A stretch of 52,786 bases of DNA from an uncultured Clostridia bacterium (GTDB lineage: Bacteria; Bacillota; Clostridia; Oscillospirales; Ruminococcaceae): the NCBI GenBank assembly GCA_947632025.1, contig CANRNN010000012.1, positions 1 through 52,786 of the forward strand, in the 5' to 3' direction. Each line of letters starts with the position of its first letter. Positions within the stretch are counted from its first letter, which is position 1. The notes beneath the pieces were generated by a model that made no database searches, had not been told where the DNA came from, and saw only the letters and a program-made list of their open reading frames with translations. Below, piece after piece: positions 1 to 52,786 of this stretch. The translations under genes and the position numbers were made by a program.

Positions 1-390
1 ACAAAAACGGTCTACACGCCGAACACGAACGCGCTAACTCCTCTCGAAAGCGGAAATAACGACTTGACAAACGACGATAAAAATGATATAATTGAAGAAA
101 GAAAAAAGACCAACTGGGTCAAAGGTTCAAAAGGCAGGTTCGCAGGAAGCGTGCCGGTGTCGGGAGGAGGAAGAATTCCTATTCGTGAATACATACGGTT
201 GTGTCACGAAATAGTTACCGACCACCCCGAATATGAAGATGGAAGTCGCCACTTTTGTTATAACCGCGATTATTTTTATACTTTTACCGTAATTGAACCC
301 GGCTTATACAATTTTGAACAGATGATTAAAATTGAAGGAAACCGTGAAGAAATCAACAAAAGAAAGGCGGAATATGATGAACAAGACTGA
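1..390 (+). CDS. C-terminal part of an unidentified phage protein
   Basis: The reading frame is open from the first base of the window, so the start lies to the left and only about 129 residues are visible. The visible part is hydrophilic and contains a Lys/Gly-rich stretch (KGSKGRFAGSVPVSGGG, around residues 40-56) of a kind often seen near the C-termini of phage structural or head-morphogenesis proteins, followed by an aromatic-rich segment and a charged end. It overlaps the next gene by a few codons, as in compact phage operons. I do not recognise the family. A TTG at 64 could act as an internal start, but nothing favours it over read-through from the left. Confidence 0.5.
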   Translation, partial: TKTVYTPNTNALTPLESGNNDLTNDDKNDIIEERKKTNWVKGSKGRFAGSVPVSGGGRIPIREYIRLCHEIVTDHPEYEDGSRHFCYNRDYFYTFTVIEPGLYNFEQMIKIEGNREEINKRKAEYDEQD

Positions 391-646
391 TTTGAAAGAT
401 GACGAAAAAAAGTTAATTAAACTCTTAAAGGCGTATCCACATCCAAATCACAAGCTTGACGACCATAGAGGTCTTATCATATGCATTTCTCTCTCGGCAA
501 GTCAGAATGGTTGGACACGAGAATTTATCGGTATTTGTGAAAAAAATCCCGATGCTTCGTTCGACGAAATTCTTAATCTTATTATGACCCCCGAACGCTT
601 TCCTGCACTTGAAGTGGTCGACGACGAAACAAACGAAGATGAATGA
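374..646 (+). CDS. Small acidic phage protein upstream of the tape measure
   Basis: About 90 residues, mostly charged, with a very acidic C-terminus (EVVDDETNEDE). The start is the ATG at 374 or the one at 377; the weak purine-rich site AAAGGCGG just upstream suits 377 slightly better. A longer reading from 332 would overlap the previous gene much more. It sits where tail assembly chaperones normally lie, directly before the tape measure gene, but I see no clear chaperone signature and no sure slippery site. Its stop codon lies at the edge of a strong terminator hairpin. The function is unknown; a tail-assembly role is inferred from position only. Confidence 0.5.
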   Translation: MMNKTDLKDDEKKLIKLLKAYPHPNHKLDDHRGLIICISLSASQNGWTREFIGICEKNPDASFDEILNLIMTPERFPALEVVDDETNEDE

Positions 647-675
647 TCTGCCCTTCGGGGCAGATCTCCTTTTTT
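645..675 (+). terminator. Rho-independent terminator overlapping a stop codon
   Basis: A perfect 9-bp stem (GATCTGCCC, 645-653; GGGCAGATC, 658-666) is closed by a TTCG tetraloop and followed by TCCTTTTTT. It starts inside the stop codon of the upstream gene. It would separate transcription of the upstream genes from the tape measure, which is unusual inside a late phage operon. Confidence 0.8.
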
Positions 676-712
676 AATGCTCAGGAAAACTACTACAGAA
701 CACTGTGGTTAC

Positions 713-840
713 GGGGGACGCTGTCCCCCCGTTCTCCCTGCTTAAGGGCGCGTCCGCCCTTAAGAATCCGCGCGGACTTCGTCCGCTTCAGCTCGCGCTG
801 TGCGCGAGTTTTTTATTTTTATTTTTATTTTTATTTTTTT
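713..840 (+). repeat. Array of four perfect hairpins followed by an (ATTTTT)n tract
   Basis: Four tight palindromes follow each other: GGGGGAC/GTCCCCC (713-729, 3-base loop), CTTAAGGGCG/CGCCCTTAAG (741-764, 4-base loop), GCGGAC/GTCCGC (772-786, 3-base loop) and CTCGCGC/GCGCGAG (792-808, 3-base loop). The last runs into a T-rich tract of about 32 bases with a 6-base period of five Ts and one A, ending at the ribosome binding site AAAGGAG of the tape measure gene. With the terminator at 645-666 this makes five perfect hairpins in about 165 bases. The arrangement resembles an intergenic palindromic-unit cluster; the last hairpin alone would serve as a terminator. Confidence 0.8.
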
Positions 841-854
841 TGAAAGGAGCTATC

Positions 855-3800
855 ATGGCAGACGAACAGCGTAATCTTACAGCAAGCTTTGTCGCTGATA
901 CAAGCGGTTTCCCACCCGAAATAGACGAGCTTATTCAAAAACTGAAATCACTTAACGGCGAATTCCAAGATAATCAAACAAAACTTAAAGCCCTTGAAAG
1001 AGAGCTTAAAGAGTATCAACAAAAACTTGACGAGCTGAACCGTACCACCCGCAACGGTGCTGACGCAAATGAAGCACAGCTCCACCGGATGCATGAACTG
1101 AGCGACTCTATCGCAAACTGCAATACACAGATCGGCTCTCTCAGAGCCGCACAAACAAATATCCGTTCGCAGATAAATTCCACCAACCGCGAGCTGGTCG
1201 CGCAGCAGAACGCTCTCAACGGCACTCGCACTGTACTCTCGGAAGCTTCGGATTCCGCGCGAAGATTCGGCGATGTCCTCAAAGCGAACCTCGCTTCAAG
1301 CGTGGTCACGGCAGCGTTTCAAAAAACACTTAGCTTCTTCCGGAGCTTTGTTCAGGAGTGCTATAACGCGGGTGCGGCGTTCGATTCGGGAATGTCACAG
1401 GTCGCAGCGATATCCGGAGCGACGGGCAGTGATCTTGAAGCCCTCACCGATAAGGCAAAAGCCCTCGGAAGCTCGACAAAATTTACCGCGACCGAAGCCG
1501 CCGAGGCGCTGAATTATATGGCAATGGCAGGCTGGAAAACCGAGGATATGCTGTCGGGTATTGACGGCGTACTTGGTCTGGCTGCGGCTTCGGGAGAAGA
1601 TCTGGCGACGACCTCGGACATCGTGACAGACGCGCTTTCGGCATTCGGACTGTCCGCAAAGGACTGCGGGCATTTCGCGGACGTTCTCGCGGCGGCTTCC
1701 TCTAACGCCAATACAAACGTTTCGATGATGGGTGAAACGTTCAAGTATGCCGCGTCTATCGCGGGGGCTATGGGATATACGGCAGAGGACACGGCTCTTG
1801 CAATAGGGCTGATGGCAAACAGCGGGATAAAGGCGTCGCAGGCGGGTACCGCTCTCCGGGAGATCTTCACAGTCACGGCGAGCGACATCAAAGTCACGGG
1901 CGACGCCATAGGCGAGGTTATCGTAAAGACCCAGAATGCCGACGGCACTATGCGCGAATTTTCGGATATCCTCACCGACCTGCGTGCGGCATTTTCCGAG
2001 CTTACCGAAAGTGAAAAGTCCGCTGCTGCCGAATCCATTGCCGGCAAGAACGCAATGAGCGGTTTTCTGGCGCTTATGAACGCGGGAGAAGCAGACGTGC
2101 AGAAGCTTTCGGACGCTATAGCGAACTGCGACGGTATGGCGGCTTCTATGGCTGAAACCATGCAGGACAATCTTCAAGGCGCTGTGACGAAATTCAATTC
2201 GGCTCTGGAAGGCGTTCAGATAGCAGTATACGACAAATTTAAGGACGGCTGTACCGATGCGGTAAAAATCTTCACAGATGCCATGAATGACATAAGCGCG
2301 AGTGTTGAGAACGGCGGGCGGCTCGGTGATTCTATCGAAAACCTCGGCGAGAGCTTCGCGGACGCTGCGCGGGAGATAGCTCTGATTGTAAAGGAAGATC
2401 TGCCCGATTTTATAGACGGACTGTCAAAAGCTGTCACGTTTGTTATAGAATTCCGCGAAGAGATAGGCGCGGCAGCAGCGGGATTCGTGACGTTTAAGAG
2501 CGCTATGGCTGTAGGCAACATCGTGACGGCAGCTATCTCGTCTTTCAAGAAGCTCGCGACGACCACCAGAGAAGCTACGTCAGCACAGGAGGGCTTTAAC
2601 GCGGCGGCTTCCGCGAATCCTTACGGGCTTATAGCAGCGGGGGTCGGGATCGCGGTCGGGGCAATTACGGAGTTTGAAGCACATCTTGACGACTGCAACG
2701 AAAAAACATCCGACTTAATTTATACGGTCGGGAAGCTGACCGAAGCAACGGAAGAATATCGTGAAAAGGCAAGCACTATCGGAGAGATCTCACGGGAATT
2801 CGAGCGCATTACAAAATCCGAGGAGGATAATCAAAAGGTCACGGAGCAGCTTCGCAAGCTTCAGGACGAGCTTGTTGACAAATTCGGATATGAAGCGGAG
2901 GGAATAGACCTTGTTACAGACGCTTACGCCAATCAAGCGGATATTCTGGAACAGTTGAACGGTCTTAAAGATCAATATAACGAATATGCCGCAAAAAGCG
3001 CCGAATCGGGACTTGAAATGCTTAAAAAAGCAGAAAGCAATTCCACGGCAATAACCATTGATTCGGGAATGTTAAAAAACGAACAACTATTCGGTGAACT
3101 TGTATCGAACCCTAATCTGAATGTCCAAAAAGCACAGTCCGCAGCGGCAACCGGAGTTGGAAACGCATTAAGCGGTTTGACCGGAGTGGCAGGCGTGCTG
3201 ACAAAGATGATCGGCGGGAATAAAAAAACACTTTATCTCGAAGGCAGCTTTGAAGAGCGCGCTGACGACTTAAGGGAAATATACCGGTATCTGACTATTG
3301 AAAAGGGCTTGACAGCTTCGGATCCTACTGTGGCACAGGTAAACGAACTGCTGAAGCAGATGGAGCAGAATATACAGCTTGAAAAACAATATACCGATAT
3401 ACTCAACAATAGTCCAACGTCCAATGCTTATGATTATGATCCGAATTTTGTAGGACCGAGGCAGTTGACCGGCACATCTCAAAAAAGCTCACAGTCCGCC
3501 GACGCTAAAGCTTCCAAAACACAAGATGAGGACGTGAAATCTCTTAAAACATACGACGAGGACGCTTTCAACGAGCAGAAGAAACTTCTCGACGCAAAGC
3601 ATCAAGCGGGATACCTTTCTGAACAGGAATATTACGACCAGCTTAAAGCTCTCCGTGACAAGTATTTACAGGAGGATACTCTTGCATGGTATAATGCGAC
3701 AGCGGCGATAAACTCGATTTACGACAAATGGACGAGTGCGGCAGTCAAATCAACATCTACGGTCAAATCCTCTCTCGATGAAGTCCAAACAGCGTATAAG

Positions 3801-4292
3801 CGCACTTTGGAAGCCATTGACGCCGAAATAGAACGGCATAACCGAGAAAAATCCGACCTCGAATTTCAAGAGCAGATAAACGCTATTGACGAGAAACTTA
3901 ACTACGGGAGGCTTGATGACTTCTCGAAATACGAGCTTGAAAAAGAGCGGCAGCGGCTTATTGACGAACACAACGAGGTGCTGTATTCACGTCAAGCCGA
4001 AGATGCAAAGAGCCTTGTTTCCGATGCTTACGACGCACAGCAGCTTCTGAAGAACGCAGATTACGGCACAAAGGAATATACACTTGCTGTGGGGGATTAT
4101 ACCGAGAAACTGGAGGAACTGACAACAGCGCTGCGCGGCATTATGGGTGTTCAGAACAATTCCACGACCAACAACACGAGCATTGACGAAAGTACGAGAA
4201 ATCAATTCGTGAATGTTGTGCTGCAAGCGGCAAACCGCTCCAACGAGCAGCTTGTAGATGAGCTTATAAAAGCACTGCACAGCGGGATCTGA
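855..4292 (+). CDS. Phage tail tape measure protein (TP901 type)
   Basis: This protein sets tail length in long-tailed phages and is packed inside the tail tube. The 1145-residue product has a charged coiled-coil N-terminus (about 20-140). The TP901-type core follows (about 175-420), with the typical run on the theme SQVAAISGATGSDLEAL, KALGSSTKFTATEAAEAL, YMAMAGW and GIKASQAGTALREIF. A hydrophobic Ala/Gly-rich stretch lies near 555-610 and a long charged helical C-terminus closes the protein. The ATG at 855 is chosen because AAAGGAG lies 6 bases before it; the open frame extends to 705 but that part runs through the hairpin array. It is followed at 48 bases by the distal tail gene, the standard order for siphovirus tails. 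Confidence 0.93.
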   Translation: MADEQRNLTASFVADTSGFPPEIDELIQKLKSLNGEFQDNQTKLKALERELKEYQQKLDELNRTTRNGADANEAQLHRMHELSDSIANCNTQIGSLRAAQTNIRSQINSTNRELVAQQNALNGTRTVLSEASDSARRFGDVLKANLASSVVTAAFQKTLSFFRSFVQECYNAGAAFDSGMSQVAAISGATGSDLEALTDKAKALGSSTKFTATEAAEALNYMAMAGWKTEDMLSGIDGVLGLAAASGEDLATTSDIVTDALSAFGLSAKDCGHFADVLAAASSNANTNVSMMGETFKYAASIAGAMGYTAEDTALAIGLMANSGIKASQAGTALREIFTVTASDIKVTGDAIGEVIVKTQNADGTMREFSDILTDLRAAFSELTESEKSAAAESIAGKNAMSGFLALMNAGEADVQKLSDAIANCDGMAASMAETMQDNLQGAVTKFNSALEGVQIAVYDKFKDGCTDAVKIFTDAMNDISASVENGGRLGDSIENLGESFADAAREIALIVKEDLPDFIDGLSKAVTFVIEFREEIGAAAAGFVTFKSAMAVGNIVTAAISSFKKLATTTREATSAQEGFNAAASANPYGLIAAGVGIAVGAITEFEAHLDDCNEKTSDLIYTVGKLTEATEEYREKASTIGEISREFERITKSEEDNQKVTEQLRKLQDELVDKFGYEAEGIDLVTDAYANQADILEQLNGLKDQYNEYAAKSAESGLEMLKKAESNSTAITIDSGMLKNEQLFGELVSNPNLNVQKAQSAAATGVGNALSGLTGVAGVLTKMIGGNKKTLYLEGSFEERADDLREIYRYLTIEKGLTASDPTVAQVNELLKQMEQNIQLEKQYTDILNNSPTSNAYDYDPNFVGPRQLTGTSQKSSQSADAKASKTQDEDVKSLKTYDEDAFNEQKKLLDAKHQAGYLSEQEYYDQLKALRDKYLQEDTLAWYNATAAINSIYDKWTSAAVKSTSTVKSSLDEVQTAYKRTLEAIDAEIERHNREKSDLEFQEQINAIDEKLNYGRLDDFSKYELEKERQRLIDEHNEVLYSRQAEDAKSLVSDAYDAQQLLKNADYGTKEYTLAVGDYTEKLEELTTALRGIMGVQNNSTTNNTSIDESTRNQFVNVVLQAANRSNEQLVDELIKALHSGI

Positions 4293-4339
4293 CCGCGCTT
4301 TTTTTATGCCCTTTTTCAGTAGACCGAATGGAGGTCATT

Positions 4340-5158
4340 ATGCAAAAAATCACTTATACCAATTACCTCAACGGTTTGTCGGCAACATTTTCAAACCGCG
4401 ACCCGCAGAGGTTTCTTGCAGATTTCGACGGCAATTCCGTGTCAGCGACTGCTATCGCTTATAAACCCGCCGAATTCGACGGGCAGCGCTTTATTTCCGC
4501 AAACCTGAATGCCCGAACGATCACGTTTTCCGCACAATGGAGCGTTATCGGCTATAGCGGCAGGTTCTCGGACAGTGCCGCCTTCGCCGTGTGGGAGGAC
4601 CTTCAAAAGGTGTTCGTCCCCGGACAATACGGGAAACTTGTCTGGACAAACGGACGGGGAAAAACGCGCTTTATTGAGTGCCGCACAGAGGCAACACCCA
4701 AACTTACACAGAAATTTCCCCACGTCCTCGGCGCGGATTTTAAGCTTATAGCGGATCTGCCCTACTGGCAGGACGAAAAAGAGAACGTGTTCGTTTTTCC
4801 CAGACCTCACAGTTTGCACAATACTGTTGTAAACGGCTGTGGTATACCTGTGCCGTTCATTTTTATGTGCGAACGAGGATTCCCGTATTTCGGCAGATCC
4901 AATAGCGCGTCGGGCGTGGATAATGAAACGCTGACTCTGATCCCCGACGGAAGCGAACAGAACGAACCCGTCGTGATAGATACGGGTGCGCGTACAGTCA
5001 CGATCGGCGGCAAGCCCGCGGAAAAGTATCTCACTTCCGCTGCCGAATTTTTCTCGCTTAATACCGGGGAAAATGACTTTTTCTGCACGGACGCCAACGG
5101 AGATCTCGGAGAATGTAAGCTGATATGGCACGACCACTATCTGGGCGTAAACGCCTGA
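4340..5158 (+). CDS. Phage distal tail protein (Dit family)
   Basis: A 272-residue protein between the tape measure and the tail hub, the usual place of the distal tail protein that joins the tail tube to the baseplate. The N-terminus (QKITYTNYLNG) and the sequence around FSAQWSVIGYSGRFSDSAAF, plus a middle segment with LPYWQDEKENVF, fit the siphovirus tail component/Dit family. The start is the ATG at 4340, preceded by GGAGGTC at 4330; an upstream ATG at 4328 would put the ribosome binding site inside the gene. Family assignment comes from order, size and general resemblance, so it is likely but not certain. Confidence 0.75.
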   Translation: MQKITYTNYLNGLSATFSNRDPQRFLADFDGNSVSATAIAYKPAEFDGQRFISANLNARTITFSAQWSVIGYSGRFSDSAAFAVWEDLQKVFVPGQYGKLVWTNGRGKTRFIECRTEATPKLTQKFPHVLGADFKLIADLPYWQDEKENVFVFPRPHSLHNTVVNGCGIPVPFIFMCERGFPYFGRSNSASGVDNETLTLIPDGSEQNEPVVIDTGARTVTIGGKPAEKYLTSAAEFFSLNTGENDFFCTDANGDLGECKLIWHDHYLGVNA

Positions 5159-5172
5159 AAGGAGGCAGCTGT

Positions 5173-7692
5173 ATGATTTTTTTGATTTACAATCTAAATG
5201 AGCGGGGATATTTCGAGCGTAGGGGTGCTGTCACGGACGCCATTGAATTCAACTATGATATGTATTTCTGCGGTGTAGGCTCGTTCACGCTGACAGTGCC
5301 GAGAAATACGCGTGACGCGGACAAGATCGCCGTGAATTCCTGCCTTTACAAAACAAGAACGGATTTTCAGGAGATAACAAGACCTGCTGACTTATTTATC
5401 ATCAAGGATATTATAGAGGAAAACGACTGTCTGAAAATCACGGGCTATGATATGAACGGGCTTTTGCTTGACAGGCTGACGCTTTATCCGCAGGACGCCG
5501 ATAAGGATATTCAGAGCGGCTGGACAAGCGAGATCGTGTATCACTACGTTGATTACAACTGCATTTCCTCGCCCGAAGCCGAAAGGAATTATCCCGGTCT
5601 TATTATACCGCAGATGTTGAGTTTACAAATGCCGAATCTTCTGGGAACGACTCAACTGGGCATCCCTAACGACAGCGCGTCGCCGCGTCTGGCGTGTCTG
5701 GCTGATGTCGTAGCGGATATTCTCGGCTCACAGAAGCTCGGTTACAGAATACGGGAAAGCCCGCTGAAAGGCGAAGCAGGACAAGACGAGCTGGAGCTGA
5801 TGTTCATTGTACTGCCGAGTATTGACCGCACGAAAAATCAGAAGGAAGTCGAACCTGTTACGCTTTCGCTGGAGCGTGGAAACGTCGCGGAAATTCAGCG
5901 TGAAACGGGTATCACCGCCGACAAGAACACGTTCTACTGTGAGCTGGATTCGGGCGCGGTGCAGTGCTACAACAAGAAATACGAGGAAGATACCGAAGCA
6001 TCTCCCGCTGCAAGCTATGACCGCCGCGAAGAGTATCTGCGGCTTGGCTGTGAGTTGCCGGAAATGGAGATCTATGCAGAACACGAGATCGCCGACCGCT
6101 ATCGCCCGACCGATTCACTTACGATAACAGCAGGAAATCCTCTCGATTTTCAGAGTTCGTACAGACTTGTCACTCAAGTGCATCCTGAAGATTACGGGGG
6201 CGGATATTTTCTCGGCGATATCGTAACGGTCTATGACCGCAAGCATTCCGCCGTGCTTGAAAGCATAATTTCGGCGGCTTCGATAAAGCAAACGGCGACA
6301 GAATATTCCGTAAAGATCACACTTGGCGACGCAAAGCCCAAGCTGCTTGACAGTTACGCGAAAAAGAACGACGCAAATTCCGCAGCGCTGCGTAATGCGG
6401 GTGTGGGTGTCGGGCAGTTTTCCGCACTTGACAAGACCAGTGAGATTTTTAACGGCTATACACAGAATACGGCGGGCGTAAAGGGGAAGTCGTGTTTTGC
6501 CACTGCGCGGGGTTTCGGTACGACCGCAACAGGATATACCGCCACCGCAGAGGGACAAAGCACCACCGCAAGCGGCGATTGCTCTCACGCGGAAGGATAC
6601 CGCACAACAGCCGAGGGAAAGTATTCAAGCGCAGGAGGCATGAACAGCACAGCAAGCGGAATGGCAGCTTCGGCGTGGGGCAGCGGTACTACCGCAGGCG
6701 GAGATTATTCCCGTGCCGAGGGAATGTCCTGCTCGGTCGGCGCAGGCTGCACTGCGTCCACGGCGTCGGGTTATATGAATAAGATATCGGACGTAAGTTT
6801 ATATTCCGATGTCAGTGGACAGTCAAACATCATATCGGGAGGACGAAGCTCCTGTGCCGATGGGCAGGGAAACAATGTGACCGATTCAAACAACTCTCAT
6901 GCGGGAGGTATGGGAAATAAGCTGTCAAGCTGTTCGGAAACAGAAGTGTCGGGCAACGGCAACACTGTGACAAGCGCAACGACGGCAAATGTCCACGGTA
7001 TGAATAATAATACCACGGGCGGAAACTCGATGAGCGTTTTCGGTATGATGAATACTACAACAGGAGGTACGGCAGATTTTATAGCGGGTATGTCAAATTA
7101 CGTTGAACAAAGCTCGATGTGCCTTATCGGCGGAATGAGCAACAACGTACAAGGCGAAAATTTCTCGCTCGCTGCCGGCAACGGAATAAAGCTTCAGGGT
7201 GGTCAAGGACGCGCTATATTTGGCTCTTACAACGAGGATGCGGAAGATATTGTGTTCGCGGTCGGAGGCGGAAAATCTGACGCAGACCGAAAAAACCTCT
7301 TCTGGGGCGATAAAGACGGAAATTTTTACATTTCTAACGCGCTGTATATCAACGGCGAGAAATTCAGCGGTGGAGGCTCTGGCGGCGGAGGCGGTGGCGA
7401 GGGCGGCGTAACGCAAGAATACGTTGATACACAGGACGCGGCAACGCTTAATGCCGCAAAAGAATACACGGACGCGCTCGCCGATCTGATTAAAGCGCTT
7501 GCAGCCGCTGTTACAAACCTGCAGACTGAGAACAGCAATATGCGTGGGACAATTGCAAGCCTTGAAAGCCGCGTGAGCGCACTCGAAGCAGGCAGTGGCG
7601 GCAGCGGTGAGGCAGGCGTTCTCACAGACGGCACAGCCGAAATACAAACGGTTATTGACTACACAATGTGCGAAATTTTAGAGGAGGAATAG
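5173..7692 (+). CDS. Phage tail hub (Gp37-like) fused to YadA-like beta-roll repeats
   Basis: An 839-residue tail protein. The first ~410 residues look like the ReqiPepy6 Gp37-like hub/endopeptidase tail family (start MIFLIYNLNERGYFERRG; later DRYRPTDSLTITAGNPLDFQ and DIVTVYDRKH). From about 440 to 660 it carries a chain of short repeats of the trimeric-adhesin head type, with alternations such as TTATGY, TATAEGQ, TTASGD, HAEGYRTTAEGK, and later Asn-rich variants (GMNNNTTGG). Then come a Gly-rich linker (GGGSGGGGGGEGG, near 735), a heptad-like coiled coil (about 750-815) and a second Gly-rich hinge. This suggests a trimeric, surface-exposed host-binding part. The ATG at 5173 follows GGAGGC at 5161; the frame is open from 5125. 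Confidence 0.8.
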   Translation: MIFLIYNLNERGYFERRGAVTDAIEFNYDMYFCGVGSFTLTVPRNTRDADKIAVNSCLYKTRTDFQEITRPADLFIIKDIIEENDCLKITGYDMNGLLLDRLTLYPQDADKDIQSGWTSEIVYHYVDYNCISSPEAERNYPGLIIPQMLSLQMPNLLGTTQLGIPNDSASPRLACLADVVADILGSQKLGYRIRESPLKGEAGQDELELMFIVLPSIDRTKNQKEVEPVTLSLERGNVAEIQRETGITADKNTFYCELDSGAVQCYNKKYEEDTEASPAASYDRREEYLRLGCELPEMEIYAEHEIADRYRPTDSLTITAGNPLDFQSSYRLVTQVHPEDYGGGYFLGDIVTVYDRKHSAVLESIISAASIKQTATEYSVKITLGDAKPKLLDSYAKKNDANSAALRNAGVGVGQFSALDKTSEIFNGYTQNTAGVKGKSCFATARGFGTTATGYTATAEGQSTTASGDCSHAEGYRTTAEGKYSSAGGMNSTASGMAASAWGSGTTAGGDYSRAEGMSCSVGAGCTASTASGYMNKISDVSLYSDVSGQSNIISGGRSSCADGQGNNVTDSNNSHAGGMGNKLSSCSETEVSGNGNTVTSATTANVHGMNNNTTGGNSMSVFGMMNTTTGGTADFIAGMSNYVEQSSMCLIGGMSNNVQGENFSLAAGNGIKLQGGQGRAIFGSYNEDAEDIVFAVGGGKSDADRKNLFWGDKDGNFYISNALYINGEKFSGGGSGGGGGGEGGVTQEYVDTQDAATLNAAKEYTDALADLIKALAAAVTNLQTENSNMRGTIASLESRVSALEAGSGGSGEAGVLTDGTAEIQTVIDYTMCEILEEE

Positions 7693-7694
7693 AT

Positions 7695-8342
7695 ATGGCT
7701 ATACAGTCGATACTGATACCCGCGCAGGAAAGCGCTGAGGCTTTGACAAAGGCTTTGGCACAAACATTGCAAGAAGCTTTGGGAGAGGACTGGACTTACA
7801 GCGACGAATCCGCGGTTACTGTTACCAATTCAAGCGGACTGGGGATAGAACTTTTCACATATTCAAGCAGGAGAACAGACATTTATCTTATAAACTCCCA
7901 AAGTGTGCGTCTAAACACAAATGTTACTATTGAATATACCGCCAACAACTCATATTATTTGGATATACAAAAAAATATGAGCGGTGCTTTTGCAATAGGA
8001 TATCGGAAATCAGACGCGGCAGTTAAATTTAATATCGCCTGTGTAAAAAATAATAAATCGGGGATTTGGAATATATTGCGTATGTATTCTAACACCTGTC
8101 AAATATTAAACACAAACGAAAATAAAGAATATAGTTTTACATATTTGTGTCTGACAAATAGTGCCTTTTCGATGTGCAAAGCACCGGACATAAGGCAGGG
8201 CGGGCTTTTTGACGAGCTATATATTGTACTTAGTGCGCCTGTTTCGGTCGGTAGTTTGCCAAGCGAGGTGTCTTTTGACGGCAAAAAATATGTAATAATA
8301 ACTGGAAGTTCGGGTGGTGCGTGTGCACTGCTTGAAGCATAA
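7695..8342 (+). CDS. Unidentified phage tail-associated protein
   Basis: A 215-residue protein starting at ATG 7695, which follows GAGGAGGAAT and lies 2 bases after the hub stop codon. The N-terminal 35 residues look helical and amphipathic (AQESAEALTKALAQTLQEAL); the rest is rich in Ser, Thr, Asn, Tyr and alternating hydrophobics, as in a beta-sandwich. It is richer in A+T and AT-ending codons in its middle part than its neighbours, which is common for receptor-binding or tip modules exchanged among phages. I do not recognise the family. Position between the hub and the holin suggests a tail-tip or fibre-accessory role. Confidence 0.6.
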   Translation: MAIQSILIPAQESAEALTKALAQTLQEALGEDWTYSDESAVTVTNSSGLGIELFTYSSRRTDIYLINSQSVRLNTNVTIEYTANNSYYLDIQKNMSGAFAIGYRKSDAAVKFNIACVKNNKSGIWNILRMYSNTCQILNTNENKEYSFTYLCLTNSAFSMCKAPDIRQGGLFDELYIVLSAPVSVGSLPSEVSFDGKKYVIITGSSGGACALLEA

Positions 8343-8369
8343 CAAACAAAAGAATAGGAGGAATTGATA

Positions 8370-8801
8370 ATGACAAAGGTAATTGAATTTTTCAAGGCGT
8401 TTTTTACTGCTCTGGGCGGATTTTTCGGCTGGTTTTTCGGAGGAACGGACGGATTTTTGTATGCGCTTATAGCTTTTGTCGTACTCGATTATATCACAGG
8501 TGTAATGTGCGCGGTAAACGACAGGAAACTCTCGTCGGAAATAGGTTTCCGCGGGATTTGCAAGAAAGTGCTGATCTTTATGATGGTCGGTATGGGTAAT
8601 ATTCTTGACGTTTACATAATAAAAAACGGCGCTGTTATACGCACGGCAGTTATTTTCTTTTACATAGCAAACGAGGGAATATCACTGCTTGAAAACGCGG
8701 GACGACTGGGACTTCCCATTCCGAAAAAAATAATTTCAGCATTAGAACAACTCAAAAAGAAAGGTGACGATGAAAATGACAGCAATGATGAAAGGGATTG
8801 A
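8370..8801 (+). CDS. Phage holin (toxin-secretion/lysis holin type)
   Basis: A 143-residue membrane protein that would form the membrane lesion releasing the endolysin. It has an N-terminal hydrophobic stretch with aromatic repeats (FFTALGGFFGWFFGG), then YALIAFVVLDYITGVMCAV, a Lys/Arg-rich segment with FRGICKKVLIFMMVGMGNILD, and a further hydrophobic segment ending in NEGISLLENAGRLG, all typical of the phage lysis/toxin-secretion holin family. The ATG at 8370 follows AGGAGG at 8357; a TTG at 8364 is in frame but too close. Its 3' end overlaps the lysozyme start by 32 bases, so the two lysis genes are coupled. Confidence 0.88.
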   Translation: MTKVIEFFKAFFTALGGFFGWFFGGTDGFLYALIAFVVLDYITGVMCAVNDRKLSSEIGFRGICKKVLIFMMVGMGNILDVYIIKNGAVIRTAVIFFYIANEGISLLENAGRLGLPIPKKIISALEQLKKKGDDENDSNDERD

Positions 8802-9561
8802 CGTATCAAAATGGCAGGGCGACATTGACTTCGCCAAAGCCGCAAAAGACGGTATTGACTTTGTGATAATCCGTGCGGGGTGCGGACGGGTAAAGGATCC
8901 GTTCTTTGCGCAGAATTATTCCCGTGCGAAGGCAGCGAAGCTCAAAGTGGGGGCGTACTGGTACTCATACGCCGAGAGTGTTTCGGACGCGAGAAGCGAG
9001 GCAGCAGTGTGTGCTTCGGTGATCCGCGGCAAACAGTTTGAATTTCCGATTTTCTTTGATCTTGAGGAAAGAAGTCAGTTTGCGAAGGGTAAGGAATTTT
9101 GTTCCGATCTCGTGAAAACATTTTGCGGGGAGCTTGAAAATGTAGGCTATTTTGCCGGACTGTACATTTCACGCAGCCCGCTCCAGACATTTATTTCGGA
9201 GGAGGTCGCAAAACGCTACGCCCTTTGGGTGGCAGAGTACAGTGACCGGTGCAGATACGGCGGCAGCTATGGAATGTGGCAGTATTCGTGCAAGGGCAAG
9301 GTTAACGGAATTTCCGGTGATGTAGATCTGGACGAGTGTTATATTGACTATCCTTCGATTATTGTAAGCGGAGGATTTAACGGTTTCGGAAGCAAGGAAC
9401 ATGAAACCTCACCCGAAAAGACGATAACAGAGCTTGCTTTGGAGTGTATTCGCGGGGATTGGGGCAATGGTGATGAGCGCAGGAAGCGGCTCGCTTCGGA
9501 GGGCTACGATCCGCAAAAGGTTCAGTGCGAAGTCAATCGACTGTTGGAAAGAATGAAATAA
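8770..9561 (+). CDS. GH25 lysozyme endolysin with C-terminal Cpl-7-like wall-binding domain
   Basis: Muramidase that cuts the beta-1,4 bond of peptidoglycan. Residues ~8-195 form a glycoside hydrolase 25 domain: GIDVSKWQGDIDF at the start, FVIIRAGCGR, GAYWYSY, and the acidic cluster FFDLEE that holds catalytic acids. The last ~42 residues (ELALECIRGDWGNGDERRKRL, GYDP, EVNRLL) match a single Cpl-7/CW_7 cell-wall-binding motif, as in phage endolysins. ATG 8770 is chosen because AAAGGTG lies just upstream; ATG 8776, 8785 and 8788 are alternatives, and the GH25 domain begins right after them. There is no signal peptide, so export depends on the holin just upstream. Confidence 0.93.
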   Translation: MKMTAMMKGIDVSKWQGDIDFAKAAKDGIDFVIIRAGCGRVKDPFFAQNYSRAKAAKLKVGAYWYSYAESVSDARSEAAVCASVIRGKQFEFPIFFDLEERSQFAKGKEFCSDLVKTFCGELENVGYFAGLYISRSPLQTFISEEVAKRYALWVAEYSDRCRYGGSYGMWQYSCKGKVNGISGDVDLDECYIDYPSIIVSGGFNGFGSKEHETSPEKTITELALECIRGDWGNGDERRKRLASEGYDPQKVQCEVNRLLERMK

Positions 9562-9568
9562 ATATAGT

Positions 9569-9600
9569 TCGGCGGGGGCATTTCGCTCCCGCCGAGTTTT
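9569..9600 (+). terminator. Terminator after the phage lysis genes
   Basis: An 11-bp stem (arms 9569-9579 and 9585-9595, one G-T pair) with a 5-base loop, followed by GTTTTA, starts 8 bases after the lysozyme stop codon. It ends the late phage transcript. Confidence 0.8.
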
Positions 9601-9614
9601 AATTTCACGGAAAA

Positions 9615-9638
9615 TTCGTGTTGCATTTCGTGTTGCAT
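9615..9638. repeat. Perfect tandem repeat of TTCGTGTTGCAT
   Basis: Two head-to-tail copies of the 12-base unit TTCGTGTTGCAT (9615-9626 and 9627-9638) lie between the lysozyme and the tRNA-Gly. Short direct repeats of this size near an element end are typical of arm-type binding sites of tyrosine integrases. That role is inferred from position only. Confidence 0.55.
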
Positions 9639-9710
9639 ATTTGTTCAAATTATTAAACTTATACTCAAAAACGCATTGATTGTGAATGAATTTTCAAACA
9701 AGCTAATAAG

Positions 9711-9757
9711 AAAAAACCGCATCACAAAGCCATTTGCGACACCAATGCGGTTTTTTT
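9711..9757. terminator. Bidirectional terminator between prophage end and tRNA-Gly
   Basis: Perfect 12-base arms AAAAAACCGCAT (9711-9722) and ATGCGGTTTTTT (9745-9756) around a 22-base loop give a stem with a T-run on either strand. It can end the minus-strand tRNA transcript and any rightward phage transcript. Confidence 0.75.
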
Positions 9758-9769
9758 CACTTTTATAAA

Positions 9770-9843
9770 TGGAGCGGATAATGGGAGTCGAACCCACCAC
9801 CTCAGCTTGGGAAGCTAATGTTTTACCGATAAACTATATCCGC
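9770..9843 (-). tRNA. tRNA-Gly (anticodon CCC), CCA encoded
   Basis: Read on the minus strand the gene folds into a cloverleaf: acceptor arm GCGGATA/TATCCGC, anticodon stem TTAGC/GCTGA around the loop TTCCCAA (anticodon CCC), T arm with GGTTCGACTCC, discriminator T and an encoded CCA. The 3' end points at the prophage, so this gene is a good candidate for the integration site. Confidence 0.93.
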
Positions 9844-9920
9844 AAATAGTGTTCAGAGATAACGGTCGAATTTCATCGGTTTGATATCCGACACTCCGCT
9901 TATCTCCAACAACTATTATA

Positions 9921-9949
9921 ATTATATCACATTATTTTCGTTTTGTCAA
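9921..9949 (-). promoter_or_regulatory. Promoter of tRNA-Gly
   Basis: On the minus strand TTGACA (9944-9949) and TATAAT (9921-9926) are separated by 17 bases, a full consensus housekeeping promoter about 80 bases before the tRNA. Confidence 0.85.
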
Positions 9950-9968
9950 GTAGATTTTTTACTAAATA

Positions 9969-10598
9969 CTAAATCTCGAACAGATTACGGGATTCGGCAT
10001 CGAATTTTCGGTTTTTGAAGTAGAATTCCGCATCTTCATCGGTAATTTCACGAACTACTCTGCACGGATTTCCAACCGCCAAAACTCCGTCGGGAATATC
10101 CTTGACAACGACGCTTCCCGCACCGATAACGCTGCGTGAGCCTATTTTCACGCCCGGACATATTACCACGTTCCCGCCTATCCACACATCATCGCCTATT
10201 TCAATAGGGATCCCGTATTCAAGCATAGCGTTACGCGGTTTATAGTGCAGCGGGTGTCCCGCACCGTAAATCGCCACATTCGGCGCTATAAACACGTTGT
10301 TTCCAATTTTTACGGGAGCTACATCAAGAATTACGAGATTATAATTCGCGTAAAAATTATCTCCTACCGAAATGTTGAACCCGTAATCGCACCTAAGCGG
10401 AGGCAGTACCACCGCATTTTTGCCGACGCTTCCGAAGATTTCCCTGAGCAGCTCACCATGTCGCTTTAATCCTTCTTCGCTCCAGCAATCGGAATTGTTG
10501 TATTCATAAATTTTTTTGCGGTTTTCCAGCATTTTTGAATTGCAGAAATCATCGCAGACATATGGCTCACCGTTTTGTTTTCTCGAAAAATTATCCAT
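9969..10598 (-). CDS. Sugar O-acetyltransferase of the maltose/galactoside acetyltransferase type
   Basis: A 209-residue left-handed beta-helix acyltransferase that would move an acetyl group from acetyl-CoA to a sugar. The N-terminus has the maltose acetyltransferase cap, and the second half shows hexapeptide repeats (IGNNVFIAPNVAIYGAGHPL, IGDDVWIGGNVVICPGVKIGSRSVIGAGSVV) and the usual end GNPCRVVREI. The His of GAGHPL is the expected catalytic His. It lies 27 bases downstream of yfhO, with GGAGG before its ATG, so it is probably the last gene of the minus-strand operon. The real substrate is unknown; an envelope glycan is possible given the neighbours. Confidence 0.88.
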   Translation of the reverse strand: MDNFSRKQNGEPYVCDDFCNSKMLENRKKIYEYNNSDCWSEEGLKRHGELLREIFGSVGKNAVVLPPLRCDYGFNISVGDNFYANYNLVILDVAPVKIGNNVFIAPNVAIYGAGHPLHYKPRNAMLEYGIPIEIGDDVWIGGNVVICPGVKIGSRSVIGAGSVVVKDIPDGVLAVGNPCRVVREITDEDAEFYFKNRKFDAESRNLFEI

Positions 10599-10625
10599 AA
10601 CATAACCTCCGTAATTGACCTTGAA

Positions 10626-13289
10626 TTATTTATCGGAATTGTCAAAATCGCTCCAAAATCCGTCGTCGTTTATCTGATCTTTTTCCTTGATAATCCTCCG
10701 GAAAATCACTGTCAACACCATAATAACGACCCCGAAAATACCGCATACTATTCCTGCCGAAAGACCTGCAGGGAAGAAAGAAAGCGTTATTTCATGCGTT
10801 CCTGCGGGCACTACCGCACTCATAAGCGTGCCGTTTACGCAGGGCTTTATTTCGGTCGGAATGTCGTCGATCTTAAGCGTCCAGCCTTCCTCAAAAGGTA
10901 TTGTCGTGAAAAGTGCGGATTCCTCCTGTGCTGTCACGGATATTTTCAATTTTGTCGGAGAAATTTTTTCCACGGTGGTATTTTCGTTTTTCCGATACAT
11001 TATTTCGGAAAATTCAGCAAGCTCGTCCGAGTCGAGATACATAAACAGCGTTTCCTTGACATACGCCGAATCTCCATTGAGCTTCAACGAAACCTCCACA
11101 TCACGACCCGCGGGAAAATTTCCGAGATACGCTATTGAATAGTTTTCGTTTTCGAAATAATTCTTGACATAATTTCCGTCGACGTAAAGCCCGCATTCCC
11201 GTTCGTAATACGTCGGTAAAAACATATATGCCGTACCGCTTTTCGGCATTGTTATCGTATATTTAAGCCACGCGTCCTCATCGGAGTTCCGTTTTTTGTA
11301 TGAAGCGTGGTCGTCAGTCGTCGTGCCTATCGTTATATTTTCGCAGTCGAATATCATTTCCTCGATAGGGTGGAAATAATCAGCTGTCGTATCTGCCAGC
11401 AGCCGTGCCAGTGATGCTTGTGTTTCAAACGGATTTTCCCCGTAAATCCCGCCGCCTACTGCTGCTATGTCCGCCAGATACGCGATAGGCAGAGCGTCGG
11501 GATTTTCGTAGACAGTTATCTCGTTTTCTGTGAAAACGGCTTGTTCGTGCGGTGTGAGGTTTGGGTATTTCGAGAGGACGTATTTTATTCCGAAAATATC
11601 GTCAAAAAGCTCTGTCATTCCGTCGGAGCGGGTATAGTGCGACCGTGAGCCTATGCCGAGCGTGCTGAAAAGCTCCAGAACACGCTTGTTGAACGTGCTT
11701 GTCGAGTGTGACAGTCCGTACATTTCAAGCGCCATCGGGTCGTTTACGGTGCGGTGGTATGTTTTCTCGGAGCGGTAGAATCCTCCGTCCGTTTCACGCA
11801 GCTTGTCCATTACCATACGGGTTTTCGGTATGTCGCCAACGTATGATTCCCGCGTGGAGTAGCATACGTCGCTGTGTGCCTTGTTGAACGTTGAAATATT
11901 GTTTACGGTCAGTTCTCCCGCGACCGTCACGGCAAGAATGATACAGGCGGGCTTTGTGAAATTCTCTTTTGAAAACGTAAACAGAATAACGCATATCGCA
12001 GCCGTGAAAAGAAGCGGGATAACTATGATAAGCTCCGGATCAAAATAGTCGTTTCCGGTGATGTGATCCAGCATGAGTAAAATTCCCAGTATGACTGCAA
12101 ATATCGGGGCGATCTTTTTAGCGGAATATTTTGCCGAATTTCTGAATTCCTCAAATGCCGACGCTCCGAAAACTATCACCAGAAACGTGAAAATAAACGC
12201 GTATCTGTACGGCATCCACACGGGCACGGCAAATCCGTGCCAGATCATATCAACGGGCTTTACATACATTGAGAGCATCAATACCCCAAGCAGCATCCCG
12301 CTTGATATCCGTTCCGTCACCGAAAATTTCTTCGTGAGGAAATACATCGCAAGCATTATCACCGTAAGCGTTCCCGCGTATATCATCGGAAGCCCCTCCG
12401 GACGGATAGTATCATAAGCGGCAGGGAAGAGCTTTATCAGCGAATCGGAGAGGTTGAAATTCTCTTCAAGCGTGAAATTTCTGTCGCCGTAGGTCACTTT
12501 TCCGAGCTTCAGCGATTTGTAAACAGGAATGATTATCGGACAGCTTATAAGTATTGCCGAAACGCTTGAGATCCCATACATAAATATCCACGAAAACGCG
12601 TTTCGCAGCGTCTTTTCTTTTTCGAGTATAAGTCTGTAAAAGAAATATATCGCCGAAAAAATTCCCACCATATACCCGATATAATAGTTGCTGACAAATA
12701 CATAGACCAGCGAGAAAAAATACAGCGTAAACCTTTTCTCCCTGAAAATCCTCTCCACGCCCATAAGCACCAACGGCAGCGCTATCATACCGTCCAGCCA
12801 CATGGGGTTCAGCGTATGCGCCGTGAAATATCCCGAAAGCGCGTACATTCCCGAAAACAACACCGCCGTAAATTCCGAAACATTCCTTTGCTTTCTCAGG
12901 AAAATACAGGACGACAGCCCCGTCGTCGCGCACTTTGCAAGCAGCATAGCCAGTATCCCCTCAGTGATGTTCTTTCTCGGAAACAGCCATATTATGAAGT
13001 TAAAAGGGCTTGCGAGATAGTACGCGAACGTCCCCACAAATTCTCCGGAAAGCGACTTGCTCCAGCAGTAGAAGATGCTCTCCCGTCCCGCCAGAACGTC
13101 ATACATATAGTCGAAATAGCTCACATACTGCGCGTTTAAGTCCAATGCCAAAACGGAGTGTTCCCCGAAAGGATACACCCCGAAAATCGCGTATGAAATA
13201 TACAACAGCACGGCGGGCGCGAAAAACGAAAGAAGATACGCCCGATTTTTAATTATGAAAGTAAGAAGCTTGTTGCGGTCTTTTGTCAT
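10626..13289 (-). CDS. yfhO: YfhO-family multi-span membrane protein
   Basis: An 887-residue membrane protein of the YfhO family. Members act at the membrane in glycosylation of cell-wall polymers such as lipoteichoic acid in Firmicutes. The N-terminus has YPFGEHSVLALDLNAQYVSYFDYM and the long polytopic part runs over roughly the first 440 residues; a large extracytoplasmic domain follows (about 440-850) and one more segment (SAGIVCGIFGVVIMVLTVIF) lies near the C-terminus. Its start codon overlaps the yjbQ stop by one base (TAATG), so translation is coupled. The adjacent acetyltransferase fits polymer decoration, but the substrate is inferred. Confidence 0.85.
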   Translation of the reverse strand: MTKDRNKLLTFIIKNRAYLLSFFAPAVLLYISYAIFGVYPFGEHSVLALDLNAQYVSYFDYMYDVLAGRESIFYCWSKSLSGEFVGTFAYYLASPFNFIIWLFPRKNITEGILAMLLAKCATTGLSSCIFLRKQRNVSEFTAVLFSGMYALSGYFTAHTLNPMWLDGMIALPLVLMGVERIFREKRFTLYFFSLVYVFVSNYYIGYMVGIFSAIYFFYRLILEKEKTLRNAFSWIFMYGISSVSAILISCPIIIPVYKSLKLGKVTYGDRNFTLEENFNLSDSLIKLFPAAYDTIRPEGLPMIYAGTLTVIMLAMYFLTKKFSVTERISSGMLLGVLMLSMYVKPVDMIWHGFAVPVWMPYRYAFIFTFLVIVFGASAFEEFRNSAKYSAKKIAPIFAVILGILLMLDHITGNDYFDPELIIVIPLLFTAAICVILFTFSKENFTKPACIILAVTVAGELTVNNISTFNKAHSDVCYSTRESYVGDIPKTRMVMDKLRETDGGFYRSEKTYHRTVNDPMALEMYGLSHSTSTFNKRVLELFSTLGIGSRSHYTRSDGMTELFDDIFGIKYVLSKYPNLTPHEQAVFTENEITVYENPDALPIAYLADIAAVGGGIYGENPFETQASLARLLADTTADYFHPIEEMIFDCENITIGTTTDDHASYKKRNSDEDAWLKYTITMPKSGTAYMFLPTYYERECGLYVDGNYVKNYFENENYSIAYLGNFPAGRDVEVSLKLNGDSAYVKETLFMYLDSDELAEFSEIMYRKNENTTVEKISPTKLKISVTAQEESALFTTIPFEEGWTLKIDDIPTEIKPCVNGTLMSAVVPAGTHEITLSFFPAGLSAGIVCGIFGVVIMVLTVIFRRIIKEKDQINDDGFWSDFDNSDK

Positions 13290-13696
13290 TATTCTCCTAT
13301 TACCTTTACTATGATATTTTTTTCGCGCTGACCGTTGAAATCGGCGTACATAATGTATTGTCTGGGTCCTAAATCAAGCTTTCCCTCGGTTATGGGTACT
13401 GTCACCGACGCGCCCAGAAGCAGCGCCTTGATATGCGCGTTTCCTGCGCTTTCGTAATCGACTTTGTACAGGGTATCGCCGTTTGCTATTTTATCGAGTG
13501 CCTTCAGCCAGTCGATATAGAGATTCTCGTTGTCGTGTTCTAAGAAAACAGCCGAAGTCGTATGCTGCGAAATTATGACGCAGATGCCGTTTGCTACCAT
13601 ACTTCGCCTCACACATTCCTCGACCTCGTAGGAGAGGTTGTAAAACTGCGTAGGCTCATCGCTTGTGATAGTGAGAGTTTGCTTGAAATGCTTCAT
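13289..13696 (-). CDS. yjbQ: YjbQ/UPF0047 family protein
   Basis: A 135-residue protein of the YjbQ (UPF0047) family. It has the conserved SQHTTSAVFLEHDNENL segment, GNAHIKALLLGASVTVPI and the C-terminal LGPRQYIMYADFNGQRE. Length matches the family (about 130-140). Some members have weak thiamine-phosphate synthase activity in E. coli tests, but the true role is not settled. It overlaps the upstream gene by four bases (ATGA) and the downstream yfhO by one, inside an operon of envelope proteins. Confidence 0.88.
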   Translation of the reverse strand: MKHFKQTLTITSDEPTQFYNLSYEVEECVRRSMVANGICVIISQHTTSAVFLEHDNENLYIDWLKALDKIANGDTLYKVDYESAGNAHIKALLLGASVTVPITEGKLDLGPRQYIMYADFNGQREKNIIVKVIGE

Positions 13697-14433
13697 TGTT
13701 CCTTCTCCTTAATTGTAAGCGCTCCTTCTTCGAGTTCGACCCCGATAAGGTTTTTTCCGCCGTTCAGACTGTATTTGTAGCTTCCGTAGATAACGCCGTC
13801 CCACAGTTCACTGGAGCAGTATCCCGCTTCCGATTGAAAATCGACTGCAATTGAGCATTTATACGGTATTGTAAAATTTACGTTTCCCCGTCTTGAAAAA
13901 ATTTGTGAGCCGTCGGCGACCGAATCGAAGTCTATATTCAGTGTCCCGTCTGTTGTCTGCACGTTCAGCATTGAAACCGTATTTTCGAGGAAAATATTGC
14001 CGCTGTCGGTTATAATGGACATTCTCACGCAGTTTGCGCGTCCGACGCGTATATCACCCTCGCCCGAATACAGGGAAATTTCACGGTATGCCTCGTTTGG
14101 GAGGTAAAGAGTTATTCCATAGTCGCTGTGATTTCCCGTAAAGATTGACACGACAAATTTTTCCGATTCCGAAACAGTAAGGCGGTTGTCGCCCGTTTCA
14201 AAATTGAGCGGCGTATCGTTTTCGTATTTTACGAGAATTTTTTCCCCGTCATACGGTATGACCGTCACGGGCAGCTTTGTGACGTTTACGCTTACATAAT
14301 CGCACCTGACAAAGCTCCGTTCTCCGCTTGCGACGGTATCGTGTTCCGCGTTCCTGAACAGGAATGCAAGGCACAGGAAAACGGCTGTTCCCGCCAAAGT
14401 CACGATAAGGATCCTGTTGATAATTTTCTCCAT
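13693..14433 (-). CDS. Membrane-anchored DUF4097-like beta-helix protein
   Basis: A 246-residue protein: a short cytoplasmic start, one membrane helix (about 7-26, ILIVTLAGTAVFLCLAFLF), then an exported region of short beta strands with alternating patterns (SLYSGEGDIRVGRANC, ITDSGNIFLENTV, QTTDGTLNIDFDSV, SRRGNVNFTIP). This is the look of DUF4097/putative adhesin proteins, often found in envelope-stress operons. The ATG at 14433 is used because it overlaps the previous stop (ATGA); the longer open frame to 14703 lies inside the neighbouring gene. Confidence 0.7.
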   Translation of the reverse strand: MEKIINRILIVTLAGTAVFLCLAFLFRNAEHDTVASGERSFVRCDYVSVNVTKLPVTVIPYDGEKILVKYENDTPLNFETGDNRLTVSESEKFVVSIFTGNHSDYGITLYLPNEAYREISLYSGEGDIRVGRANCVRMSIITDSGNIFLENTVSMLNVQTTDGTLNIDFDSVADGSQIFSRRGNVNFTIPYKCSIAVDFQSEAGYCSSELWDGVIYGSYKYSLNGGKNLIGVELEEGALTIKEKEQ

Positions 14434-14750
14434 CAGTACGGCTCCTCGTTTCGCTTTCGAATTCTTACAAACAGGTGAGATATACGAAATCCGAGCTTTA
14501 CCGCCAGCGCACCGAGAAACGCCGAAAAAAACGCTGCTGCCGCTCCTCCGAAGAGCATTATTTCGGGAGCAAGTTCTGTAATCACGAAATCCGCTTTGAA
14601 CAATAAAATAATAAGTCCCAGTCCCGACATCATAATTCCGGAAGGTATTCCCACCACGGCGACCGTCAGCAGCACGAACATCACCGAAAACACGACCAGC
14701 CACAGCGTCCAGAATCCTGTATATATCAAAGCACGTTTAAACCTTATCAA
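14433..14750 (-). CDS. Small membrane protein, first gene of an envelope operon
   Basis: A 105-residue protein with about three hydrophobic segments (ALIYTGFWTLWLVVFSVMFVLLTVAVVGI, GIMMSGLGLIILLF, LFGGAAAAFFSAFLGALAVKLGF) and a basic C-terminus (HLFVRIRKRNEEPY). Its position before a DUF4097-like protein resembles DUF1700-type pairs, though the family is not certain. It is the first gene after a consensus promoter and is coupled to the next gene by an ATGA overlap. Confidence 0.65.
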   Translation of the reverse strand: MIRFKRALIYTGFWTLWLVVFSVMFVLLTVAVVGIPSGIMMSGLGLIILLFKADFVITELAPEIMLFGGAAAAFFSAFLGALAVKLGFRISHLFVRIRKRNEEPY

Positions 14751-14765
14751 TTATTACCTCTTTAC

Positions 14766-14794
14766 AGTATACCATATTTTTGATGTTTTGTCAA
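14766..14794 (-). promoter_or_regulatory. Promoter of the five-gene envelope operon
   Basis: On the minus strand TTGACA (14789-14794) and TATACT (14766-14771) are 17 bases apart, just upstream of the start at 14750. All five genes to 9969 lie on this strand with overlaps or short gaps. Confidence 0.8.
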
Positions 14795-14811
14795 TAATTG
14801 TGAAACAAATG

Positions 14812-15765
14812 TCAATCTATTCCCAATCTGGAGCAGATCTCAAGCAGCGCTACATGATACGGCTCCGGCATAAGGTGTATCCCGTCGCCGCTGTCCAGTC
14901 CGTCGCCGAGTTTATTCTGCGAATTTTTGAGGACATAAGCGAAGTCCATAAAATGAACGCGTTCGGAATAATTTTTGTCTATGAAATTTTTAATTGTCGA
15001 GTTGAATCCGTCTATGCGGGAATTACCGGTAAAATTGGAATTTATCGGCGTTATTGCGCAGACATAAATTTCCGCGTCCGAGTTTTCCAGAGCGGTGTCA
15101 ATTATCTTCTTGTAGTTTGTACAATATTCCTGCGCCGAGGTCATATTTACGTCATTCATTCCCATAGAGAAGAAAACGCGCTTTGGTTTTTTTATTTCCA
15201 GCGCTTCGGGCAGTGTGCGTTTTTCACCGTACCAAAGTATATCCATATCGAAAAAATTTCTTGCTGCAAGCGAACCTGTCGCATATACGCTTCCCGCGTC
15301 GATAACGTTGAACGCTGCCAGACCTCTGCAGATACTGTCCCCGACGAAGAGCGACTCTTCCGCAAGATGGTTTTCGCGTTCTGTTCCTATAGGATTTCCG
15401 GATTCATCATAAGAAAGCTCCGAACGAAGCTCAAGGTATCTTTCCGAGCGTTCGGGATCTTTATACTGTGGAGGTTTGTAAGAAGATGTGTTCTCCGGAT
15501 CTTCGGTTGTTCTCGTTTCGGAACTTGAGCTGACAGACGGCTTTGGCTTTTCGGAGCTTGTGCTTGCGCTGCTTGATTGCACAGCAGGATTTCCTTGGGA
15601 GTATTCCGCGCCCGAACTGTTTTCAGTGGAAACGGGCGAATGATTCGGCGAAATAAGACTGCTCCCGTTGAAAGCATTGGTCTGTGTGGGCTTGAATCCG
15701 AAGCACGAGGATAAAAGCGAGACGGCAAAGACAACTGCTGCAGTGTAAATAAAACGTTTATTCAA
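14812..15765 (-). CDS. SGNH/GDSL-family lipoprotein
   Basis: A 317-residue lipoprotein. The N-terminus is a lipoprotein signal (RFIYTAAVVFAVSLLSSC) with lipobox LSSC. A Ser/Pro/Glu-rich linker follows (about 25-120), then an SGNH hydrolase-like domain with the block LFVGDSICRGLA, the middle SMGMNDVNM and the end GIHLMPEPYHVALLEI. These match blocks I, III and V of the esterase/acyltransferase superfamily. The start is a TTG at 15765 with GGAAGTGAG upstream and no better ATG before the signal. Many such proteins acetylate or deacetylate surface glycans; the substrate here is unknown. It is a separate unit from the downstream operon, which has its own promoter. Confidence 0.8.
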   Translation of the reverse strand: MNKRFIYTAAVVFAVSLLSSCFGFKPTQTNAFNGSSLISPNHSPVSTENSSGAEYSQGNPAVQSSSASTSSEKPKPSVSSSSETRTTEDPENTSSYKPPQYKDPERSERYLELRSELSYDESGNPIGTERENHLAEESLFVGDSICRGLAAFNVIDAGSVYATGSLAARNFFDMDILWYGEKRTLPEALEIKKPKRVFFSMGMNDVNMTSAQEYCTNYKKIIDTALENSDAEIYVCAITPINSNFTGNSRIDGFNSTIKNFIDKNYSERVHFMDFAYVLKNSQNKLGDGLDSGDGIHLMPEPYHVALLEICSRLGID

Positions 15766-15843
15766 GATCTCACTTCCAATATTATCAGCATAACGGAAAT
15801 TTTTCGGCTGTTTTTAAGCCGAATTTTTCCTTAAACGAAAATA

Positions 15844-15876
15844 CCGCCGAGATGCCGCTAAACGGCGCCTCGGCGG
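15844..15876 (-). terminator. Probable terminator after the SCP2-like gene
   Basis: An 8-bp outer stem (15844-15851 with 15869-15876) and an inner GCCG/CGGC pair form a strong GC hairpin just past the stop of the minus-strand gene at 15892; TATTTTCG follows on that strand. Confidence 0.6.
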
Positions 15877-15891
15877 CAATTGATCTACTGA

Positions 15892-16509
15892 TCACTTTTT
15901 GCATTTTTTGCAGGGTTTCTTGTCTGCAGGCTTTGTTGCTGCAGCGGGAGCAACGGCGGGCTTTGCTGCGGGAGCGGCTGCTTTTGCTGAAGATGCAGCA
16001 GGAGCAGGTGCCTTAACAGCGGCAGGCGCGGGCTTTACTTCTGCTTTGGGCTCAGGCTTTACTTCAGCCTTTGCCTTGGGAGCTTCTGCCTTTGCTTTTT
16101 CCTTAGCCGCGGGCTTTTCAGCCTTAGCGGCAGTCTTTGCAGCGGGTTTTTCGTCCTTGCTCTTGGCAGCTTTCTTTTTGGAGGGTACAAGACATTCAAG
16201 AGCTTTCAGCTTTGCGGGGTCGCCTTTTTTAATGCAGACCAGACCGTCCGACAAAGCCTTATCGAACGCAAGCTCACCCGAAAACATTTTATCTATGGTT
16301 TCTGCCGAAGCTTCCGCGTGACAACCGCAGTCATTATAGTGATACGGTTCTACTTCAATATTACCTCCGCGAACGACAACGTACAAGTCTTCGTTTGCCT
16401 CGCCGGTGAGCGAGAACGAAACTGCTACGAGATCCTCAAATTTTTTAGCCTTAGCGGCACTGCCCTTAAGATTGTTCCAAACCTTCTTCTGCAGTTCAAC
16501 GTTATTCAT
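15892..16509 (-). CDS. SCP2-like domain protein with Lys/Ala/Pro-rich tail
   Basis: A 205-residue protein. Residues 1-105 resemble a sterol-carrier-protein-2 type small-molecule-binding fold (DLYVVVRGGNIEVEPY, ASAETIDKMFSGELAFDKALSDGLVCIKKGD). The last ~95 residues are low complexity, built from Ala, Lys, Pro and Glu like a bacterial histone-H1-type tail, and end in PCKKCKK. A CGC triplet lies at the start of the predicted sterol-carrier helix region. The ATG at 16509 follows AGGA; the longer open frame upstream is in the untranslated leader. It has its own promoter. Function is unknown; the tail could bind nucleic acid or act as a wall spacer, but both are guesses. Confidence 0.6.
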   Translation of the reverse strand: MNNVELQKKVWNNLKGSAAKAKKFEDLVAVSFSLTGEANEDLYVVVRGGNIEVEPYHYNDCGCHAEASAETIDKMFSGELAFDKALSDGLVCIKKGDPAKLKALECLVPSKKKAAKSKDEKPAAKTAAKAEKPAAKEKAKAEAPKAKAEVKPEPKAEVKPAPAAVKAPAPAASSAKAAAPAAKPAVAPAAATKPADKKPCKKCKK

Positions 16510-16611
16510 AGTTTTATCCTCCGAAATAATCTGCTTTAACTTTATACGGGAGCCGCGTGGTGAGTGAAAACAAAATGACCCCCATCGAGAATACTTTCTC
16601 ACTCTTTTACC

Positions 16612-16640
16612 ATTATAACACAAAACATTTTATTTTTCAA
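16612..16640 (-). promoter_or_regulatory. Promoter of the SCP2-like gene
   Basis: Minus-strand TTGAAA (16635-16640) and TATAAT (16612-16617) with 17-base spacing, giving a leader of roughly 95 bases before the start at 16509. Confidence 0.75.
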
Positions 16641-16796
16641 TAGCAAAATCCAAAAAAAATGTACAAATTTTAAATTTTTTTCGCGGAAAATATAAAAAAT
16701 CCTACAAAAACGCGGCAGGTAAATATTCCGGCGGGATTATTCCGTTTTTTTCGGAGAAGATAATCCGGACGGAAAAATATTATGGGGAGTGATTTT

Positions 16797-17618
16797 ATGA
16801 GGAAAATTATTGCTGTTGCGGTGCTTTTTGTTTTTGCTTTATCCGCAGCGCCGAATGTTCCGGCGTTTGCGGCAAGCCCCGAAACGGGAAGCCTTGTCGT
16901 TATCGGCGATTCTATAGCTTCGGGCTACGGACTGCCCGATTACGCGGCGGGGGATAACTATTCCGCACCTCTTTCGTTCGCGAATATGGCAGGAGAATTT
17001 TATGAAGATTACAAAAATTTTGCAGTGGACGGGCGCACTTCGGCGGCGCTTCTGACGCAGTTTGACCACCCCGCGGGAGAGATGTGCGACGCGCTTGCGG
17101 AATGTTCGAGAGTGATAATTTCTATAGGCGGGAACGACTTCCTGAAGCCGATAATCTCCGCCGTGAAAACCGCTGCCGTCACGGATTCGGAACTTCTGGG
17201 GGAGATCCTTCGCGGCGAGCTTAAAGCGGAAACTCTCGGCGGGTATTCCAACCGCGTATTTCTTGCGGCTCTTGCAGCGGCAAAGAGCGTGGACGTTGAT
17301 AAAACCGTGTCCAATATCTCGCAGATAGTTGAGAAGATCCGCCGCGCAAATCCCAACGCGGAAATAACCCTGCTTACACTCTATGACCCGTTCGCGGGAA
17401 GCGTTCTGCTTAAAGCAGTATCCGAGGTCGCCGACGAAAAGCTCGCCGAGCTAAACGGCGGTATACGCAAGATCGCAGAGTCGGCTCCGGATAGGATAAA
17501 GACCGCCGATGTAAACGCTGCCTTCAAGGGTCACGAAAGCGAATTCACCAACATCGGACGGCTGGATATCCACCCGTCCGCCGCAGGACATTACGCTATT
17601 TTCAAGCTGTTATTTTAA
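16797..17618 (+). CDS. Secreted SGNH/GDSL hydrolase
   Basis: A 273-residue exported esterase-like enzyme. A signal peptide (KIIAVAVLFVFALSAAPNVPAFA) is followed by block I (VVIGDSIASGYGL), block III (ISIGGNDFL) and the C-terminal block V (DIHPSAAGHYAIF), giving Ser, Gly, Asn and Asp/His of the SGNH catalytic set. The length fits single-domain members. The ATG at 16797 follows GGGGAG at 16784; an earlier ATG at 16782 would overlap that site. It is a single-gene unit between its own leader and a terminator. It is not closely similar to the nearby SGNH lipoprotein. The substrate is unknown. Confidence 0.88.
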   Translation: MRKIIAVAVLFVFALSAAPNVPAFAASPETGSLVVIGDSIASGYGLPDYAAGDNYSAPLSFANMAGEFYEDYKNFAVDGRTSAALLTQFDHPAGEMCDALAECSRVIISIGGNDFLKPIISAVKTAAVTDSELLGEILRGELKAETLGGYSNRVFLAALAAAKSVDVDKTVSNISQIVEKIRRANPNAEITLLTLYDPFAGSVLLKAVSEVADEKLAELNGGIRKIAESAPDRIKTADVNAAFKGHESEFTNIGRLDIHPSAAGHYAIFKLLF

Positions 17619-17628
17619 TATGTGGAAC

Positions 17629-17657
17629 TTCCGCCGGAGCTTTTCGGCGGAATTTTC
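17629..17657 (+). terminator. Terminator between the SGNH hydrolase and the polyamine operon
   Basis: An 8-bp stem TTCCGCCG (17629-17636)/CGGCGGAA (17645-17652) with an 8-base loop, followed by TTTTCT. Confidence 0.75.
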
Positions 17658-17688
17658 TGTCGGAATCGAAAAAAATTTCGCAAACCCC

Positions 17689-17717
17689 TTGTAATTTTCT
17701 GCGGAATATGATATAAT
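17689..17717 (+). promoter_or_regulatory. Promoter of the polyamine operon
   Basis: TTGTAA (17689-17694) and TATAAT (17712-17717) are 17 bases apart, 59 bases before the speD start. No other clear promoter is seen before the next nine genes. Confidence 0.7.
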
Positions 17718-17776
17718 CTATTATAACTGTATAATGTGTTTTTTTAAATTAACTGCTGAATAAGGTGGTGTATAGG

Positions 17777-18592
17777 TTGGAAAAGAAACTTGCGCTTTAC
17801 GGGTTCAATAACCTCACAAAAACGTTGAGCTTCAATATTTACGATGTGTGCTACGCAAAAAGCGAGCGCGAACAGAAAGACTATATCGCGTATATAGATG
17901 AACAATATAATTCCGAGCGTCTTACGGGAATTTTGTGCGCCGTTACTGAAAAAATAGGCGCTACCGTGCTTAATATCTCAAAACAGGATTACGAACCTCA
18001 GGGCGCGTCCGTAAACGTCCTGTTCGCAGAGGGTACAGTGGATCCCGCACATATAGACGAAAGCTGCAACCGAGGTATGGGCTATTTTCAGAGCCTCGGC
18101 GCTGAGGGACAGACTATCTGTGCGCATCTGGACAAATCACATATCACGGTACATACTTTTCCTGAGTACCACCCCGATAAGGCTATCTCTACTTTCAGAG
18201 TGGATATAGACGTGGCGACGTGCGGAGAAATTTCCCCGCTTCAGACGCTGGATTTCCTTATCGGCTCATTTGATTCGGATATTATCATAATTGATTACAG
18301 AGTGCGCGGTTTCACGCGCGATGTATCGGGGAAAAAGTGCTTTATGGATGCGCCGATGACATCTATTCAGCAGTTCATAAATCCCGAAACTCTAACAAAA
18401 TACGACGCTATGGACGTGAACGTCTATCAGTCAAACATATTCCACACAAAAATGCTTATCAAAGAAATAGAGCTGCAAAACTATCTTTTTAACACCGACG
18501 TTTATGAAGTCCACCCGCAGGAGCGTCTGGAGATAACAAATTCCCTCCGAAGAGAAATGATCGAGATCTTCAGCGGAATGAATATCTATTGA
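17777..18592 (+). CDS. speD: S-adenosylmethionine decarboxylase, E. coli type
   Basis: Makes decarboxylated SAM, the aminopropyl donor for spermidine. The 271-residue protein is very like the E. coli class (264 residues): LYGFNNLTKTLSFNIYDVCYAK, YIAYIDEQYNSERLT, QDYEPQGASV, then LDKSHITVHTFPEYHP. The proenzyme cleaves itself before the Ser of LDKSH (residue 121 here) to give the pyruvoyl cofactor. DIDVATCGEISPL and VNVYQSNIFHTKML complete the match. The TTG at 17777 is chosen because AAGGTGG lies 8 bases upstream and the N-terminus then matches E. coli; GTG at 17765 would place that site inside the gene. First gene of the operon, 9 bases from speA. Confidence 0.95.
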   Translation: MEKKLALYGFNNLTKTLSFNIYDVCYAKSEREQKDYIAYIDEQYNSERLTGILCAVTEKIGATVLNISKQDYEPQGASVNVLFAEGTVDPAHIDESCNRGMGYFQSLGAEGQTICAHLDKSHITVHTFPEYHPDKAISTFRVDIDVATCGEISPLQTLDFLIGSFDSDIIIIDYRVRGFTRDVSGKKCFMDAPMTSIQQFINPETLTKYDAMDVNVYQSNIFHTKMLIKEIELQNYLFNTDVYEVHPQERLEITNSLRREMIEIFSGMNIY

Positions 18593-18601
18593 GGTGCGAA
18601 T

Positions 18602-20059
18602 GTGCAAGGCAAAATGAAGCTTGACCAGAACCGCGCCCCGCTTTACGAGGCAATGAACGAACACAGACTGAATCGGGTCGTGCCGTTCGATGTTCCCGGA
18701 CATAAGGGCGGACGGGGCAATAAGAAGCTTACGGATCTTCTCGGAGAAGCGTGTTTGAAAAATGACGTGAATTCCATGAAGCCGCTTGACAATCTCTGCC
18801 ACCCTGTTTCGGTGATAAAGGAAGCGCAGGAGATCGCAGCGGACGCTTTCGGCGCTGAAAATTCTTTCTTTATCGTGAACGGCGCGACAGGTGCGGTGCA
18901 GGCGATGGTAATGTCCGTGTGCAAGGCGGGCGATAAGATAATCCTGCCTCGGAACGTTCACAGAAGCGCCATAAACGCTCTTGTGGTGTGCGGGGCTGTT
19001 CCTGTTTATGTGAATCCGGGAGTTAATTCACAGCTCGGTATACCTCTGGGTATGACCCCCGAAGCAGTGGAACAGGCAATAATCGAAAATCCCGACGCGG
19101 AGGCGGTGCTAGTAAACAACCCGACATACTACGGCATTTGCTCCGATCTGAAAAAAATAACCGAGATAGCACACAGCCACGGGCTTAAGGTACTCTGCGA
19201 CGAAGCTCACGGAACGCATTTCTATTTCGGCGATGATATGCCCGTTTCGGGAATGGCTGTCGGCGCGGATATGGCGGCAGTTTCCGTCCACAAAACGGGC
19301 GGTTCGCTTACACAAAGCGCCATTTTGCTTATGGGAAAGCAGGTCAGCGCCGATTATGTACGACAGATAATAAACCTCACACAGACCACTTCCGCAAGCT
19401 ATCTGCTTATGGTGTCGCTTGATCTGGCACGGCAGAATCTGGCGCTTTCGGGGCGGGAATTCTATGAAAAGACCGTAAAATTCGCAGAGTATGCGCGGCG
19501 TGAAATAAACGCCATAGGCGGGTATTACGCTTTCGGCGAGGAGCTTTGCAACGGGAGCGATTTTTACGCATTTGACAAGACAAAGCTGTCTATCCATACC
19601 CGCGCTATGGGTCTGGCAGGGATAGAGGTGTACGATATTCTCCGCGACGAGTACGGGATTCAGATAGAATTCGGAGATATAGGGAATATTCTGGCGATAA
19701 TCACGGGCGGCGACAGGTCGCTTGAGATCGAGCGGCTCGTGTCGGCGCTGTATGAGATAAAGCGGCTCTACGGGCGCGACCCTGCGGGGCTTTACGATCA
19801 TGAATATATAAACCCTATAGTAGTCACAACGCCGCAGCAGGCGTTTTATGCCGAGCAGGAAACACTTCCGATAGAGCAGACAGCAGGCAGAGTATGCAGC
19901 GAGTTTGTTATGTGCTATCCTCCGGGGATACCTATCTTAGCACCGGGCGAGAGGATAACGCCCGACATTCTGGAATACATCACGTTCGCAAAGAAAAGGG
20001 GCTGCAATGTAACGGGCTGCCGCGATATGAGGGTAGAATATCTTCAGGTCGTGAAATGA
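18602..20059 (+). CDS. speA: Orn/Lys/Arg decarboxylase, arginine-decarboxylase type
   Basis: A PLP enzyme of the Bacillus SpeA type (485 residues, the usual length), which would make agmatine from arginine. The N-terminus has VPFDVPGHKGGRG, then FIVNGATGAVQAM, HRSAINALVVCGA, CDEAHGTHFYFG and the PLP lysine in SVHKTGGSLTQS; the C-terminus ends with YPPGIPILAPGE. Ornithine- and lysine-specific members share all these motifs, so the substrate is inferred from the link with speD and speE. The start GTG 18602 lies after GAGGTG, which overlaps the speD stop. No agmatinase follows, which matters for the pathway. Confidence 0.9.
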   Translation: MQGKMKLDQNRAPLYEAMNEHRLNRVVPFDVPGHKGGRGNKKLTDLLGEACLKNDVNSMKPLDNLCHPVSVIKEAQEIAADAFGAENSFFIVNGATGAVQAMVMSVCKAGDKIILPRNVHRSAINALVVCGAVPVYVNPGVNSQLGIPLGMTPEAVEQAIIENPDAEAVLVNNPTYYGICSDLKKITEIAHSHGLKVLCDEAHGTHFYFGDDMPVSGMAVGADMAAVSVHKTGGSLTQSAILLMGKQVSADYVRQIINLTQTTSASYLLMVSLDLARQNLALSGREFYEKTVKFAEYARREINAIGGYYAFGEELCNGSDFYAFDKTKLSIHTRAMGLAGIEVYDILRDEYGIQIEFGDIGNILAIITGGDRSLEIERLVSALYEIKRLYGRDPAGLYDHEYINPIVVTTPQQAFYAEQETLPIEQTAGRVCSEFVMCYPPGIPILAPGERITPDILEYITFAKKRGCNVTGCRDMRVEYLQVVK

Positions 20060-20083
20060 TCCCGCGCAATAAGGAGTTTTGCA

Positions 20084-20944
20084 ATGGAGCTTTGGTTCAC
20101 GGAAAATCACACGGAAGGCGTGCGCTTTTCGATAAAAATAAAAAAACATCTCGTTTCAGAACAGAGCGAGTTCCAGAAAATAGATATCCTCGATTCCGAG
20201 GAGTTCGGGAGGATACTTGTTCTTGACGGGTGCCTTATGCTTACGGAAAAGGACGAGTATATCTACCACGAGATGATAACTCATGTGCCTATGTCCGTCA
20301 ATCCCGAAATAAAAAAGGTCCTCGTTATCGGCGCGGGCGACGGCGGCACGGTGCGCGAGCTTTGCCGATTCAAAAGCGTTGAACATATTGATATGGTGGA
20401 AATTGACAAGCGCGTGGTGGAGCTGTGCCGCGAGTATCTACCGAAAACGGCGTGTTCTCTCGGCGATCCGAGAGTTCACATCTATTACGAGGACGGTCTT
20501 AAATTCGTCCGCGGCGCGGAAAACGAATACGATTTGATAATCGTCGATTCTACCGACCCGTTCGGACCGGGAGAGGGTCTGTTTACGCGTGAATTTTACG
20601 GAAACTGCTATAAGGCGCTGAATGATACGGGCATTCTTGTAAATCAGCACGAAAGCACGTTCTACGACGAATATGCGCAGATAATGAAACGCGCCCACGC
20701 AAGGATAAAAAGCTTTTTCCCGATAGCGCTCGTCTATCAGGCGCATATCCCGACTTATCCGTCGGGTCAGTGGCTGTTCGGCTTCGCGTCTAAGAAATTC
20801 CACCCCGTAGACGACCAGAACGCCGAGTGGTGGCTTTCTCAGAATCTGAAAACGGGATACTACAACCGCTTTGTTCACAGCGGGTGTTTCGCTCTGCCGA
20901 ATAACGTCCGCGACGTTTTAAGGGAAACAAAGCCCGCGACATAA
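20084..20944 (+). CDS. speE: Spermidine synthase
   Basis: Transfers the aminopropyl group from decarboxylated SAM to putrescine (or a related amine such as agmatine). The 286-residue sequence has the N-terminal MELWFTENHTEGVRFSI, QSEFQKIDILDSEEFGRIL, the SAM-binding GAGDGGTVRE, VEIDKRVVE and the catalytic DSTDPFGPGEGLFTREFY; length is as usual. AAGGAG precedes the ATG. It follows speA by 24 bases. Whether the acceptor is putrescine or agmatine cannot be read from the motifs, and no agmatinase gene is present here to release putrescine. Confidence 0.94.
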   Translation: MELWFTENHTEGVRFSIKIKKHLVSEQSEFQKIDILDSEEFGRILVLDGCLMLTEKDEYIYHEMITHVPMSVNPEIKKVLVIGAGDGGTVRELCRFKSVEHIDMVEIDKRVVELCREYLPKTACSLGDPRVHIYYEDGLKFVRGAENEYDLIIVDSTDPFGPGEGLFTREFYGNCYKALNDTGILVNQHESTFYDEYAQIMKRAHARIKSFFPIALVYQAHIPTYPSGQWLFGFASKKFHPVDDQNAEWWLSQNLKTGYYNRFVHSGCFALPNNVRDVLRETKPAT

Positions 20945-20986
20945 CGCGGCTTTAAGGTACAGTAAATAATGCCAAAGGAGTTTATT

Positions 20987-21364
20987 ATGCTTATTAACTT
21001 TGAAGATCTTCCCAAGATGTCTGTGGAAAATTTCCGCGGCGGTGAGAAAACAACTCACGAGCGGATATACGCGGATATGCTCAACCGACTGTCGAAGATA
21101 ACACTTGAACCGGGTGCGACAATAGGACTGCATAAGCATGTTACAAGCTCGGAGTTCATTTTTGTGCTTTGCGGAAAGGGCAGGGTCATCTGCGACGGAA
21201 AATCGGAAATACTGACGCAGGGGCTGGGTTCTTACTGCCCGATGGGAAGCGAGCATACCATAATCAACGACGGCGAGGACGAGCTTATCATATATTCCGT
21301 AACGCCCGAACACACGGGTCATAACATCACTGCCGATGATTACGAAAGCGAAATAAGCTTCTGA
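20987..21364 (+). CDS. Small cupin-domain protein
   Basis: A 125-residue single-domain cupin. Metal ligands are visible in GLHKHVTSSEFIFVL (H-x-H and E) and in GSEHTIIN (His), with the glycine turns GKGRV and PMGSEH between. The start is ATG 20987 because AAAGGAG lies 7 bases before it; an ATG at 20969 would place that site within the gene. Lying between speE and the membrane proteins, it is part of the polyamine operon, but cupins have many roles (isomerase, lyase, sensor), and none can be assigned here. Confidence 0.8.
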   Translation: MLINFEDLPKMSVENFRGGEKTTHERIYADMLNRLSKITLEPGATIGLHKHVTSSEFIFVLCGKGRVICDGKSEILTQGLGSYCPMGSEHTIINDGEDELIIYSVTPEHTGHNITADDYESEISF

Positions 21365-21381
21365 TTACATAAGGAGAATTG

Positions 21382-22029
21382 ATGTCAAGACCTTTACGCG
21401 GCAGACTGGCAAGCTATGTCATTATAATAGTTTTCGCGCTGGCGTTTTGCATATCGTGTATAGCGGGGGGAATTTCCGATCTTTCAGCAAAGTCCGCTCC
21501 GAAAGAACTTGCTTTCAAGGGCGATGTTATCGAATACGACGCGTATTATGCGCAGGAAGTGTGGGTAATTTCGCACAGGCTGTTCGGGTTTATCCCGACG
21601 CGGAAAGAGTATTTTTACCTTACGGCAAGCGAGGACGGCGCAGAGCAGTATCTTGTTTTGGCAAGCAAGCGTTGGCTCGAGGACAATTTCGACTCGGAAG
21701 GGCTTGCACGCGGCGACGATGTGCATATAACCGCTCTTTTGCGGAGAACTGCTCCCAAAAACGGGCTTTACACGAGCGAAATAAACGACTGGCTTTCGGA
21801 CATCGACGTTTCGATAAACGAGAACTTGTACGCCGACAGCAATTACAAAACGGTCGGCGTGCTTAAAATTGTCGTGGCGGTGCTGACGCTTGTTGTTGCC
21901 GCGCTTATAATAACGATTTTGAGATTTCACGCGCTCGGAATGATTGGCGGCGCGGGCGGCAAAGCCCTTATAGCGGGGTCGTATGCGGCGGTGCTGGCGT
22001 TGGTGGTTATTATTGTGGGATTTCTCTGA
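21382..22029 (+). CDS. Membrane protein A of a three-gene family in the polyamine operon
   Basis: A 215-residue protein: one membrane helix near the N-terminus (about 10-32), an extracytoplasmic domain of ~120 residues, and two helices at the C-terminus (VLKIVVAVLTLVVAALIITIL and a last stretch ending in LALVVIIVGFL). The middle domain has FYLTASEDGAEQYLVLASKRW and NFDSEG, which recur in the next two genes. AAGGAG precedes the ATG. The stop overlaps the next start by one base (TGATG). The family is not recognised. A sensor or transporter-accessory role in polyamine handling is only suggested by position. Confidence 0.7.
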   Translation: MSRPLRGRLASYVIIIVFALAFCISCIAGGISDLSAKSAPKELAFKGDVIEYDAYYAQEVWVISHRLFGFIPTRKEYFYLTASEDGAEQYLVLASKRWLEDNFDSEGLARGDDVHITALLRRTAPKNGLYTSEINDWLSDIDVSINENLYADSNYKTVGVLKIVVAVLTLVVAALIITILRFHALGMIGGAGGKALIAGSYAAVLALVVIIVGFL

Positions 22030-22654
22030 TGAATAAGATAAAAATTCCGTTTTTTGCGGTAGTTATCACGGTGTTTGTCATAATTCTGACAACTACCGGG
22101 ATAATTCGGCTTTGCAAACAGCCTGCTTCTGCAAATAAAGAGGGAGATGTCGGCGAATATAAGATAAGTTATGCCACAGAGGTGCTTCAGGTCGACAATA
22201 TCGTCGACAACGTCCCGTTTTTAAGCGAACATTTTTTATGGTCTGCAACGAGGCGGGAGAGCCTTATCCGTTCGTTTTGCGGGCAGAAATGTCGTGGTAT
22301 AACAAGAATTTCGACAAGAGCGGAAAGGCTAAAGAGCCTGTAACGGCGCGGTTTCTTGTAAGAAAACCGTCCTCGGATAAAGCAAAGGTTCTGTCGCAGA
22401 TAAACGCGGAAATTGTCGGAGAGGAAATCCCGTGGTGGCACGAGGGGACTGTGATAAATTCGCGGTTTTACGCGGACAAGACTTACCGCACGTATATTTT
22501 CGCAGAATTCGGGATTTGCATAGCTGCTGCGGCGGCTTATGTGCTTTTTAAATTGTCGGTAAGGGTCAAAGCAAAGGCTGCAATGCTCGCGGGAGGGTTT
22601 GCGTCAACAGTGGCAGCGGTCTTGCTGTTCATTTATATAATGGTTATGACTTAG
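22029..22654 (+). pseudogene. Membrane protein B, interrupted by a one-base frameshift
   Basis: The start (ATG 22029, MNKIKIPFFAVVITVFVIILTTTGII) reads in one frame to SEHFLW, and the rest (FFMVCNEAGEPYPFVLRAEM through NFDKSG to the C-terminal helices, ending at 22654) reads in another. The switch falls at a run of six Ts at 22232-22237; adding one T would restore a ~208-residue protein with the same plan as genes A and C, including aligned FMVCNEAG/FYLTASED and NFDKSG/NFDSEG segments. It is either a recent pseudogene, a sequencing error in a homopolymer, or a slippage site. It overlaps gene A by one base. Confidence 0.7.
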
Positions 22655-22728
22655 AAATAATAGATTTTCAGGTGGTCAAGGCTATGGGCATAAGCAGAAC
22701 ATTGATAACAGGTGCGGCGTATGAATAA
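22653..22728 (+). repeat. Vestigial copy of the start of the downstream dehydrogenase gene, with a 14-codon ORF
   Basis: About 65 bases here match the region around the start of the dehydrogenase gene (23392-23453): an AT-rich leader, GGTGGTCAAGGCTATG against GGGGGTCAAAGCTATG, then AGCAGAACATTGATAACAGG against AGCAGAGCATTGATAATAGG. The copy carries a short ORF from ATG 22684 to TAA 22728 (MGISRTLITGAAYE), whose end overlaps the ATG of membrane protein C at 22721. Together with 23392-23453 it forms direct repeats flanking gene C. Confidence 0.75.
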
Positions 22729-23335
22729 AAAATTCCCCATTAACACGTTGATAGCATCGGCAATTACGTTGTATCAGCTTGTTGTCGGTATAATCGAGCT
22801 TAATAAGATCCCAAGCGATGATTATAGCAAGGGTTCTGCTGTGGAAGTTACGGTTTTCGGAGGATTCAGGGCAGCCGTATTCGAGCATGGTTTCTTAGGC
22901 GTAAAATTATGGACGGACTATTATTATCTTATTTTAGATGAAAGCGGCGTCTGTCAGATGCTTATCCGTGCGGACAGCTCACTAGGAAACAAATTTGACA
23001 GCGAAGGTATAGCTTCAAGCATAACGACCGTAAAGGGAATTGTAAAAACCGTTCCCAAACAGATAAGCGATATTATAAGGCAGCAAAACTATTCGTCCTA
23101 TTACGGGGTGAGTGAAACGCTTTATATCAATTTGCTTTATAAGCGCGTCGCGTGGTGCAGGATAGGCGTTTTTGCAAGTTTTTTCACTGCTGCGGGATTG
23201 ATATTTTTAAGGTATCATCTTCTTGTTTCGGAAAAAATTATCGTAAGAGGCACTGTGGCAACAATATTATCAGTGGCTATTTTTATGTTTATCAATTTAG
23301 CTGCAGGGCTTATGATATATGTGATGTTGGTATGA
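22721..23335 (+). CDS. Membrane protein C of the three-gene family
   Basis: A 204-residue protein built like membrane protein A: N-terminal helix (about 8-25), extracytoplasmic domain with YYYLILDESGVCQMLIRADSSLG and NKFDSEG, then two C-terminal helices (IGVFASFFTAAGLIFL and a segment ending in LAAGLMIYVML). The ATG at 22721 overlaps the stop of a 14-codon ORF that has the better ribosome binding site (GGTGG), so it may be translated by coupling; GTG 22712 is an alternative. The direct repeats on both sides suggest it arrived as a unit by duplication. No known family is recognised. Confidence 0.65.
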   Translation: MNKKFPINTLIASAITLYQLVVGIIELNKIPSDDYSKGSAVEVTVFGGFRAAVFEHGFLGVKLWTDYYYLILDESGVCQMLIRADSSLGNKFDSEGIASSITTVKGIVKTVPKQISDIIRQQNYSSYYGVSETLYINLLYKRVAWCRIGVFASFFTAAGLIFLRYHLLVSEKIIVRGTVATILSVAIFMFINLAAGLMIYVMLV

Positions 23336-23391
23336 ATCATTCAGAATGTACTGTCAATTATTGAATGTTATCGGGTATTTCCCGAAAGAAT

Positions 23392-23453
23392 ATAAATAAT
23401 TTTTAGGGGGTCAAAGCTATGAGCAGAGCATTGATAATAGGTGCGGGCGGCGT
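23392..23453 (+). repeat. Parent copy of the direct repeat, spanning the dehydrogenase start
   Basis: The leader, ribosome binding site and first ~11 codons of the dehydrogenase gene. It matches 22653-22720 with a few substitutions and two short gaps; the two copies are about 735 bases apart and bracket membrane protein C. Confidence 0.75.
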
Positions 23454-24621
23454 TGCGTCGGTAGTTGTCGCGAAATGCTGCCAGAACAGCGAGGTTTTTT
23501 CGGAAATTATGATTGCGTCGCGAACAAAAGCAAAATGCGACGCGTTAAAGGAGAAATGGCAGGACAAGACCAAAACCGTTATCTCAACGGCTGCGGTGGA
23601 CGCGGATAACGTTCCGCAGCTTGTAGGGCTTATAAACGAGTACAAGCCCGATATTGTAATGAATATCGCCCTGCCGTATCAGGATCTGCACATTATGGAC
23701 GCTTGTCTTGAATGTAAGGTGGATTATCTTGACACGGCAAATTACGAACCGGAAGATACCGCAAAATTCGAGTATTCGTGGCAGTGGGCGTATAAAGAGC
23801 GTTTCGAGAAAGCGGGAATAACGGCTGTTCTCGGCTGCGGTTTCGATCCCGGAGTTACGGGAGTTTTCTCCGCTTACGCTATGAAGCACGAATTTGACGA
23901 GATAAACTATATTGACATTCTCGACTGCAACGGCGGCGACCACGGCTATCCGTTCGCGACAAATTTCAACCCCGAAATAAATATCCGCGAGGTTTCCGCG
24001 AAAGGCAGCTATATCGAAAACGGCAAGTGGGTCGAAACCGAGCCTATGGAGATAAAGCGCGTGTACAATTTTAAGGGAGTAGGCGAAAAGGATATGTATC
24101 TGCTTCACCACGAGGAATTGGAAAGCCTTGCGCTGAACATCAAGGGCATAAAGCGCATTCGTTTCTTTATGACGTTCGGGCAGAGCTATCTTAACCACCT
24201 CCAGTGCCTTAAAGATGTGGGAATGACAAGCATTGAGCCGATTATGTTTGAGGGTAAGGAGATAGTACCCTTGCAGTTTCTGAAAGCAGTTTTGCCCGAC
24301 CCCGCGTCTTTAGGTCCGAGGACTGTCGGCAAAACGAACATCGGCTGTATTTTCCGCGGCAAGAAGGACGGCAAGGACAAGAATTACTACCTCTACAATA
24401 TCTGCGACCATCAAGAGTGCTACAGGGAAGTCGGCTCTCAGGCGATCTCGTATACAACTGGCGTTCCCGCAATGATAGGCGGCATGATGGTTCTCACGGG
24501 CAAGTGGAAGAAAGCCGGCGTGTGGAATGTCGAGCAATTCGACCCCGATCCGTTTATGGACGCGCTGAATAAGTGGGGTCTGCCTTGGGAAGAGGACAGA
24601 AACCCCGTTCTGGTCGACTGA
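23419..24621 (+). CDS. Carboxynorspermidine/carboxyspermidine dehydrogenase (saccharopine dehydrogenase family)
   Basis: Condenses aspartate semialdehyde with a diamine and reduces the imine to carboxy(nor)spermidine, the first step of the decarboxylated-SAM-independent route. The 400-residue protein starts with a Rossmann motif MSRALIIGAGGVASVV, then SRTKAKCDAL, the region DTANYEPED and GCGFDPGVTGVFSAYAM, and ends in GGMMVLTGKW. Length and motifs match the family, and the decarboxylase partner lies two genes downstream. GGGGG just upstream is the ribosome binding site. The amine acceptor could be putrescine, diaminopropane or agmatine; this cannot be told from sequence. Confidence 0.92.
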   Translation: MSRALIIGAGGVASVVVAKCCQNSEVFSEIMIASRTKAKCDALKEKWQDKTKTVISTAAVDADNVPQLVGLINEYKPDIVMNIALPYQDLHIMDACLECKVDYLDTANYEPEDTAKFEYSWQWAYKERFEKAGITAVLGCGFDPGVTGVFSAYAMKHEFDEINYIDILDCNGGDHGYPFATNFNPEINIREVSAKGSYIENGKWVETEPMEIKRVYNFKGVGEKDMYLLHHEELESLALNIKGIKRIRFFMTFGQSYLNHLQCLKDVGMTSIEPIMFEGKEIVPLQFLKAVLPDPASLGPRTVGKTNIGCIFRGKKDGKDKNYYLYNICDHQECYREVGSQAISYTTGVPAMIGGMMVLTGKWKKAGVWNVEQFDPDPFMDALNKWGLPWEEDRNPVLVD

Positions 24622-24632
24622 AAGGATTATCA

Positions 24633-24956
24633 ATGGAAGAGCTTATCGTAGGCATTGTTTGCCTAACATTAGCGGCAGCAAGCGTGATTTTGGGCATAAT
24701 GCAGCTTTGCGAAAAGGGAAAACCGTTCAACAATTCATATCTCTTCGCAAGCGAACAAGAGCGTAAAACTATGGATTTAAAGCCGCTTTTCAGACAGTCG
24801 GGTGCGGTTTTTCTGCTTATCGGTGTTATATTTATCATAAATGCGGCAGGTTGTCTTTTGAAAAACAGCAATATTTTCTATCTGCTGATACCCGTAATAG
24901 CCGGAACGCTGATTTACGCAGTAGTTTCAAGCGTTGCGATGAATAAAAAGAGTTAG
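24633..24956 (+). CDS. Small three-helix membrane protein (DUF3784-like)
   Basis: A 107-residue protein with hydrophobic helices at about 4-24, 57-76 and 80-102, and a cytosolic-type segment FASEQERKTMDLKPLFRQSG between the first two. That charged segment followed by two helices is reminiscent of DUF3784 proteins, which are not characterised. The ATG at 24633 follows AAAGGA at the end of the dehydrogenase gene; the open frame from 24573 overlaps that gene. It is 13 bases from the decarboxylase. Function unknown. Confidence 0.6.
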   Translation: MEELIVGIVCLTLAAASVILGIMQLCEKGKPFNNSYLFASEQERKTMDLKPLFRQSGAVFLLIGVIFIINAAGCLLKNSNIFYLLIPVIAGTLIYAVVSSVAMNKKS

Positions 24957-24969
24957 GTGAAAGGCTCAA

Positions 24970-26118
24970 ATGAGTTGGATTGACGAAGTCGAAACTCCGT
25001 GTTACGTCATTGACGAGCAAAAACTGAAAAAAAATCTGGCACTGCTGAAATATGTCCGTGAAAAGGCGGGCTGTAAAATTCTGCTTGCGCAAAAAGCATT
25101 TTCGTGCTTTCGCGAGTATCCGATCATAGCGGAATATCTGGACGGCTGCACCGCGAGCGGCTTGTTTGAAGCAAGGCTTGGATATGAAGAAATGGCAAAG
25201 CCGTTTGGGCGGGAAAATCACGTTTTTTCGCCTGCTTATTCCGAAAAAGATTTTGATGAAATACTGTCATACTGTGACCATATCGTATTTAATTCTCCCG
25301 CGCAGTGGGCAAAATACCGCGACAGGGTGCGTGCGTCAAAGCGTTTTATACAGGCGGGAATACGCGTGAATCCCGAATACAGCGAGATAGAAACCGATAT
25401 TTACAATCCTTGTTTTCACGGCTCGCGAATGGGAACGACTATCACGAATTTTATTAAGCAGCAGGAATTGACCGACGGAATAGACGGCTTGCATTTTCAC
25501 ACACTGTGCGAACAGAATTCGGATGTTCTTGTAAGGACGCTGCCGCATTTTGAAGAAAAATTCGGCTTTATGTTCGATAAAATAAAGTGGGTGAATTTCG
25601 GCGGAGGTCATCATATCACACGAGCGGATTATGATGTTGAACTGCTGATAAAAACGATAAAGGATTTCCGCGAAAAATATAAGCTTGAGGTGTATCTTGA
25701 GCCGGGAGAGGCAGTCGCGCTTAACGCGGGTTATCTTGTGACAAGCGTTCTTGACGTGACCGAAAACGGGGTCAAGATAGCAATAACAGACGCTTCGGCA
25801 GCGTGCCATATGCCCGATGTTCTCGAAATGCCGTACAGACCGAACATAATCGGCGCGGGAGAACCGAACGAAAAGCCGTTTACTTATCGCCTAGGCGGGA
25901 ACACCTGTCTTGCAGGGGACGTTATCGGCGATTATTCCTTTGACAGCACACTTAAAGAGGGTGACAGGCTCGTTTTCGAGGATATGGCAATTTATTCTAT
26001 GTGCAAGAACAATACCTTTAACGGTATACCGTTGCCTTCGATTTATTTGCTTGAAAACGGAAAAGTGAAGTTGCTGAAAAAATTCGGGTATGAGGATTTT
26101 CGCGGCAGACTGGGCTGA
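24970..26118 (+). CDS. nspC: Carboxynorspermidine/carboxyspermidine decarboxylase
   Basis: A fold-type III PLP decarboxylase (alanine racemase-like barrel) that releases (nor)spermidine from its carboxy form. The 382-residue protein has TPCYVIDEQKLKKNL, the PLP lysine in LLAQKAFSCF, GLHFHTLCEQNSDV, WVNFGGGHHITR, LEPGEAVAL and GNTCLAGDVIGDY (the Cys of the C-terminal active site). Length fits the family. It ends the ten-gene polyamine locus, since a separate repeat-containing leader follows. With the dehydrogenase upstream it forms a complete two-step route from aspartate semialdehyde. Confidence 0.95.
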   Translation: MSWIDEVETPCYVIDEQKLKKNLALLKYVREKAGCKILLAQKAFSCFREYPIIAEYLDGCTASGLFEARLGYEEMAKPFGRENHVFSPAYSEKDFDEILSYCDHIVFNSPAQWAKYRDRVRASKRFIQAGIRVNPEYSEIETDIYNPCFHGSRMGTTITNFIKQQELTDGIDGLHFHTLCEQNSDVLVRTLPHFEEKFGFMFDKIKWVNFGGGHHITRADYDVELLIKTIKDFREKYKLEVYLEPGEAVALNAGYLVTSVLDVTENGVKIAITDASAACHMPDVLEMPYRPNIIGAGEPNEKPFTYRLGGNTCLAGDVIGDYSFDSTLKEGDRLVFEDMAIYSMCKNNTFNGIPLPSIYLLENGKVKLLKKFGYEDFRGRLG

Positions 26119-26123
26119 TTTGA

Positions 26124-26163
26124 GTGGAAAACTGTTGAAAACGTGTTGAAAACTCGGTTGAAA
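26124..26163 (+). promoter_or_regulatory. Four phased GTKGAAAAC-like boxes before the SUKH-like gene
   Basis: GTGGAAAAC (26124) and GTTGAAAAC-type copies at 26134, 26145 and 26157 are spaced 10, 11 and 12 bases apart, on one face of the helix. A TATAAT follows at 26172-26177, so the array is placed as an operator. The unit resembles the GTGGGGAAAA boxes ahead of mraZ. Confidence 0.5.
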
Positions 26164-26200
26164 TTTTCGCATATAATAATAAGGAAATGAGGCGGGATTT

Positions 26201-26851
26201 TTGGCGGTCAGGTACAATATGGACGCGTTTGAGGCGCTGAAAATATTTTACGGCGGAGCAGAGGACGGCTATGCGCCCGAAGATTTCGAGATAAACGAGC
26301 GCGAGCGCGGAATTTTTATACCCGAAATGCTTAAGGATTTTCTCGGAAAGTATGGGTATATGTCGGTCAATCGCTTGTCGGATTCGGTAAGACTGCTGCA
26401 TCCGAACATTATGTCCGAGCGTGTGTTCCGTTATGGCGAGGACAGAGCGCTGAACCTCACGATAATCGGCAGGATAGGCGAATTCAAGCTTGCTGTCGCC
26501 GAAAGTACCGCTGCCGACCCCGGAATCTTCCTGCTTCAGATAACTCCCGAACAGGCGCAGATACTCCCGTCGGACGATACGCTGACCGAGATCTTCAAGG
26601 TGATGCTTTGCAGTGCTCTGTTGAACGAGCCGGGAGCGCAGACAGTCGAGGATCCTGTGCTTGCGGTAAGGCTTTTGCGGGAAAATTTCGTCGATCTTGA
26701 CAGGATCTCCTGCAATCCGTCGCTTCGGCGGGAGTATTCCGTCAACTTTTCGGAAGAACTCAGAACATTTGTTGCGGCGGAATTCGTGGAAGGAGAGCTT
26801 GCGAGATTCTTTTTTGCAAGCTCGGAACGGTTCGCCCCGTTGGACAGATGA
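26201..26851 (+). CDS. Possible SMI1/KNR4 (SUKH)-like protein
   Basis: A 216-residue soluble protein with no signal or membrane helix. Residues ~30-110 (ERGIFIPEMLKDFLGKYGYMSVNR, then ITPEQAQ further on) resemble the SMI1/KNR4 fold, where a Pro-x-x-hydrophobic helix is followed by a Gly turn. SUKH proteins are often immunity proteins or interaction modules, but no toxin is seen nearby. The TTG at 26201 has GAGGCGG 5 bases upstream; ATG 26219 is an alternative. It stands alone between the polyamine operon and the dcw cluster, followed by a terminator. The assignment is weak. Confidence 0.45.
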   Translation: MAVRYNMDAFEALKIFYGGAEDGYAPEDFEINERERGIFIPEMLKDFLGKYGYMSVNRLSDSVRLLHPNIMSERVFRYGEDRALNLTIIGRIGEFKLAVAESTAADPGIFLLQITPEQAQILPSDDTLTEIFKVMLCSALLNEPGAQTVEDPVLAVRLLRENFVDLDRISCNPSLRREYSVNFSEELRTFVAAEFVEGELARFFFASSERFAPLDR

Positions 26852-26892
26852 GAATTATTATCGAATAATTCAGTATTTGTGAATAAAAATTA

Positions 26893-26925
26893 TCCCCCGT
26901 TCTTCGGGGGATTTCTGTTTTTGTA
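26893..26925 (+). terminator. Terminator before the dcw cluster
   Basis: A 7-bp stem TCCCCCG (26893-26899)/CGGGGGA (26905-26911) with a 5-base loop and a T-rich tail (TTTCTGTTTTTG). Confidence 0.8.
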
Positions 26926-27145
26926 GGGCGTGTGAACAGTTGTAGGGAATTACTACGGATATTATTTAAAAGCCCAAGATATGGATAAAGCGTTTTGGGA
27001 ATTTTCTACATCTGGGGATTCTGTTGTAATTTTGCACTAAAAATCGGCTTTCTTAAGGCAAAATAATATGAAACTTTTGTGAAAATTGCACAAAAATATG
27101 AACAAAAATTTATGCCTCTTTTTTGAATAAAATTTCTAAAATCCC
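26926..27145. other. AT-rich intergenic stretch with no gene seen
   Basis: Between the terminator and the mraZ promoter no ORF with a plausible start and no RNA gene was found. Short GTGAAAATTGCAC-type partial palindromes occur near 27080. Confidence 0.5.
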
Positions 27146-27174
27146 TTGAAAAAAATAAATAATTGGGTTATAAT
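27146..27174 (+). promoter_or_regulatory. Promoter of the dcw cluster
   Basis: TTGAAA (27146-27151) and TATAAT (27169-27174) with a 17-base spacer. Transcription would begin near 27181, giving a leader of about 197 bases before mraZ. Confidence 0.8.
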
Positions 27175-27180
27175 ATGATT

Positions 27181-27280
27181 GTGGGGAAAAGTGGTGAAAT
27201 AATCCACCGAAATGGTGAAAAGTTAATTAAAAATAAAAAATCACCAAAAATCATCTGAAATCACCAAAAATACCCAAAAA
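27181..27280 (+). promoter_or_regulatory. Ten-base phased MraZ-box-like array
   Basis: Units start every 10 bases: GTGGGGAAAA (27181), GTGGTGAAAT (27191), AATCCACCGA (27201), AATGGTGAAA (27211), then inverted types TCACCAAAAA (27241), TCATCTGAAA (27251), TCACCAAAAA (27261) and TACCCAAAAA (27271). MraZ is known to bind short TGG-containing direct repeats before its own gene, so this is read as the autoregulatory site. A hairpin GCCGTC/GACGGC (27310-27328) with TGAGGAG in its loop follows. Confidence 0.65.
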
Positions 27281-27377
27281 GAGGAAAATATATAAACATC
27301 TACGAATCAGCCGTCTGAGGAGGACGGCAAAACTTCACTTTTCACGGGGAAGGAGCTTTCGGCAAGGGGGGACAGAA

Positions 27378-27797
27378 ATGTACGGCGAATACGAGCATAC
27401 GGTCGACGCTAAGGGAAGAATGAATTTCCCGGCGAAGCTGCGCGACGAATTCGGCGAACATTTCTTCATAGCCAAAAGTTTCAATGAAAAGTGTCTGACG
27501 GTATATACTCGCGAAGCGTGGGAAAAGCTGCGCGAGGACTTAAAGGGGAAGCCGTCAAAGGTGGCGCTGCCTATTGAGCGTTTTCTGTTCGGAAGCGCAT
27601 GTGAGGCGGAGCCGGACAAGCAGGGGAGAATAGCGATAGCTCCCGCCCTGCGGGCTTACGCGGGAATAACCGCGGAGGTGGTAGTGGTCGGAATGAACGA
27701 CCGCGCCGAGATCTGGGATAAGGACGCTTGGGTAGAATACAACACATCGCTCACGCCCGAAAATATCGCTGAAATGGCAGGGGAAATCGGACTTTAA
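27378..27797 (+). CDS. mraZ: Transcriptional regulator MraZ
   Basis: A 139-residue protein with two AbrB-like halves: MYGEYEHTVDAKGRMNFPAKLRDEFG at the start and EAEPDKQGRIAIAPALRAYAG in the middle, each with the D-x-K/Q-G-R motif. MraZ forms a ring that binds repeats in front of its own operon. It is the first gene of the cluster and its stop overlaps the rsmH start (TAATG). A Shine-Dalgarno AAGGGGGGACAG lies just before the ATG. Regulation by the box array upstream is expected. Confidence 0.96.
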   Translation: MYGEYEHTVDAKGRMNFPAKLRDEFGEHFFIAKSFNEKCLTVYTREAWEKLREDLKGKPSKVALPIERFLFGSACEAEPDKQGRIAIAPALRAYAGITAEVVVVGMNDRAEIWDKDAWVEYNTSLTPENIAEMAGEIGL

Positions 27798-28735
27798 TGG
27801 AATTTCGTCACACGACCGTACTTCTCAGAGAAACAGTGGACGGTGCGTTTTCAGACCCTAACGGGGTCTACGCGGATCTTACCACAGGCGGAGGAGGTCA
27901 CAGCGAGGAACTGGCACGTCGGCTGTCCGGGGGGAGGCTGATATGCTTCGACAGGGACAGGGAGGCTCTGGAGGCGGCGGGAAAACGTCTTTCGGGCTTG
28001 AATGTCACACTTATCCGACGGAATTTCAATCGGCTTCGGGAAACACTGGACGAGCTTGGAATAGACAAGCTCGACGGTATTGTGGCAGACTTGGGGGTTT
28101 CGTCACATCAGCTCGATGACGCTTCAAGAGGTTTTTCGTTCCATAACGACGCTCCGCTAGATATGAGAATGAGCGGAGAGGGTATGAGCGCCCGTGACGT
28201 CGTGAACGAATATTCCGCCGAAGAACTTCAAAGAATACTTTACGAGTACGGCGAGGAAAAATTCGCTCCGAAAATCGCGATGGGGATCGTGAAAGCAAGG
28301 GAAAATTCGCCTGTTGAAACGACGGGGCAGCTTGCAGAAATTATAAAAAGCAGCGTTCCGGCGGCTTACAGGCGGGAAAAAAATCCCTGCCGCAAAAGCT
28401 TTCAGGCAATAAGAATTGAAGTGAACGGCGAGCTTGACGCGCTTGAAACAGCGCTTTCAGACGGCTTCGGCTGCCTGAAGATCGGCGGGAAAATGGCAGT
28501 GATAACGTTCCACTCGCTGGAGGACAGGATTGTCAAAAACCGTTTCAAGGAATTTTGTACGGGCTGTATATGTCCGCCCGAATTTCCCGTGTGTGTCTGC
28601 GGAAGAAAACCGTGCGGCGAACTGCTGACAAAAAAACCAATAGTACCGACCGAATCGGAAATTTCGGAAAATCCCAGAAGCAGAAGTGCAAAGCTGCGCG
28701 TTATCAGAAAGATCGCGGAAAAACCGGAAAATTAA
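27797..28735 (+). CDS. rsmH: 16S rRNA (cytosine-1402-N4)-methyltransferase RsmH
   Basis: Methylates N4 of C1402 in 16S rRNA with SAM. The 312-residue protein shows HTTVLLRETVDGAF, the SAM loop DLTTGGGGHSEEL, DGIVADLGVSSHQLDDASRGFSF, PLDMRMS, KSFQAIRIEVNGEL and the end FHSLEDRIVKNRFKE. Length is normal for the family. A Cys-rich stretch CTGCICPPEFPVCVCGRKP near the C-terminus is the usual one in Firmicutes. One-base overlap with mraZ. Confidence 0.97.
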   Translation: MEFRHTTVLLRETVDGAFSDPNGVYADLTTGGGGHSEELARRLSGGRLICFDRDREALEAAGKRLSGLNVTLIRRNFNRLRETLDELGIDKLDGIVADLGVSSHQLDDASRGFSFHNDAPLDMRMSGEGMSARDVVNEYSAEELQRILYEYGEEKFAPKIAMGIVKARENSPVETTGQLAEIIKSSVPAAYRREKNPCRKSFQAIRIEVNGELDALETALSDGFGCLKIGGKMAVITFHSLEDRIVKNRFKEFCTGCICPPEFPVCVCGRKPCGELLTKKPIVPTESEISENPRSRSAKLRVIRKIAEKPEN

Positions 28736-28756
28736 AATTGCGGAGGAGGAGTACCG

Positions 28757-29257
28757 ATGGAATACTACAGTGACAATACGAATCTTGCCTACGACCTGTC
28801 ACGTTTCGACGCTGTCGAGCGCCGTAAACGCGCCAAGGAGAGAGAAGAAGAAAAGGCAAGGCTGCGCCTTTCGGAGCGTTCTGTGTCCAAAAGCGGCTCT
28901 GTCGTAAAGATAGTGCTTGTGGTAGCGGTGTTTTTTTCGGCGTTCTCCGTTGTAAATTATTATAACACAAAAAGATATGATGTGTCAAGGCTTGTGTCAC
29001 AGCAGGAAGCGGCTTTGGCGGAGGCTCAGGACGACAACGCTATTCTCCAGAGCAGGCTGGATTCGCTCGTGAATATCAGCTACATCGAACAGTACGCTCA
29101 GGAAAATCTCGGAATGACAAAGGTATCATCGTCCCAGAAAAAATATGTAAGCGTGAATACCGAGGATCTTATCGAAAGGACAGAGGACGAATCTCTCGGA
29201 TTTGTCGGCTCGGTCAAGAAATGGTTCAACTCAATTTTGGAATACATCGGTTTCTGA
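28757..29257 (+). CDS. ftsL: Cell division protein FtsL-like
   Basis: A 166-residue bitopic membrane protein. The cytosolic N-terminus (about 1-50) is highly charged (ERRKRAKEREEEKARLRL), one helix follows (VVKIVLVVAVFFSAFSVVNYY), then an extracytoplasmic coiled coil (SRLVSQQEAALAEAQDDNAILQSRLD) and a conserved YIEQYAQENLGM end of FtsL/DivIC type. Size, layout and its place between rsmH and the PBP identify it as the septal FtsL. GGAGGAG precedes the ATG. Confidence 0.85.
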   Translation: MEYYSDNTNLAYDLSRFDAVERRKRAKEREEEKARLRLSERSVSKSGSVVKIVLVVAVFFSAFSVVNYYNTKRYDVSRLVSQQEAALAEAQDDNAILQSRLDSLVNISYIEQYAQENLGMTKVSSSQKKYVSVNTEDLIERTEDESLGFVGSVKKWFNSILEYIGF

Positions 29258-29272
29258 CGGCATAAGATAAGG

Positions 29273-29377
29273 GTGAACAAGCCCTTTGAGTTTGTCGGCA
29301 GACTGAGCAAGGGGGCAAGGTCGGGTATTCTCGGCTTTGCTTTTTTGGTTTTTATCGGAGGTAATAAATTTGGCTAA
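29273..29377 (+). CDS. Possible 34-residue ORF overlapping the PBP start
   Basis: A GTG-started frame (29273) runs to a TAA at 29375-29377, just past the TTG start of the PBP. The predicted peptide begins NKPFEFVGRLSKGARSG and then has a hydrophobic part ILGFAFLVFIGG. The stop overlaps the PBP start region, as in translational coupling. The ribosome binding site (AAGG directly before GTG) is poor. It could be a leader peptide or a chance frame. Confidence 0.25.
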   Translation: MNKPFEFVGRLSKGARSGILGFAFLVFIGGNKFG

Positions 29378-31778
29378 CAGCGGCGGATTTTCTCGATTCT
29401 GCAAGAGATTGTGGAGCTATATAAAGAAAAAAGACGCGGAAGAGGTCGACAAAAAACCTCTTCTCGGATACCGCGGACGGCAGATGGCGGTACTGGCGGC
29501 TTTTTTGGGATTTTCGCTTTACATAGGGTATAATTTACTGAAATATACCGTATTGGAAGGCGATATGTGGCGGCAGCTGGCGAATTCTCAACAGATGTCG
29601 GAGCTGGTAATAAAGGCAAACCGCGGCACTATATACGATGCGAACGGCACTGTTCTCGCACAAAGCTCCACGGTATGGAACATAATCATAGCGCCCACAC
29701 CCATACATCTTACGGACGAAAAGCGCCGTGAGGAATATGAAAAGAAGAAGTCCAAGCTTAAAGAGGGCGAAAGCCTTGAGCCGTATGTTCCGCTGTCGGA
29801 ACTTGTGGCAAAGGGTCTTGAGGATATCCTTATTGATACGAGAGTAGATATCCGCGAGGAATGCAAGAATTACAACAACCGATTTTACGTTACCGTAAAG
29901 AATAACGTTGAAAAGCCGGAGGTTGTAAGGATACGGCAGTATATGCTCGACAATAATATTCCGGCGGATTGTATCGTCACAGAAGAATCAAGCAAGAGAT
30001 ACTATCCCGGAAACACTCTCGCGGCAAACGTTATAGGCTTTACAAATTACGACGGTGAGGGAGTTTACGGGCTTGAAGCTTATTACGACGACTATCTTAA
30101 AGGCACAGACGGCAAGGAATTCTACATTAAGGACGGTCTGGGTCAGGGAATAGAAACTCTCAACGACAACTATTTTTCGGCAGTCGACGGAAACTCTCTT
30201 GTGCTGACGCTTGATGAGGTGATGCAGCATTATGTCGAAAAGGCACTTGAAAAGTGTGTTTCTCAGCATAAGGTTATCAACCGTGCTACCGCAATAATAA
30301 TGAACTGCAAGACGGGCGGCATAATCGCTATGGCGACTTCTCCGTCATACGACCTGAATTCCCCTTCGAAGATCTTCAGCGAGTACGACAAGCAGGCTCT
30401 TGCTCAACTTAAGGAATCGGGAGCAAGCGAGGAAGAACTTGACGAAAAAGAGAGCGCTCTCCGTGAACAGCAATGGAAGAACAAAGCCGTAACAGAGCTT
30501 TTCTATCCGGGCTCGATTTTCAAGACCGTGACGTGTGCGTCCGCGCTCGATCAGGAGGTAGTTTCGAGAGATTCGACGTTCTCCTGTCTGGGAGGAGTTT
30601 ACGTTTCGGGAGTGCTTATTCACTGTTGGGATCACGGCGGTCACGGCACGGTAAATCTTCAGCAGGCTATAACAAAATCCTGCAACCCAAGCTTTGTTGA
30701 TATTGGAAGCAGGCTCGGCGCAGAGAAATTTTCAAGCTATTTCGAGGCATTCGGATTTACAAAAAGAACAGGTGTGGATCTTCCCGGCGAAGCACAGAGC
30801 TTGTATGTTCCGTTGTCGAGAATGGGTCCCGTGGAGCTTGCTACTTCGTCTTTCGGACAGACAAATAAAATAACGCCTATACAAATGGCAGCAGCTGTCT
30901 GCGCCGAGGTAAACGGCGGATACCTTGTTACTCCGCACTTTGTCGACAAAATAATAGACAGCGACGGAAACGTTATTGAAACCATCGGAACTCAGGTGAA
31001 ACGTCAGGTGATCTCCGAGGAAACTTCACAGCAAATGAGAGAGATCCTTGAAACGATAGTTTCGGAAAACGGCGGCACAAACGCGTATATCGCGGGCTAC
31101 AGAATAGGCGGAAAATCGGGAACCGCTGAAAGAATAGATGAACATAACCAAGCCCTTAAAACCGACCCCAATGCCAAAATGACCTATGTTTCGACGTTTA
31201 TCGCGGCAGTGCCTATGAACGATCCGCAGGTGGTAATGCTGGTTGCGGCAGATACTCCTACCGGAACACAGTACTACGGCTCAGCGGTAGCTGCGCCCGT
31301 GGTTTCGGAGGTGTTCAAGGAGGGTCTGGAGCATCTCGGAATTTATCCGACCTACACCGCCGAGGAGCAAGAGCATATGGACGCAATAGTGCCGTATGTT
31401 TATGGATATCTTTCGCAGAAAGCGGAAGGATTGCTTGCAGCGCAGGGATTCAAGACGCACGTTGTCGGCGATGCTTCGGGAACGGATACGGTAACACGCA
31501 TAGTGCCCGCAAACGGTTCGAGCATACCGCGTGATTCGACAGTATGGATCTATCTCGGAAGTGAGGAAATCCAAAAAGGTACCGTGCCCGATGTTTTGGG
31601 ATTAAGCGTCAAAGCCGCGACGGAAGCCGTCGCAAACGCGGGCTTTAATATCAAAATAACAGGCGGCGCAGCGAATAATGTAAACGCTGTCGCAGTTTCG
31701 CAGAACGTTGAAAAAGGCGCTTCTCTAAGCAAGGGAGCCGTGATAGAAGTCGAGTTCAGTTATATCACAGGCGACTGA
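29370..31778 (+). CDS. Class B penicillin-binding protein with PASTA domains (SpoVD/PBP2x type)
   Basis: Transpeptidase that crosslinks peptidoglycan at the septum or in the spore. The 802-residue protein has one N-terminal helix (about 40-62), the dimerisation domain with ANRGTIYDANGTVLAQS, and the transpeptidase domain with the serine motif PGSIFKTV (near residue 380), SCNPSF (SxN) and GGKSGTAERI (KSG). Two PASTA domains follow at the C-terminus (about 672-738 and 738-800). TTG 29370 is the start because GGAGGT lies 7 bases upstream. Sporulation SpoVD and division PBP2x types cannot be separated from sequence alone; the PASTA domains and location are shared. Confidence 0.93.
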   Translation: MANSGGFSRFCKRLWSYIKKKDAEEVDKKPLLGYRGRQMAVLAAFLGFSLYIGYNLLKYTVLEGDMWRQLANSQQMSELVIKANRGTIYDANGTVLAQSSTVWNIIIAPTPIHLTDEKRREEYEKKKSKLKEGESLEPYVPLSELVAKGLEDILIDTRVDIREECKNYNNRFYVTVKNNVEKPEVVRIRQYMLDNNIPADCIVTEESSKRYYPGNTLAANVIGFTNYDGEGVYGLEAYYDDYLKGTDGKEFYIKDGLGQGIETLNDNYFSAVDGNSLVLTLDEVMQHYVEKALEKCVSQHKVINRATAIIMNCKTGGIIAMATSPSYDLNSPSKIFSEYDKQALAQLKESGASEEELDEKESALREQQWKNKAVTELFYPGSIFKTVTCASALDQEVVSRDSTFSCLGGVYVSGVLIHCWDHGGHGTVNLQQAITKSCNPSFVDIGSRLGAEKFSSYFEAFGFTKRTGVDLPGEAQSLYVPLSRMGPVELATSSFGQTNKITPIQMAAAVCAEVNGGYLVTPHFVDKIIDSDGNVIETIGTQVKRQVISEETSQQMREILETIVSENGGTNAYIAGYRIGGKSGTAERIDEHNQALKTDPNAKMTYVSTFIAAVPMNDPQVVMLVAADTPTGTQYYGSAVAAPVVSEVFKEGLEHLGIYPTYTAEEQEHMDAIVPYVYGYLSQKAEGLLAAQGFKTHVVGDASGTDTVTRIVPANGSSIPRDSTVWIYLGSEEIQKGTVPDVLGLSVKAATEAVANAGFNIKITGGAANNVNAVAVSQNVEKGASLSKGAVIEVEFSYITGD

Positions 31779-31817
31779 CGCGGATTTTGGAGTAATTTAT
31801 AAGCACGGGGTGATTTT

Positions 31818-33269
31818 ATGACGCTCGGTGAGCTTTTTGACGGGGTAGCCGTTATCCCTAACAATATGCGGGAAATTGCGGTTTCGGGAGTGACCTCCGA
31901 CAGCCGCGAGGTCGAAAAGGATTTCGTTTTCGTGTGTGTGAAGGGCAATAACTTCGACGGACATTCCAAGGCGGCGGAGATGCTTGAAAAGGGCGCTGCG
32001 GCGGTCGTGACCGATAGAAATCTCGGACTTTCAAGCGAGATAAGCATCGAAAATACGAGAAAAATTTACCCGACATTGTTGTCGAATTTCTTCGGGAAAC
32101 CGACGAAAAAATTAAAGCTCGGCGCGGTCACGGGGACAAACGGCAAGACTACGGTCGTGAATCTCTGCGCACAGATAACAAGACTGCTTGGTGCTAAAAC
32201 GGGTGTTATAGGAACGCTGGGCGTAGATACGGGCGAGGGGCTTGTTTACTCGCACGACGGACCGCCTACCACTCCGGAACCGCGGAAATTATATTCGCTT
32301 TTTTCGGAAATGGTTGAAAAAAATACGGAATATTGCTTTATTGAAGCGTCGTCGCAGGCGCTTGCACAGTATCGTTTTGCGGCGGAGAATTTCGCCGTTG
32401 GAGCGTTTACAAATCTTACCCGCGATCACCTTGACTATCACAAAACAATGGAAAATTATTTTGCAGCGAAGCGTTCGCTGTTCGATATGTGTGAGAATTC
32501 CGTCATAAACATAGACGACGGATACGGTCGGGAAATAGCAGCATATCTTCAGGAAAAGGGCAGGAAATTCGTGACGGTATCGGTTGACAAAGAAGCAGAT
32601 CTTTATACGGAATTTGTGAAATTGAAGCCCTCAGGCAGCGAATTCGTTATCACGGATAAAAACGCCCGAAAAAGCTATCCCGTTAGGTTTTCAATGACAG
32701 GAGAATACAACGTCGTCAATGCTCTGGAAGCGGCAGCTATGGTAATGACCATGGGATTCCCGCTTGATGAGATAGTCGGCGCTCTCGAAAAGATCAAGGG
32801 AGTCGGCGGACGGCTGGAAACACTTTATTCCGGAGAGTTTACGGTTATTCGCGATTACGCACATACCGAGGACGGACTTGAAAAGCTGCTTTCGACGCTT
32901 CGGAAGCTCACGGATAAGCGCCTTATCACTGTTTTCGGAGCGGCAGGCGAGCGTGACGCGGGAAAGCGTCCCGATATGGGCGCGGCGGCAGCAAGGTATT
33001 CGGATCTTCTGATAGTGACGACGGATTCGCCGCGTCACGAGGATCCTCAGAAAACTATCGACGACGTTGTCAAAGGTATTCCGAACGGAGTGCCGTATGA
33101 GGAATTCGTTGACCGAAAAAAGGCAATACAGCGGGCTTTGCAGCTTGCACAAAGCGGCGATGTGGTCGCGCTCTGCGGCAAGGGTCATGAGGATTATCAG
33201 GCGATAGGCGACACATATTTCCACTTTGATGAAAAGGAAATAGTAGCTGAAATTCTCGGAAAAAAGTGA
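31818..33269 (+). CDS. murE: UDP-MurNAc-tripeptide synthetase MurE
   Basis: Adds the third amino acid to UDP-MurNAc-L-Ala-D-Glu. The 483-residue sequence shows VSGVTSDSREVEKDFVFV, the ATP-binding GAVTGTNGKTTVVNL, DGPPTTPEPRKLYSL, FTNLTRDHLDYHKTM, AHTEDGLEKLL and TTDSPRHEDP. Diaminopimelate-adding enzymes have D-N-P-R in this place and lysine-adding ones differ; the DSPR here points to meso-diaminopimelate. GGGGTGA precedes the ATG. Confidence 0.95.
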   Translation: MTLGELFDGVAVIPNNMREIAVSGVTSDSREVEKDFVFVCVKGNNFDGHSKAAEMLEKGAAAVVTDRNLGLSSEISIENTRKIYPTLLSNFFGKPTKKLKLGAVTGTNGKTTVVNLCAQITRLLGAKTGVIGTLGVDTGEGLVYSHDGPPTTPEPRKLYSLFSEMVEKNTEYCFIEASSQALAQYRFAAENFAVGAFTNLTRDHLDYHKTMENYFAAKRSLFDMCENSVINIDDGYGREIAAYLQEKGRKFVTVSVDKEADLYTEFVKLKPSGSEFVITDKNARKSYPVRFSMTGEYNVVNALEAAAMVMTMGFPLDEIVGALEKIKGVGGRLETLYSGEFTVIRDYAHTEDGLEKLLSTLRKLTDKRLITVFGAAGERDAGKRPDMGAAAARYSDLLIVTTDSPRHEDPQKTIDDVVKGIPNGVPYEEFVDRKKAIQRALQLAQSGDVVALCGKGHEDYQAIGDTYFHFDEKEIVAEILGKK

Positions 33270-33286
33270 TCTCAAAGGAGATTTTT

Positions 33287-34633
33287 ATGTTTACTTCAGA
33301 AGAGATAGCAAAGGTCACGGGAGGCGTCCTTGTGGGAGGAAACTCGTCCGTCATCGCCGTTTCCACCGACACCAGAACGTTAAAGAACGGAGATCTGTTT
33401 ATCGCGGTAAAAGGCGAGAAATTCGACGGAAACGAGTTTATAGACACCGCAATAGCAAACGGCGCAGCGGCAGTGATCTCCGATAAAAAGGATAGACTTC
33501 CGAAAAAGGTACCGGTAATTTACGTTGATGATTCGCGTAAGGCACAGCTTTCACTCGCGGGATATTACCGTGACAAATTCGATCTGAAGCTTGTCGGAGT
33601 GACCGGCTCTGTCGGAAAGACCTCAATGAAGGATATGGTTTATTCTGTGCTTTCGTCGGAATTTTCCACACTTAAGACTGAGGGCAACTATAATAACGAC
33701 ATAGGACTTCCGAGGACGCTTTTCAGCCTTAATGAAAATTACAGCGCGGCAGTTATCGAAATGGGAATGAGCAGCGCGGGCGAAATTTCCGTGCTTTCAA
33801 AAGCCGCTCACCCGAACTGCTGCATAATAACAAATATCGGATATTGCCACATTGAAAATCTTAAGACACGCGAAAATATTCTCAAAGCAAAACTGGAGAT
33901 CCTCGACGGAGCGACAAGCGACGCGCCGCTTATAATTTACGGTGAGGACGAGTATCTCAAAAAAATAAAGATTTCCGATGTGAACCGCAGAATTATCCGA
34001 TACGGAACTACGCCGGATATGGACGTTTGCGGTTACGGTGCTGTAACGGAAAACGGCAGAACATATTTTAAGATACTCTTTGAGGGTCACGAATACGACG
34101 CGGAAATTCCCGTAGTCGGACAGCATAACGTGCTGAACGCTCTGGCGGCATTCGCGGCAGGAAAATATTACGGTCTTTCGGAAAGCAGTATCCTTCTCGG
34201 AATGACGTTATACGAGCCGAGCGGAAATCGTCAGCGCTTCGAGGAGCGCGGCAGCGTAACGCTTATTTACGATTGTTACAACGCCTCGCCGACATCTATG
34301 GTTTCGGCACTTAAGGTCCTTGATACGTCGGGAGCGGGACGCAGAAAAATCGCCGTTCTCGGTGATATGCTTGAGCTTGGCGATATGTCGGAGGAGCTGC
34401 ACAGAGGGCTTGCCGAATATCATGTCCATGCCGACAAATTTTTCCTGTACGGGCACGAGATGAGGGCGCTTTTTGACGAGTTTTCAAAGCTTGGCGTCCC
34501 CGCAGTCTACAGCGAGGATAAACAAGAGCTTACACGTCTTTTGCAGAAGGATCTTAAAGGCGGGGAGGTCGTGCTTTTCAAGGGCAGTCATGGCATGAAG
34601 ATGGAGGAAATCGCCGACAAAATCGAAGGATAA
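33287..34633 (+). CDS. murF: UDP-MurNAc-tripeptide:D-Ala-D-Ala ligase MurF
   Basis: Attaches D-Ala-D-Ala to make UDP-MurNAc-pentapeptide. The 448-residue protein has STDTRTLKNGDLFIAVKGEKFDGN, the P-loop GVTGSVGKTSMKDMVYS, EGNYNNDIGLPRTL, EMGMSSAGEISVLSKAAHP, VGQHNVLNALAA and YDCYNASPTSM. ATG 33287 follows AAAGGAG; a start at 33266 would overlap murE more and lack that site. It lies 17 bases after murE. Confidence 0.95.
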   Translation: MFTSEEIAKVTGGVLVGGNSSVIAVSTDTRTLKNGDLFIAVKGEKFDGNEFIDTAIANGAAAVISDKKDRLPKKVPVIYVDDSRKAQLSLAGYYRDKFDLKLVGVTGSVGKTSMKDMVYSVLSSEFSTLKTEGNYNNDIGLPRTLFSLNENYSAAVIEMGMSSAGEISVLSKAAHPNCCIITNIGYCHIENLKTRENILKAKLEILDGATSDAPLIIYGEDEYLKKIKISDVNRRIIRYGTTPDMDVCGYGAVTENGRTYFKILFEGHEYDAEIPVVGQHNVLNALAAFAAGKYYGLSESSILLGMTLYEPSGNRQRFEERGSVTLIYDCYNASPTSMVSALKVLDTSGAGRRKIAVLGDMLELGDMSEELHRGLAEYHVHADKFFLYGHEMRALFDEFSKLGVPAVYSEDKQELTRLLQKDLKGGEVVLFKGSHGMKMEEIADKIEG

Positions 34634-34653
34634 GCGAATCGGAGGGTAAATAT

Positions 34654-35697
34654 ATGGAGATCTGGACAAGCGCGGCTGCGGCTCTTGCGTCGTTCCTGAT
34701 AACGTGGCTTCTGGGATTCTGGCTGATACCGCTGCTCCATAAACTGAAGTACGGACAGACCATTCTCGAAATAGGACCCCGCTGGCACAAGGAGAAAAAA
34801 GAGGGCACCCCGACTATGGGCGGTATAGCGTTCATAATCGCCGTGTGTGCGTCATTCGGAATAGGAATGGCTGTGTTGGGGGCAAATCATTCATTTGATT
34901 GGTTCGGGGTCGACAGACCCGAATTCATACGTTCTGTTTCGGGTGCGATAATGGCGCTTTTGTTCGGATTTATGGGATTTCTCGACGATTATATTAAAGT
35001 CGCGAAAAAGCGCAACGAGGGACTTACGCCTATTCAGAAGATAATTTTTCAGGTCATGATAATCGCGGCATATTTCGCAACGCTTTATGTAAGCGGATTG
35101 TCACGGACGGTAATTGTTTTTCCGGGCGGACTGCAGTGGGATATGGGACTGTTTTATTATCCGGTGATGGGACTGGGTATTTTGTATCTCGTAAATGCGG
35201 TAAATCTCACGGACGGGATAGACGGTCTTTGCGGGTCGGTGACGGTAATATATTCCGCAGCATTCGCGGTGATAGCGGGAATATTGTCCATGAGCGGAGA
35301 AAGACTGCTTGCGTTCTGCACGGCGGGCGGCTGTCTGGGATTTTTGATGTGGAATTTCCCGAAGGCGAAGGTATTTATGGGCGATACGGGATCTATGTTT
35401 TTAGGCGGGACGGTGTGCGCTCTGGGAGTAGGCTGCGGAGTGGAATTTTTAATGGTTCTGGCGGCGATGGTCTACGTTCTGGAAGCGCTGTCGGTGGTAA
35501 TACAGTCTACGGTATTCAAGATTACAAAAAAGATGTACCACACCAAAGAAGGCAAGCGGCTTTTTAAGATGACACCCATACATCATCACTTCGAGCTTTC
35601 TGGCTGGAGCGAAGTGAAGATAGACGCGGTGTTTTCAGCGGTCGCGGCGGCATTCGGGGCGCTGGCGGTGTGGCTGGCGCTGGGAATGTTCAGTTGA
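34654..35697 (+). CDS. mraY: Phospho-MurNAc-pentapeptide transferase MraY
   Basis: Makes lipid I at the membrane from UDP-MurNAc-pentapeptide and undecaprenyl phosphate. The 347-residue polytopic protein has about ten helices and the conserved loops GTPTMGG, FMGFLDDYIKVAKK, NLTDGIDGL, FMGDTGSMFLGG and PIHHHFEL; the Asp pair and His triad are intact. Normal length. Lies between murF and ftsW, with murD missing from this place. Confidence 0.96.
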   Translation: MEIWTSAAAALASFLITWLLGFWLIPLLHKLKYGQTILEIGPRWHKEKKEGTPTMGGIAFIIAVCASFGIGMAVLGANHSFDWFGVDRPEFIRSVSGAIMALLFGFMGFLDDYIKVAKKRNEGLTPIQKIIFQVMIIAAYFATLYVSGLSRTVIVFPGGLQWDMGLFYYPVMGLGILYLVNAVNLTDGIDGLCGSVTVIYSAAFAVIAGILSMSGERLLAFCTAGGCLGFLMWNFPKAKVFMGDTGSMFLGGTVCALGVGCGVEFLMVLAAMVYVLEALSVVIQSTVFKITKKMYHTKEGKRLFKMTPIHHHFELSGWSEVKIDAVFSAVAAAFGALAVWLALGMFS

Positions 35698-35715
35698 GTT
35701 TAATTTGGAGGAAAT

Positions 35716-36990
35716 ATGCAGCAATCACCAAATCACGGGAATACAGCTCCAAAGCCACGCAATAACACGGTAAACCGTGCGGGCGAGGCAGTGCGGCGCG
35801 CTCCCGTTCAGACAGCGAAAAAACAGAAAGACCCCAATCGTGTCCAGTTTTTTAACTTCAACAGTAAAGTTGACGTTCCGATGACGCTTATAATCCTCGT
35901 GCTTCTCGTATTCGGGATAACCATGATGTTCAGCGCGGGACACGCGTGGGCGTATCGTAAAAACGGCGACGCGCTGTATTATATCAAGCACCAGCTCCCC
36001 GCAGCGGGACTCGGACTTGTGGGAATGTTTCTGCTGACGTTTTTTGATTACAGGTTCCTGCGGCACGAATTTTCTGTAGGAAAGCATCGTGTGACACTTG
36101 CGCATATTCTGCTGGGCGCTATGCTTTTACTTAATGCTTTGTGTTTTCCGTTCGGAGTTTCAAATACGGAGGACGGACAGAAGCGCTGGCTGAGAGTGCC
36201 GGTTTTCGGAACATTTCAGCCGTCGGACTTTCTTAAAGTCGCCGTGATAATTTTCCTTGCGTACTACATACACAAAAATTCCGATAAGATACGACTTTTC
36301 TGGGTAGGTATGGGAAAACCCGCGCTGCTGTTTCTTGCCGTGGCGTTTATAATGGTAGTCGGACAGTCGCACCTTTCGGGTACTGTAATAATTTTCCTGA
36401 TAGCGGCAGTAATGCTTTTTGTCGGCGGAATAAATATAAAACCCGCCATATTTATGATAATACTCGGCGTGGGCGCACTTCTTATAGCTATTCAGCTTTC
36501 GGGATTTTCATACTTTAAGGACAGATTTGCCTCTCTGGATCCGCTGGCGGACATAGGCGACACTACATATCAGAACTATGAAGCAGCGCTTGCTATTGCG
36601 TCAGGAGGAATATGGGGAAAGGGATTTGGAAACTCCTCACAGAAATTCTACTATCTCCCCGAAGCTCAGAACGACTTTGTGTTTGCGATACTGGTCGAGG
36701 AATTCGGACTTATAGGCGGCATAGTGGTCGTTATGCTGTTTTTGATCTTCATTCTTCGCGGATTTCAGATAGCTCGTCTGTCGGAGGACAAATTCGGTTG
36801 TCTGTTGGCTACGGGAATAACATTCCAGATAGGTTTGCAGGCGCTGCTCAATATTGCGGTAAATGTTTCGGCTGTGCCGAATACGGGCGTGTCGCTGCCG
36901 TTTTTCAGTTACGGAGGAACGGCGCTTATGATCCAGTTATGGGAAATGGGGCTGCTTTTATCCGTTTCCAAGAGAGCAAGGCTAAAATAG
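35716..36990 (+). CDS. ftsW: Septal SEDS glycosyltransferase FtsW
   Basis: Peptidoglycan polymerase of the SEDS family working with the class B PBP. The 424-residue protein has a ~50-residue hydrophilic N-terminus (rich in Asn, Pro, Arg) before the first helix, then ten-helix topology, GVSNTEDGQKRWLRVPVFGTFQPSDFLKVA, QSHLSGTVI, LPEAQNDFVFAIL VEEFGL, and the end AVPNTGVSLPFFSYGGTALM. The conserved Asp of the FxP-motif loop is present (PSDF). RodA cannot be fully excluded, but the dcw location favours FtsW. GGAGGA lies before the ATG. Confidence 0.93.
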   Translation: MQQSPNHGNTAPKPRNNTVNRAGEAVRRAPVQTAKKQKDPNRVQFFNFNSKVDVPMTLIILVLLVFGITMMFSAGHAWAYRKNGDALYYIKHQLPAAGLGLVGMFLLTFFDYRFLRHEFSVGKHRVTLAHILLGAMLLLNALCFPFGVSNTEDGQKRWLRVPVFGTFQPSDFLKVAVIIFLAYYIHKNSDKIRLFWVGMGKPALLFLAVAFIMVVGQSHLSGTVIIFLIAAVMLFVGGINIKPAIFMIILGVGALLIAIQLSGFSYFKDRFASLDPLADIGDTTYQNYEAALAIASGGIWGKGFGNSSQKFYYLPEAQNDFVFAILVEEFGLIGGIVVVMLFLIFILRGFQIARLSEDKFGCLLATGITFQIGLQALLNIAVNVSAVPNTGVSLPFFSYGGTALMIQLWEMGLLLSVSKRARLK

Positions 36991-37065
36991 TTGGGCATTA
37001 TTTTCAAGCGGCATACTTTTGCTTCTTAACATCTTACATTTTACATCTGAACGGGGGCGAATTAT

Positions 37066-38199
37066 TTGAGAGTACTTTTTGCGGCAGGCGGAACAGCGGG
37101 ACATATCAATCCCGCACTTGCCATTGCCGATAAATTGAAACAGGTGTTCCCCGAAACGGAGATACTTTTTATCGGAACTCCGAACGGTATGGAAAACCGC
37201 CTTGTAACAAAAGCCGGATATGATTTCCGCGGAGTTGAAATGGCAGGTTTTCAGCGGAAGCTCACTCCGAAAAATGTTATGAGAAACGTTCGTGCCGCGT
37301 ACTGCTATCTCGTTTCCGCAAAACGTGAGGTCAGGAAAATAATCCGTGCGTTCAAGCCCGACCTTGCGGTAGGCACGGGCGGCTATGTCACGGGAACAGT
37401 ACTCGGACAGGCTATAGCTCTGGGAATAAAGACAATCACTCACGAAAGCAATTCCTATCCGGGAATGGCAACAAAAATGCTCTCCGATAAAGCGGATAAA
37501 GTACTCCTCGCTTCCGAGGACGCAAAAAAACATCTGAAACACACCGAACGCTGTATAGTAACCGGAAATCCACTTCGGACAAATATCCCGATAGAAGAAC
37601 GAAACGCGGCAAGAGAGCGTCTGGGACTGCCTGAGGGATTTACGATACTGTCTTTCGGCGGTAGCCTCGGAGCAAATAAGATCACCGAATCCGTTGCCGA
37701 GCTTATAGCATGGGAACAGAAAACAGGAAATATCAATCATATTCATTCCTACGGCGGGAAAAACCGTGATATTTTTCTTGAAGCTCTCCGTCAGAGCGGA
37801 GTGCGGGAGGATAAACAGCGCCTTGTGTTCAAGGAATACATAGACAATATGTATACTTGTATGTGTGCGGCAGACCTGATAATTTCTCGTGCGGGCGCTA
37901 TGACAATAACAGAGCTTACCGAGATCGGCAGACCGTCCATACTTATACCGTTTCCGCAGGCAGCGGAAAACCACCAGTATTACAACGCTCTTTCACTCGT
38001 GGACGAGAACGCCGCAGTACTTATCGAGGATAAAGACCTTACGAAGGCTCGTCTTGTTGACGAGGTTTCACGGCTTTATGCTGACAGAGCCAGACTTTCG
38101 GTAATGGAACACAACGCAGGCAGACTACGCCGTCCTGATGCCGCAGGAGCGATACTTAGTGAGATAATTGATCTTGTGGGCGAGGATAAGTTGGTTTAG
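37066..38199 (+). CDS. murG: UDP-GlcNAc:lipid I transferase MurG
   Basis: Adds GlcNAc to lipid I on the inner face of the membrane, giving lipid II. The 377-residue protein has FAAGGTAGHINPALAIAD, GTPNGMENRLV, VGTGGYVTGTVLGQAI, SFGGSLGANKITESV, RAGAMTITELTEIGRPSILIPFPQAAENHQ. The start is TTG 37066 (GGGGGCG upstream), since no ATG fits before the conserved N-terminus. Usual length for the family. Confidence 0.96.
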   Translation: MRVLFAAGGTAGHINPALAIADKLKQVFPETEILFIGTPNGMENRLVTKAGYDFRGVEMAGFQRKLTPKNVMRNVRAAYCYLVSAKREVRKIIRAFKPDLAVGTGGYVTGTVLGQAIALGIKTITHESNSYPGMATKMLSDKADKVLLASEDAKKHLKHTERCIVTGNPLRTNIPIEERNAARERLGLPEGFTILSFGGSLGANKITESVAELIAWEQKTGNINHIHSYGGKNRDIFLEALRQSGVREDKQRLVFKEYIDNMYTCMCAADLIISRAGAMTITELTEIGRPSILIPFPQAAENHQYYNALSLVDENAAVLIEDKDLTKARLVDEVSRLYADRARLSVMEHNAGRLRRPDAAGAILSEIIDLVGEDKLV

Positions 38200-38293
38200 C
38201 AGATAGGCACGATGGTTTTATGTTATGTCGCTCTTGGCACAGAAATTTTCCTTTCACATATTATGGGAGTAGTAAATGTGAAAGGGTGATTTT

Positions 38294-39556
38294 ATGGAAA
38301 ACCGTCAGAAGCTCGTAATCAACGGCGGCAAGAGAATCGAGGGGGAAATTTCCGTTCACGGCGCAAAAAACAGCGCTCTGCCTATACTGTCGGCGGCAGC
38401 GCTCGCACACGGTGAAAGCGTTCTCCATAACGTTCCGACGCTTACCGACGTCGACGCGGCTTGTCGTATCCTTACAACACTTGGCTGTAAATGCCGCAAG
38501 AGCGGAAATACTGTCACGGTCGAGGCTTCAAATGTCACGGGAAGCGAGATCCCCGACACTTTGATGAGAGAAATGCGTTCGTCGATAGTCTTTCTGGGTG
38601 CCCTGCTCGGAAGGACGGGGCATTGCCGCCTTTCGTTTCCGGGAGGGTGCGAGCTGGGTGCAAGACCGATAGACCTCCATATTTCCGCGCTTCGGAAGAT
38701 GGGCGCGGAAATAAACGAGGAACACGGGTATCTTGACTGCGTCGCTCCGGACGGACTTCATGGGGCAAAGATCTCCCTCTCGTTCCCGTCTGTCGGAGCT
38801 ACGGAAAATATACTGCTCGCTGCGGTCACGGCTAAGGGCTGCACGGAGATACACAATGCCGCCCGCGAGCCGGAGATTGTCGATCTGTCGGAGTTTCTCA
38901 CGAAATGCGGCGCAAAAATAAGCGGTGCAGGCGAAAGCGTTATTACTGTCGAGGGAGTGCGCCGTCTGGAGCCGTGTGAACACAGCGTAAGTCCCGACAG
39001 GATAGTTGCGGGAACATATCTCTGTGCGGCAGCGATAACTCACGGAGAAATAATCCTCACACACTGTGACCCAAGCGCTATGAACGGCTATCTTCCCGTT
39101 CTGGAGGCTATGGGCGCGAAAATTTACACCTATGGCGGCGGTAAGCTCTATATGTCCTGCAAACGCCTGAAAGCGCCGCCTACGATACGCACCATGCCGT
39201 ATCCGGGATTTCCGACGGATATACAAGCGCCTTTCACGGCGCTGTGTTCTCTTGCGGAGGGGACGACGGTTTTCGTGGAAACAATTTTCGAGAACCGTTT
39301 TCGCCATGTGCCGGAGCTTATAAGGCTCGGAGCTTCTATCCGCACGGAGGGAAGAGTCTGCGTCGTACAAGGTGTAAGATCTCTTTCGGGGGCAAAAGTC
39401 CGTGCGTCGGAGCTTCGCGGAGGTGCAGCCCTTATAGTTGCCGCGCTTGCCGCGGAGGGTACAAGCGAGATAACCGGACTGGAGTTTATCGACAGAGGTT
39501 ATGAAGCCCCCGAAAAGGCGTTCCGTTCTCTCGGCGGGGATATACGAAGAGTATAA
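38294..39556 (+). CDS. murA: UDP-GlcNAc 1-carboxyvinyltransferase MurA
   Basis: First committed step of peptidoglycan synthesis: enolpyruvyl transfer from PEP. The 420-residue protein has GAKNSALPILSAAAL, the catalytic Cys in FPGGCELGARPIDLHI, MRSSIVFLGALLGR, and FPTDIQAPFTALCSLAEG. Cys at that place means fosfomycin-sensitive type. AAAGGGTGA precedes the ATG. A 9-bp inverted repeat (CTTTCACAT 38251-38259, ATGTGAAAG 38276-38284) lies just upstream, partly within the ribosome binding site region. Confidence 0.95.
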   Translation: MENRQKLVINGGKRIEGEISVHGAKNSALPILSAAALAHGESVLHNVPTLTDVDAACRILTTLGCKCRKSGNTVTVEASNVTGSEIPDTLMREMRSSIVFLGALLGRTGHCRLSFPGGCELGARPIDLHISALRKMGAEINEEHGYLDCVAPDGLHGAKISLSFPSVGATENILLAAVTAKGCTEIHNAAREPEIVDLSEFLTKCGAKISGAGESVITVEGVRRLEPCEHSVSPDRIVAGTYLCAAAITHGEIILTHCDPSAMNGYLPVLEAMGAKIYTYGGGKLYMSCKRLKAPPTIRTMPYPGFPTDIQAPFTALCSLAEGTTVFVETIFENRFRHVPELIRLGASIRTEGRVCVVQGVRSLSGAKVRASELRGGAALIVAALAAEGTSEITGLEFIDRGYEAPEKAFRSLGGDIRRV

Positions 39557-39601
39557 TTTTTTACAAATATTACAGAAGTTAAAATCAAAGGAGTGAAACC
39601 A

Positions 39602-40741
39602 ATGCAAAAGAAATCCGCTAATAATAAGCGCAATCCGCAGAATAATCCTGCTCAACGCGGAGTTCCGAAGCAGGCTCCCACTCCCGCAAATCCAACTCAA
39701 AGACGTCCGAATCCTGCCGCTCCTCAGATGAGGTCACGCAAGCCCGCTCCGAAAAAGCCGTCAGCGCAGAATCAACGGTTCGCTCCTCAAAAAGCAAAAG
39801 CTCCGCAAAGACCGCCTGTTCAGAATCCGAATCCCGTTCGCAAGCCGAATCCGCAGCCCCCGCTCAACAAGAGAAATCAAGCTGCAGTCACACAGGCAAT
39901 GAAAAATCACCGCGAAGTAAAAACTAGACGTAAATATCACGGAGGAAATTACATTCTGTATTATATTCTCGCGATGATAATAGTAGTCGTGGTGTTCATA
40001 ATTCTTGCGAATGTTATGCTTTTCGACAGCAGAACCATCGAAGTGGAGGGGAATTCCCGCTACACTGCCGAGGAAATAATTTCCGCGTCGGGCTTGAAGG
40101 TCGGCGACAATCTGCTGCATATCAATAAAAGCTCTGCCGAAAACGCAGTACGTTCGGGACTTGTGTATATTGACAGTGCAAAAGTAAAGAAATCCTACCC
40201 GTCAAAAATAATCATTTCGGTTGAGGAAGCCGAAAAGTGGTTCAACGTTGTACAGAACGGAACAAGTGTCGCCGTTTCACGGAAATTGAGGATAATTGAG
40301 CAAGGTTTGACCGATTCTCTCGTGACTGTCCGCGGCTATGAGGCGGAATCGCTCGTTCCGGGCGAGGATCTTAAATCGACGGTTGCCGCGAAAACATCTC
40401 TCCCGTCGGAAATTCTTGAAGCCGCCGAAAAAGCAGGGCTTTCCGATATAACAGAAATTGATATTACCGACAGATTTTCAATAAAAGTGACCGTTGAGGG
40501 GAGAGTTATATTGGAATTGGGAAATTCTTCTGAGCTTGAGGGCAAGCTGATAATCGCCCAAAAGATGATCGAGGAGAAGATTAATCCCGAAGAAAGCGTC
40601 ACACTTATCCTCACAAATACTACTCAGGTCGCGGTAAGCTACAATCACCCCGAACAAAGCTCCGAGGAATCAAGCTCAGGATCTTTACCGGAAGAAAATT
40701 CTTCCTCTGAAACTCCGGAAAGTACTTCCTCGGCAGAATAA
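39602..40741 (+). CDS. divIB: Cell division protein DivIB/FtsQ
   Basis: A 379-residue bitopic protein. The first ~110 residues are a basic, Pro/Gln/Asn-rich cytosolic tail; one helix follows (YILYYILAMIIVVVVFIILANVMLF). Then comes the extracytoplasmic POTRA domain (TIEVEGNSRYTAEEIISASGL, VKKSYPSKIIISVEEAE), the beta domain and a Ser/Glu-rich C-terminus. It bridges FtsL/DivIC and the septal enzymes. ATG 39602 follows AAAGGAG. The long N-terminal tail is typical of this lineage but longer than in Bacillus. Confidence 0.9.
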   Translation: MQKKSANNKRNPQNNPAQRGVPKQAPTPANPTQRRPNPAAPQMRSRKPAPKKPSAQNQRFAPQKAKAPQRPPVQNPNPVRKPNPQPPLNKRNQAAVTQAMKNHREVKTRRKYHGGNYILYYILAMIIVVVVFIILANVMLFDSRTIEVEGNSRYTAEEIISASGLKVGDNLLHINKSSAENAVRSGLVYIDSAKVKKSYPSKIIISVEEAEKWFNVVQNGTSVAVSRKLRIIEQGLTDSLVTVRGYEAESLVPGEDLKSTVAAKTSLPSEILEAAEKAGLSDITEIDITDRFSIKVTVEGRVILELGNSSELEGKLIIAQKMIEEKINPEESVTLILTNTTQVAVSYNHPEQSSEESSSGSLPEENSSSETPESTSSAE

Positions 40742-40811
40742 AACAGTTTGTATTTTGTGCAATTCCACCAAAATCCGACGAATAAATGTGTATTTTTTTA
40801 TTAAAAAGAGG

Positions 40812-40840
40812 TTGCAATTTATTTGCAAATCTGTTATAAT
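40812..40840 (+). promoter_or_regulatory. Promoter directly before ftsZ
   Basis: TTGCAA (40812-40817) and TATAAT (40835-40840), 17-base spacer, about 50 bases before the ftsZ start; ftsZ may be transcribed on its own as well as with the cluster. Confidence 0.75.
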
Positions 40841-40891
40841 ATAAAGTAGTAGCCTTTTTAGGGCTGTGTTGTTGAAATGGAGGATAAAAAA

Positions 40892-42079
40892 ATGGCTTTT
40901 GCTGTTGACAATAATCAGGAAGACGATTTTTTTGTCAGCGACGACTTTGTTAATACCACCCGTATCATGGTTTTCGGAGTCGGCGGAGCAGGCGGAAACG
41001 CCGTCGCTCATATGACAGAAAGCGATATTAAAGACGTTACATATGTTATCGCAAATACCGATGTCGCTGCGCTCAGAGATAAGGACGCTACCCGTATGAA
41101 GCGTATCCAGCTCGGACGCAAGATAACTTTCGGTCAGGGCGCGGGAAATGACCCCGCAAAAGGTAAGGCTTCCGCCGAGGAAACCATAGACGAGATAGCT
41201 AAGGAGCTTGAGGGCGTAAGTATGCTTTTCGTAACCGCAGGTATGGGAGGCGGCACGGGAACAGGCGCGGCTCCCGTTATTGCTAAACTCGCGAAAGAGA
41301 AAAAGATACTTACTATAGGCGTTGTAACAAAGCCGTTCAAATATGAAAGAGAGCTTCGTATGGAAACCGCCCTTAAGGGTATCGCCGAGATGAAGCAGTA
41401 TGTGGACGCACTTATTGTTATCCCGAACGAGAGCCTTATGAAATTCAAGGGGCAGAAATTGACAGTCGCGGACGCATACAAGAAAGTCGACGAAATACTG
41501 AGCAGTGCCGTACTTGGTCTTATCCGCCTGCTTCAGAGCAGCGGAGTTATCAATGTCGACTTTATGGATGTTTCCACAACTCTCCAGAATTCGGGTATAG
41601 CACATATCGCTATCGGACACGGAAAGGGCGACAACAAGCTGAAGGACGCTATAGAGGAGGTCACGAACAGCCCGCTTCTCGAAACCTCTATTACAGGAGC
41701 AAGACGCGGTCTTATCAATATCACTATCCCCGAAGGACTTTTCTTCGACGAGTTGGATTCCATTGCGGCTGAACTTTCCGAAAAATTCGCGCAGAACGCT
41801 CAGTTCAAGGTCGGCTTTGTCACTGATAAGAACCTTGAGGACGATGAGATAATGCTTATCGTTGTGGCGACCGATTTCGACGAAAACGCTGCCGCTCCCG
41901 TCGGAAGACAGATACCTTCGGAAAGCAGCAATGACGCGGATCCTGCGGAGGACTCCGTTCCTACTGTGACCGTTACACCCACCTCCGAAGGTCTTTCCGG
42001 AAACGTCGGGTTATCGTCAAACGCTGATATGCTCGAAATGGACGCTCTTTTGAAAAAATTCAACCGTGATGTATTTTGA
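40892..42079 (+). CDS. ftsZ: Cell division protein FtsZ
   Basis: Tubulin-like GTPase that forms the Z ring. The 395-residue protein has RIMVFGVGGAGGNAVAHM, NTDVAALRD, the tubulin signature AGMGGGTGTGAAPVIA, VDFMDVSTTL and the C-terminal interaction peptide MDALLKKFNRDVF behind an acidic linker (about 335-375). ATG 40892 is chosen because GGAGG lies 8 bases upstream; an in-frame ATG at 40877 would put that site within the gene. There is no ftsA between divIB and ftsZ. Confidence 0.97.
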   Translation: MAFAVDNNQEDDFFVSDDFVNTTRIMVFGVGGAGGNAVAHMTESDIKDVTYVIANTDVAALRDKDATRMKRIQLGRKITFGQGAGNDPAKGKASAEETIDEIAKELEGVSMLFVTAGMGGGTGTGAAPVIAKLAKEKKILTIGVVTKPFKYERELRMETALKGIAEMKQYVDALIVIPNESLMKFKGQKLTVADAYKKVDEILSSAVLGLIRLLQSSGVINVDFMDVSTTLQNSGIAHIAIGHGKGDNKLKDAIEEVTNSPLLETSITGARRGLINITIPEGLFFDELDSIAAELSEKFAQNAQFKVGFVTDKNLEDDEIMLIVVATDFDENAAAPVGRQIPSESSNDADPAEDSVPTVTVTPTSEGLSGNVGLSSNADMLEMDALLKKFNRDVF

Positions 42080-42188
42080 TCCTTACAACAGTAGGTCAAC
42101 AAGCAATATGCCGATTTGTAATCGAACGAAAAATACTTGTGACACTGCCGAGGACAAATGCCGATAACAAGCAAATTCCGTGAATATC

Positions 42189-42222
42189 AGGACGGCGGAG
42201 CAAAATTCGCCGTCCTTTTTTA
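42189..42222 (+). terminator. Terminator of the dcw cluster
   Basis: Perfect 9-bp stem AGGACGGCG (42189-42197)/CGCCGTCCT (42208-42216) with a 10-base loop and a T tail. The ~110 bases between the ftsZ stop and this hairpin hold no gene I can see. Confidence 0.9.
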
Positions 42223-42242
42223 ATGAATTCAACAAAAAGCAC

Positions 42243-42271
42243 TTGCATTTTTCAGCATTTTGTTATACAAT
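42243..42271 (+). promoter_or_regulatory. Promoter upstream of a membrane-protein gene
   Basis: TTGCAT (42243-42248) and TACAAT (42266-42271), 17-base spacer, 80 bases upstream of the ATG at 42351. Confidence 0.6.
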
Positions 42272-42350
42272 ATAATATGTAGAAGTATTTTCAAACATAC
42301 CGACTTGTCGGAAATTTCAGCAATACATTTTCATATGAAAGGACAAGAAT

Positions 42351-43253
42351 ATGGATAAGCTCGTCGCTTTTTTCAAAAATGTCTGGTTCCGCCGCACAGT
42401 GGCGCTTCTGGGCTATGGCTATACGATTTTTATTGCGTGGATAGCTTACCTGTGTTTCGGGTATTTTATTGAGGCGGAAAATGCTACGCCGCTCTTCGTG
42501 CTTTATCTTTTCGCGAACATAGTCGGACTGAGCCTGCTTATCATCTCGCGAAAACAGGTGCTTACGCAGGTGAATTCCTATATTCTGCCTTTACTGGTTT
42601 TTGCGATAGTTATATGCGGTTTCGGAAACTGGTACATTGTCGTTCCGCCCGCAGCAGTCATGGCAGTGGTCTTTTTCGCAAACAGCTCCAACGAAACGCT
42701 TAAAACCGTCCTAGGCACACTTTATCTGCTGATGTTCGTTATCGGGATCGTCGGATATATCGGAATAAGCACGTTTATGGGAAATATTTCGTTTACGGGA
42801 GTTGAGCTGTCGCACAGGGATCGCGATTATGAAAAACTCTCCTCTGACGGAAAATATCGTATTGTGAGGTATTTTGACGAAAGCGGCGACAGAACTCTCC
42901 AGAAGTATTATGTTGAAGCGACCGAGGACGACATCGGTATTCCTTTGGGGACGGCGAAAAAGGTCTTTGGCTGCAAATTTATTTATACATCGGCTTATGA
43001 GGGTACTCCGAAGGACCTTGTAGACTGGAGCTTCCGTACTCTCGACGGCGAAAAGACCGAGGTTCTTCTTGTTGAGAATATCGTCCGCGAAAATCCCTAC
43101 CTTATAAAGGAAATTGACGCAAACGACACGACCTCAAAATCGTCTTCGTCCGTTTCTCCCGTGAACAGCTCGATAGAAAACCTTATCAAGCCGAATTCGG
43201 GGACGGACGAGCCGGACAAATCAGATGCGTCCGTATCAATGCCTACGGGCTGA
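42351..43253 (+). CDS. Membrane protein of unknown function beside ftsZ
   Basis: A 300-residue protein with about five hydrophobic helices in residues 15-150 (for instance LGYGYTIFIAWIAYLCFGYFI and VLGTLYLLMFVIGIVGYIGIS). An extracytoplasmic domain of ~110 residues follows, with short motifs SSDGKYRIVRYFDESGDRT, and a Ser/Asn-rich C-terminal tail (about 260-300). AAAGGACAAG lies before the ATG. I do not recognise the family. It is probably co-transcribed with the next gene, 27 bases downstream. Confidence 0.7.
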   Translation: MDKLVAFFKNVWFRRTVALLGYGYTIFIAWIAYLCFGYFIEAENATPLFVLYLFANIVGLSLLIISRKQVLTQVNSYILPLLVFAIVICGFGNWYIVVPPAAVMAVVFFANSSNETLKTVLGTLYLLMFVIGIVGYIGISTFMGNISFTGVELSHRDRDYEKLSSDGKYRIVRYFDESGDRTLQKYYVEATEDDIGIPLGTAKKVFGCKFIYTSAYEGTPKDLVDWSFRTLDGEKTEVLLVENIVRENPYLIKEIDANDTTSKSSSSVSPVNSSIENLIKPNSGTDEPDKSDASVSMPTG

Positions 43254-43280
43254 ATTTTGAATCAGTGAAGGAGAATGGCT

Positions 43281-45881
43281 ATGGAAAAAGCGTTGAAGCT
43301 GGTCGGAAAGAACTCCTCCGACATATTCATGCTGCGCTATCCCTCCACGCTCATAGTTTTCACGGAGTTCGATTTTTCCTACTTCGCGGAGAGCGCGATA
43401 AATATTTGCAATGAAGCGCTGAAAACAGGCGAGCCGGACATCGACAGAATAGCGGAGCTTCGCCGAGATATTGAGGGCGCGCATTGTTATATCGAACACA
43501 ATATCCGCACGCTTTACGATAAGATCGTGTATGATTGCTGGATAGATTACGTTTGCCGCCGCGACAATATCGGACCGTCGGGGCTTTGGAACCGCTTTAT
43601 CCGCTGCAAGACCACGTTTGAGAAAATAATCTTTGCTCGACTTTGCGAGTTTCGGTATAACCGCGCCGCGAATGAGTGGCTTAATATTATCCGTCTTAAG
43701 GATTACGCCCTGACGAAAATGGAATTTGTTTTTAACAGCGAGGTAAAGGACGTTGAGGAGGCAGCCGCAAGACGGAATTATTTTGATCTGATGTTTTCGG
43801 TAACGGCAAGGGAACTGGGCTGCCGAATAGAGGATCTTGGCGTTACAAAGGTTTTTTCAGTCGGAAGAGTGCCGCCCGCACCGTTTATGTTTCCGAATAT
43901 TTCAAAGGAAATCGTTCGTCACGCGCTTGCAGGATTCGATTATTCGGACGATTATTCCGATATAGGTGATTATTCCGAAATTTCAGATCAGATAGCGATG
44001 GACGCTTTTTCACGAATGAAAGCAGGGCTTGCTCAGGAACATCAGGGCTTTAACGCTGCACGCGGAAAAATGGAAAAATATTCCGATAAAATATTTATGC
44101 CTTGTTCCCTGAAAGCCGCCATTGACCTTGAGATAGACGCGATAATCGAGGACGGAGCATGGCTTGCCCGCTGCAAAAAGTGTGGCAGATTCTTTTTGCG
44201 GGATAAGGATCATCAGGAGGAATATTGTTCGCGGTTTATCCCGAACGGGAAAACCTGCCTTGAACAGTATGTTGAGGAACACCCCGCTCCTACAATGACG
44301 GACGAGCTTGCGGCTCGCTGCCGCGAGGTCACGGACGAGATATATTCCCGTGTAGATAAAACAATGAGTACAAAGGAGTACGAGTACTGGTATTCGTACC
44401 TGCAGGCTATGATAGAAAAAGTCGGCAACGGCGAGATAGCGCCCTCGGAGCTTGAAAATTTCCTGAATTATTCACTTGAGGTTGATATTTCACGTTCTCA
44501 CCCCATTCAGCAGGTAAAAAAGCCCGAACCGGAATATCCAAAGGAACGTGTCGTAAAGCCGTTCGTTCCGGAGAGAATAAGCCGCGATTCACTTTCAAAG
44601 CCCGCTGTGCAAGAACCTTCGCACGAGGAAGAGGAGGAGCGTCCCAATGTTCGCCGTGAACAGAAGGACGGGTTCTTTACGTCACCGACCGTTCAGCGGC
44701 AAAAGAACGAACGCCGACAGGTGTCGCACATTATCCGCGGCGGAGAATCTCTCGGCGATAATCGCGTTCAGCGTCCCGACCCTGCGGGATTCCGTCCGTT
44801 CGGGGCGGAATTCGGCGTTCCCGCACCGAATATTCCGCAGCAGAACGCCGCTGTGAACGATCCTGCCGCCGAGCAGTACAGACCGCTTCCGAATGTCGAT
44901 TTTTCGGAAGCATCAAAGCCCGTACCCGAAGCGCCTGAAGTGTCTAAGGTCATACGCGAATCGGGACAAACCGCAAAGCCGTTTGACCAGCCGGACTTTT
45001 CATTCGATTTTCCGAAAATATCCGATGTTGAAAAGTCACCCGCACCGCAGACGTTCGAGGAAAATCTTCGTGAGGAAATAGACCTGCGCCGCGCAGAGAA
45101 GCTTTTGGAGGAGCAGACACGACCCGCCGAGGAGGAACAACATAAGACAGTGGAAATGCCGCACGAGGAAGCTGTTAGTACCGAGGAAAAGCCTCGTGAG
45201 GAAGCTCCGCGTGTGAAAGTCATACGCAAAAACGCAGCCGCACTTTCCGCTTACGGCAGAATATCGGGAGCGCCGCTTACAGCCGCTCCGCTTGAAGAAA
45301 TCGGATCGAACCGTGATAACTCCTTGCCGGACGAAAAGGTTAAGGCCGAGAATGAACGTTTCGACACACCTAAAGCGCCGCTGGTACAGACGAGAGCTCC
45401 GCAGATACCCGAAACTCCGGATTATGACCCGTTCAAGGATATAGGAAGCATTTTTGATGTGCTTGAACGTTCCGAGAACAATATGGGGGCTTCTTCCGTA
45501 GATGATAACAGATACAACAAGCGAAGCGCCGCTCCCGAAGCGGTGGAAGCTCTGCGTGAGGATACCGAAAGGTCAAAACCCGCTCCGAAAAGGAACCGTT
45601 CACGCGAAGAAGAGCCTGTTCCCGAATGGGAGGAAACAAAGTCCGCTGCTCCGCGCACGGTAACAAGAGAATCAGCGCCGTCGGGTATTTGGACGGAGGA
45701 CAGAGGTCTGTTCCCGAATACTCGCGAAAAGCCCGACTCTTCGGGCGAAGATTCCCGCGAGCAGACCGAATTTGAGATGCTTAAAGAGAAAAAACACTCA
45801 AAGTCTAACAAGACGCAGCGCCTATATGATGTAATAATGCGTGAAGCGGACGATAATCCTAATTTCAGGAAAAAACGATAA
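43281..45881 (+). CDS. DUF6076-like zinc-ribbon protein with long disordered tail
   Basis: An 866-residue soluble protein. Residues ~1-410 are a folded, helix-rich domain with a CGNR/zinc-ribbon-like cluster: CKKCGRFF (about 298), YCSR (about 316) and TCLEQ (about 325). From about 420 to 830 it is Pro/Glu/Arg/Ser-rich and looks disordered, with repeated basic and acidic patches. The last ~30 residues (SKSNKTQRLYDVIMREADDNP) look conserved and basic. The domain resembles DUF6076. ATG 43281 has GAAGGAG 7 bases upstream; ATG 43275 is too close to that site. Function unknown; neighbourhood suggests, but does not show, a role in division or envelope regulation. Confidence 0.65.
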   Translation: MEKALKLVGKNSSDIFMLRYPSTLIVFTEFDFSYFAESAINICNEALKTGEPDIDRIAELRRDIEGAHCYIEHNIRTLYDKIVYDCWIDYVCRRDNIGPSGLWNRFIRCKTTFEKIIFARLCEFRYNRAANEWLNIIRLKDYALTKMEFVFNSEVKDVEEAAARRNYFDLMFSVTARELGCRIEDLGVTKVFSVGRVPPAPFMFPNISKEIVRHALAGFDYSDDYSDIGDYSEISDQIAMDAFSRMKAGLAQEHQGFNAARGKMEKYSDKIFMPCSLKAAIDLEIDAIIEDGAWLARCKKCGRFFLRDKDHQEEYCSRFIPNGKTCLEQYVEEHPAPTMTDELAARCREVTDEIYSRVDKTMSTKEYEYWYSYLQAMIEKVGNGEIAPSELENFLNYSLEVDISRSHPIQQVKKPEPEYPKERVVKPFVPERISRDSLSKPAVQEPSHEEEEERPNVRREQKDGFFTSPTVQRQKNERRQVSHIIRGGESLGDNRVQRPDPAGFRPFGAEFGVPAPNIPQQNAAVNDPAAEQYRPLPNVDFSEASKPVPEAPEVSKVIRESGQTAKPFDQPDFSFDFPKISDVEKSPAPQTFEENLREEIDLRRAEKLLEEQTRPAEEEQHKTVEMPHEEAVSTEEKPREEAPRVKVIRKNAAALSAYGRISGAPLTAAPLEEIGSNRDNSLPDEKVKAENERFDTPKAPLVQTRAPQIPETPDYDPFKDIGSIFDVLERSENNMGASSVDDNRYNKRSAAPEAVEALREDTERSKPAPKRNRSREEEPVPEWEETKSAAPRTVTRESAPSGIWTEDRGLFPNTREKPDSSGEDSREQTEFEMLKEKKHSKSNKTQRLYDVIMREADDNPNFRKKR

Positions 45882-45885
45882 AATG

Positions 45886-45915
45886 AAAGCGCGCCTTTGT
45901 AAGGTGCGCTTTTTT
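45886..45915 (+). terminator. Terminator after the zinc-ribbon protein
   Basis: A stem of AAAGCGC-GCCTT (45886-45897) with AAGGT-GCGCTTT (45901-45912), one mismatch, loop TGT, ending in a T run, 5 bases past the stop codon. Confidence 0.8.
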
Positions 45916-45936
45916 CACGGAAATAAGCCATTTTTC

Positions 45937-45979
45937 GTGAAGATTCACAAAATCCACCATAATTATTGTGAAAATTCAC
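45937..45979. promoter_or_regulatory. Two GTGAANATTCAC palindromes 31 bases apart
   Basis: GTGAAGATTCAC (45937-45948) and GTGAAAATTCAC (45968-45979) are 12-base palindromes (one with a central mismatch) with centres 31 bases apart, i.e. three helical turns, upstream of the promoter of the sortase substrate. They look like a paired operator of an unknown regulator. Confidence 0.55.
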
Positions 45980-46048
45980 CAACAAAATCATTGTGCTAAA
46001 TGTATATATTAGCAAAAAAAGTTGAAATGATTTTGTGCAAATATACCA

Positions 46049-46077
46049 TTGAATTCGGAAGCGGAATGATGTATAAT
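46049..46077 (+). promoter_or_regulatory. Promoter of the sortase-substrate gene
   Basis: TTGAAT (46049-46054) and TATAAT (46072-46077) with a 17-base spacer, about 72 bases before the ATG. Confidence 0.7.
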
Positions 46078-46149
46078 ATTGTATAAGGACGGCAGGATAG
46101 TCCGGACCGTCCGATTTAATTCAATTCAATTTTATGGAGGAAACCAACA

Positions 46150-46461
46150 ATGAAGAAGATTCTGGCATCTGTATTTGCATCTGTACTCGCTGTAAGCGCT
46201 ATGGCAATTGCTGCCTCCGCTGAATCCGCTACAAGCGAAAATTCCGCTGACAACAACGCTGCGGCTTCCACGACTGAGTCTAAAACAGAAGAGAGCAAGA
46301 CTGAGGAATCCAAGGCTGATTCAACAGCTGACACCATAAGCGCTGCTGAAGATGGTGCTGACAAGGATAATCCTGATTCCGGCGTTGCAGGCATTGCTGC
46401 TGTTCTCGGCGTAGCTGCTGTTGCTGCAGGTGCAGTAGTTGTTGCTAAGAAGAGAAAGTAA
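46150..46461 (+). CDS. Small secreted protein with NPDSG sortase-type signal
   Basis: A 103-residue exported protein. Signal peptide MKKILASVFASVLAVSAMAIAASA, then an acidic low-complexity middle rich in Ser, Thr, Glu, Ala (TESKTEESKTEESK), and a C-terminal sorting-type end DNPDSGVAG, a hydrophobic stretch and the basic tail KKRK. NPxTG/NPxSG-like motifs with this layout are common in Ruminococcaceae wall proteins. The middle has no globular features, so it may be a spacer-like surface protein. GGAGG precedes the ATG and two tandem terminators follow. Confidence 0.8.
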   Translation: MKKILASVFASVLAVSAMAIAASAESATSENSADNNAAASTTESKTEESKTEESKADSTADTISAAEDGADKDNPDSGVAGIAAVLGVAAVAAGAVVVAKKRK

Positions 46462-46492
46462 TATTAACATTACTACATATTCAGGCACAAAA

Positions 46493-46551
46493 CGCGCTCC
46501 GATCGGAGCGCGTTTTTTGTTTCTGGAGCGCTGTCCGGCGCTCCTTTTTTT
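46493..46551 (+). terminator. Two tandem terminators
   Basis: First: CGCGCTCC (46493-46500)/GGAGCGCG (46505-46512), GATC loop, then TTTTTT. Second: GGAGCGC (46525-46531)/GCGCTCC (46538-46544), then a run of seven Ts. The two T tails suit the plus strand; they separate the sortase substrate from the convergent abrB. Confidence 0.85.
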
Positions 46552-46561
46552 GCATATGTAC

Positions 46562-46810
46562 TTAACCTTTGAAGGCGCTGAGTTCTTTCAGGCAGGATCT
46601 GCAAATGTTTCTGCCCTTAAAAATCGTAATATCGCTTACATTGTTGCAGAACGAGCATGATGGAGTGTATTTCTTCAGGACAATCTTGTCGTCTTCGACG
46701 TAAATTTCCACGCTGTCTTTTACGTCGATATCCAGATTTCTGCGAAGCTCGATCGGAATAACAACCCTCCCCAGTTCGTCCACTTTTCTTACAATTCCTG
46801 TGCTTTTCAT
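46562..46810 (-). CDS. AbrB/SpoVT-type transcriptional regulator with zinc ribbon
   Basis: An 82-residue DNA-binding regulator. The swapped-hairpin AbrB domain is visible at the N-terminus (KSTGIVRKVDELGRVVIPIELRRNLDI, VEIYVEDDKIVLKKY) and the C-terminus holds a CSFCNN...CRSC zinc ribbon, a common form in Clostridia. AbrB-family proteins govern transition-state and sporulation genes; spmA/spmB directly next to it fit that. Its upstream region contains a consensus promoter and a 7-bp inverted repeat that could be its own operator. GGGAGGA lies before the ATG on the minus strand. Confidence 0.92.
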   Translation of the reverse strand: MKSTGIVRKVDELGRVVIPIELRRNLDIDVKDSVEIYVEDDKIVLKKYTPSCSFCNNVSDITIFKGRNICRSCLKELSAFKG

Positions 46811-46840
46811 TTATTTTCCTCCCAAATATTTTATATTTAT

Positions 46841-46879
46841 GATGACATTTCCGCGAATTTAGCAGAATAGTTTGTCATC
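46841..46879 (-). promoter_or_regulatory. Inverted repeat in the abrB leader
   Basis: GATGACA (46841-46847) and TGTCATC (46873-46879), 25 bases apart, lie between the abrB promoter and its start; possible autoregulatory operator or leader hairpin. Confidence 0.4.
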
Positions 46880-46887
46880 TTGTATAA

Positions 46888-46916
46888 ATTATACCATAAA
46901 TGGATAATAATGTCAA
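46888..46916 (-). promoter_or_regulatory. abrB promoter
   Basis: Minus-strand TTGACA (46911-46916) and TATAAT (46888-46893) separated by 17 bases, a full consensus promoter. Confidence 0.85.
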
Positions 46917-47027
46917 ATATTTTATAACACATCTTTTTAATATTATGTGAATTTATTCGTTAATAATGGAATTTTTTAATTGTCCAAGCAATATATTTTT
47001 TATAAAACGGATTTCGGAGATGAGGTT

Positions 47028-47630
47028 TTGAAGGTTATTTTGCTGGTGATACCGCTTGTTTCGGTTGTATTCGCCGTTGTGAACGGAAGAATGTCAGAAC
47101 TTTCAACAGCGATCCTCGGAAAGACCTCCGACGCAGTGGAGCTGGTCATATCCCTGTGCGGAGTAATGTGTTTCTGGTGCGGATTGATGAAAGTCGCGGA
47201 ACGGGCAGGACTTACCGAAAAGCTCGCGAAGCTTCTTTCTCCGGCTGTGAATTTTCTTTTTAAGGGACTTAAACGAGGTGGAAAAGCAGCAGGGCTTATA
47301 GCCATGAATATTTCCGCCAATATTCTGGGTCTTGGAAACGCTTCGACGCCGCTTGGAATTTCGGCTATGAAAGCCATTGCCGAGGAGGAAAATATTCCTG
47401 ATGGCGGGGAGGCTTCCGATAATATGGTGACGCTTGCGGTGCTAAATACAGCTTCACTTCAGATACTTCCCGCGACGGCAGCGGCTCTGCGTTCGGCAAA
47501 CGGCTCCGCAAAGCCTTTGGATATACTTCCGTGCGTGTGGATAGTGTCGGCGTATTCACTTGCGGCAGCAATTATTTCGTCAAAAGTTTTTTCAGGGATC
47601 GGGAAAAATAATACTCGGAATCGAGGATAA
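47028..47630 (+). CDS. spmA: Spore maturation protein A
   Basis: Membrane protein needed for dehydration of the spore core in Bacillus. The 200-residue product (Bacillus SpmA: 196) has about five hydrophobic helices, VFAVVNGRMSELSTAIL, GLMKVAERAGLTEKLA, and the conserved MNISANILGLGNASTPLGISAMKAI. The start at TTG 47028 has GGAG 8 bases upstream and gives the usual N-terminus; a TTG at 46980 would add 16 unusual residues. It ends one base before spmB. Presence with spmB suggests a spore former. Confidence 0.93.
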   Translation: MKVILLVIPLVSVVFAVVNGRMSELSTAILGKTSDAVELVISLCGVMCFWCGLMKVAERAGLTEKLAKLLSPAVNFLFKGLKRGGKAAGLIAMNISANILGLGNASTPLGISAMKAIAEEENIPDGGEASDNMVTLAVLNTASLQILPATAAALRSANGSAKPLDILPCVWIVSAYSLAAAIISSKVFSGIGKNNTRNRG

Positions 47631-47631
47631 T

Positions 47632-48147
47632 GTGACAGATTTTGTGATTCCCGTAATAACAGTTGCAGTGTTGGTTTATGCCGCAATAAAGAAAGTAGAT
47701 GTGTTTGGAGCATTCTGCGAGGGCGCTGCGGAGGGTTTAAAAACCTGTGCGGACATTCTTCCCGCATTGATATTGTTGCTCGTTTGTATAGGAATGTTTT
47801 CGGCAAGCGGAGCAGTCGACGCGCTCACGGGGCTTCTGAAGCCGCTGTGTGATGCGCTTGGATTCCCAACGGAGGTAATGCCGCTTGTTATCCTTCGTCC
47901 GTTTTCGGGAAGCGGAGCGATGGCGGTTTACAGTGAAATTGCGGCTGCAGCTGGTGCTGATACGTTTGCGGAACGTGTTGCTGCAACGCTTATCGGCTCT
48001 TCGGAAACAACTTTTTACACAGTTGCGGTGTATTTTTCGGCGGTAAAGATCCGCAAAACACGTCATGCTGTTCCTTCGGCGCTTGTTCCCGACCTTACGG
48101 CGTGGATAATTTGCGGTGCAGTGGTTTTTTTGTTTTTTGGAGCATAA
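47632..48147 (+). CDS. spmB: Spore maturation protein B
   Basis: Partner of SpmA. The 171-residue membrane protein (Bacillus SpmB: 178) has TDFVIPVITVAVLVYAAIKKVDVF, FCEGAAEGLKTCADILPALIL, LRPFSGSGAM and GSSETTFYTVAVYFSAVKIRKTRHA. The gating-type GxG motifs are those of the SpmAB family, which resembles nucleoside transporters. GTG 47632 is the start, one base after the spmA stop, so the two are translationally linked; the longer open frame from 47560 overlaps spmA. Confidence 0.93.
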   Translation: MTDFVIPVITVAVLVYAAIKKVDVFGAFCEGAAEGLKTCADILPALILLLVCIGMFSASGAVDALTGLLKPLCDALGFPTEVMPLVILRPFSGSGAMAVYSEIAAAAGADTFAERVAATLIGSSETTFYTVAVYFSAVKIRKTRHAVPSALVPDLTAWIICGAVVFLFFGA

Positions 48148-48171
48148 AATTAAAGACGAAAGAGTGGTTTT

Positions 48172-48432
48172 ATGAAAATTTCGGAAATTTTCAGCAAAAA
48201 GCGTTCTGACGAAAAAGATTCCCGACGCGGGTATTTTGAGCGCCGTGCAACGGAGCTTACGGAACGGCTTGCGGAAATACGCTCGCTTTTTGATTTTGCG
48301 GAGGACGAGCCGATAATCGAGGCACTTATCTACGAGGAAAAATCGGTGCTTTGCCTTATGGAATCGCTCTACAAGGAGGCGCGAGCCGAAGGGATCTCTC
48401 TTGAACTCCACGAAAGGCTGACGAAAAATTAA
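48172..48432 (+). CDS. Small DUF2508-like protein
   Basis: An 86-residue soluble protein, helical and charged. RSLFDFAEDEPIIEALIYEEKSVLCLMESLYKEARAEG matches the look of DUF2508 proteins, whose Bacillus member YaaL sits near the bofA sporulation gene. AAAGAGTGG lies before the ATG. It is 24 bases from spmB and so probably in the same operon. Function unknown. Confidence 0.65.
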   Translation: MKISEIFSKKRSDEKDSRRGYFERRATELTERLAEIRSLFDFAEDEPIIEALIYEEKSVLCLMESLYKEARAEGISLELHERLTKN

Positions 48433-48529
48433 AAATTCCCGAATAATTCAAAAATTCCCGCACACAATACTGTTGCGGCGATAAGAGCCGCGTAAAAAAT
48501 TCGTTAATTGTTCACAGGAGGAACTAATT

Positions 48530-48628
48530 ATGTCCAACCAGAATAACCAGAGCAACCAGTCCAATAATCAGTCTAACAAGCAGTCTGAGAATCAGTCCAA
48601 TCAGTCTAACAGCCAGAACAAGCGCTAA
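48530..48628 (+). CDS. 32-residue Ser/Asn/Gln-only protein
   Basis: ATG 48530 follows a strong AGGAGG (about 8 bases upstream). The product has 11 Asn, 8 Gln and 8 Ser out of 32 residues, in loose repeats of SNQ and NQS, plus one Met, one Glu, two Lys and one Arg; it ends SQNKR. There is no signal peptide. A terminator follows at once. Similar short Asn/Gln-rich proteins occur in Clostridia, often with sporulation genes, but I cannot name a family. It may be a spore or coat component; that is inference from the spmAB neighbours. Confidence 0.6.
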   Translation: MSNQNNQSNQSNNQSNKQSENQSNQSNSQNKR

Positions 48629-48633
48629 TTAAG

Positions 48634-48663
48634 GCGGGGGAAACCCCGCTTACATATTTTTTT
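48634..48663 (+). terminator. Terminator after the Ser/Asn/Gln protein
   Basis: GCGGGG (48634-48639)/CCCCGC (48644-48649), GAAA-type loop, T-rich tail at 48656-48663. Confidence 0.8.
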
Positions 48664-48673
48664 GAAAAAGTAC

Positions 48674-48702
48674 TTGACAAAGTGAAATAAATATGTTATA
48701 AT
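48674..48702 (+). promoter_or_regulatory. Promoter of tRNA-Ser
   Basis: TTGACA (48674-48679) and TATAAT (48697-48702), 17-base spacer, 21 bases before the tRNA. Confidence 0.85.
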
Positions 48703-48723
48703 AATAAAGTCGTGAATAAATGT

Positions 48724-48815
48724 GGAAAGATGGCTGAGCTGGTCTAAGGCGCACGATTGGAAATCGTGTAACGGCTAATACCCGTTCGAGGGTTCGAATC
48801 CCTCTCTTTCCGCCA
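48724..48815 (+). tRNA. tRNA-Ser (anticodon GGA), CCA encoded
   Basis: Acceptor arm GGAAAGA (48724-48730)/TCTTTCC (48805-48811), anticodon stem CACGA/TCGTG around TTGGAAA (anticodon GGA), a long variable arm as expected for serine, T arm with GGTTCGAATCC, discriminator G and CCA (48813-48815). Confidence 0.96.
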
Positions 48816-49024
48816 GCAGGACAATGTCCTGCACCGTTTCCCAGCAGGGGTGGCTCTGCTGGGAATGTTTTTTTCTGTACGGATAGCAGGGCAGTGCCCT
48901 GCACCGTTTCCCAGTGATACGTTGTTCTCACCGGAACGCTTTTTTCTGTAAGGATATAATGTAGCAGAGCAATGCACTAATCGAAACGTTTCACAGATTG
49001 ATGTGGGGCGTTTTATTTTTTCTT
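48815..49024 (+). repeat. Three degenerate tandem hairpin units after tRNA-Ser
   Basis: Units begin at about 48815, 48885 and 48963, each starting AGCAG. The first two open with perfect 7-bp hairpins (GCAGGAC/GTCCTGC; GCAGGGC/GCCCTGC), then ACCGTTTCCCAG, a second stem (perfect in unit 1, TCCCAGCAG/CTGCTGGGA; decayed in units 2 and 3) and a T run with TTCTGTA-GGAT. They read as stacked terminators made by repeated duplication. Confidence 0.7.
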
Positions 49025-49064
49025 GACTATGGCGAAAATTTTAGTAAGGTAATATAAAAATATA

Positions 49065-49106
49065 TTATGCCCGCAGGTGGCTCGGTTGAGTGATTTGCGG
49101 GCATAA
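49065..49106 (+). ncRNA. Perfect 11-bp hairpin with a D-arm-like loop, possible tRNA relic
   Basis: TTATGCCCGCA (49065-49075) pairs fully with TGCGGGCATAA (49096-49106) around the 20-base loop that contains GTGGCTCGGTTGAGTG. The loop looks like a tRNA D arm (GTGGCTCAGTTGG-type) closed by what could be an acceptor stem, with anticodon and T arms missing. There is no T tail, so it is not a simple terminator. Either a collapsed tRNA copy or an unrelated structured RNA. Confidence 0.3.
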
Positions 49107-49202
49107 ATCTTTCGGAAAACAGGATTCGCAGTCCACAGATATTTTCAGGTGAAAAGTGGGCTTGAACCTTTTGACAAATAATTTATTTATAACAAAAAGC
49201 TA

Positions 49203-49250
49203 TTGACAAATCAAATTATTTGTTGTATAATATATGTTATATAACAACAA
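49203..49250 (+). promoter_or_regulatory. TetR promoter with overlapping palindromic operator
   Basis: TTGACA (49203-49208) and TATAAT (49226-49231), 17-base spacer. An imperfect palindrome from TTGTTGTATAA (49220-49230) to TTATATAACAACAA (49237-49250) covers the -10 box, as expected for autorepression by the TetR regulator encoded next. Confidence 0.65.
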
Positions 49251-49275
49251 TTATTTATCGTAAGGAGGAGTTATT

Positions 49276-49851
49276 ATGCCGCCGACGGCAAAAATTACAA
49301 AAGAGATGGTTATAAACGCGGCTTTTGAGGTCGCCAGAACCGAAGGCGCGGAAAACATCAACGCTAGAATCGTTTCAAAAAAGCTGAATTGTTCCACACA
49401 GCCTGTTATGTACCATTTTGCAACGATTGAAGAATTAAAAAAAGCTGCCTATGAAAAAACAGGTGAATTTCATACCGAATATCTGCTTAATAATCAAGAG
49501 AATCAAAAAGACGTTATGCTTAAAATCGGACTTAACTATATACGATTTGCGGTGGAAGAGCCTAATTTATTCCGTTTTCTGTTTCAATCCGGTTTTGCAA
49601 AAGAAAACAATATGCTTGAAATGATAAATTCAGAGGAGCTTACGCCTGTTCTTTCGGTAATGCAGGAAGCTATGAAATTAAACGCAGAGCAGACAAAAAA
49701 TGTTTTTATTACGCTTGCGATGTTCGTACACGGATATGCAAGTCTTATTGCAAATAATTCGTTTGAGTATGATGAAGGACTTGCAGCGGAACATCTGAAA
49801 CAAGTGTATAAAGGCGCAATTCCGGCTATACGGGAGAAGGACGGCATATGA
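49276..49851 (+). CDS. TetR-family transcriptional regulator
   Basis: A 191-residue repressor. The N-terminal helix-turn-helix is clear (KEMVINAAFEVARTEGAENINARIVSKKLNCSTQPVMYHF), followed by an all-helical ligand domain. Length is typical. AGGAGG precedes the ATG. It overlaps the next gene by four bases (ATGA), so the CPBP protease is under the same promoter and probably repressed by it. The ligand is unknown. Confidence 0.92.
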   Translation: MPPTAKITKEMVINAAFEVARTEGAENINARIVSKKLNCSTQPVMYHFATIEELKKAAYEKTGEFHTEYLLNNQENQKDVMLKIGLNYIRFAVEEPNLFRFLFQSGFAKENNMLEMINSEELTPVLSVMQEAMKLNAEQTKNVFITLAMFVHGYASLIANNSFEYDEGLAAEHLKQVYKGAIPAIREKDGI

Positions 49852-50510
49852 AAAAAACAACTAAACTACATACAGCGGTAACTATTCTAATTGTGGTGAT
49901 GATAGTTTTATCTTTCACAAATCTGTTCAAATTTCAGATAAACGGAGAACCGTTGAAACTGGCGGGAATATCCGTTATTGTGGGAATAATAGCCTATTTT
50001 ACCACCCGCAAAACAAATGAAAATAAGTACGACGGATTTAATATTAAAACATTTATCGGCTCGCTTAAAGACAAAAGCGTTATTCTGCTGTTTTTGCTGA
50101 TTATAATAACGAACGTGGCGTGCTTTGTAATCGCAAAATTATGGTTCCCTGCGTATAATGAGCATGTGTTGGCAAGGGCGGGTGATTTTTTAGACTTCGG
50201 TAATTTGCCAAAATTATTTTTGGAACTTGTTGTTTTTGCGCTCGGAGAGGAAATTGCCTGGCGTGCGTTTTTTCAGAAACAAACTTCAAAAATAATGCCC
50301 TTTATACCGTCGCTGATACTCGCATCGGTTATGTTCTCGCTCGGACATTTCAGTTTCGGAATTCCGATTATAGTATTCTATGATTTGTTGTTTGTATTTA
50401 TAGACTCGGTAATTTACGGCATTATATTCAAGAAAACCGACAACGCATGGTGCAGCTTCTTAGCACATTTTCTCGCTAATTTACTTAGCACGATATTGTA
50501 TTGGTTCTAG
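49848..50510 (+). CDS. CPBP-family intramembrane metalloprotease
   Basis: A 220-residue membrane protein with about six helices and the three CPBP/Rce1 motifs: GEEIAWRAFFQ (EExxxR), MFSLGHF (FxxxH) and AHFLAN (HxxxN), which together hold the active-site Glu and His. Bacterial members include bacteriocin-immunity and membrane-protein-processing proteases. Regulation by the overlapping TetR gene suggests a response to an exogenous compound, but neither substrate nor inducer can be read here. Confidence 0.9.
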   Translation: MKKTTKLHTAVTILIVVMIVLSFTNLFKFQINGEPLKLAGISVIVGIIAYFTTRKTNENKYDGFNIKTFIGSLKDKSVILLFLLIIITNVACFVIAKLWFPAYNEHVLARAGDFLDFGNLPKLFLELVVFALGEEIAWRAFFQKQTSKIMPFIPSLILASVMFSLGHFSFGIPIIVFYDLLFVFIDSVIYGIIFKKTDNAWCSFLAHFLANLLSTILYWF

Positions 50511-50533
50511 TTTCAGCTGCTCAAAAAACTATT

Positions 50534-50568
50534 ACAGCCGCAGTAAATATATTGCGGCTGTTGTTTTG
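50534..50568 (+). terminator. Terminator of the TetR/CPBP unit
   Basis: ACAGCCGCA (50534-50542)/TGCGGCTGT (50553-50561), 10-base loop, then TGTTTTG. Confidence 0.75.
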
Positions 50569-50625
50569 ATTGAATTTTGAAAACTTAAATTATTATCAAA
50601 TATGTATTACAAAACGCGTAATTTG

Positions 50626-51384
50626 TCAAATATATTTCTCATATCTGCATTGTTCTTGAACCTTCTCTCCTATCAATGTTATAGCTTGTTTTGGACACAA
50701 GCTTATACAGCGATAGCACATTGTACATTTGCCGCCCGCGGTCGCTTTATTATCTTCAATTTTTATATTTCCCATGGGGCAATTTTTGCTGCACAATCCA
50801 CAGCCAACGCACAAATCACTGATTTTCAATTTATCGGAGTAGTTTGTTGTTTTATTATAAAACCATAATCTTTGCCCGAACAAACCTTTTATATGCGCTA
50901 TAAAACTCAATCCCTCACGTGGATATTTTCCGGCTTTAATTTGTTCTGCTGTTTGTTCAATGCGCCGGTCGGCAGCTTTTACAATCAGTTTGTTTTCTTC
51001 AATGCTCTTTTTTAGCAGTTTGCTGTCACATACCGAATCGGGCATTTTAAGCTGTAAACCGCCAAGTATCACTGCGCCGTATTTCTTTAAAATTCGAGCA
51101 ATACACCCTGTTCCATCGCCGCTGAAAAGTCCCATGGTATTTACGCAAAACACCTTTTCTCCGTTCCATAAAGATGAATTAGTTTTAATAAAATCACGCA
51201 CCATAAACGGCGCATTTGAAAATTGCGTTGGATAGCCGAGTACAACAGTGTCGTGTTTTTTCAATATTTGAATAATATCGGCATATTCTAACGGAAAGCA
51301 CTGCGCTGTCGGATCTAACATTTTGACTAATTTTTCAACGCAATGCTTGGTGTTGCCTGTTCCGCTTAAATATACTCCTACCAT
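50626..51384 (-). CDS. EFR1-type flavodoxin/ferredoxin protein
   Basis: A 252-residue electron-transfer protein. The N-terminal half is flavodoxin-like (VGVYLSGTGNTKHCVEKL, VLGYPTQFSNAPFMVRDFI, FCVNTMGLFSGDG), binding FMN. The C-terminal ~60 residues carry two 4Fe-4S clusters: CVGCGLCSKNCPMGN and CTMCYRCISLCPKQA. This combination is the EFR1 family of anaerobes. GGAGG lies before the ATG on the minus strand. A single-gene unit, convergent with the TetR/CPBP pair; the redox partner is unknown. Confidence 0.93.
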   Translation of the reverse strand: MVGVYLSGTGNTKHCVEKLVKMLDPTAQCFPLEYADIIQILKKHDTVVLGYPTQFSNAPFMVRDFIKTNSSLWNGEKVFCVNTMGLFSGDGTGCIARILKKYGAVILGGLQLKMPDSVCDSKLLKKSIEENKLIVKAADRRIEQTAEQIKAGKYPREGLSFIAHIKGLFGQRLWFYNKTTNYSDKLKISDLCVGCGLCSKNCPMGNIKIEDNKATAGGKCTMCYRCISLCPKQAITLIGEKVQEQCRYEKYI

Positions 51385-51428
51385 TTGCTTATGCCTCCGT
51401 TGAGTTCAAAATTTATCGTTACAACTAT

Positions 51429-51457
51429 ATTTTATCACACTAAAAACTGAATGTCAA
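51429..51457 (-). promoter_or_regulatory. Promoter of the EFR1 gene
   Basis: Minus-strand TTGACA (51452-51457) and TAAAAT (51429-51434), 17-base spacer, about 45 bases before the start. Confidence 0.75.
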
Positions 51458-51873
51458 GTGCAAAAGCTATCTATACCGAAAATAATAGTCATAGAATCTG
51501 AAAATGGCAACTTAGCCAAAAGCAGCTCGTTCGAATCGGGACTAATTTTACTAAATTTCAATTGTTCGCAGTAAGGAGAATCGGTCTTCTTGCTGTTTTT
51601 ATTCAAGTGTTTTTTTACATTTTGTGTTCCGTTCATTTCTTAAATTGCAATCAAGAGTTTTCTGACTTTATTGCTTTTTCTCATCTGCTTTACAAACTTA
51701 ACGATTATTTTTATAGTATTATATCCTAATGATTTTTTGGCATATTTTTTTCTGCCAGTAGGTGGGCAATATCTTTGTACTCGAAATACACTTTCATAGC
51801 AGACAATTTTTGCTTCTCTATTTTGTCGAATTTCTTTCTGATTTAGGATATGGCGGATATTGTTGTCATTCGT

Positions 51874-51906
51874 GTGAAACAACGTGCGCTGTTGTTTCAC
51901 TTTTTT
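51874..51906 (+). terminator. Isolated terminator-like hairpin
   Basis: Perfect 10-bp arms GTGAAACAAC (51874-51883) and GTTGTTTCAC (51891-51900) with a 7-base loop, followed by TTTTTT. No plus-strand gene ends here, so it may mark a lost gene or an unannotated transcript. Confidence 0.5.
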
Positions 51907-52539
51907 AAGTGTGGGATTCGATTTAAGAATGTATACTTAATTGAGGAAAAGTCTGAGAGAAAGGTTATATATGCGAACAGCTGAGAGATTGGGGCAGCGG
52001 TACCGGAAAGACTTTTACTAAGAGCGTTACAGTTTGCTTCGGTGGAGTTTGCAAAAAAATTACGATGTCACGATTGTCAAAATGCTTTGTGGCAGAAGAA
52101 TTTTCGCGTTTTTCAGATTGTATATAAAGCTGTTCTTTTATTCCGTCATAACTTTTTTGTAAAACATAAAGATGTTTAAATGAGCGGCATATGTACAAAA
52201 TATTGATCTCTTTTTGTGAAAACTTACAAAAAAGCGTCGTAAAATTTATATGATCTGACAAAAGCATAACACGTTTCGCAGGATTTTGACATCTTACGCA
52301 TTAAGTATTGAAAAACATACCAAAGTATACTATAATAATTATAGGTTAAAATCATCCAAATAATATGGTATAACTGTATTTTTTCACACCCGACCGCATT
52401 GCTGATTGACAGCTTGCAGATTTTCCGGCATTTTTGTACTGCACTCCTCAAAATTCATCAGTATTACATTACTTTGCCGTTTTGGGAAGTCTGCGTGCGA
52501 TCTTCAGCAGTGAATGTCTAATACATTTGGGAGAGAATT

Positions 52540-52786
52540 ATGACTTCGAAAAAACTTCTTTTTGCTTTAACTGCAGCGATTACGGCAGTGCTGTTTTTGC
52601 TTTCAAATGCTTACGCAAGCGAGAACGTTTTGATGTTTATTTGCCCGCTTGCGGTGAACATTATGACACATATCTCCCTGCGGGAAAGCTGATAGGCGAA
52701 GCAACGTCGCTGCTTATAAGTATCGTTGCGTCACTGTCAAACGGCAATTATACGGGAACGTCCGAATCGGTCCTGATAAACGCCGT
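52540..52786 (+). pseudogene. Start of a secreted protein, frameshifted and cut by the window edge
   Basis: ATG 52540 follows GGGAGAG. The first 29 residues are a signal peptide (KLLFALTAAITAVLFLLSNAYA) ending SENV, but the frame then stops at 52690. The +2 frame continues without stop from about 52628 to the window end with a plausible protein (DVYLPACGEHYDTYLPAGKL, then GEATSLLISIVASLSNGN). One extra T in the run of four at 52628-52631 would join them. It is therefore a recent frameshift or a homopolymer error. The family is not recognised and the 3' end is not in the window. Confidence 0.55.

Follow-up and report, generated by a model that had tools for sequence, protein, structure and literature searches.

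In Clostridium leptum, the genes for S-adenosylmethionine (SAM) decarboxylase, arginine decarboxylase, spermidine synthase, carboxyspermidine dehydrogenase (CASDH) and carboxyspermidine decarboxylase (CASDC) lie together and are printed as one operon by Lee et al. 2023 (PMC10413350, text and Figure 1 legend). Expression in E. coli demonstrated a hybrid spermidine/spermine route (Li et al. 2025, PMC11999265): the CASDH/CASDC pair makes N1-aminopropylagmatine, about 150-fold above the A. tumefaciens pair, and hence spermidine, with no spermine being made, whereas SpeE forms spermine and also some spermidine. According to these authors, CASDH sets the choice of acceptor. In their model both arms of the hybrid pathway reach N1-aminopropylagmatine, and agmatine, N1-aminopropylagmatine and spermidine are shared; the operon also has a ureohydrolase, which frees spermidine from N1-aminopropylagmatine.

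Related systems are known from other bacteria. Deferribacter desulfuricans has CASDH/CASDC and SpeD/SpeE in one genome and its SpeE gives spermine, but its arginine decarboxylase has the alanine-racemase fold (PMC11999265). The CAPA pathway of Synechocystis (Xi et al. 2023) employs homologues of CASDH and NspC, there acting on agmatine, and ends with an aminopropylagmatine ureohydrolase (APAUH), according to excerpts of PMC11998418. In B. thetaiotaomicron, the route comprises agmatine deiminase, a carbamoyl amidohydrolase, CASDH and CASDC; spermidine is the sole polyamine reported in the excerpts of PMC10135574, and SpeD and SpeE are absent from the legend of its pathway figure. The CASDH of S. 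pneumoniae (4rl6) lies in an operon with CASDC, spermidine synthase and agmatine deiminase (excerpts of PMC10413350 and PMC7990898), where a ureohydrolase activity is also predicted by Lee et al. (PMC10413350) and the pneumococcus has no annotated speD.

The window, the whole stretch of 52,786 nucleotides analysed here, comes from an uncultured Clostridia bacterium (Ruminococcaceae) and holds an operon with the same five enzymes as that of C. leptum, known in this case from its genes:

17629..17652, plus strand: terminator-like hairpin (10 bp stem, T tail) that closes the upstream gene
17689..17717, plus strand: promoter-like site TTGTAA-17-TATAAT (sigma-70-like, 10/12, consensus match only)
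17765..18592, plus strand: speD, S-adenosylmethionine decarboxylase of the E. coli type (class 1a), 275 aa (TIGR03331)
18602..20059, plus strand: speA, Orn/Lys/Arg decarboxylase of the aspartate-aminotransferase fold, 485 aa (PF01276, PF03711)
20084..20944, plus strand: speE, aminopropyltransferase, 286 aa (PRK00811 and TIGR00417, above cut-off)
20969..21364, plus strand: cupin-domain protein, 131 aa (PF07883)
21379..22029, plus strand: membrane protein A, 216 aa, without family, paralogue of B and C
22029..22654, plus strand: membrane protein B, frame broken (ORFs 22029-22343 and 22238-22654 in the ORF survey)
22712..23335, plus strand: membrane protein C, 207 aa, without family, paralogue of A and B
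23419..24621, plus strand: CASDH/CAPADH, carboxyspermidine (or carboxyaminopropylagmatine) dehydrogenase, 400 aa (by families and PDB 4rl6, 4ina, 8deb)
24627..24956, plus strand: DUF3784 small membrane protein, 109 aa (PF12650)
24970..26118, plus strand: nspC (CASDC/CAPADC), carboxy(nor)spermidine decarboxylase, 382 aa (TIGR01047)
26892..26912, plus strand: bidirectional terminator-like hairpin, 3′ of the next gene (26201-26851)

The five enzyme genes are full open reading frames on the plus strand, and the gaps from speD through nspC range from -1 to 83 bp. Together with the family scores, this confirms the initial annotation of five enzymes on one strand behind one promoter-like site, and the layout points to a single transcription unit. 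A promoter scan of positions 16500-28500 gave 28 hits, compared with 15.3 (sd 4.1) in shuffled sequences; against this background, the promoter at 17689-17717 is plausible as a prediction. No regulatory RNA was found 5′ of speD, the sole Rfam match being a sub-threshold rdlD on the downstream terminator. Of the ten genes that had been counted, the one encoding the membrane protein at 22029-22654 is broken into two overlapping frames.

SpeD scored 404 bits against TIGR03331 (cut-off 256) and 43 bits, below cut-off, against the B. subtilis type (TIGR03330). The possibility that it is a disguised ornithine/arginine decarboxylase was rejected, as it is of the E. coli type, and such shifts of function, where described in the excerpts of PMC10407285, derive from class 1b SpeD, a class to which the window SpeD does not belong. 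SpeA scored 250 bits against PF01276, in addition to its match to PF03711, and is taken to be an arginine decarboxylase, its substrate being judged from the company of aguA/aguB or speB. SpeE scored 388 bits against PRK00811 (cut-off 260) and 320 against TIGR00417 (cut-off 250). Its Asp/Gly/Glu pattern was matched in 96 of 102 readable copies (three further copies were too short or unread); of the six that missed, five differ in neighbouring letters only and one (L090) has Asp for Glu. These residues fit spermine synthases, but the same three occur in 1inl (which we take to be the T. maritima enzyme), listed without spermine activity. Thus, the motifs are not decisive as proof of spermine synthesis, and the residues cannot decide the product. 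CASDH matched PF16653/PF03435 and scored 413 bits against NF043000, well below the equivalog cut-off of 800. Its His-Glu-Glu motif is present in all 139 copies, its second motif NFNPE[IL]N (around Glu188 of Lee et al.) in 129 and its third in 138. NspC scored 512 bits against TIGR01047 (cut-off 409). Compared with six close relatives, pN/pS was 0.05-0.28 across the five enzyme genes, indicating purifying selection on all five. Judged from these ratios and the invariant His-Glu-Glu motif, neither half of the operon looks dead.

Five unrelated genes between the enzymes distinguish this operon from that of C. leptum. The cupin, the three tandem membrane paralogues and the DUF3784 protein had no match to any polyamine enzyme family. 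Among 80 related loci, queries with the cupin, membrane gene A and the DUF3784 gene found matches only in the closest kin of the window, and queries with membrane genes B and C found none.

The window thus has the CASDH/CASDC pair, SpeD with SpeE and, by fold and family, the aspartate-aminotransferase-fold arginine decarboxylase of the C. leptum type, which also separates it from Deferribacter desulfuricans. The ureohydrolase differs. In the genome of the window, scored as 100% complete, PF00491 gave no hits, and the same search was positive in 9 of 14 control genomes; the C. leptum enzyme that frees spermidine from N1-aminopropylagmatine and the terminal ureohydrolase of the strict CAPA pathway are therefore both without a counterpart by this search. 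Instead, AguA (414 bits) and AguB (419 bits) are encoded side by side at C10, outside the operon, unlike the agmatine deiminase within the S. pneumoniae CASDH operon. AguA and AguB in a genome with CASDH and CASDC correspond to the Bacteroides type of route. The initial annotation, confined to one window, could see neither the absence of speB nor aguA/aguB elsewhere in the genome.

The operon probably encodes a version of the established aspartate-semialdehyde/decarboxylated-SAM hybrid pathway, with AguA/AguB in the place of SpeB. By analogy with the assayed C. leptum enzymes, SpeA would convert arginine to agmatine, and CASDH with NspC would attach the first aminopropyl group, derived from aspartate semialdehyde, to give spermidine, via N1-aminopropylagmatine if the acceptor is agmatine or via carboxyspermidine if it is putrescine. 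Through SpeD and SpeE, decarboxylated SAM would donate aminopropyl groups, chiefly the second one, yielding spermine. The guanidino end, removed by SpeB in one step in relatives, would be converted by AguA to a carbamoyl form and by AguB to the free amine, either before chain extension (giving putrescine) or after it (via N-carbamoylspermidine). The initial annotation proposed two independent spermidine routes, generally treated as alternatives, in one operon, an interpretation that is partly supported. The routes are not independent, because agmatine, N1-aminopropylagmatine and spermidine are common to both in the published model (PMC11999265), and their co-occurrence had been described before (PMC11999265; text and legend of PMC10413350). 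The suggestion of two different products fits the enzymology of the C. leptum counterparts, with spermidine formed via CASDH/CASDC and spermine via SpeE (PMC11999265). Nothing in the data gathered on the operon spoke for homospermidine or norspermidine as a product, or for a switch in SAM use.

Conservation of the gene order, a check called for by the initial annotation, was examined in the 68 of the 80 related loci whose sequence extends 3 kb or more upstream of CASDH. The order speA-speE-CASDH is kept in 56 of these, and all five genes are ordered on one strand in 45. In 42, a same-strand speB (ureohydrolase) separates speE from CASDH, an arrangement in relatives that the initial annotation could not see. 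Three genomes (L172, L173, L177) carry aguA-aguB 3′ of nspC, in the order speA-speE-CASDH-nspC-aguA-aguB, with CASDH and nspC 3.8 kb apart in L172 and 2.6 kb in L173; their agmatine deiminase recalls the S. pneumoniae operon. One of the three genomes with aguAB in the cluster, G298, also has a ureohydrolase elsewhere. An E. coli-type speD beside CASDH was found, by a search at the locus, in only 19 of 58 class loci, so that the SAM arm is not established for many of them.

Of the 58 loci that bear speE and have 3 kb or more of upstream sequence, 50 served to compare the distribution of the two ways of removing the guanidino end, namely all 16 without speB and 34 of the 42 with it (L039, L046, L047, L049, L051, L065, L083 and L085 were left out, L046 since its speA and speB matches were fragmented and the other seven to keep the set at 50). 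Genomes with speB-less operons had full-length AguA (>400 bits) in 16 of 16 cases and a ureohydrolase in none; the other 34 all had a ureohydrolase and none had full-length AguA (>400 bits). Across the class sample, the 58 CASDH-positive genomes comprised 46 with ureohydrolase only, 8 with AguA only, 2 with both (G224, G298) and 2 with neither (G130, G208); for the 46 that also have SpeE, the numbers were 39, 5, 1 and 1. In the genus of the window (37 genomes), two (G008, G027) had a ureohydrolase without AguA and five had neither enzyme at full length, including G028 with a 26-bit ureohydrolase match. These samples overlap: close kin among the 50 recur in the genus sample, and the relatives share G048, G049 and G054 with the class sample. 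The swap is clustered on the tree of 51 genomes, where parsimony requires four changes, three or more of them on supported branches. On the wider CASDH tree, AguA changed against ureohydrolase in about three of six supported independent pairs (about two of four for SpeE-positive rows), the remaining supported pairs showing no change, and the sign test was not significant. Thus, neither parsimony nor the paired sign test, from both of which L088 was excluded as its contig was too short to judge speB, reached formal proof of correlated speB loss and aguA gain. From the reciprocal pattern we infer that AguA and AguB do the job of SpeB.

When they do it is a separate matter, and the swap does not tell, as SpeB in relatives could act before or after chain extension. 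Chances seem evenly balanced that AguA/AguB act first, converting agmatine via N-carbamoylputrescine to putrescine, which CASDH would use in a classic carboxyspermidine route, with spermine from SpeD/SpeE. This is the known chemistry of AguA/AguB (excerpts of PMC12283126). AguA in the genome of the window keeps Asp89, Trp91 and Trp125, with Glu for Asp220 as in agmatine deiminase 2jer, and by these matches it resembles agmatine deiminases of the usual bacterial kind. The numbering follows AIH with an offset of 7, checked on Cys366; 6nib is presumably the M. truncatula enzyme. These four positions are the ones that the excerpts of PMC6447857 name for M. truncatula AIH as near the amine end of agmatine. 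With putrescine, the C. leptum CASDH is active (kcat 0.37 per s, Km 5 mM), but both it and the B. fragilis enzyme use this substrate weakly, with kcat/Km of 74 and 96 per M per s, respectively (PMC10413350); the kinetics in that paper cover putrescine and diaminopropane, and agmatine is absent from the substrates in its abstract and Table 1. Moreover, although CASDH sets the acceptor choice (Li et al., PMC11999265), no residue signature of an acceptor switch was found in it: no column was disjoint between the two types in 51 genomes, and 233 of 400 columns were invariant.

The high mean identity of CASDH (85%) between the genus of the window and speB-type loci, and the abundant N1-aminopropylagmatine made by the C. 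leptum pair (PMC11999265), would also suit a pathway in which AguB, perhaps with AguA, comes last. CASDH would then extend agmatine or N-carbamoylputrescine, and AguB would release spermidine from N-carbamoylspermidine, a possible but doubtful course; equally tentative is its extension to Clostridia without speB, and perhaps Bacteroides, in which AguB would end the pathway and free putrescine would never be an intermediate. In B. thetaiotaomicron without the AguB homologue, spermidine is nearly lost and two unidentified amines, not N-carbamoylputrescine, pile up (excerpts of PMC10135574). These would fit N-carbamoylspermidine and a carboxy precursor, but the organism belongs to another phylum and, per Lee et al. 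(PMC10413350), B. fragilis has a ureohydrolase. In AIH, agmatine has its terminal amine at the mouth of the channel, which might leave room for an extension, but a loop shuts the channel during catalysis (excerpts of PMC6447857), and "carbamoylspermidine" was not found in the literature searched. It is improbable that the two arms are redundant, both giving spermidine from the same acceptor with the second as a back-up tuned to SAM or aspartate supply. The apparent single transcription unit, the spermidine made by C. leptum SpeE and the convergence of both arms on N1-aminopropylagmatine in the published model would suit such a back-up, but the C. leptum CASDH/CASDC pair made no spermine (PMC11999265), so the arms differ in product, and 45 of 68 loci retain both of them together.

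The operon itself is known, and the puzzle raised by the initial annotation has a published answer in outline. What the present analysis adds is that, around this hybrid operon, a one-step ureohydrolase and the AguA/AguB pair form a reciprocal pattern, which makes testable both the point of guanidino removal in gut Clostridia and the existence of an N-carbamoylspermidine intermediate. If AguB does act last, this would be an undescribed spermidine route, one that would account for the two amines seen in the B. thetaiotaomicron ncpah mutant (excerpts of PMC10135574). Should the intermediate exist, annotations in which AguA/AguB means putrescine would be wrong in the case of certain gut bacteria, and it would change the estimates of which gut bacteria make putrescine, spermidine and spermine.

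The genes of both spermidine routes lie together on one strand of the window, as the initial annotation had observed: speD and speE of the decarboxylated-SAM arm, speA for a putative arginine decarboxylase (which would supply agmatine), and the CASDH gene and nspC (CASDC) of the aspartate-semialdehyde arm. The features are as follows.

Features of the operon region (coordinates, strand, description)
17629-17652: terminator-like hairpin, upstream of the promoter-like site
17689-17717, + strand: promoter-like site, downstream of the hairpin
17689-26118, + strand: speD, speA, speE, a cupin gene, three membrane genes, CASDH, a DUF3784 gene and nspC (open reading frames and family searches)
26892-26912: strong two-way hairpin, one gene beyond nspC

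In profile searches SpeD, SpeE and NspC match their families above curated cut-offs, and SpeA and CASDH are clearly assigned at domain level, CASDH scoring 413 bits against the NCBI equivalog "carboxynorspermidine synthase", below its cut-off of 800. The gaps from speD to nspC are -1 to 83 bp. Because the promoter scan returned 28 sites where 15.3 were expected from shuffles, a single promoter serving the operon is plausible only. The three tandem membrane genes (21379-23335), between speE and CASDH, are paralogue-like (first versus other two, 26-32% identity); their products have no Pfam or NCBIfam match as tested, and the middle gene (22029-22654) has a broken reading frame. In the region 24970-28735, the nspC end of the operon is about 1.3 kb upstream of mraZ-rsmH, the start of the cell-division cluster, a neighbourhood repeated in five of the closest relatives (L011, L012, L015, L016, L017).

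Judged by sequence, both halves of the operon look alive. In comparisons with six close relatives, pN/pS values are low in all five genes (speD 0.09-0.13, speA 0.15-0.17, speE 0.12-0.16, CASDH 0.05-0.12, nspC 0.18-0.28), synonymous sites being at or near saturation in many pairs, and the His-Glu-Glu motif placed in the CASDH active site by Lee et al. (PMC10413350) is present in 139 of 139 copies examined. At the level of sequence, this argues against a catalytically dead half, a finding that the initial annotation had named as grounds for refutation.

The combination of both routes in one operon is already known. According to a figure legend of Lee et al. 2023 (PMC10413350), the C. leptum operon contains genes for SAM decarboxylase, arginine decarboxylase, spermidine synthase, agmatine ureohydrolase, CASDH and CASDC, a set taken there to suggest two routes to spermidine. 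When the C. leptum genes were expressed in E. coli (Li et al. 2025, PMC11999265), CASDH/CASDC yielded N1-aminopropylagmatine about 150-fold above the A. tumefaciens pair but no spermine, and SpeE yielded spermine, with some spermidine and hardly any thermospermine. The authors proposed a hybrid pathway with shared intermediates, an idea repeated in a 2026 review (PMC12979288); the main text of PMC11999265 uses none of the terms "operon", "gene cluster", "deiminase" and "carbamoyl". The view that the two routes are generally treated as alternatives was fair for the older literature and has now been answered in outline. The interpretation in the initial annotation is partly supported: both arms are present and seemingly functional, but the published hybrid shares intermediates, so the routes are not independent. 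The window has all the C. leptum enzymes except the ureohydrolase, and what is new here is the probable replacement of speB (ureohydrolase, one step) by aguA/aguB (agmatine deiminase and carbamoyl amidohydrolase, two steps) within the known hybrid pathway.

By analogy with C. leptum, the window's SpeE would make spermine. The sequence pattern that Li et al. 2024 (PMC11107197) point to occurs in this SpeE. In the alignment, however, it is shared by 1inl, from T. maritima, and the enzyme of that species is listed without spermine activity (PMC11107197). In four genomes (G044, G172, G239, G273) a second SpeE copy lies away from the one next to CASDH, which could reflect separate spermidine and spermine synthases.

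A search for the ureohydrolase family PF00491 gave matches in 9 of 14 control genomes but none in the window's genome (2.36 Mb in 31 contigs; completeness scored at 100%, contamination at 1.78%); on another contig of this genome, AguA (PF04371, 414 bits) adjoins AguB (TIGR03381, 419 bits). The survey was extended to 61 genomes (its own and 60 relatives), 37 of them in the window's genus. Thirty of the 37 have AguA (at least 268 bits) and no ureohydrolase match, two have ureohydrolase without AguA (G008, G027), five have neither at full length (G003, G017, G019, G028, G029; G003 shows an end piece of AguA at 23 bits, G028 a ureohydrolase match of 26 bits) and no genome combines the two at full length. 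AguB exceeds 400 bits in 29, CASDH is present in 34 and SpeE in 33. Among the 24 genomes outside the genus, CASDH occurs in 10, all with ureohydrolase and none with full-length AguA (one 83-bit match, G049); G038, lacking CASDH, has AguA at 281 bits. In G008 and G027 the speE-speB-CASDH set is divergent (CASDH identity 74-75% over residues 114-400); this may reflect an earlier state of the genus or misbinning of contigs (G027 has 9% contamination).

Among the best 80 of at least 589 CASDH loci found on genome contigs, a sample of nearest relatives with titles mostly of gut and rumen Clostridia, 68 have at least 3 kb upstream of CASDH. Of these 68, speE is present in 58, the order speA-speE-CASDH in 56 and the order speD-speA-speE-CASDH-nspC on one strand in 45. 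In 42, speB stands between speE and CASDH in the same orientation; 16, like the window, have speE and no speB; 10 have no query match for either. Whole genomes (completeness unstated) were searched behind 50 of the 58 speE-bearing loci, i.e., all 16 speB-less and 34 of the other 42. Ureohydrolase was found in 0 of 16 versus 34 of 34, and AguA above 400 bits in 16 of 16 versus 0 of 34 (one 38-bit fragment, G083). E. coli-type speD is present in 15 of 16 and 31 of 34, some contigs ending early.

A class-level draw of 196 genomes, independent of gene neighbourhood, contained 59 with CASDH including the window's own. The other 58 comprise 46 with ureohydrolase only, 8 with AguA only, two with both (G224, G298) and two with neither (G130, G208), counting as absent a 22-bit ureohydrolase match (G263) and AguA matches of 83 (G049) and 36 bits (G135). 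In the 46 that bear SpeE the numbers are 39, 5, 1 and 1 (Fisher p = 2.6e-5, kinship ignored). In the immediate neighbourhood of CASDH, speD is found in 19 of 58. Twelve of the 58 lack a SpeE match (G130, G132, G148, G160, G164, G168, G196, G209, G224, G227, G249, G280), and in three of these (G164, G209, G249) AguA is present while ureohydrolase is absent. A single genus contributes three genomes, G133 (locus L173), G263 (L172) and G298 (L177), that carry speA-speE-CASDH-nspC-aguA-aguB on one strand, with CASDH-nspC spacings of 2.6 kb in L173 and 3.8 kb in L172 and no match to the speD query in the three clusters; G298 is a weaker witness because it also has a ureohydrolase elsewhere. The pneumococcus CASDH operon has similar gene content, but ureohydrolase activity is additionally predicted there (PMC10413350). 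Sixteen CASDH copies of the class sample (L165-L180) have an insert near residue 114, as does PDB 4rl6 at the same position; twelve adjoin speB, and those of G208, G133, G263 and G298 do not.

Mapped on a tree built from the SpeA, SpeE and CASDH proteins of 51 genomes, the swap requires four changes, at least three on well-supported branches, and three of three supported independent pairs go in the expected direction. On a wider CASDH tree (109 genomes), the 97 SpeE-bearing rows give nine ureohydrolase and eight AguA changes on the best tree, and four independent pairs on supported branches, two in the expected direction and two without change. A sign test cannot reach significance on either tree; thus repeated exchange is likely rather than proved.

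The guanidino end could be removed before or after chain extension. That AguA/AguB convert agmatine to putrescine, on which CASDH then acts, we regard as about evenly balanced. This conversion is the known chemistry of AguA/AguB, and three of four residues named near the agmatine amine end of the plant enzyme recur unchanged in AguA from the window's genome, the fourth (Asp220) being Glu as in agmatine deiminase 2jer, so that this AguA is not marked as unusual. The kinetics reported for putrescine are, however, weak: Km 5.0 mM and kcat/Km 74 per M per s for C. leptum, 4.2 mM and 96 for B. fragilis (PMC10413350). A more tentative possibility is that extension comes first, and AguA with AguB, or AguB alone, acts on the extended molecule. 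A B. thetaiotaomicron mutant in an AguB homologue is reported to be nearly without spermidine and to accumulate two unidentified amines, not N-carbamoylputrescine (PMC10135574), which speaks for this order; but a ureohydrolase is stated for B. fragilis by Lee et al. (PMC10413350), which would cast doubt on the Bacteroides parallel, a loop is described as closing over the channel of the plant enzyme, and "carbamoylspermidine" is unmentioned in the literature searched, where the activity has no record.

CASDH, which sets the acceptor according to Li et al. (PMC11999265), shows the highest conservation among the five enzymes, with 233 of 400 columns invariant in 51 genomes; the window's genus and the speB type share 85% mean identity in CASDH, versus 62-71% in the other four (41-50 genomes usable). 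None of the 400 columns separates the speB type from the speB-less type in the 51 genomes. This suggests that the acceptor of CASDH would be unchanged by the swap, and that AguA/AguB would take over the job of SpeB, whichever step that may be.
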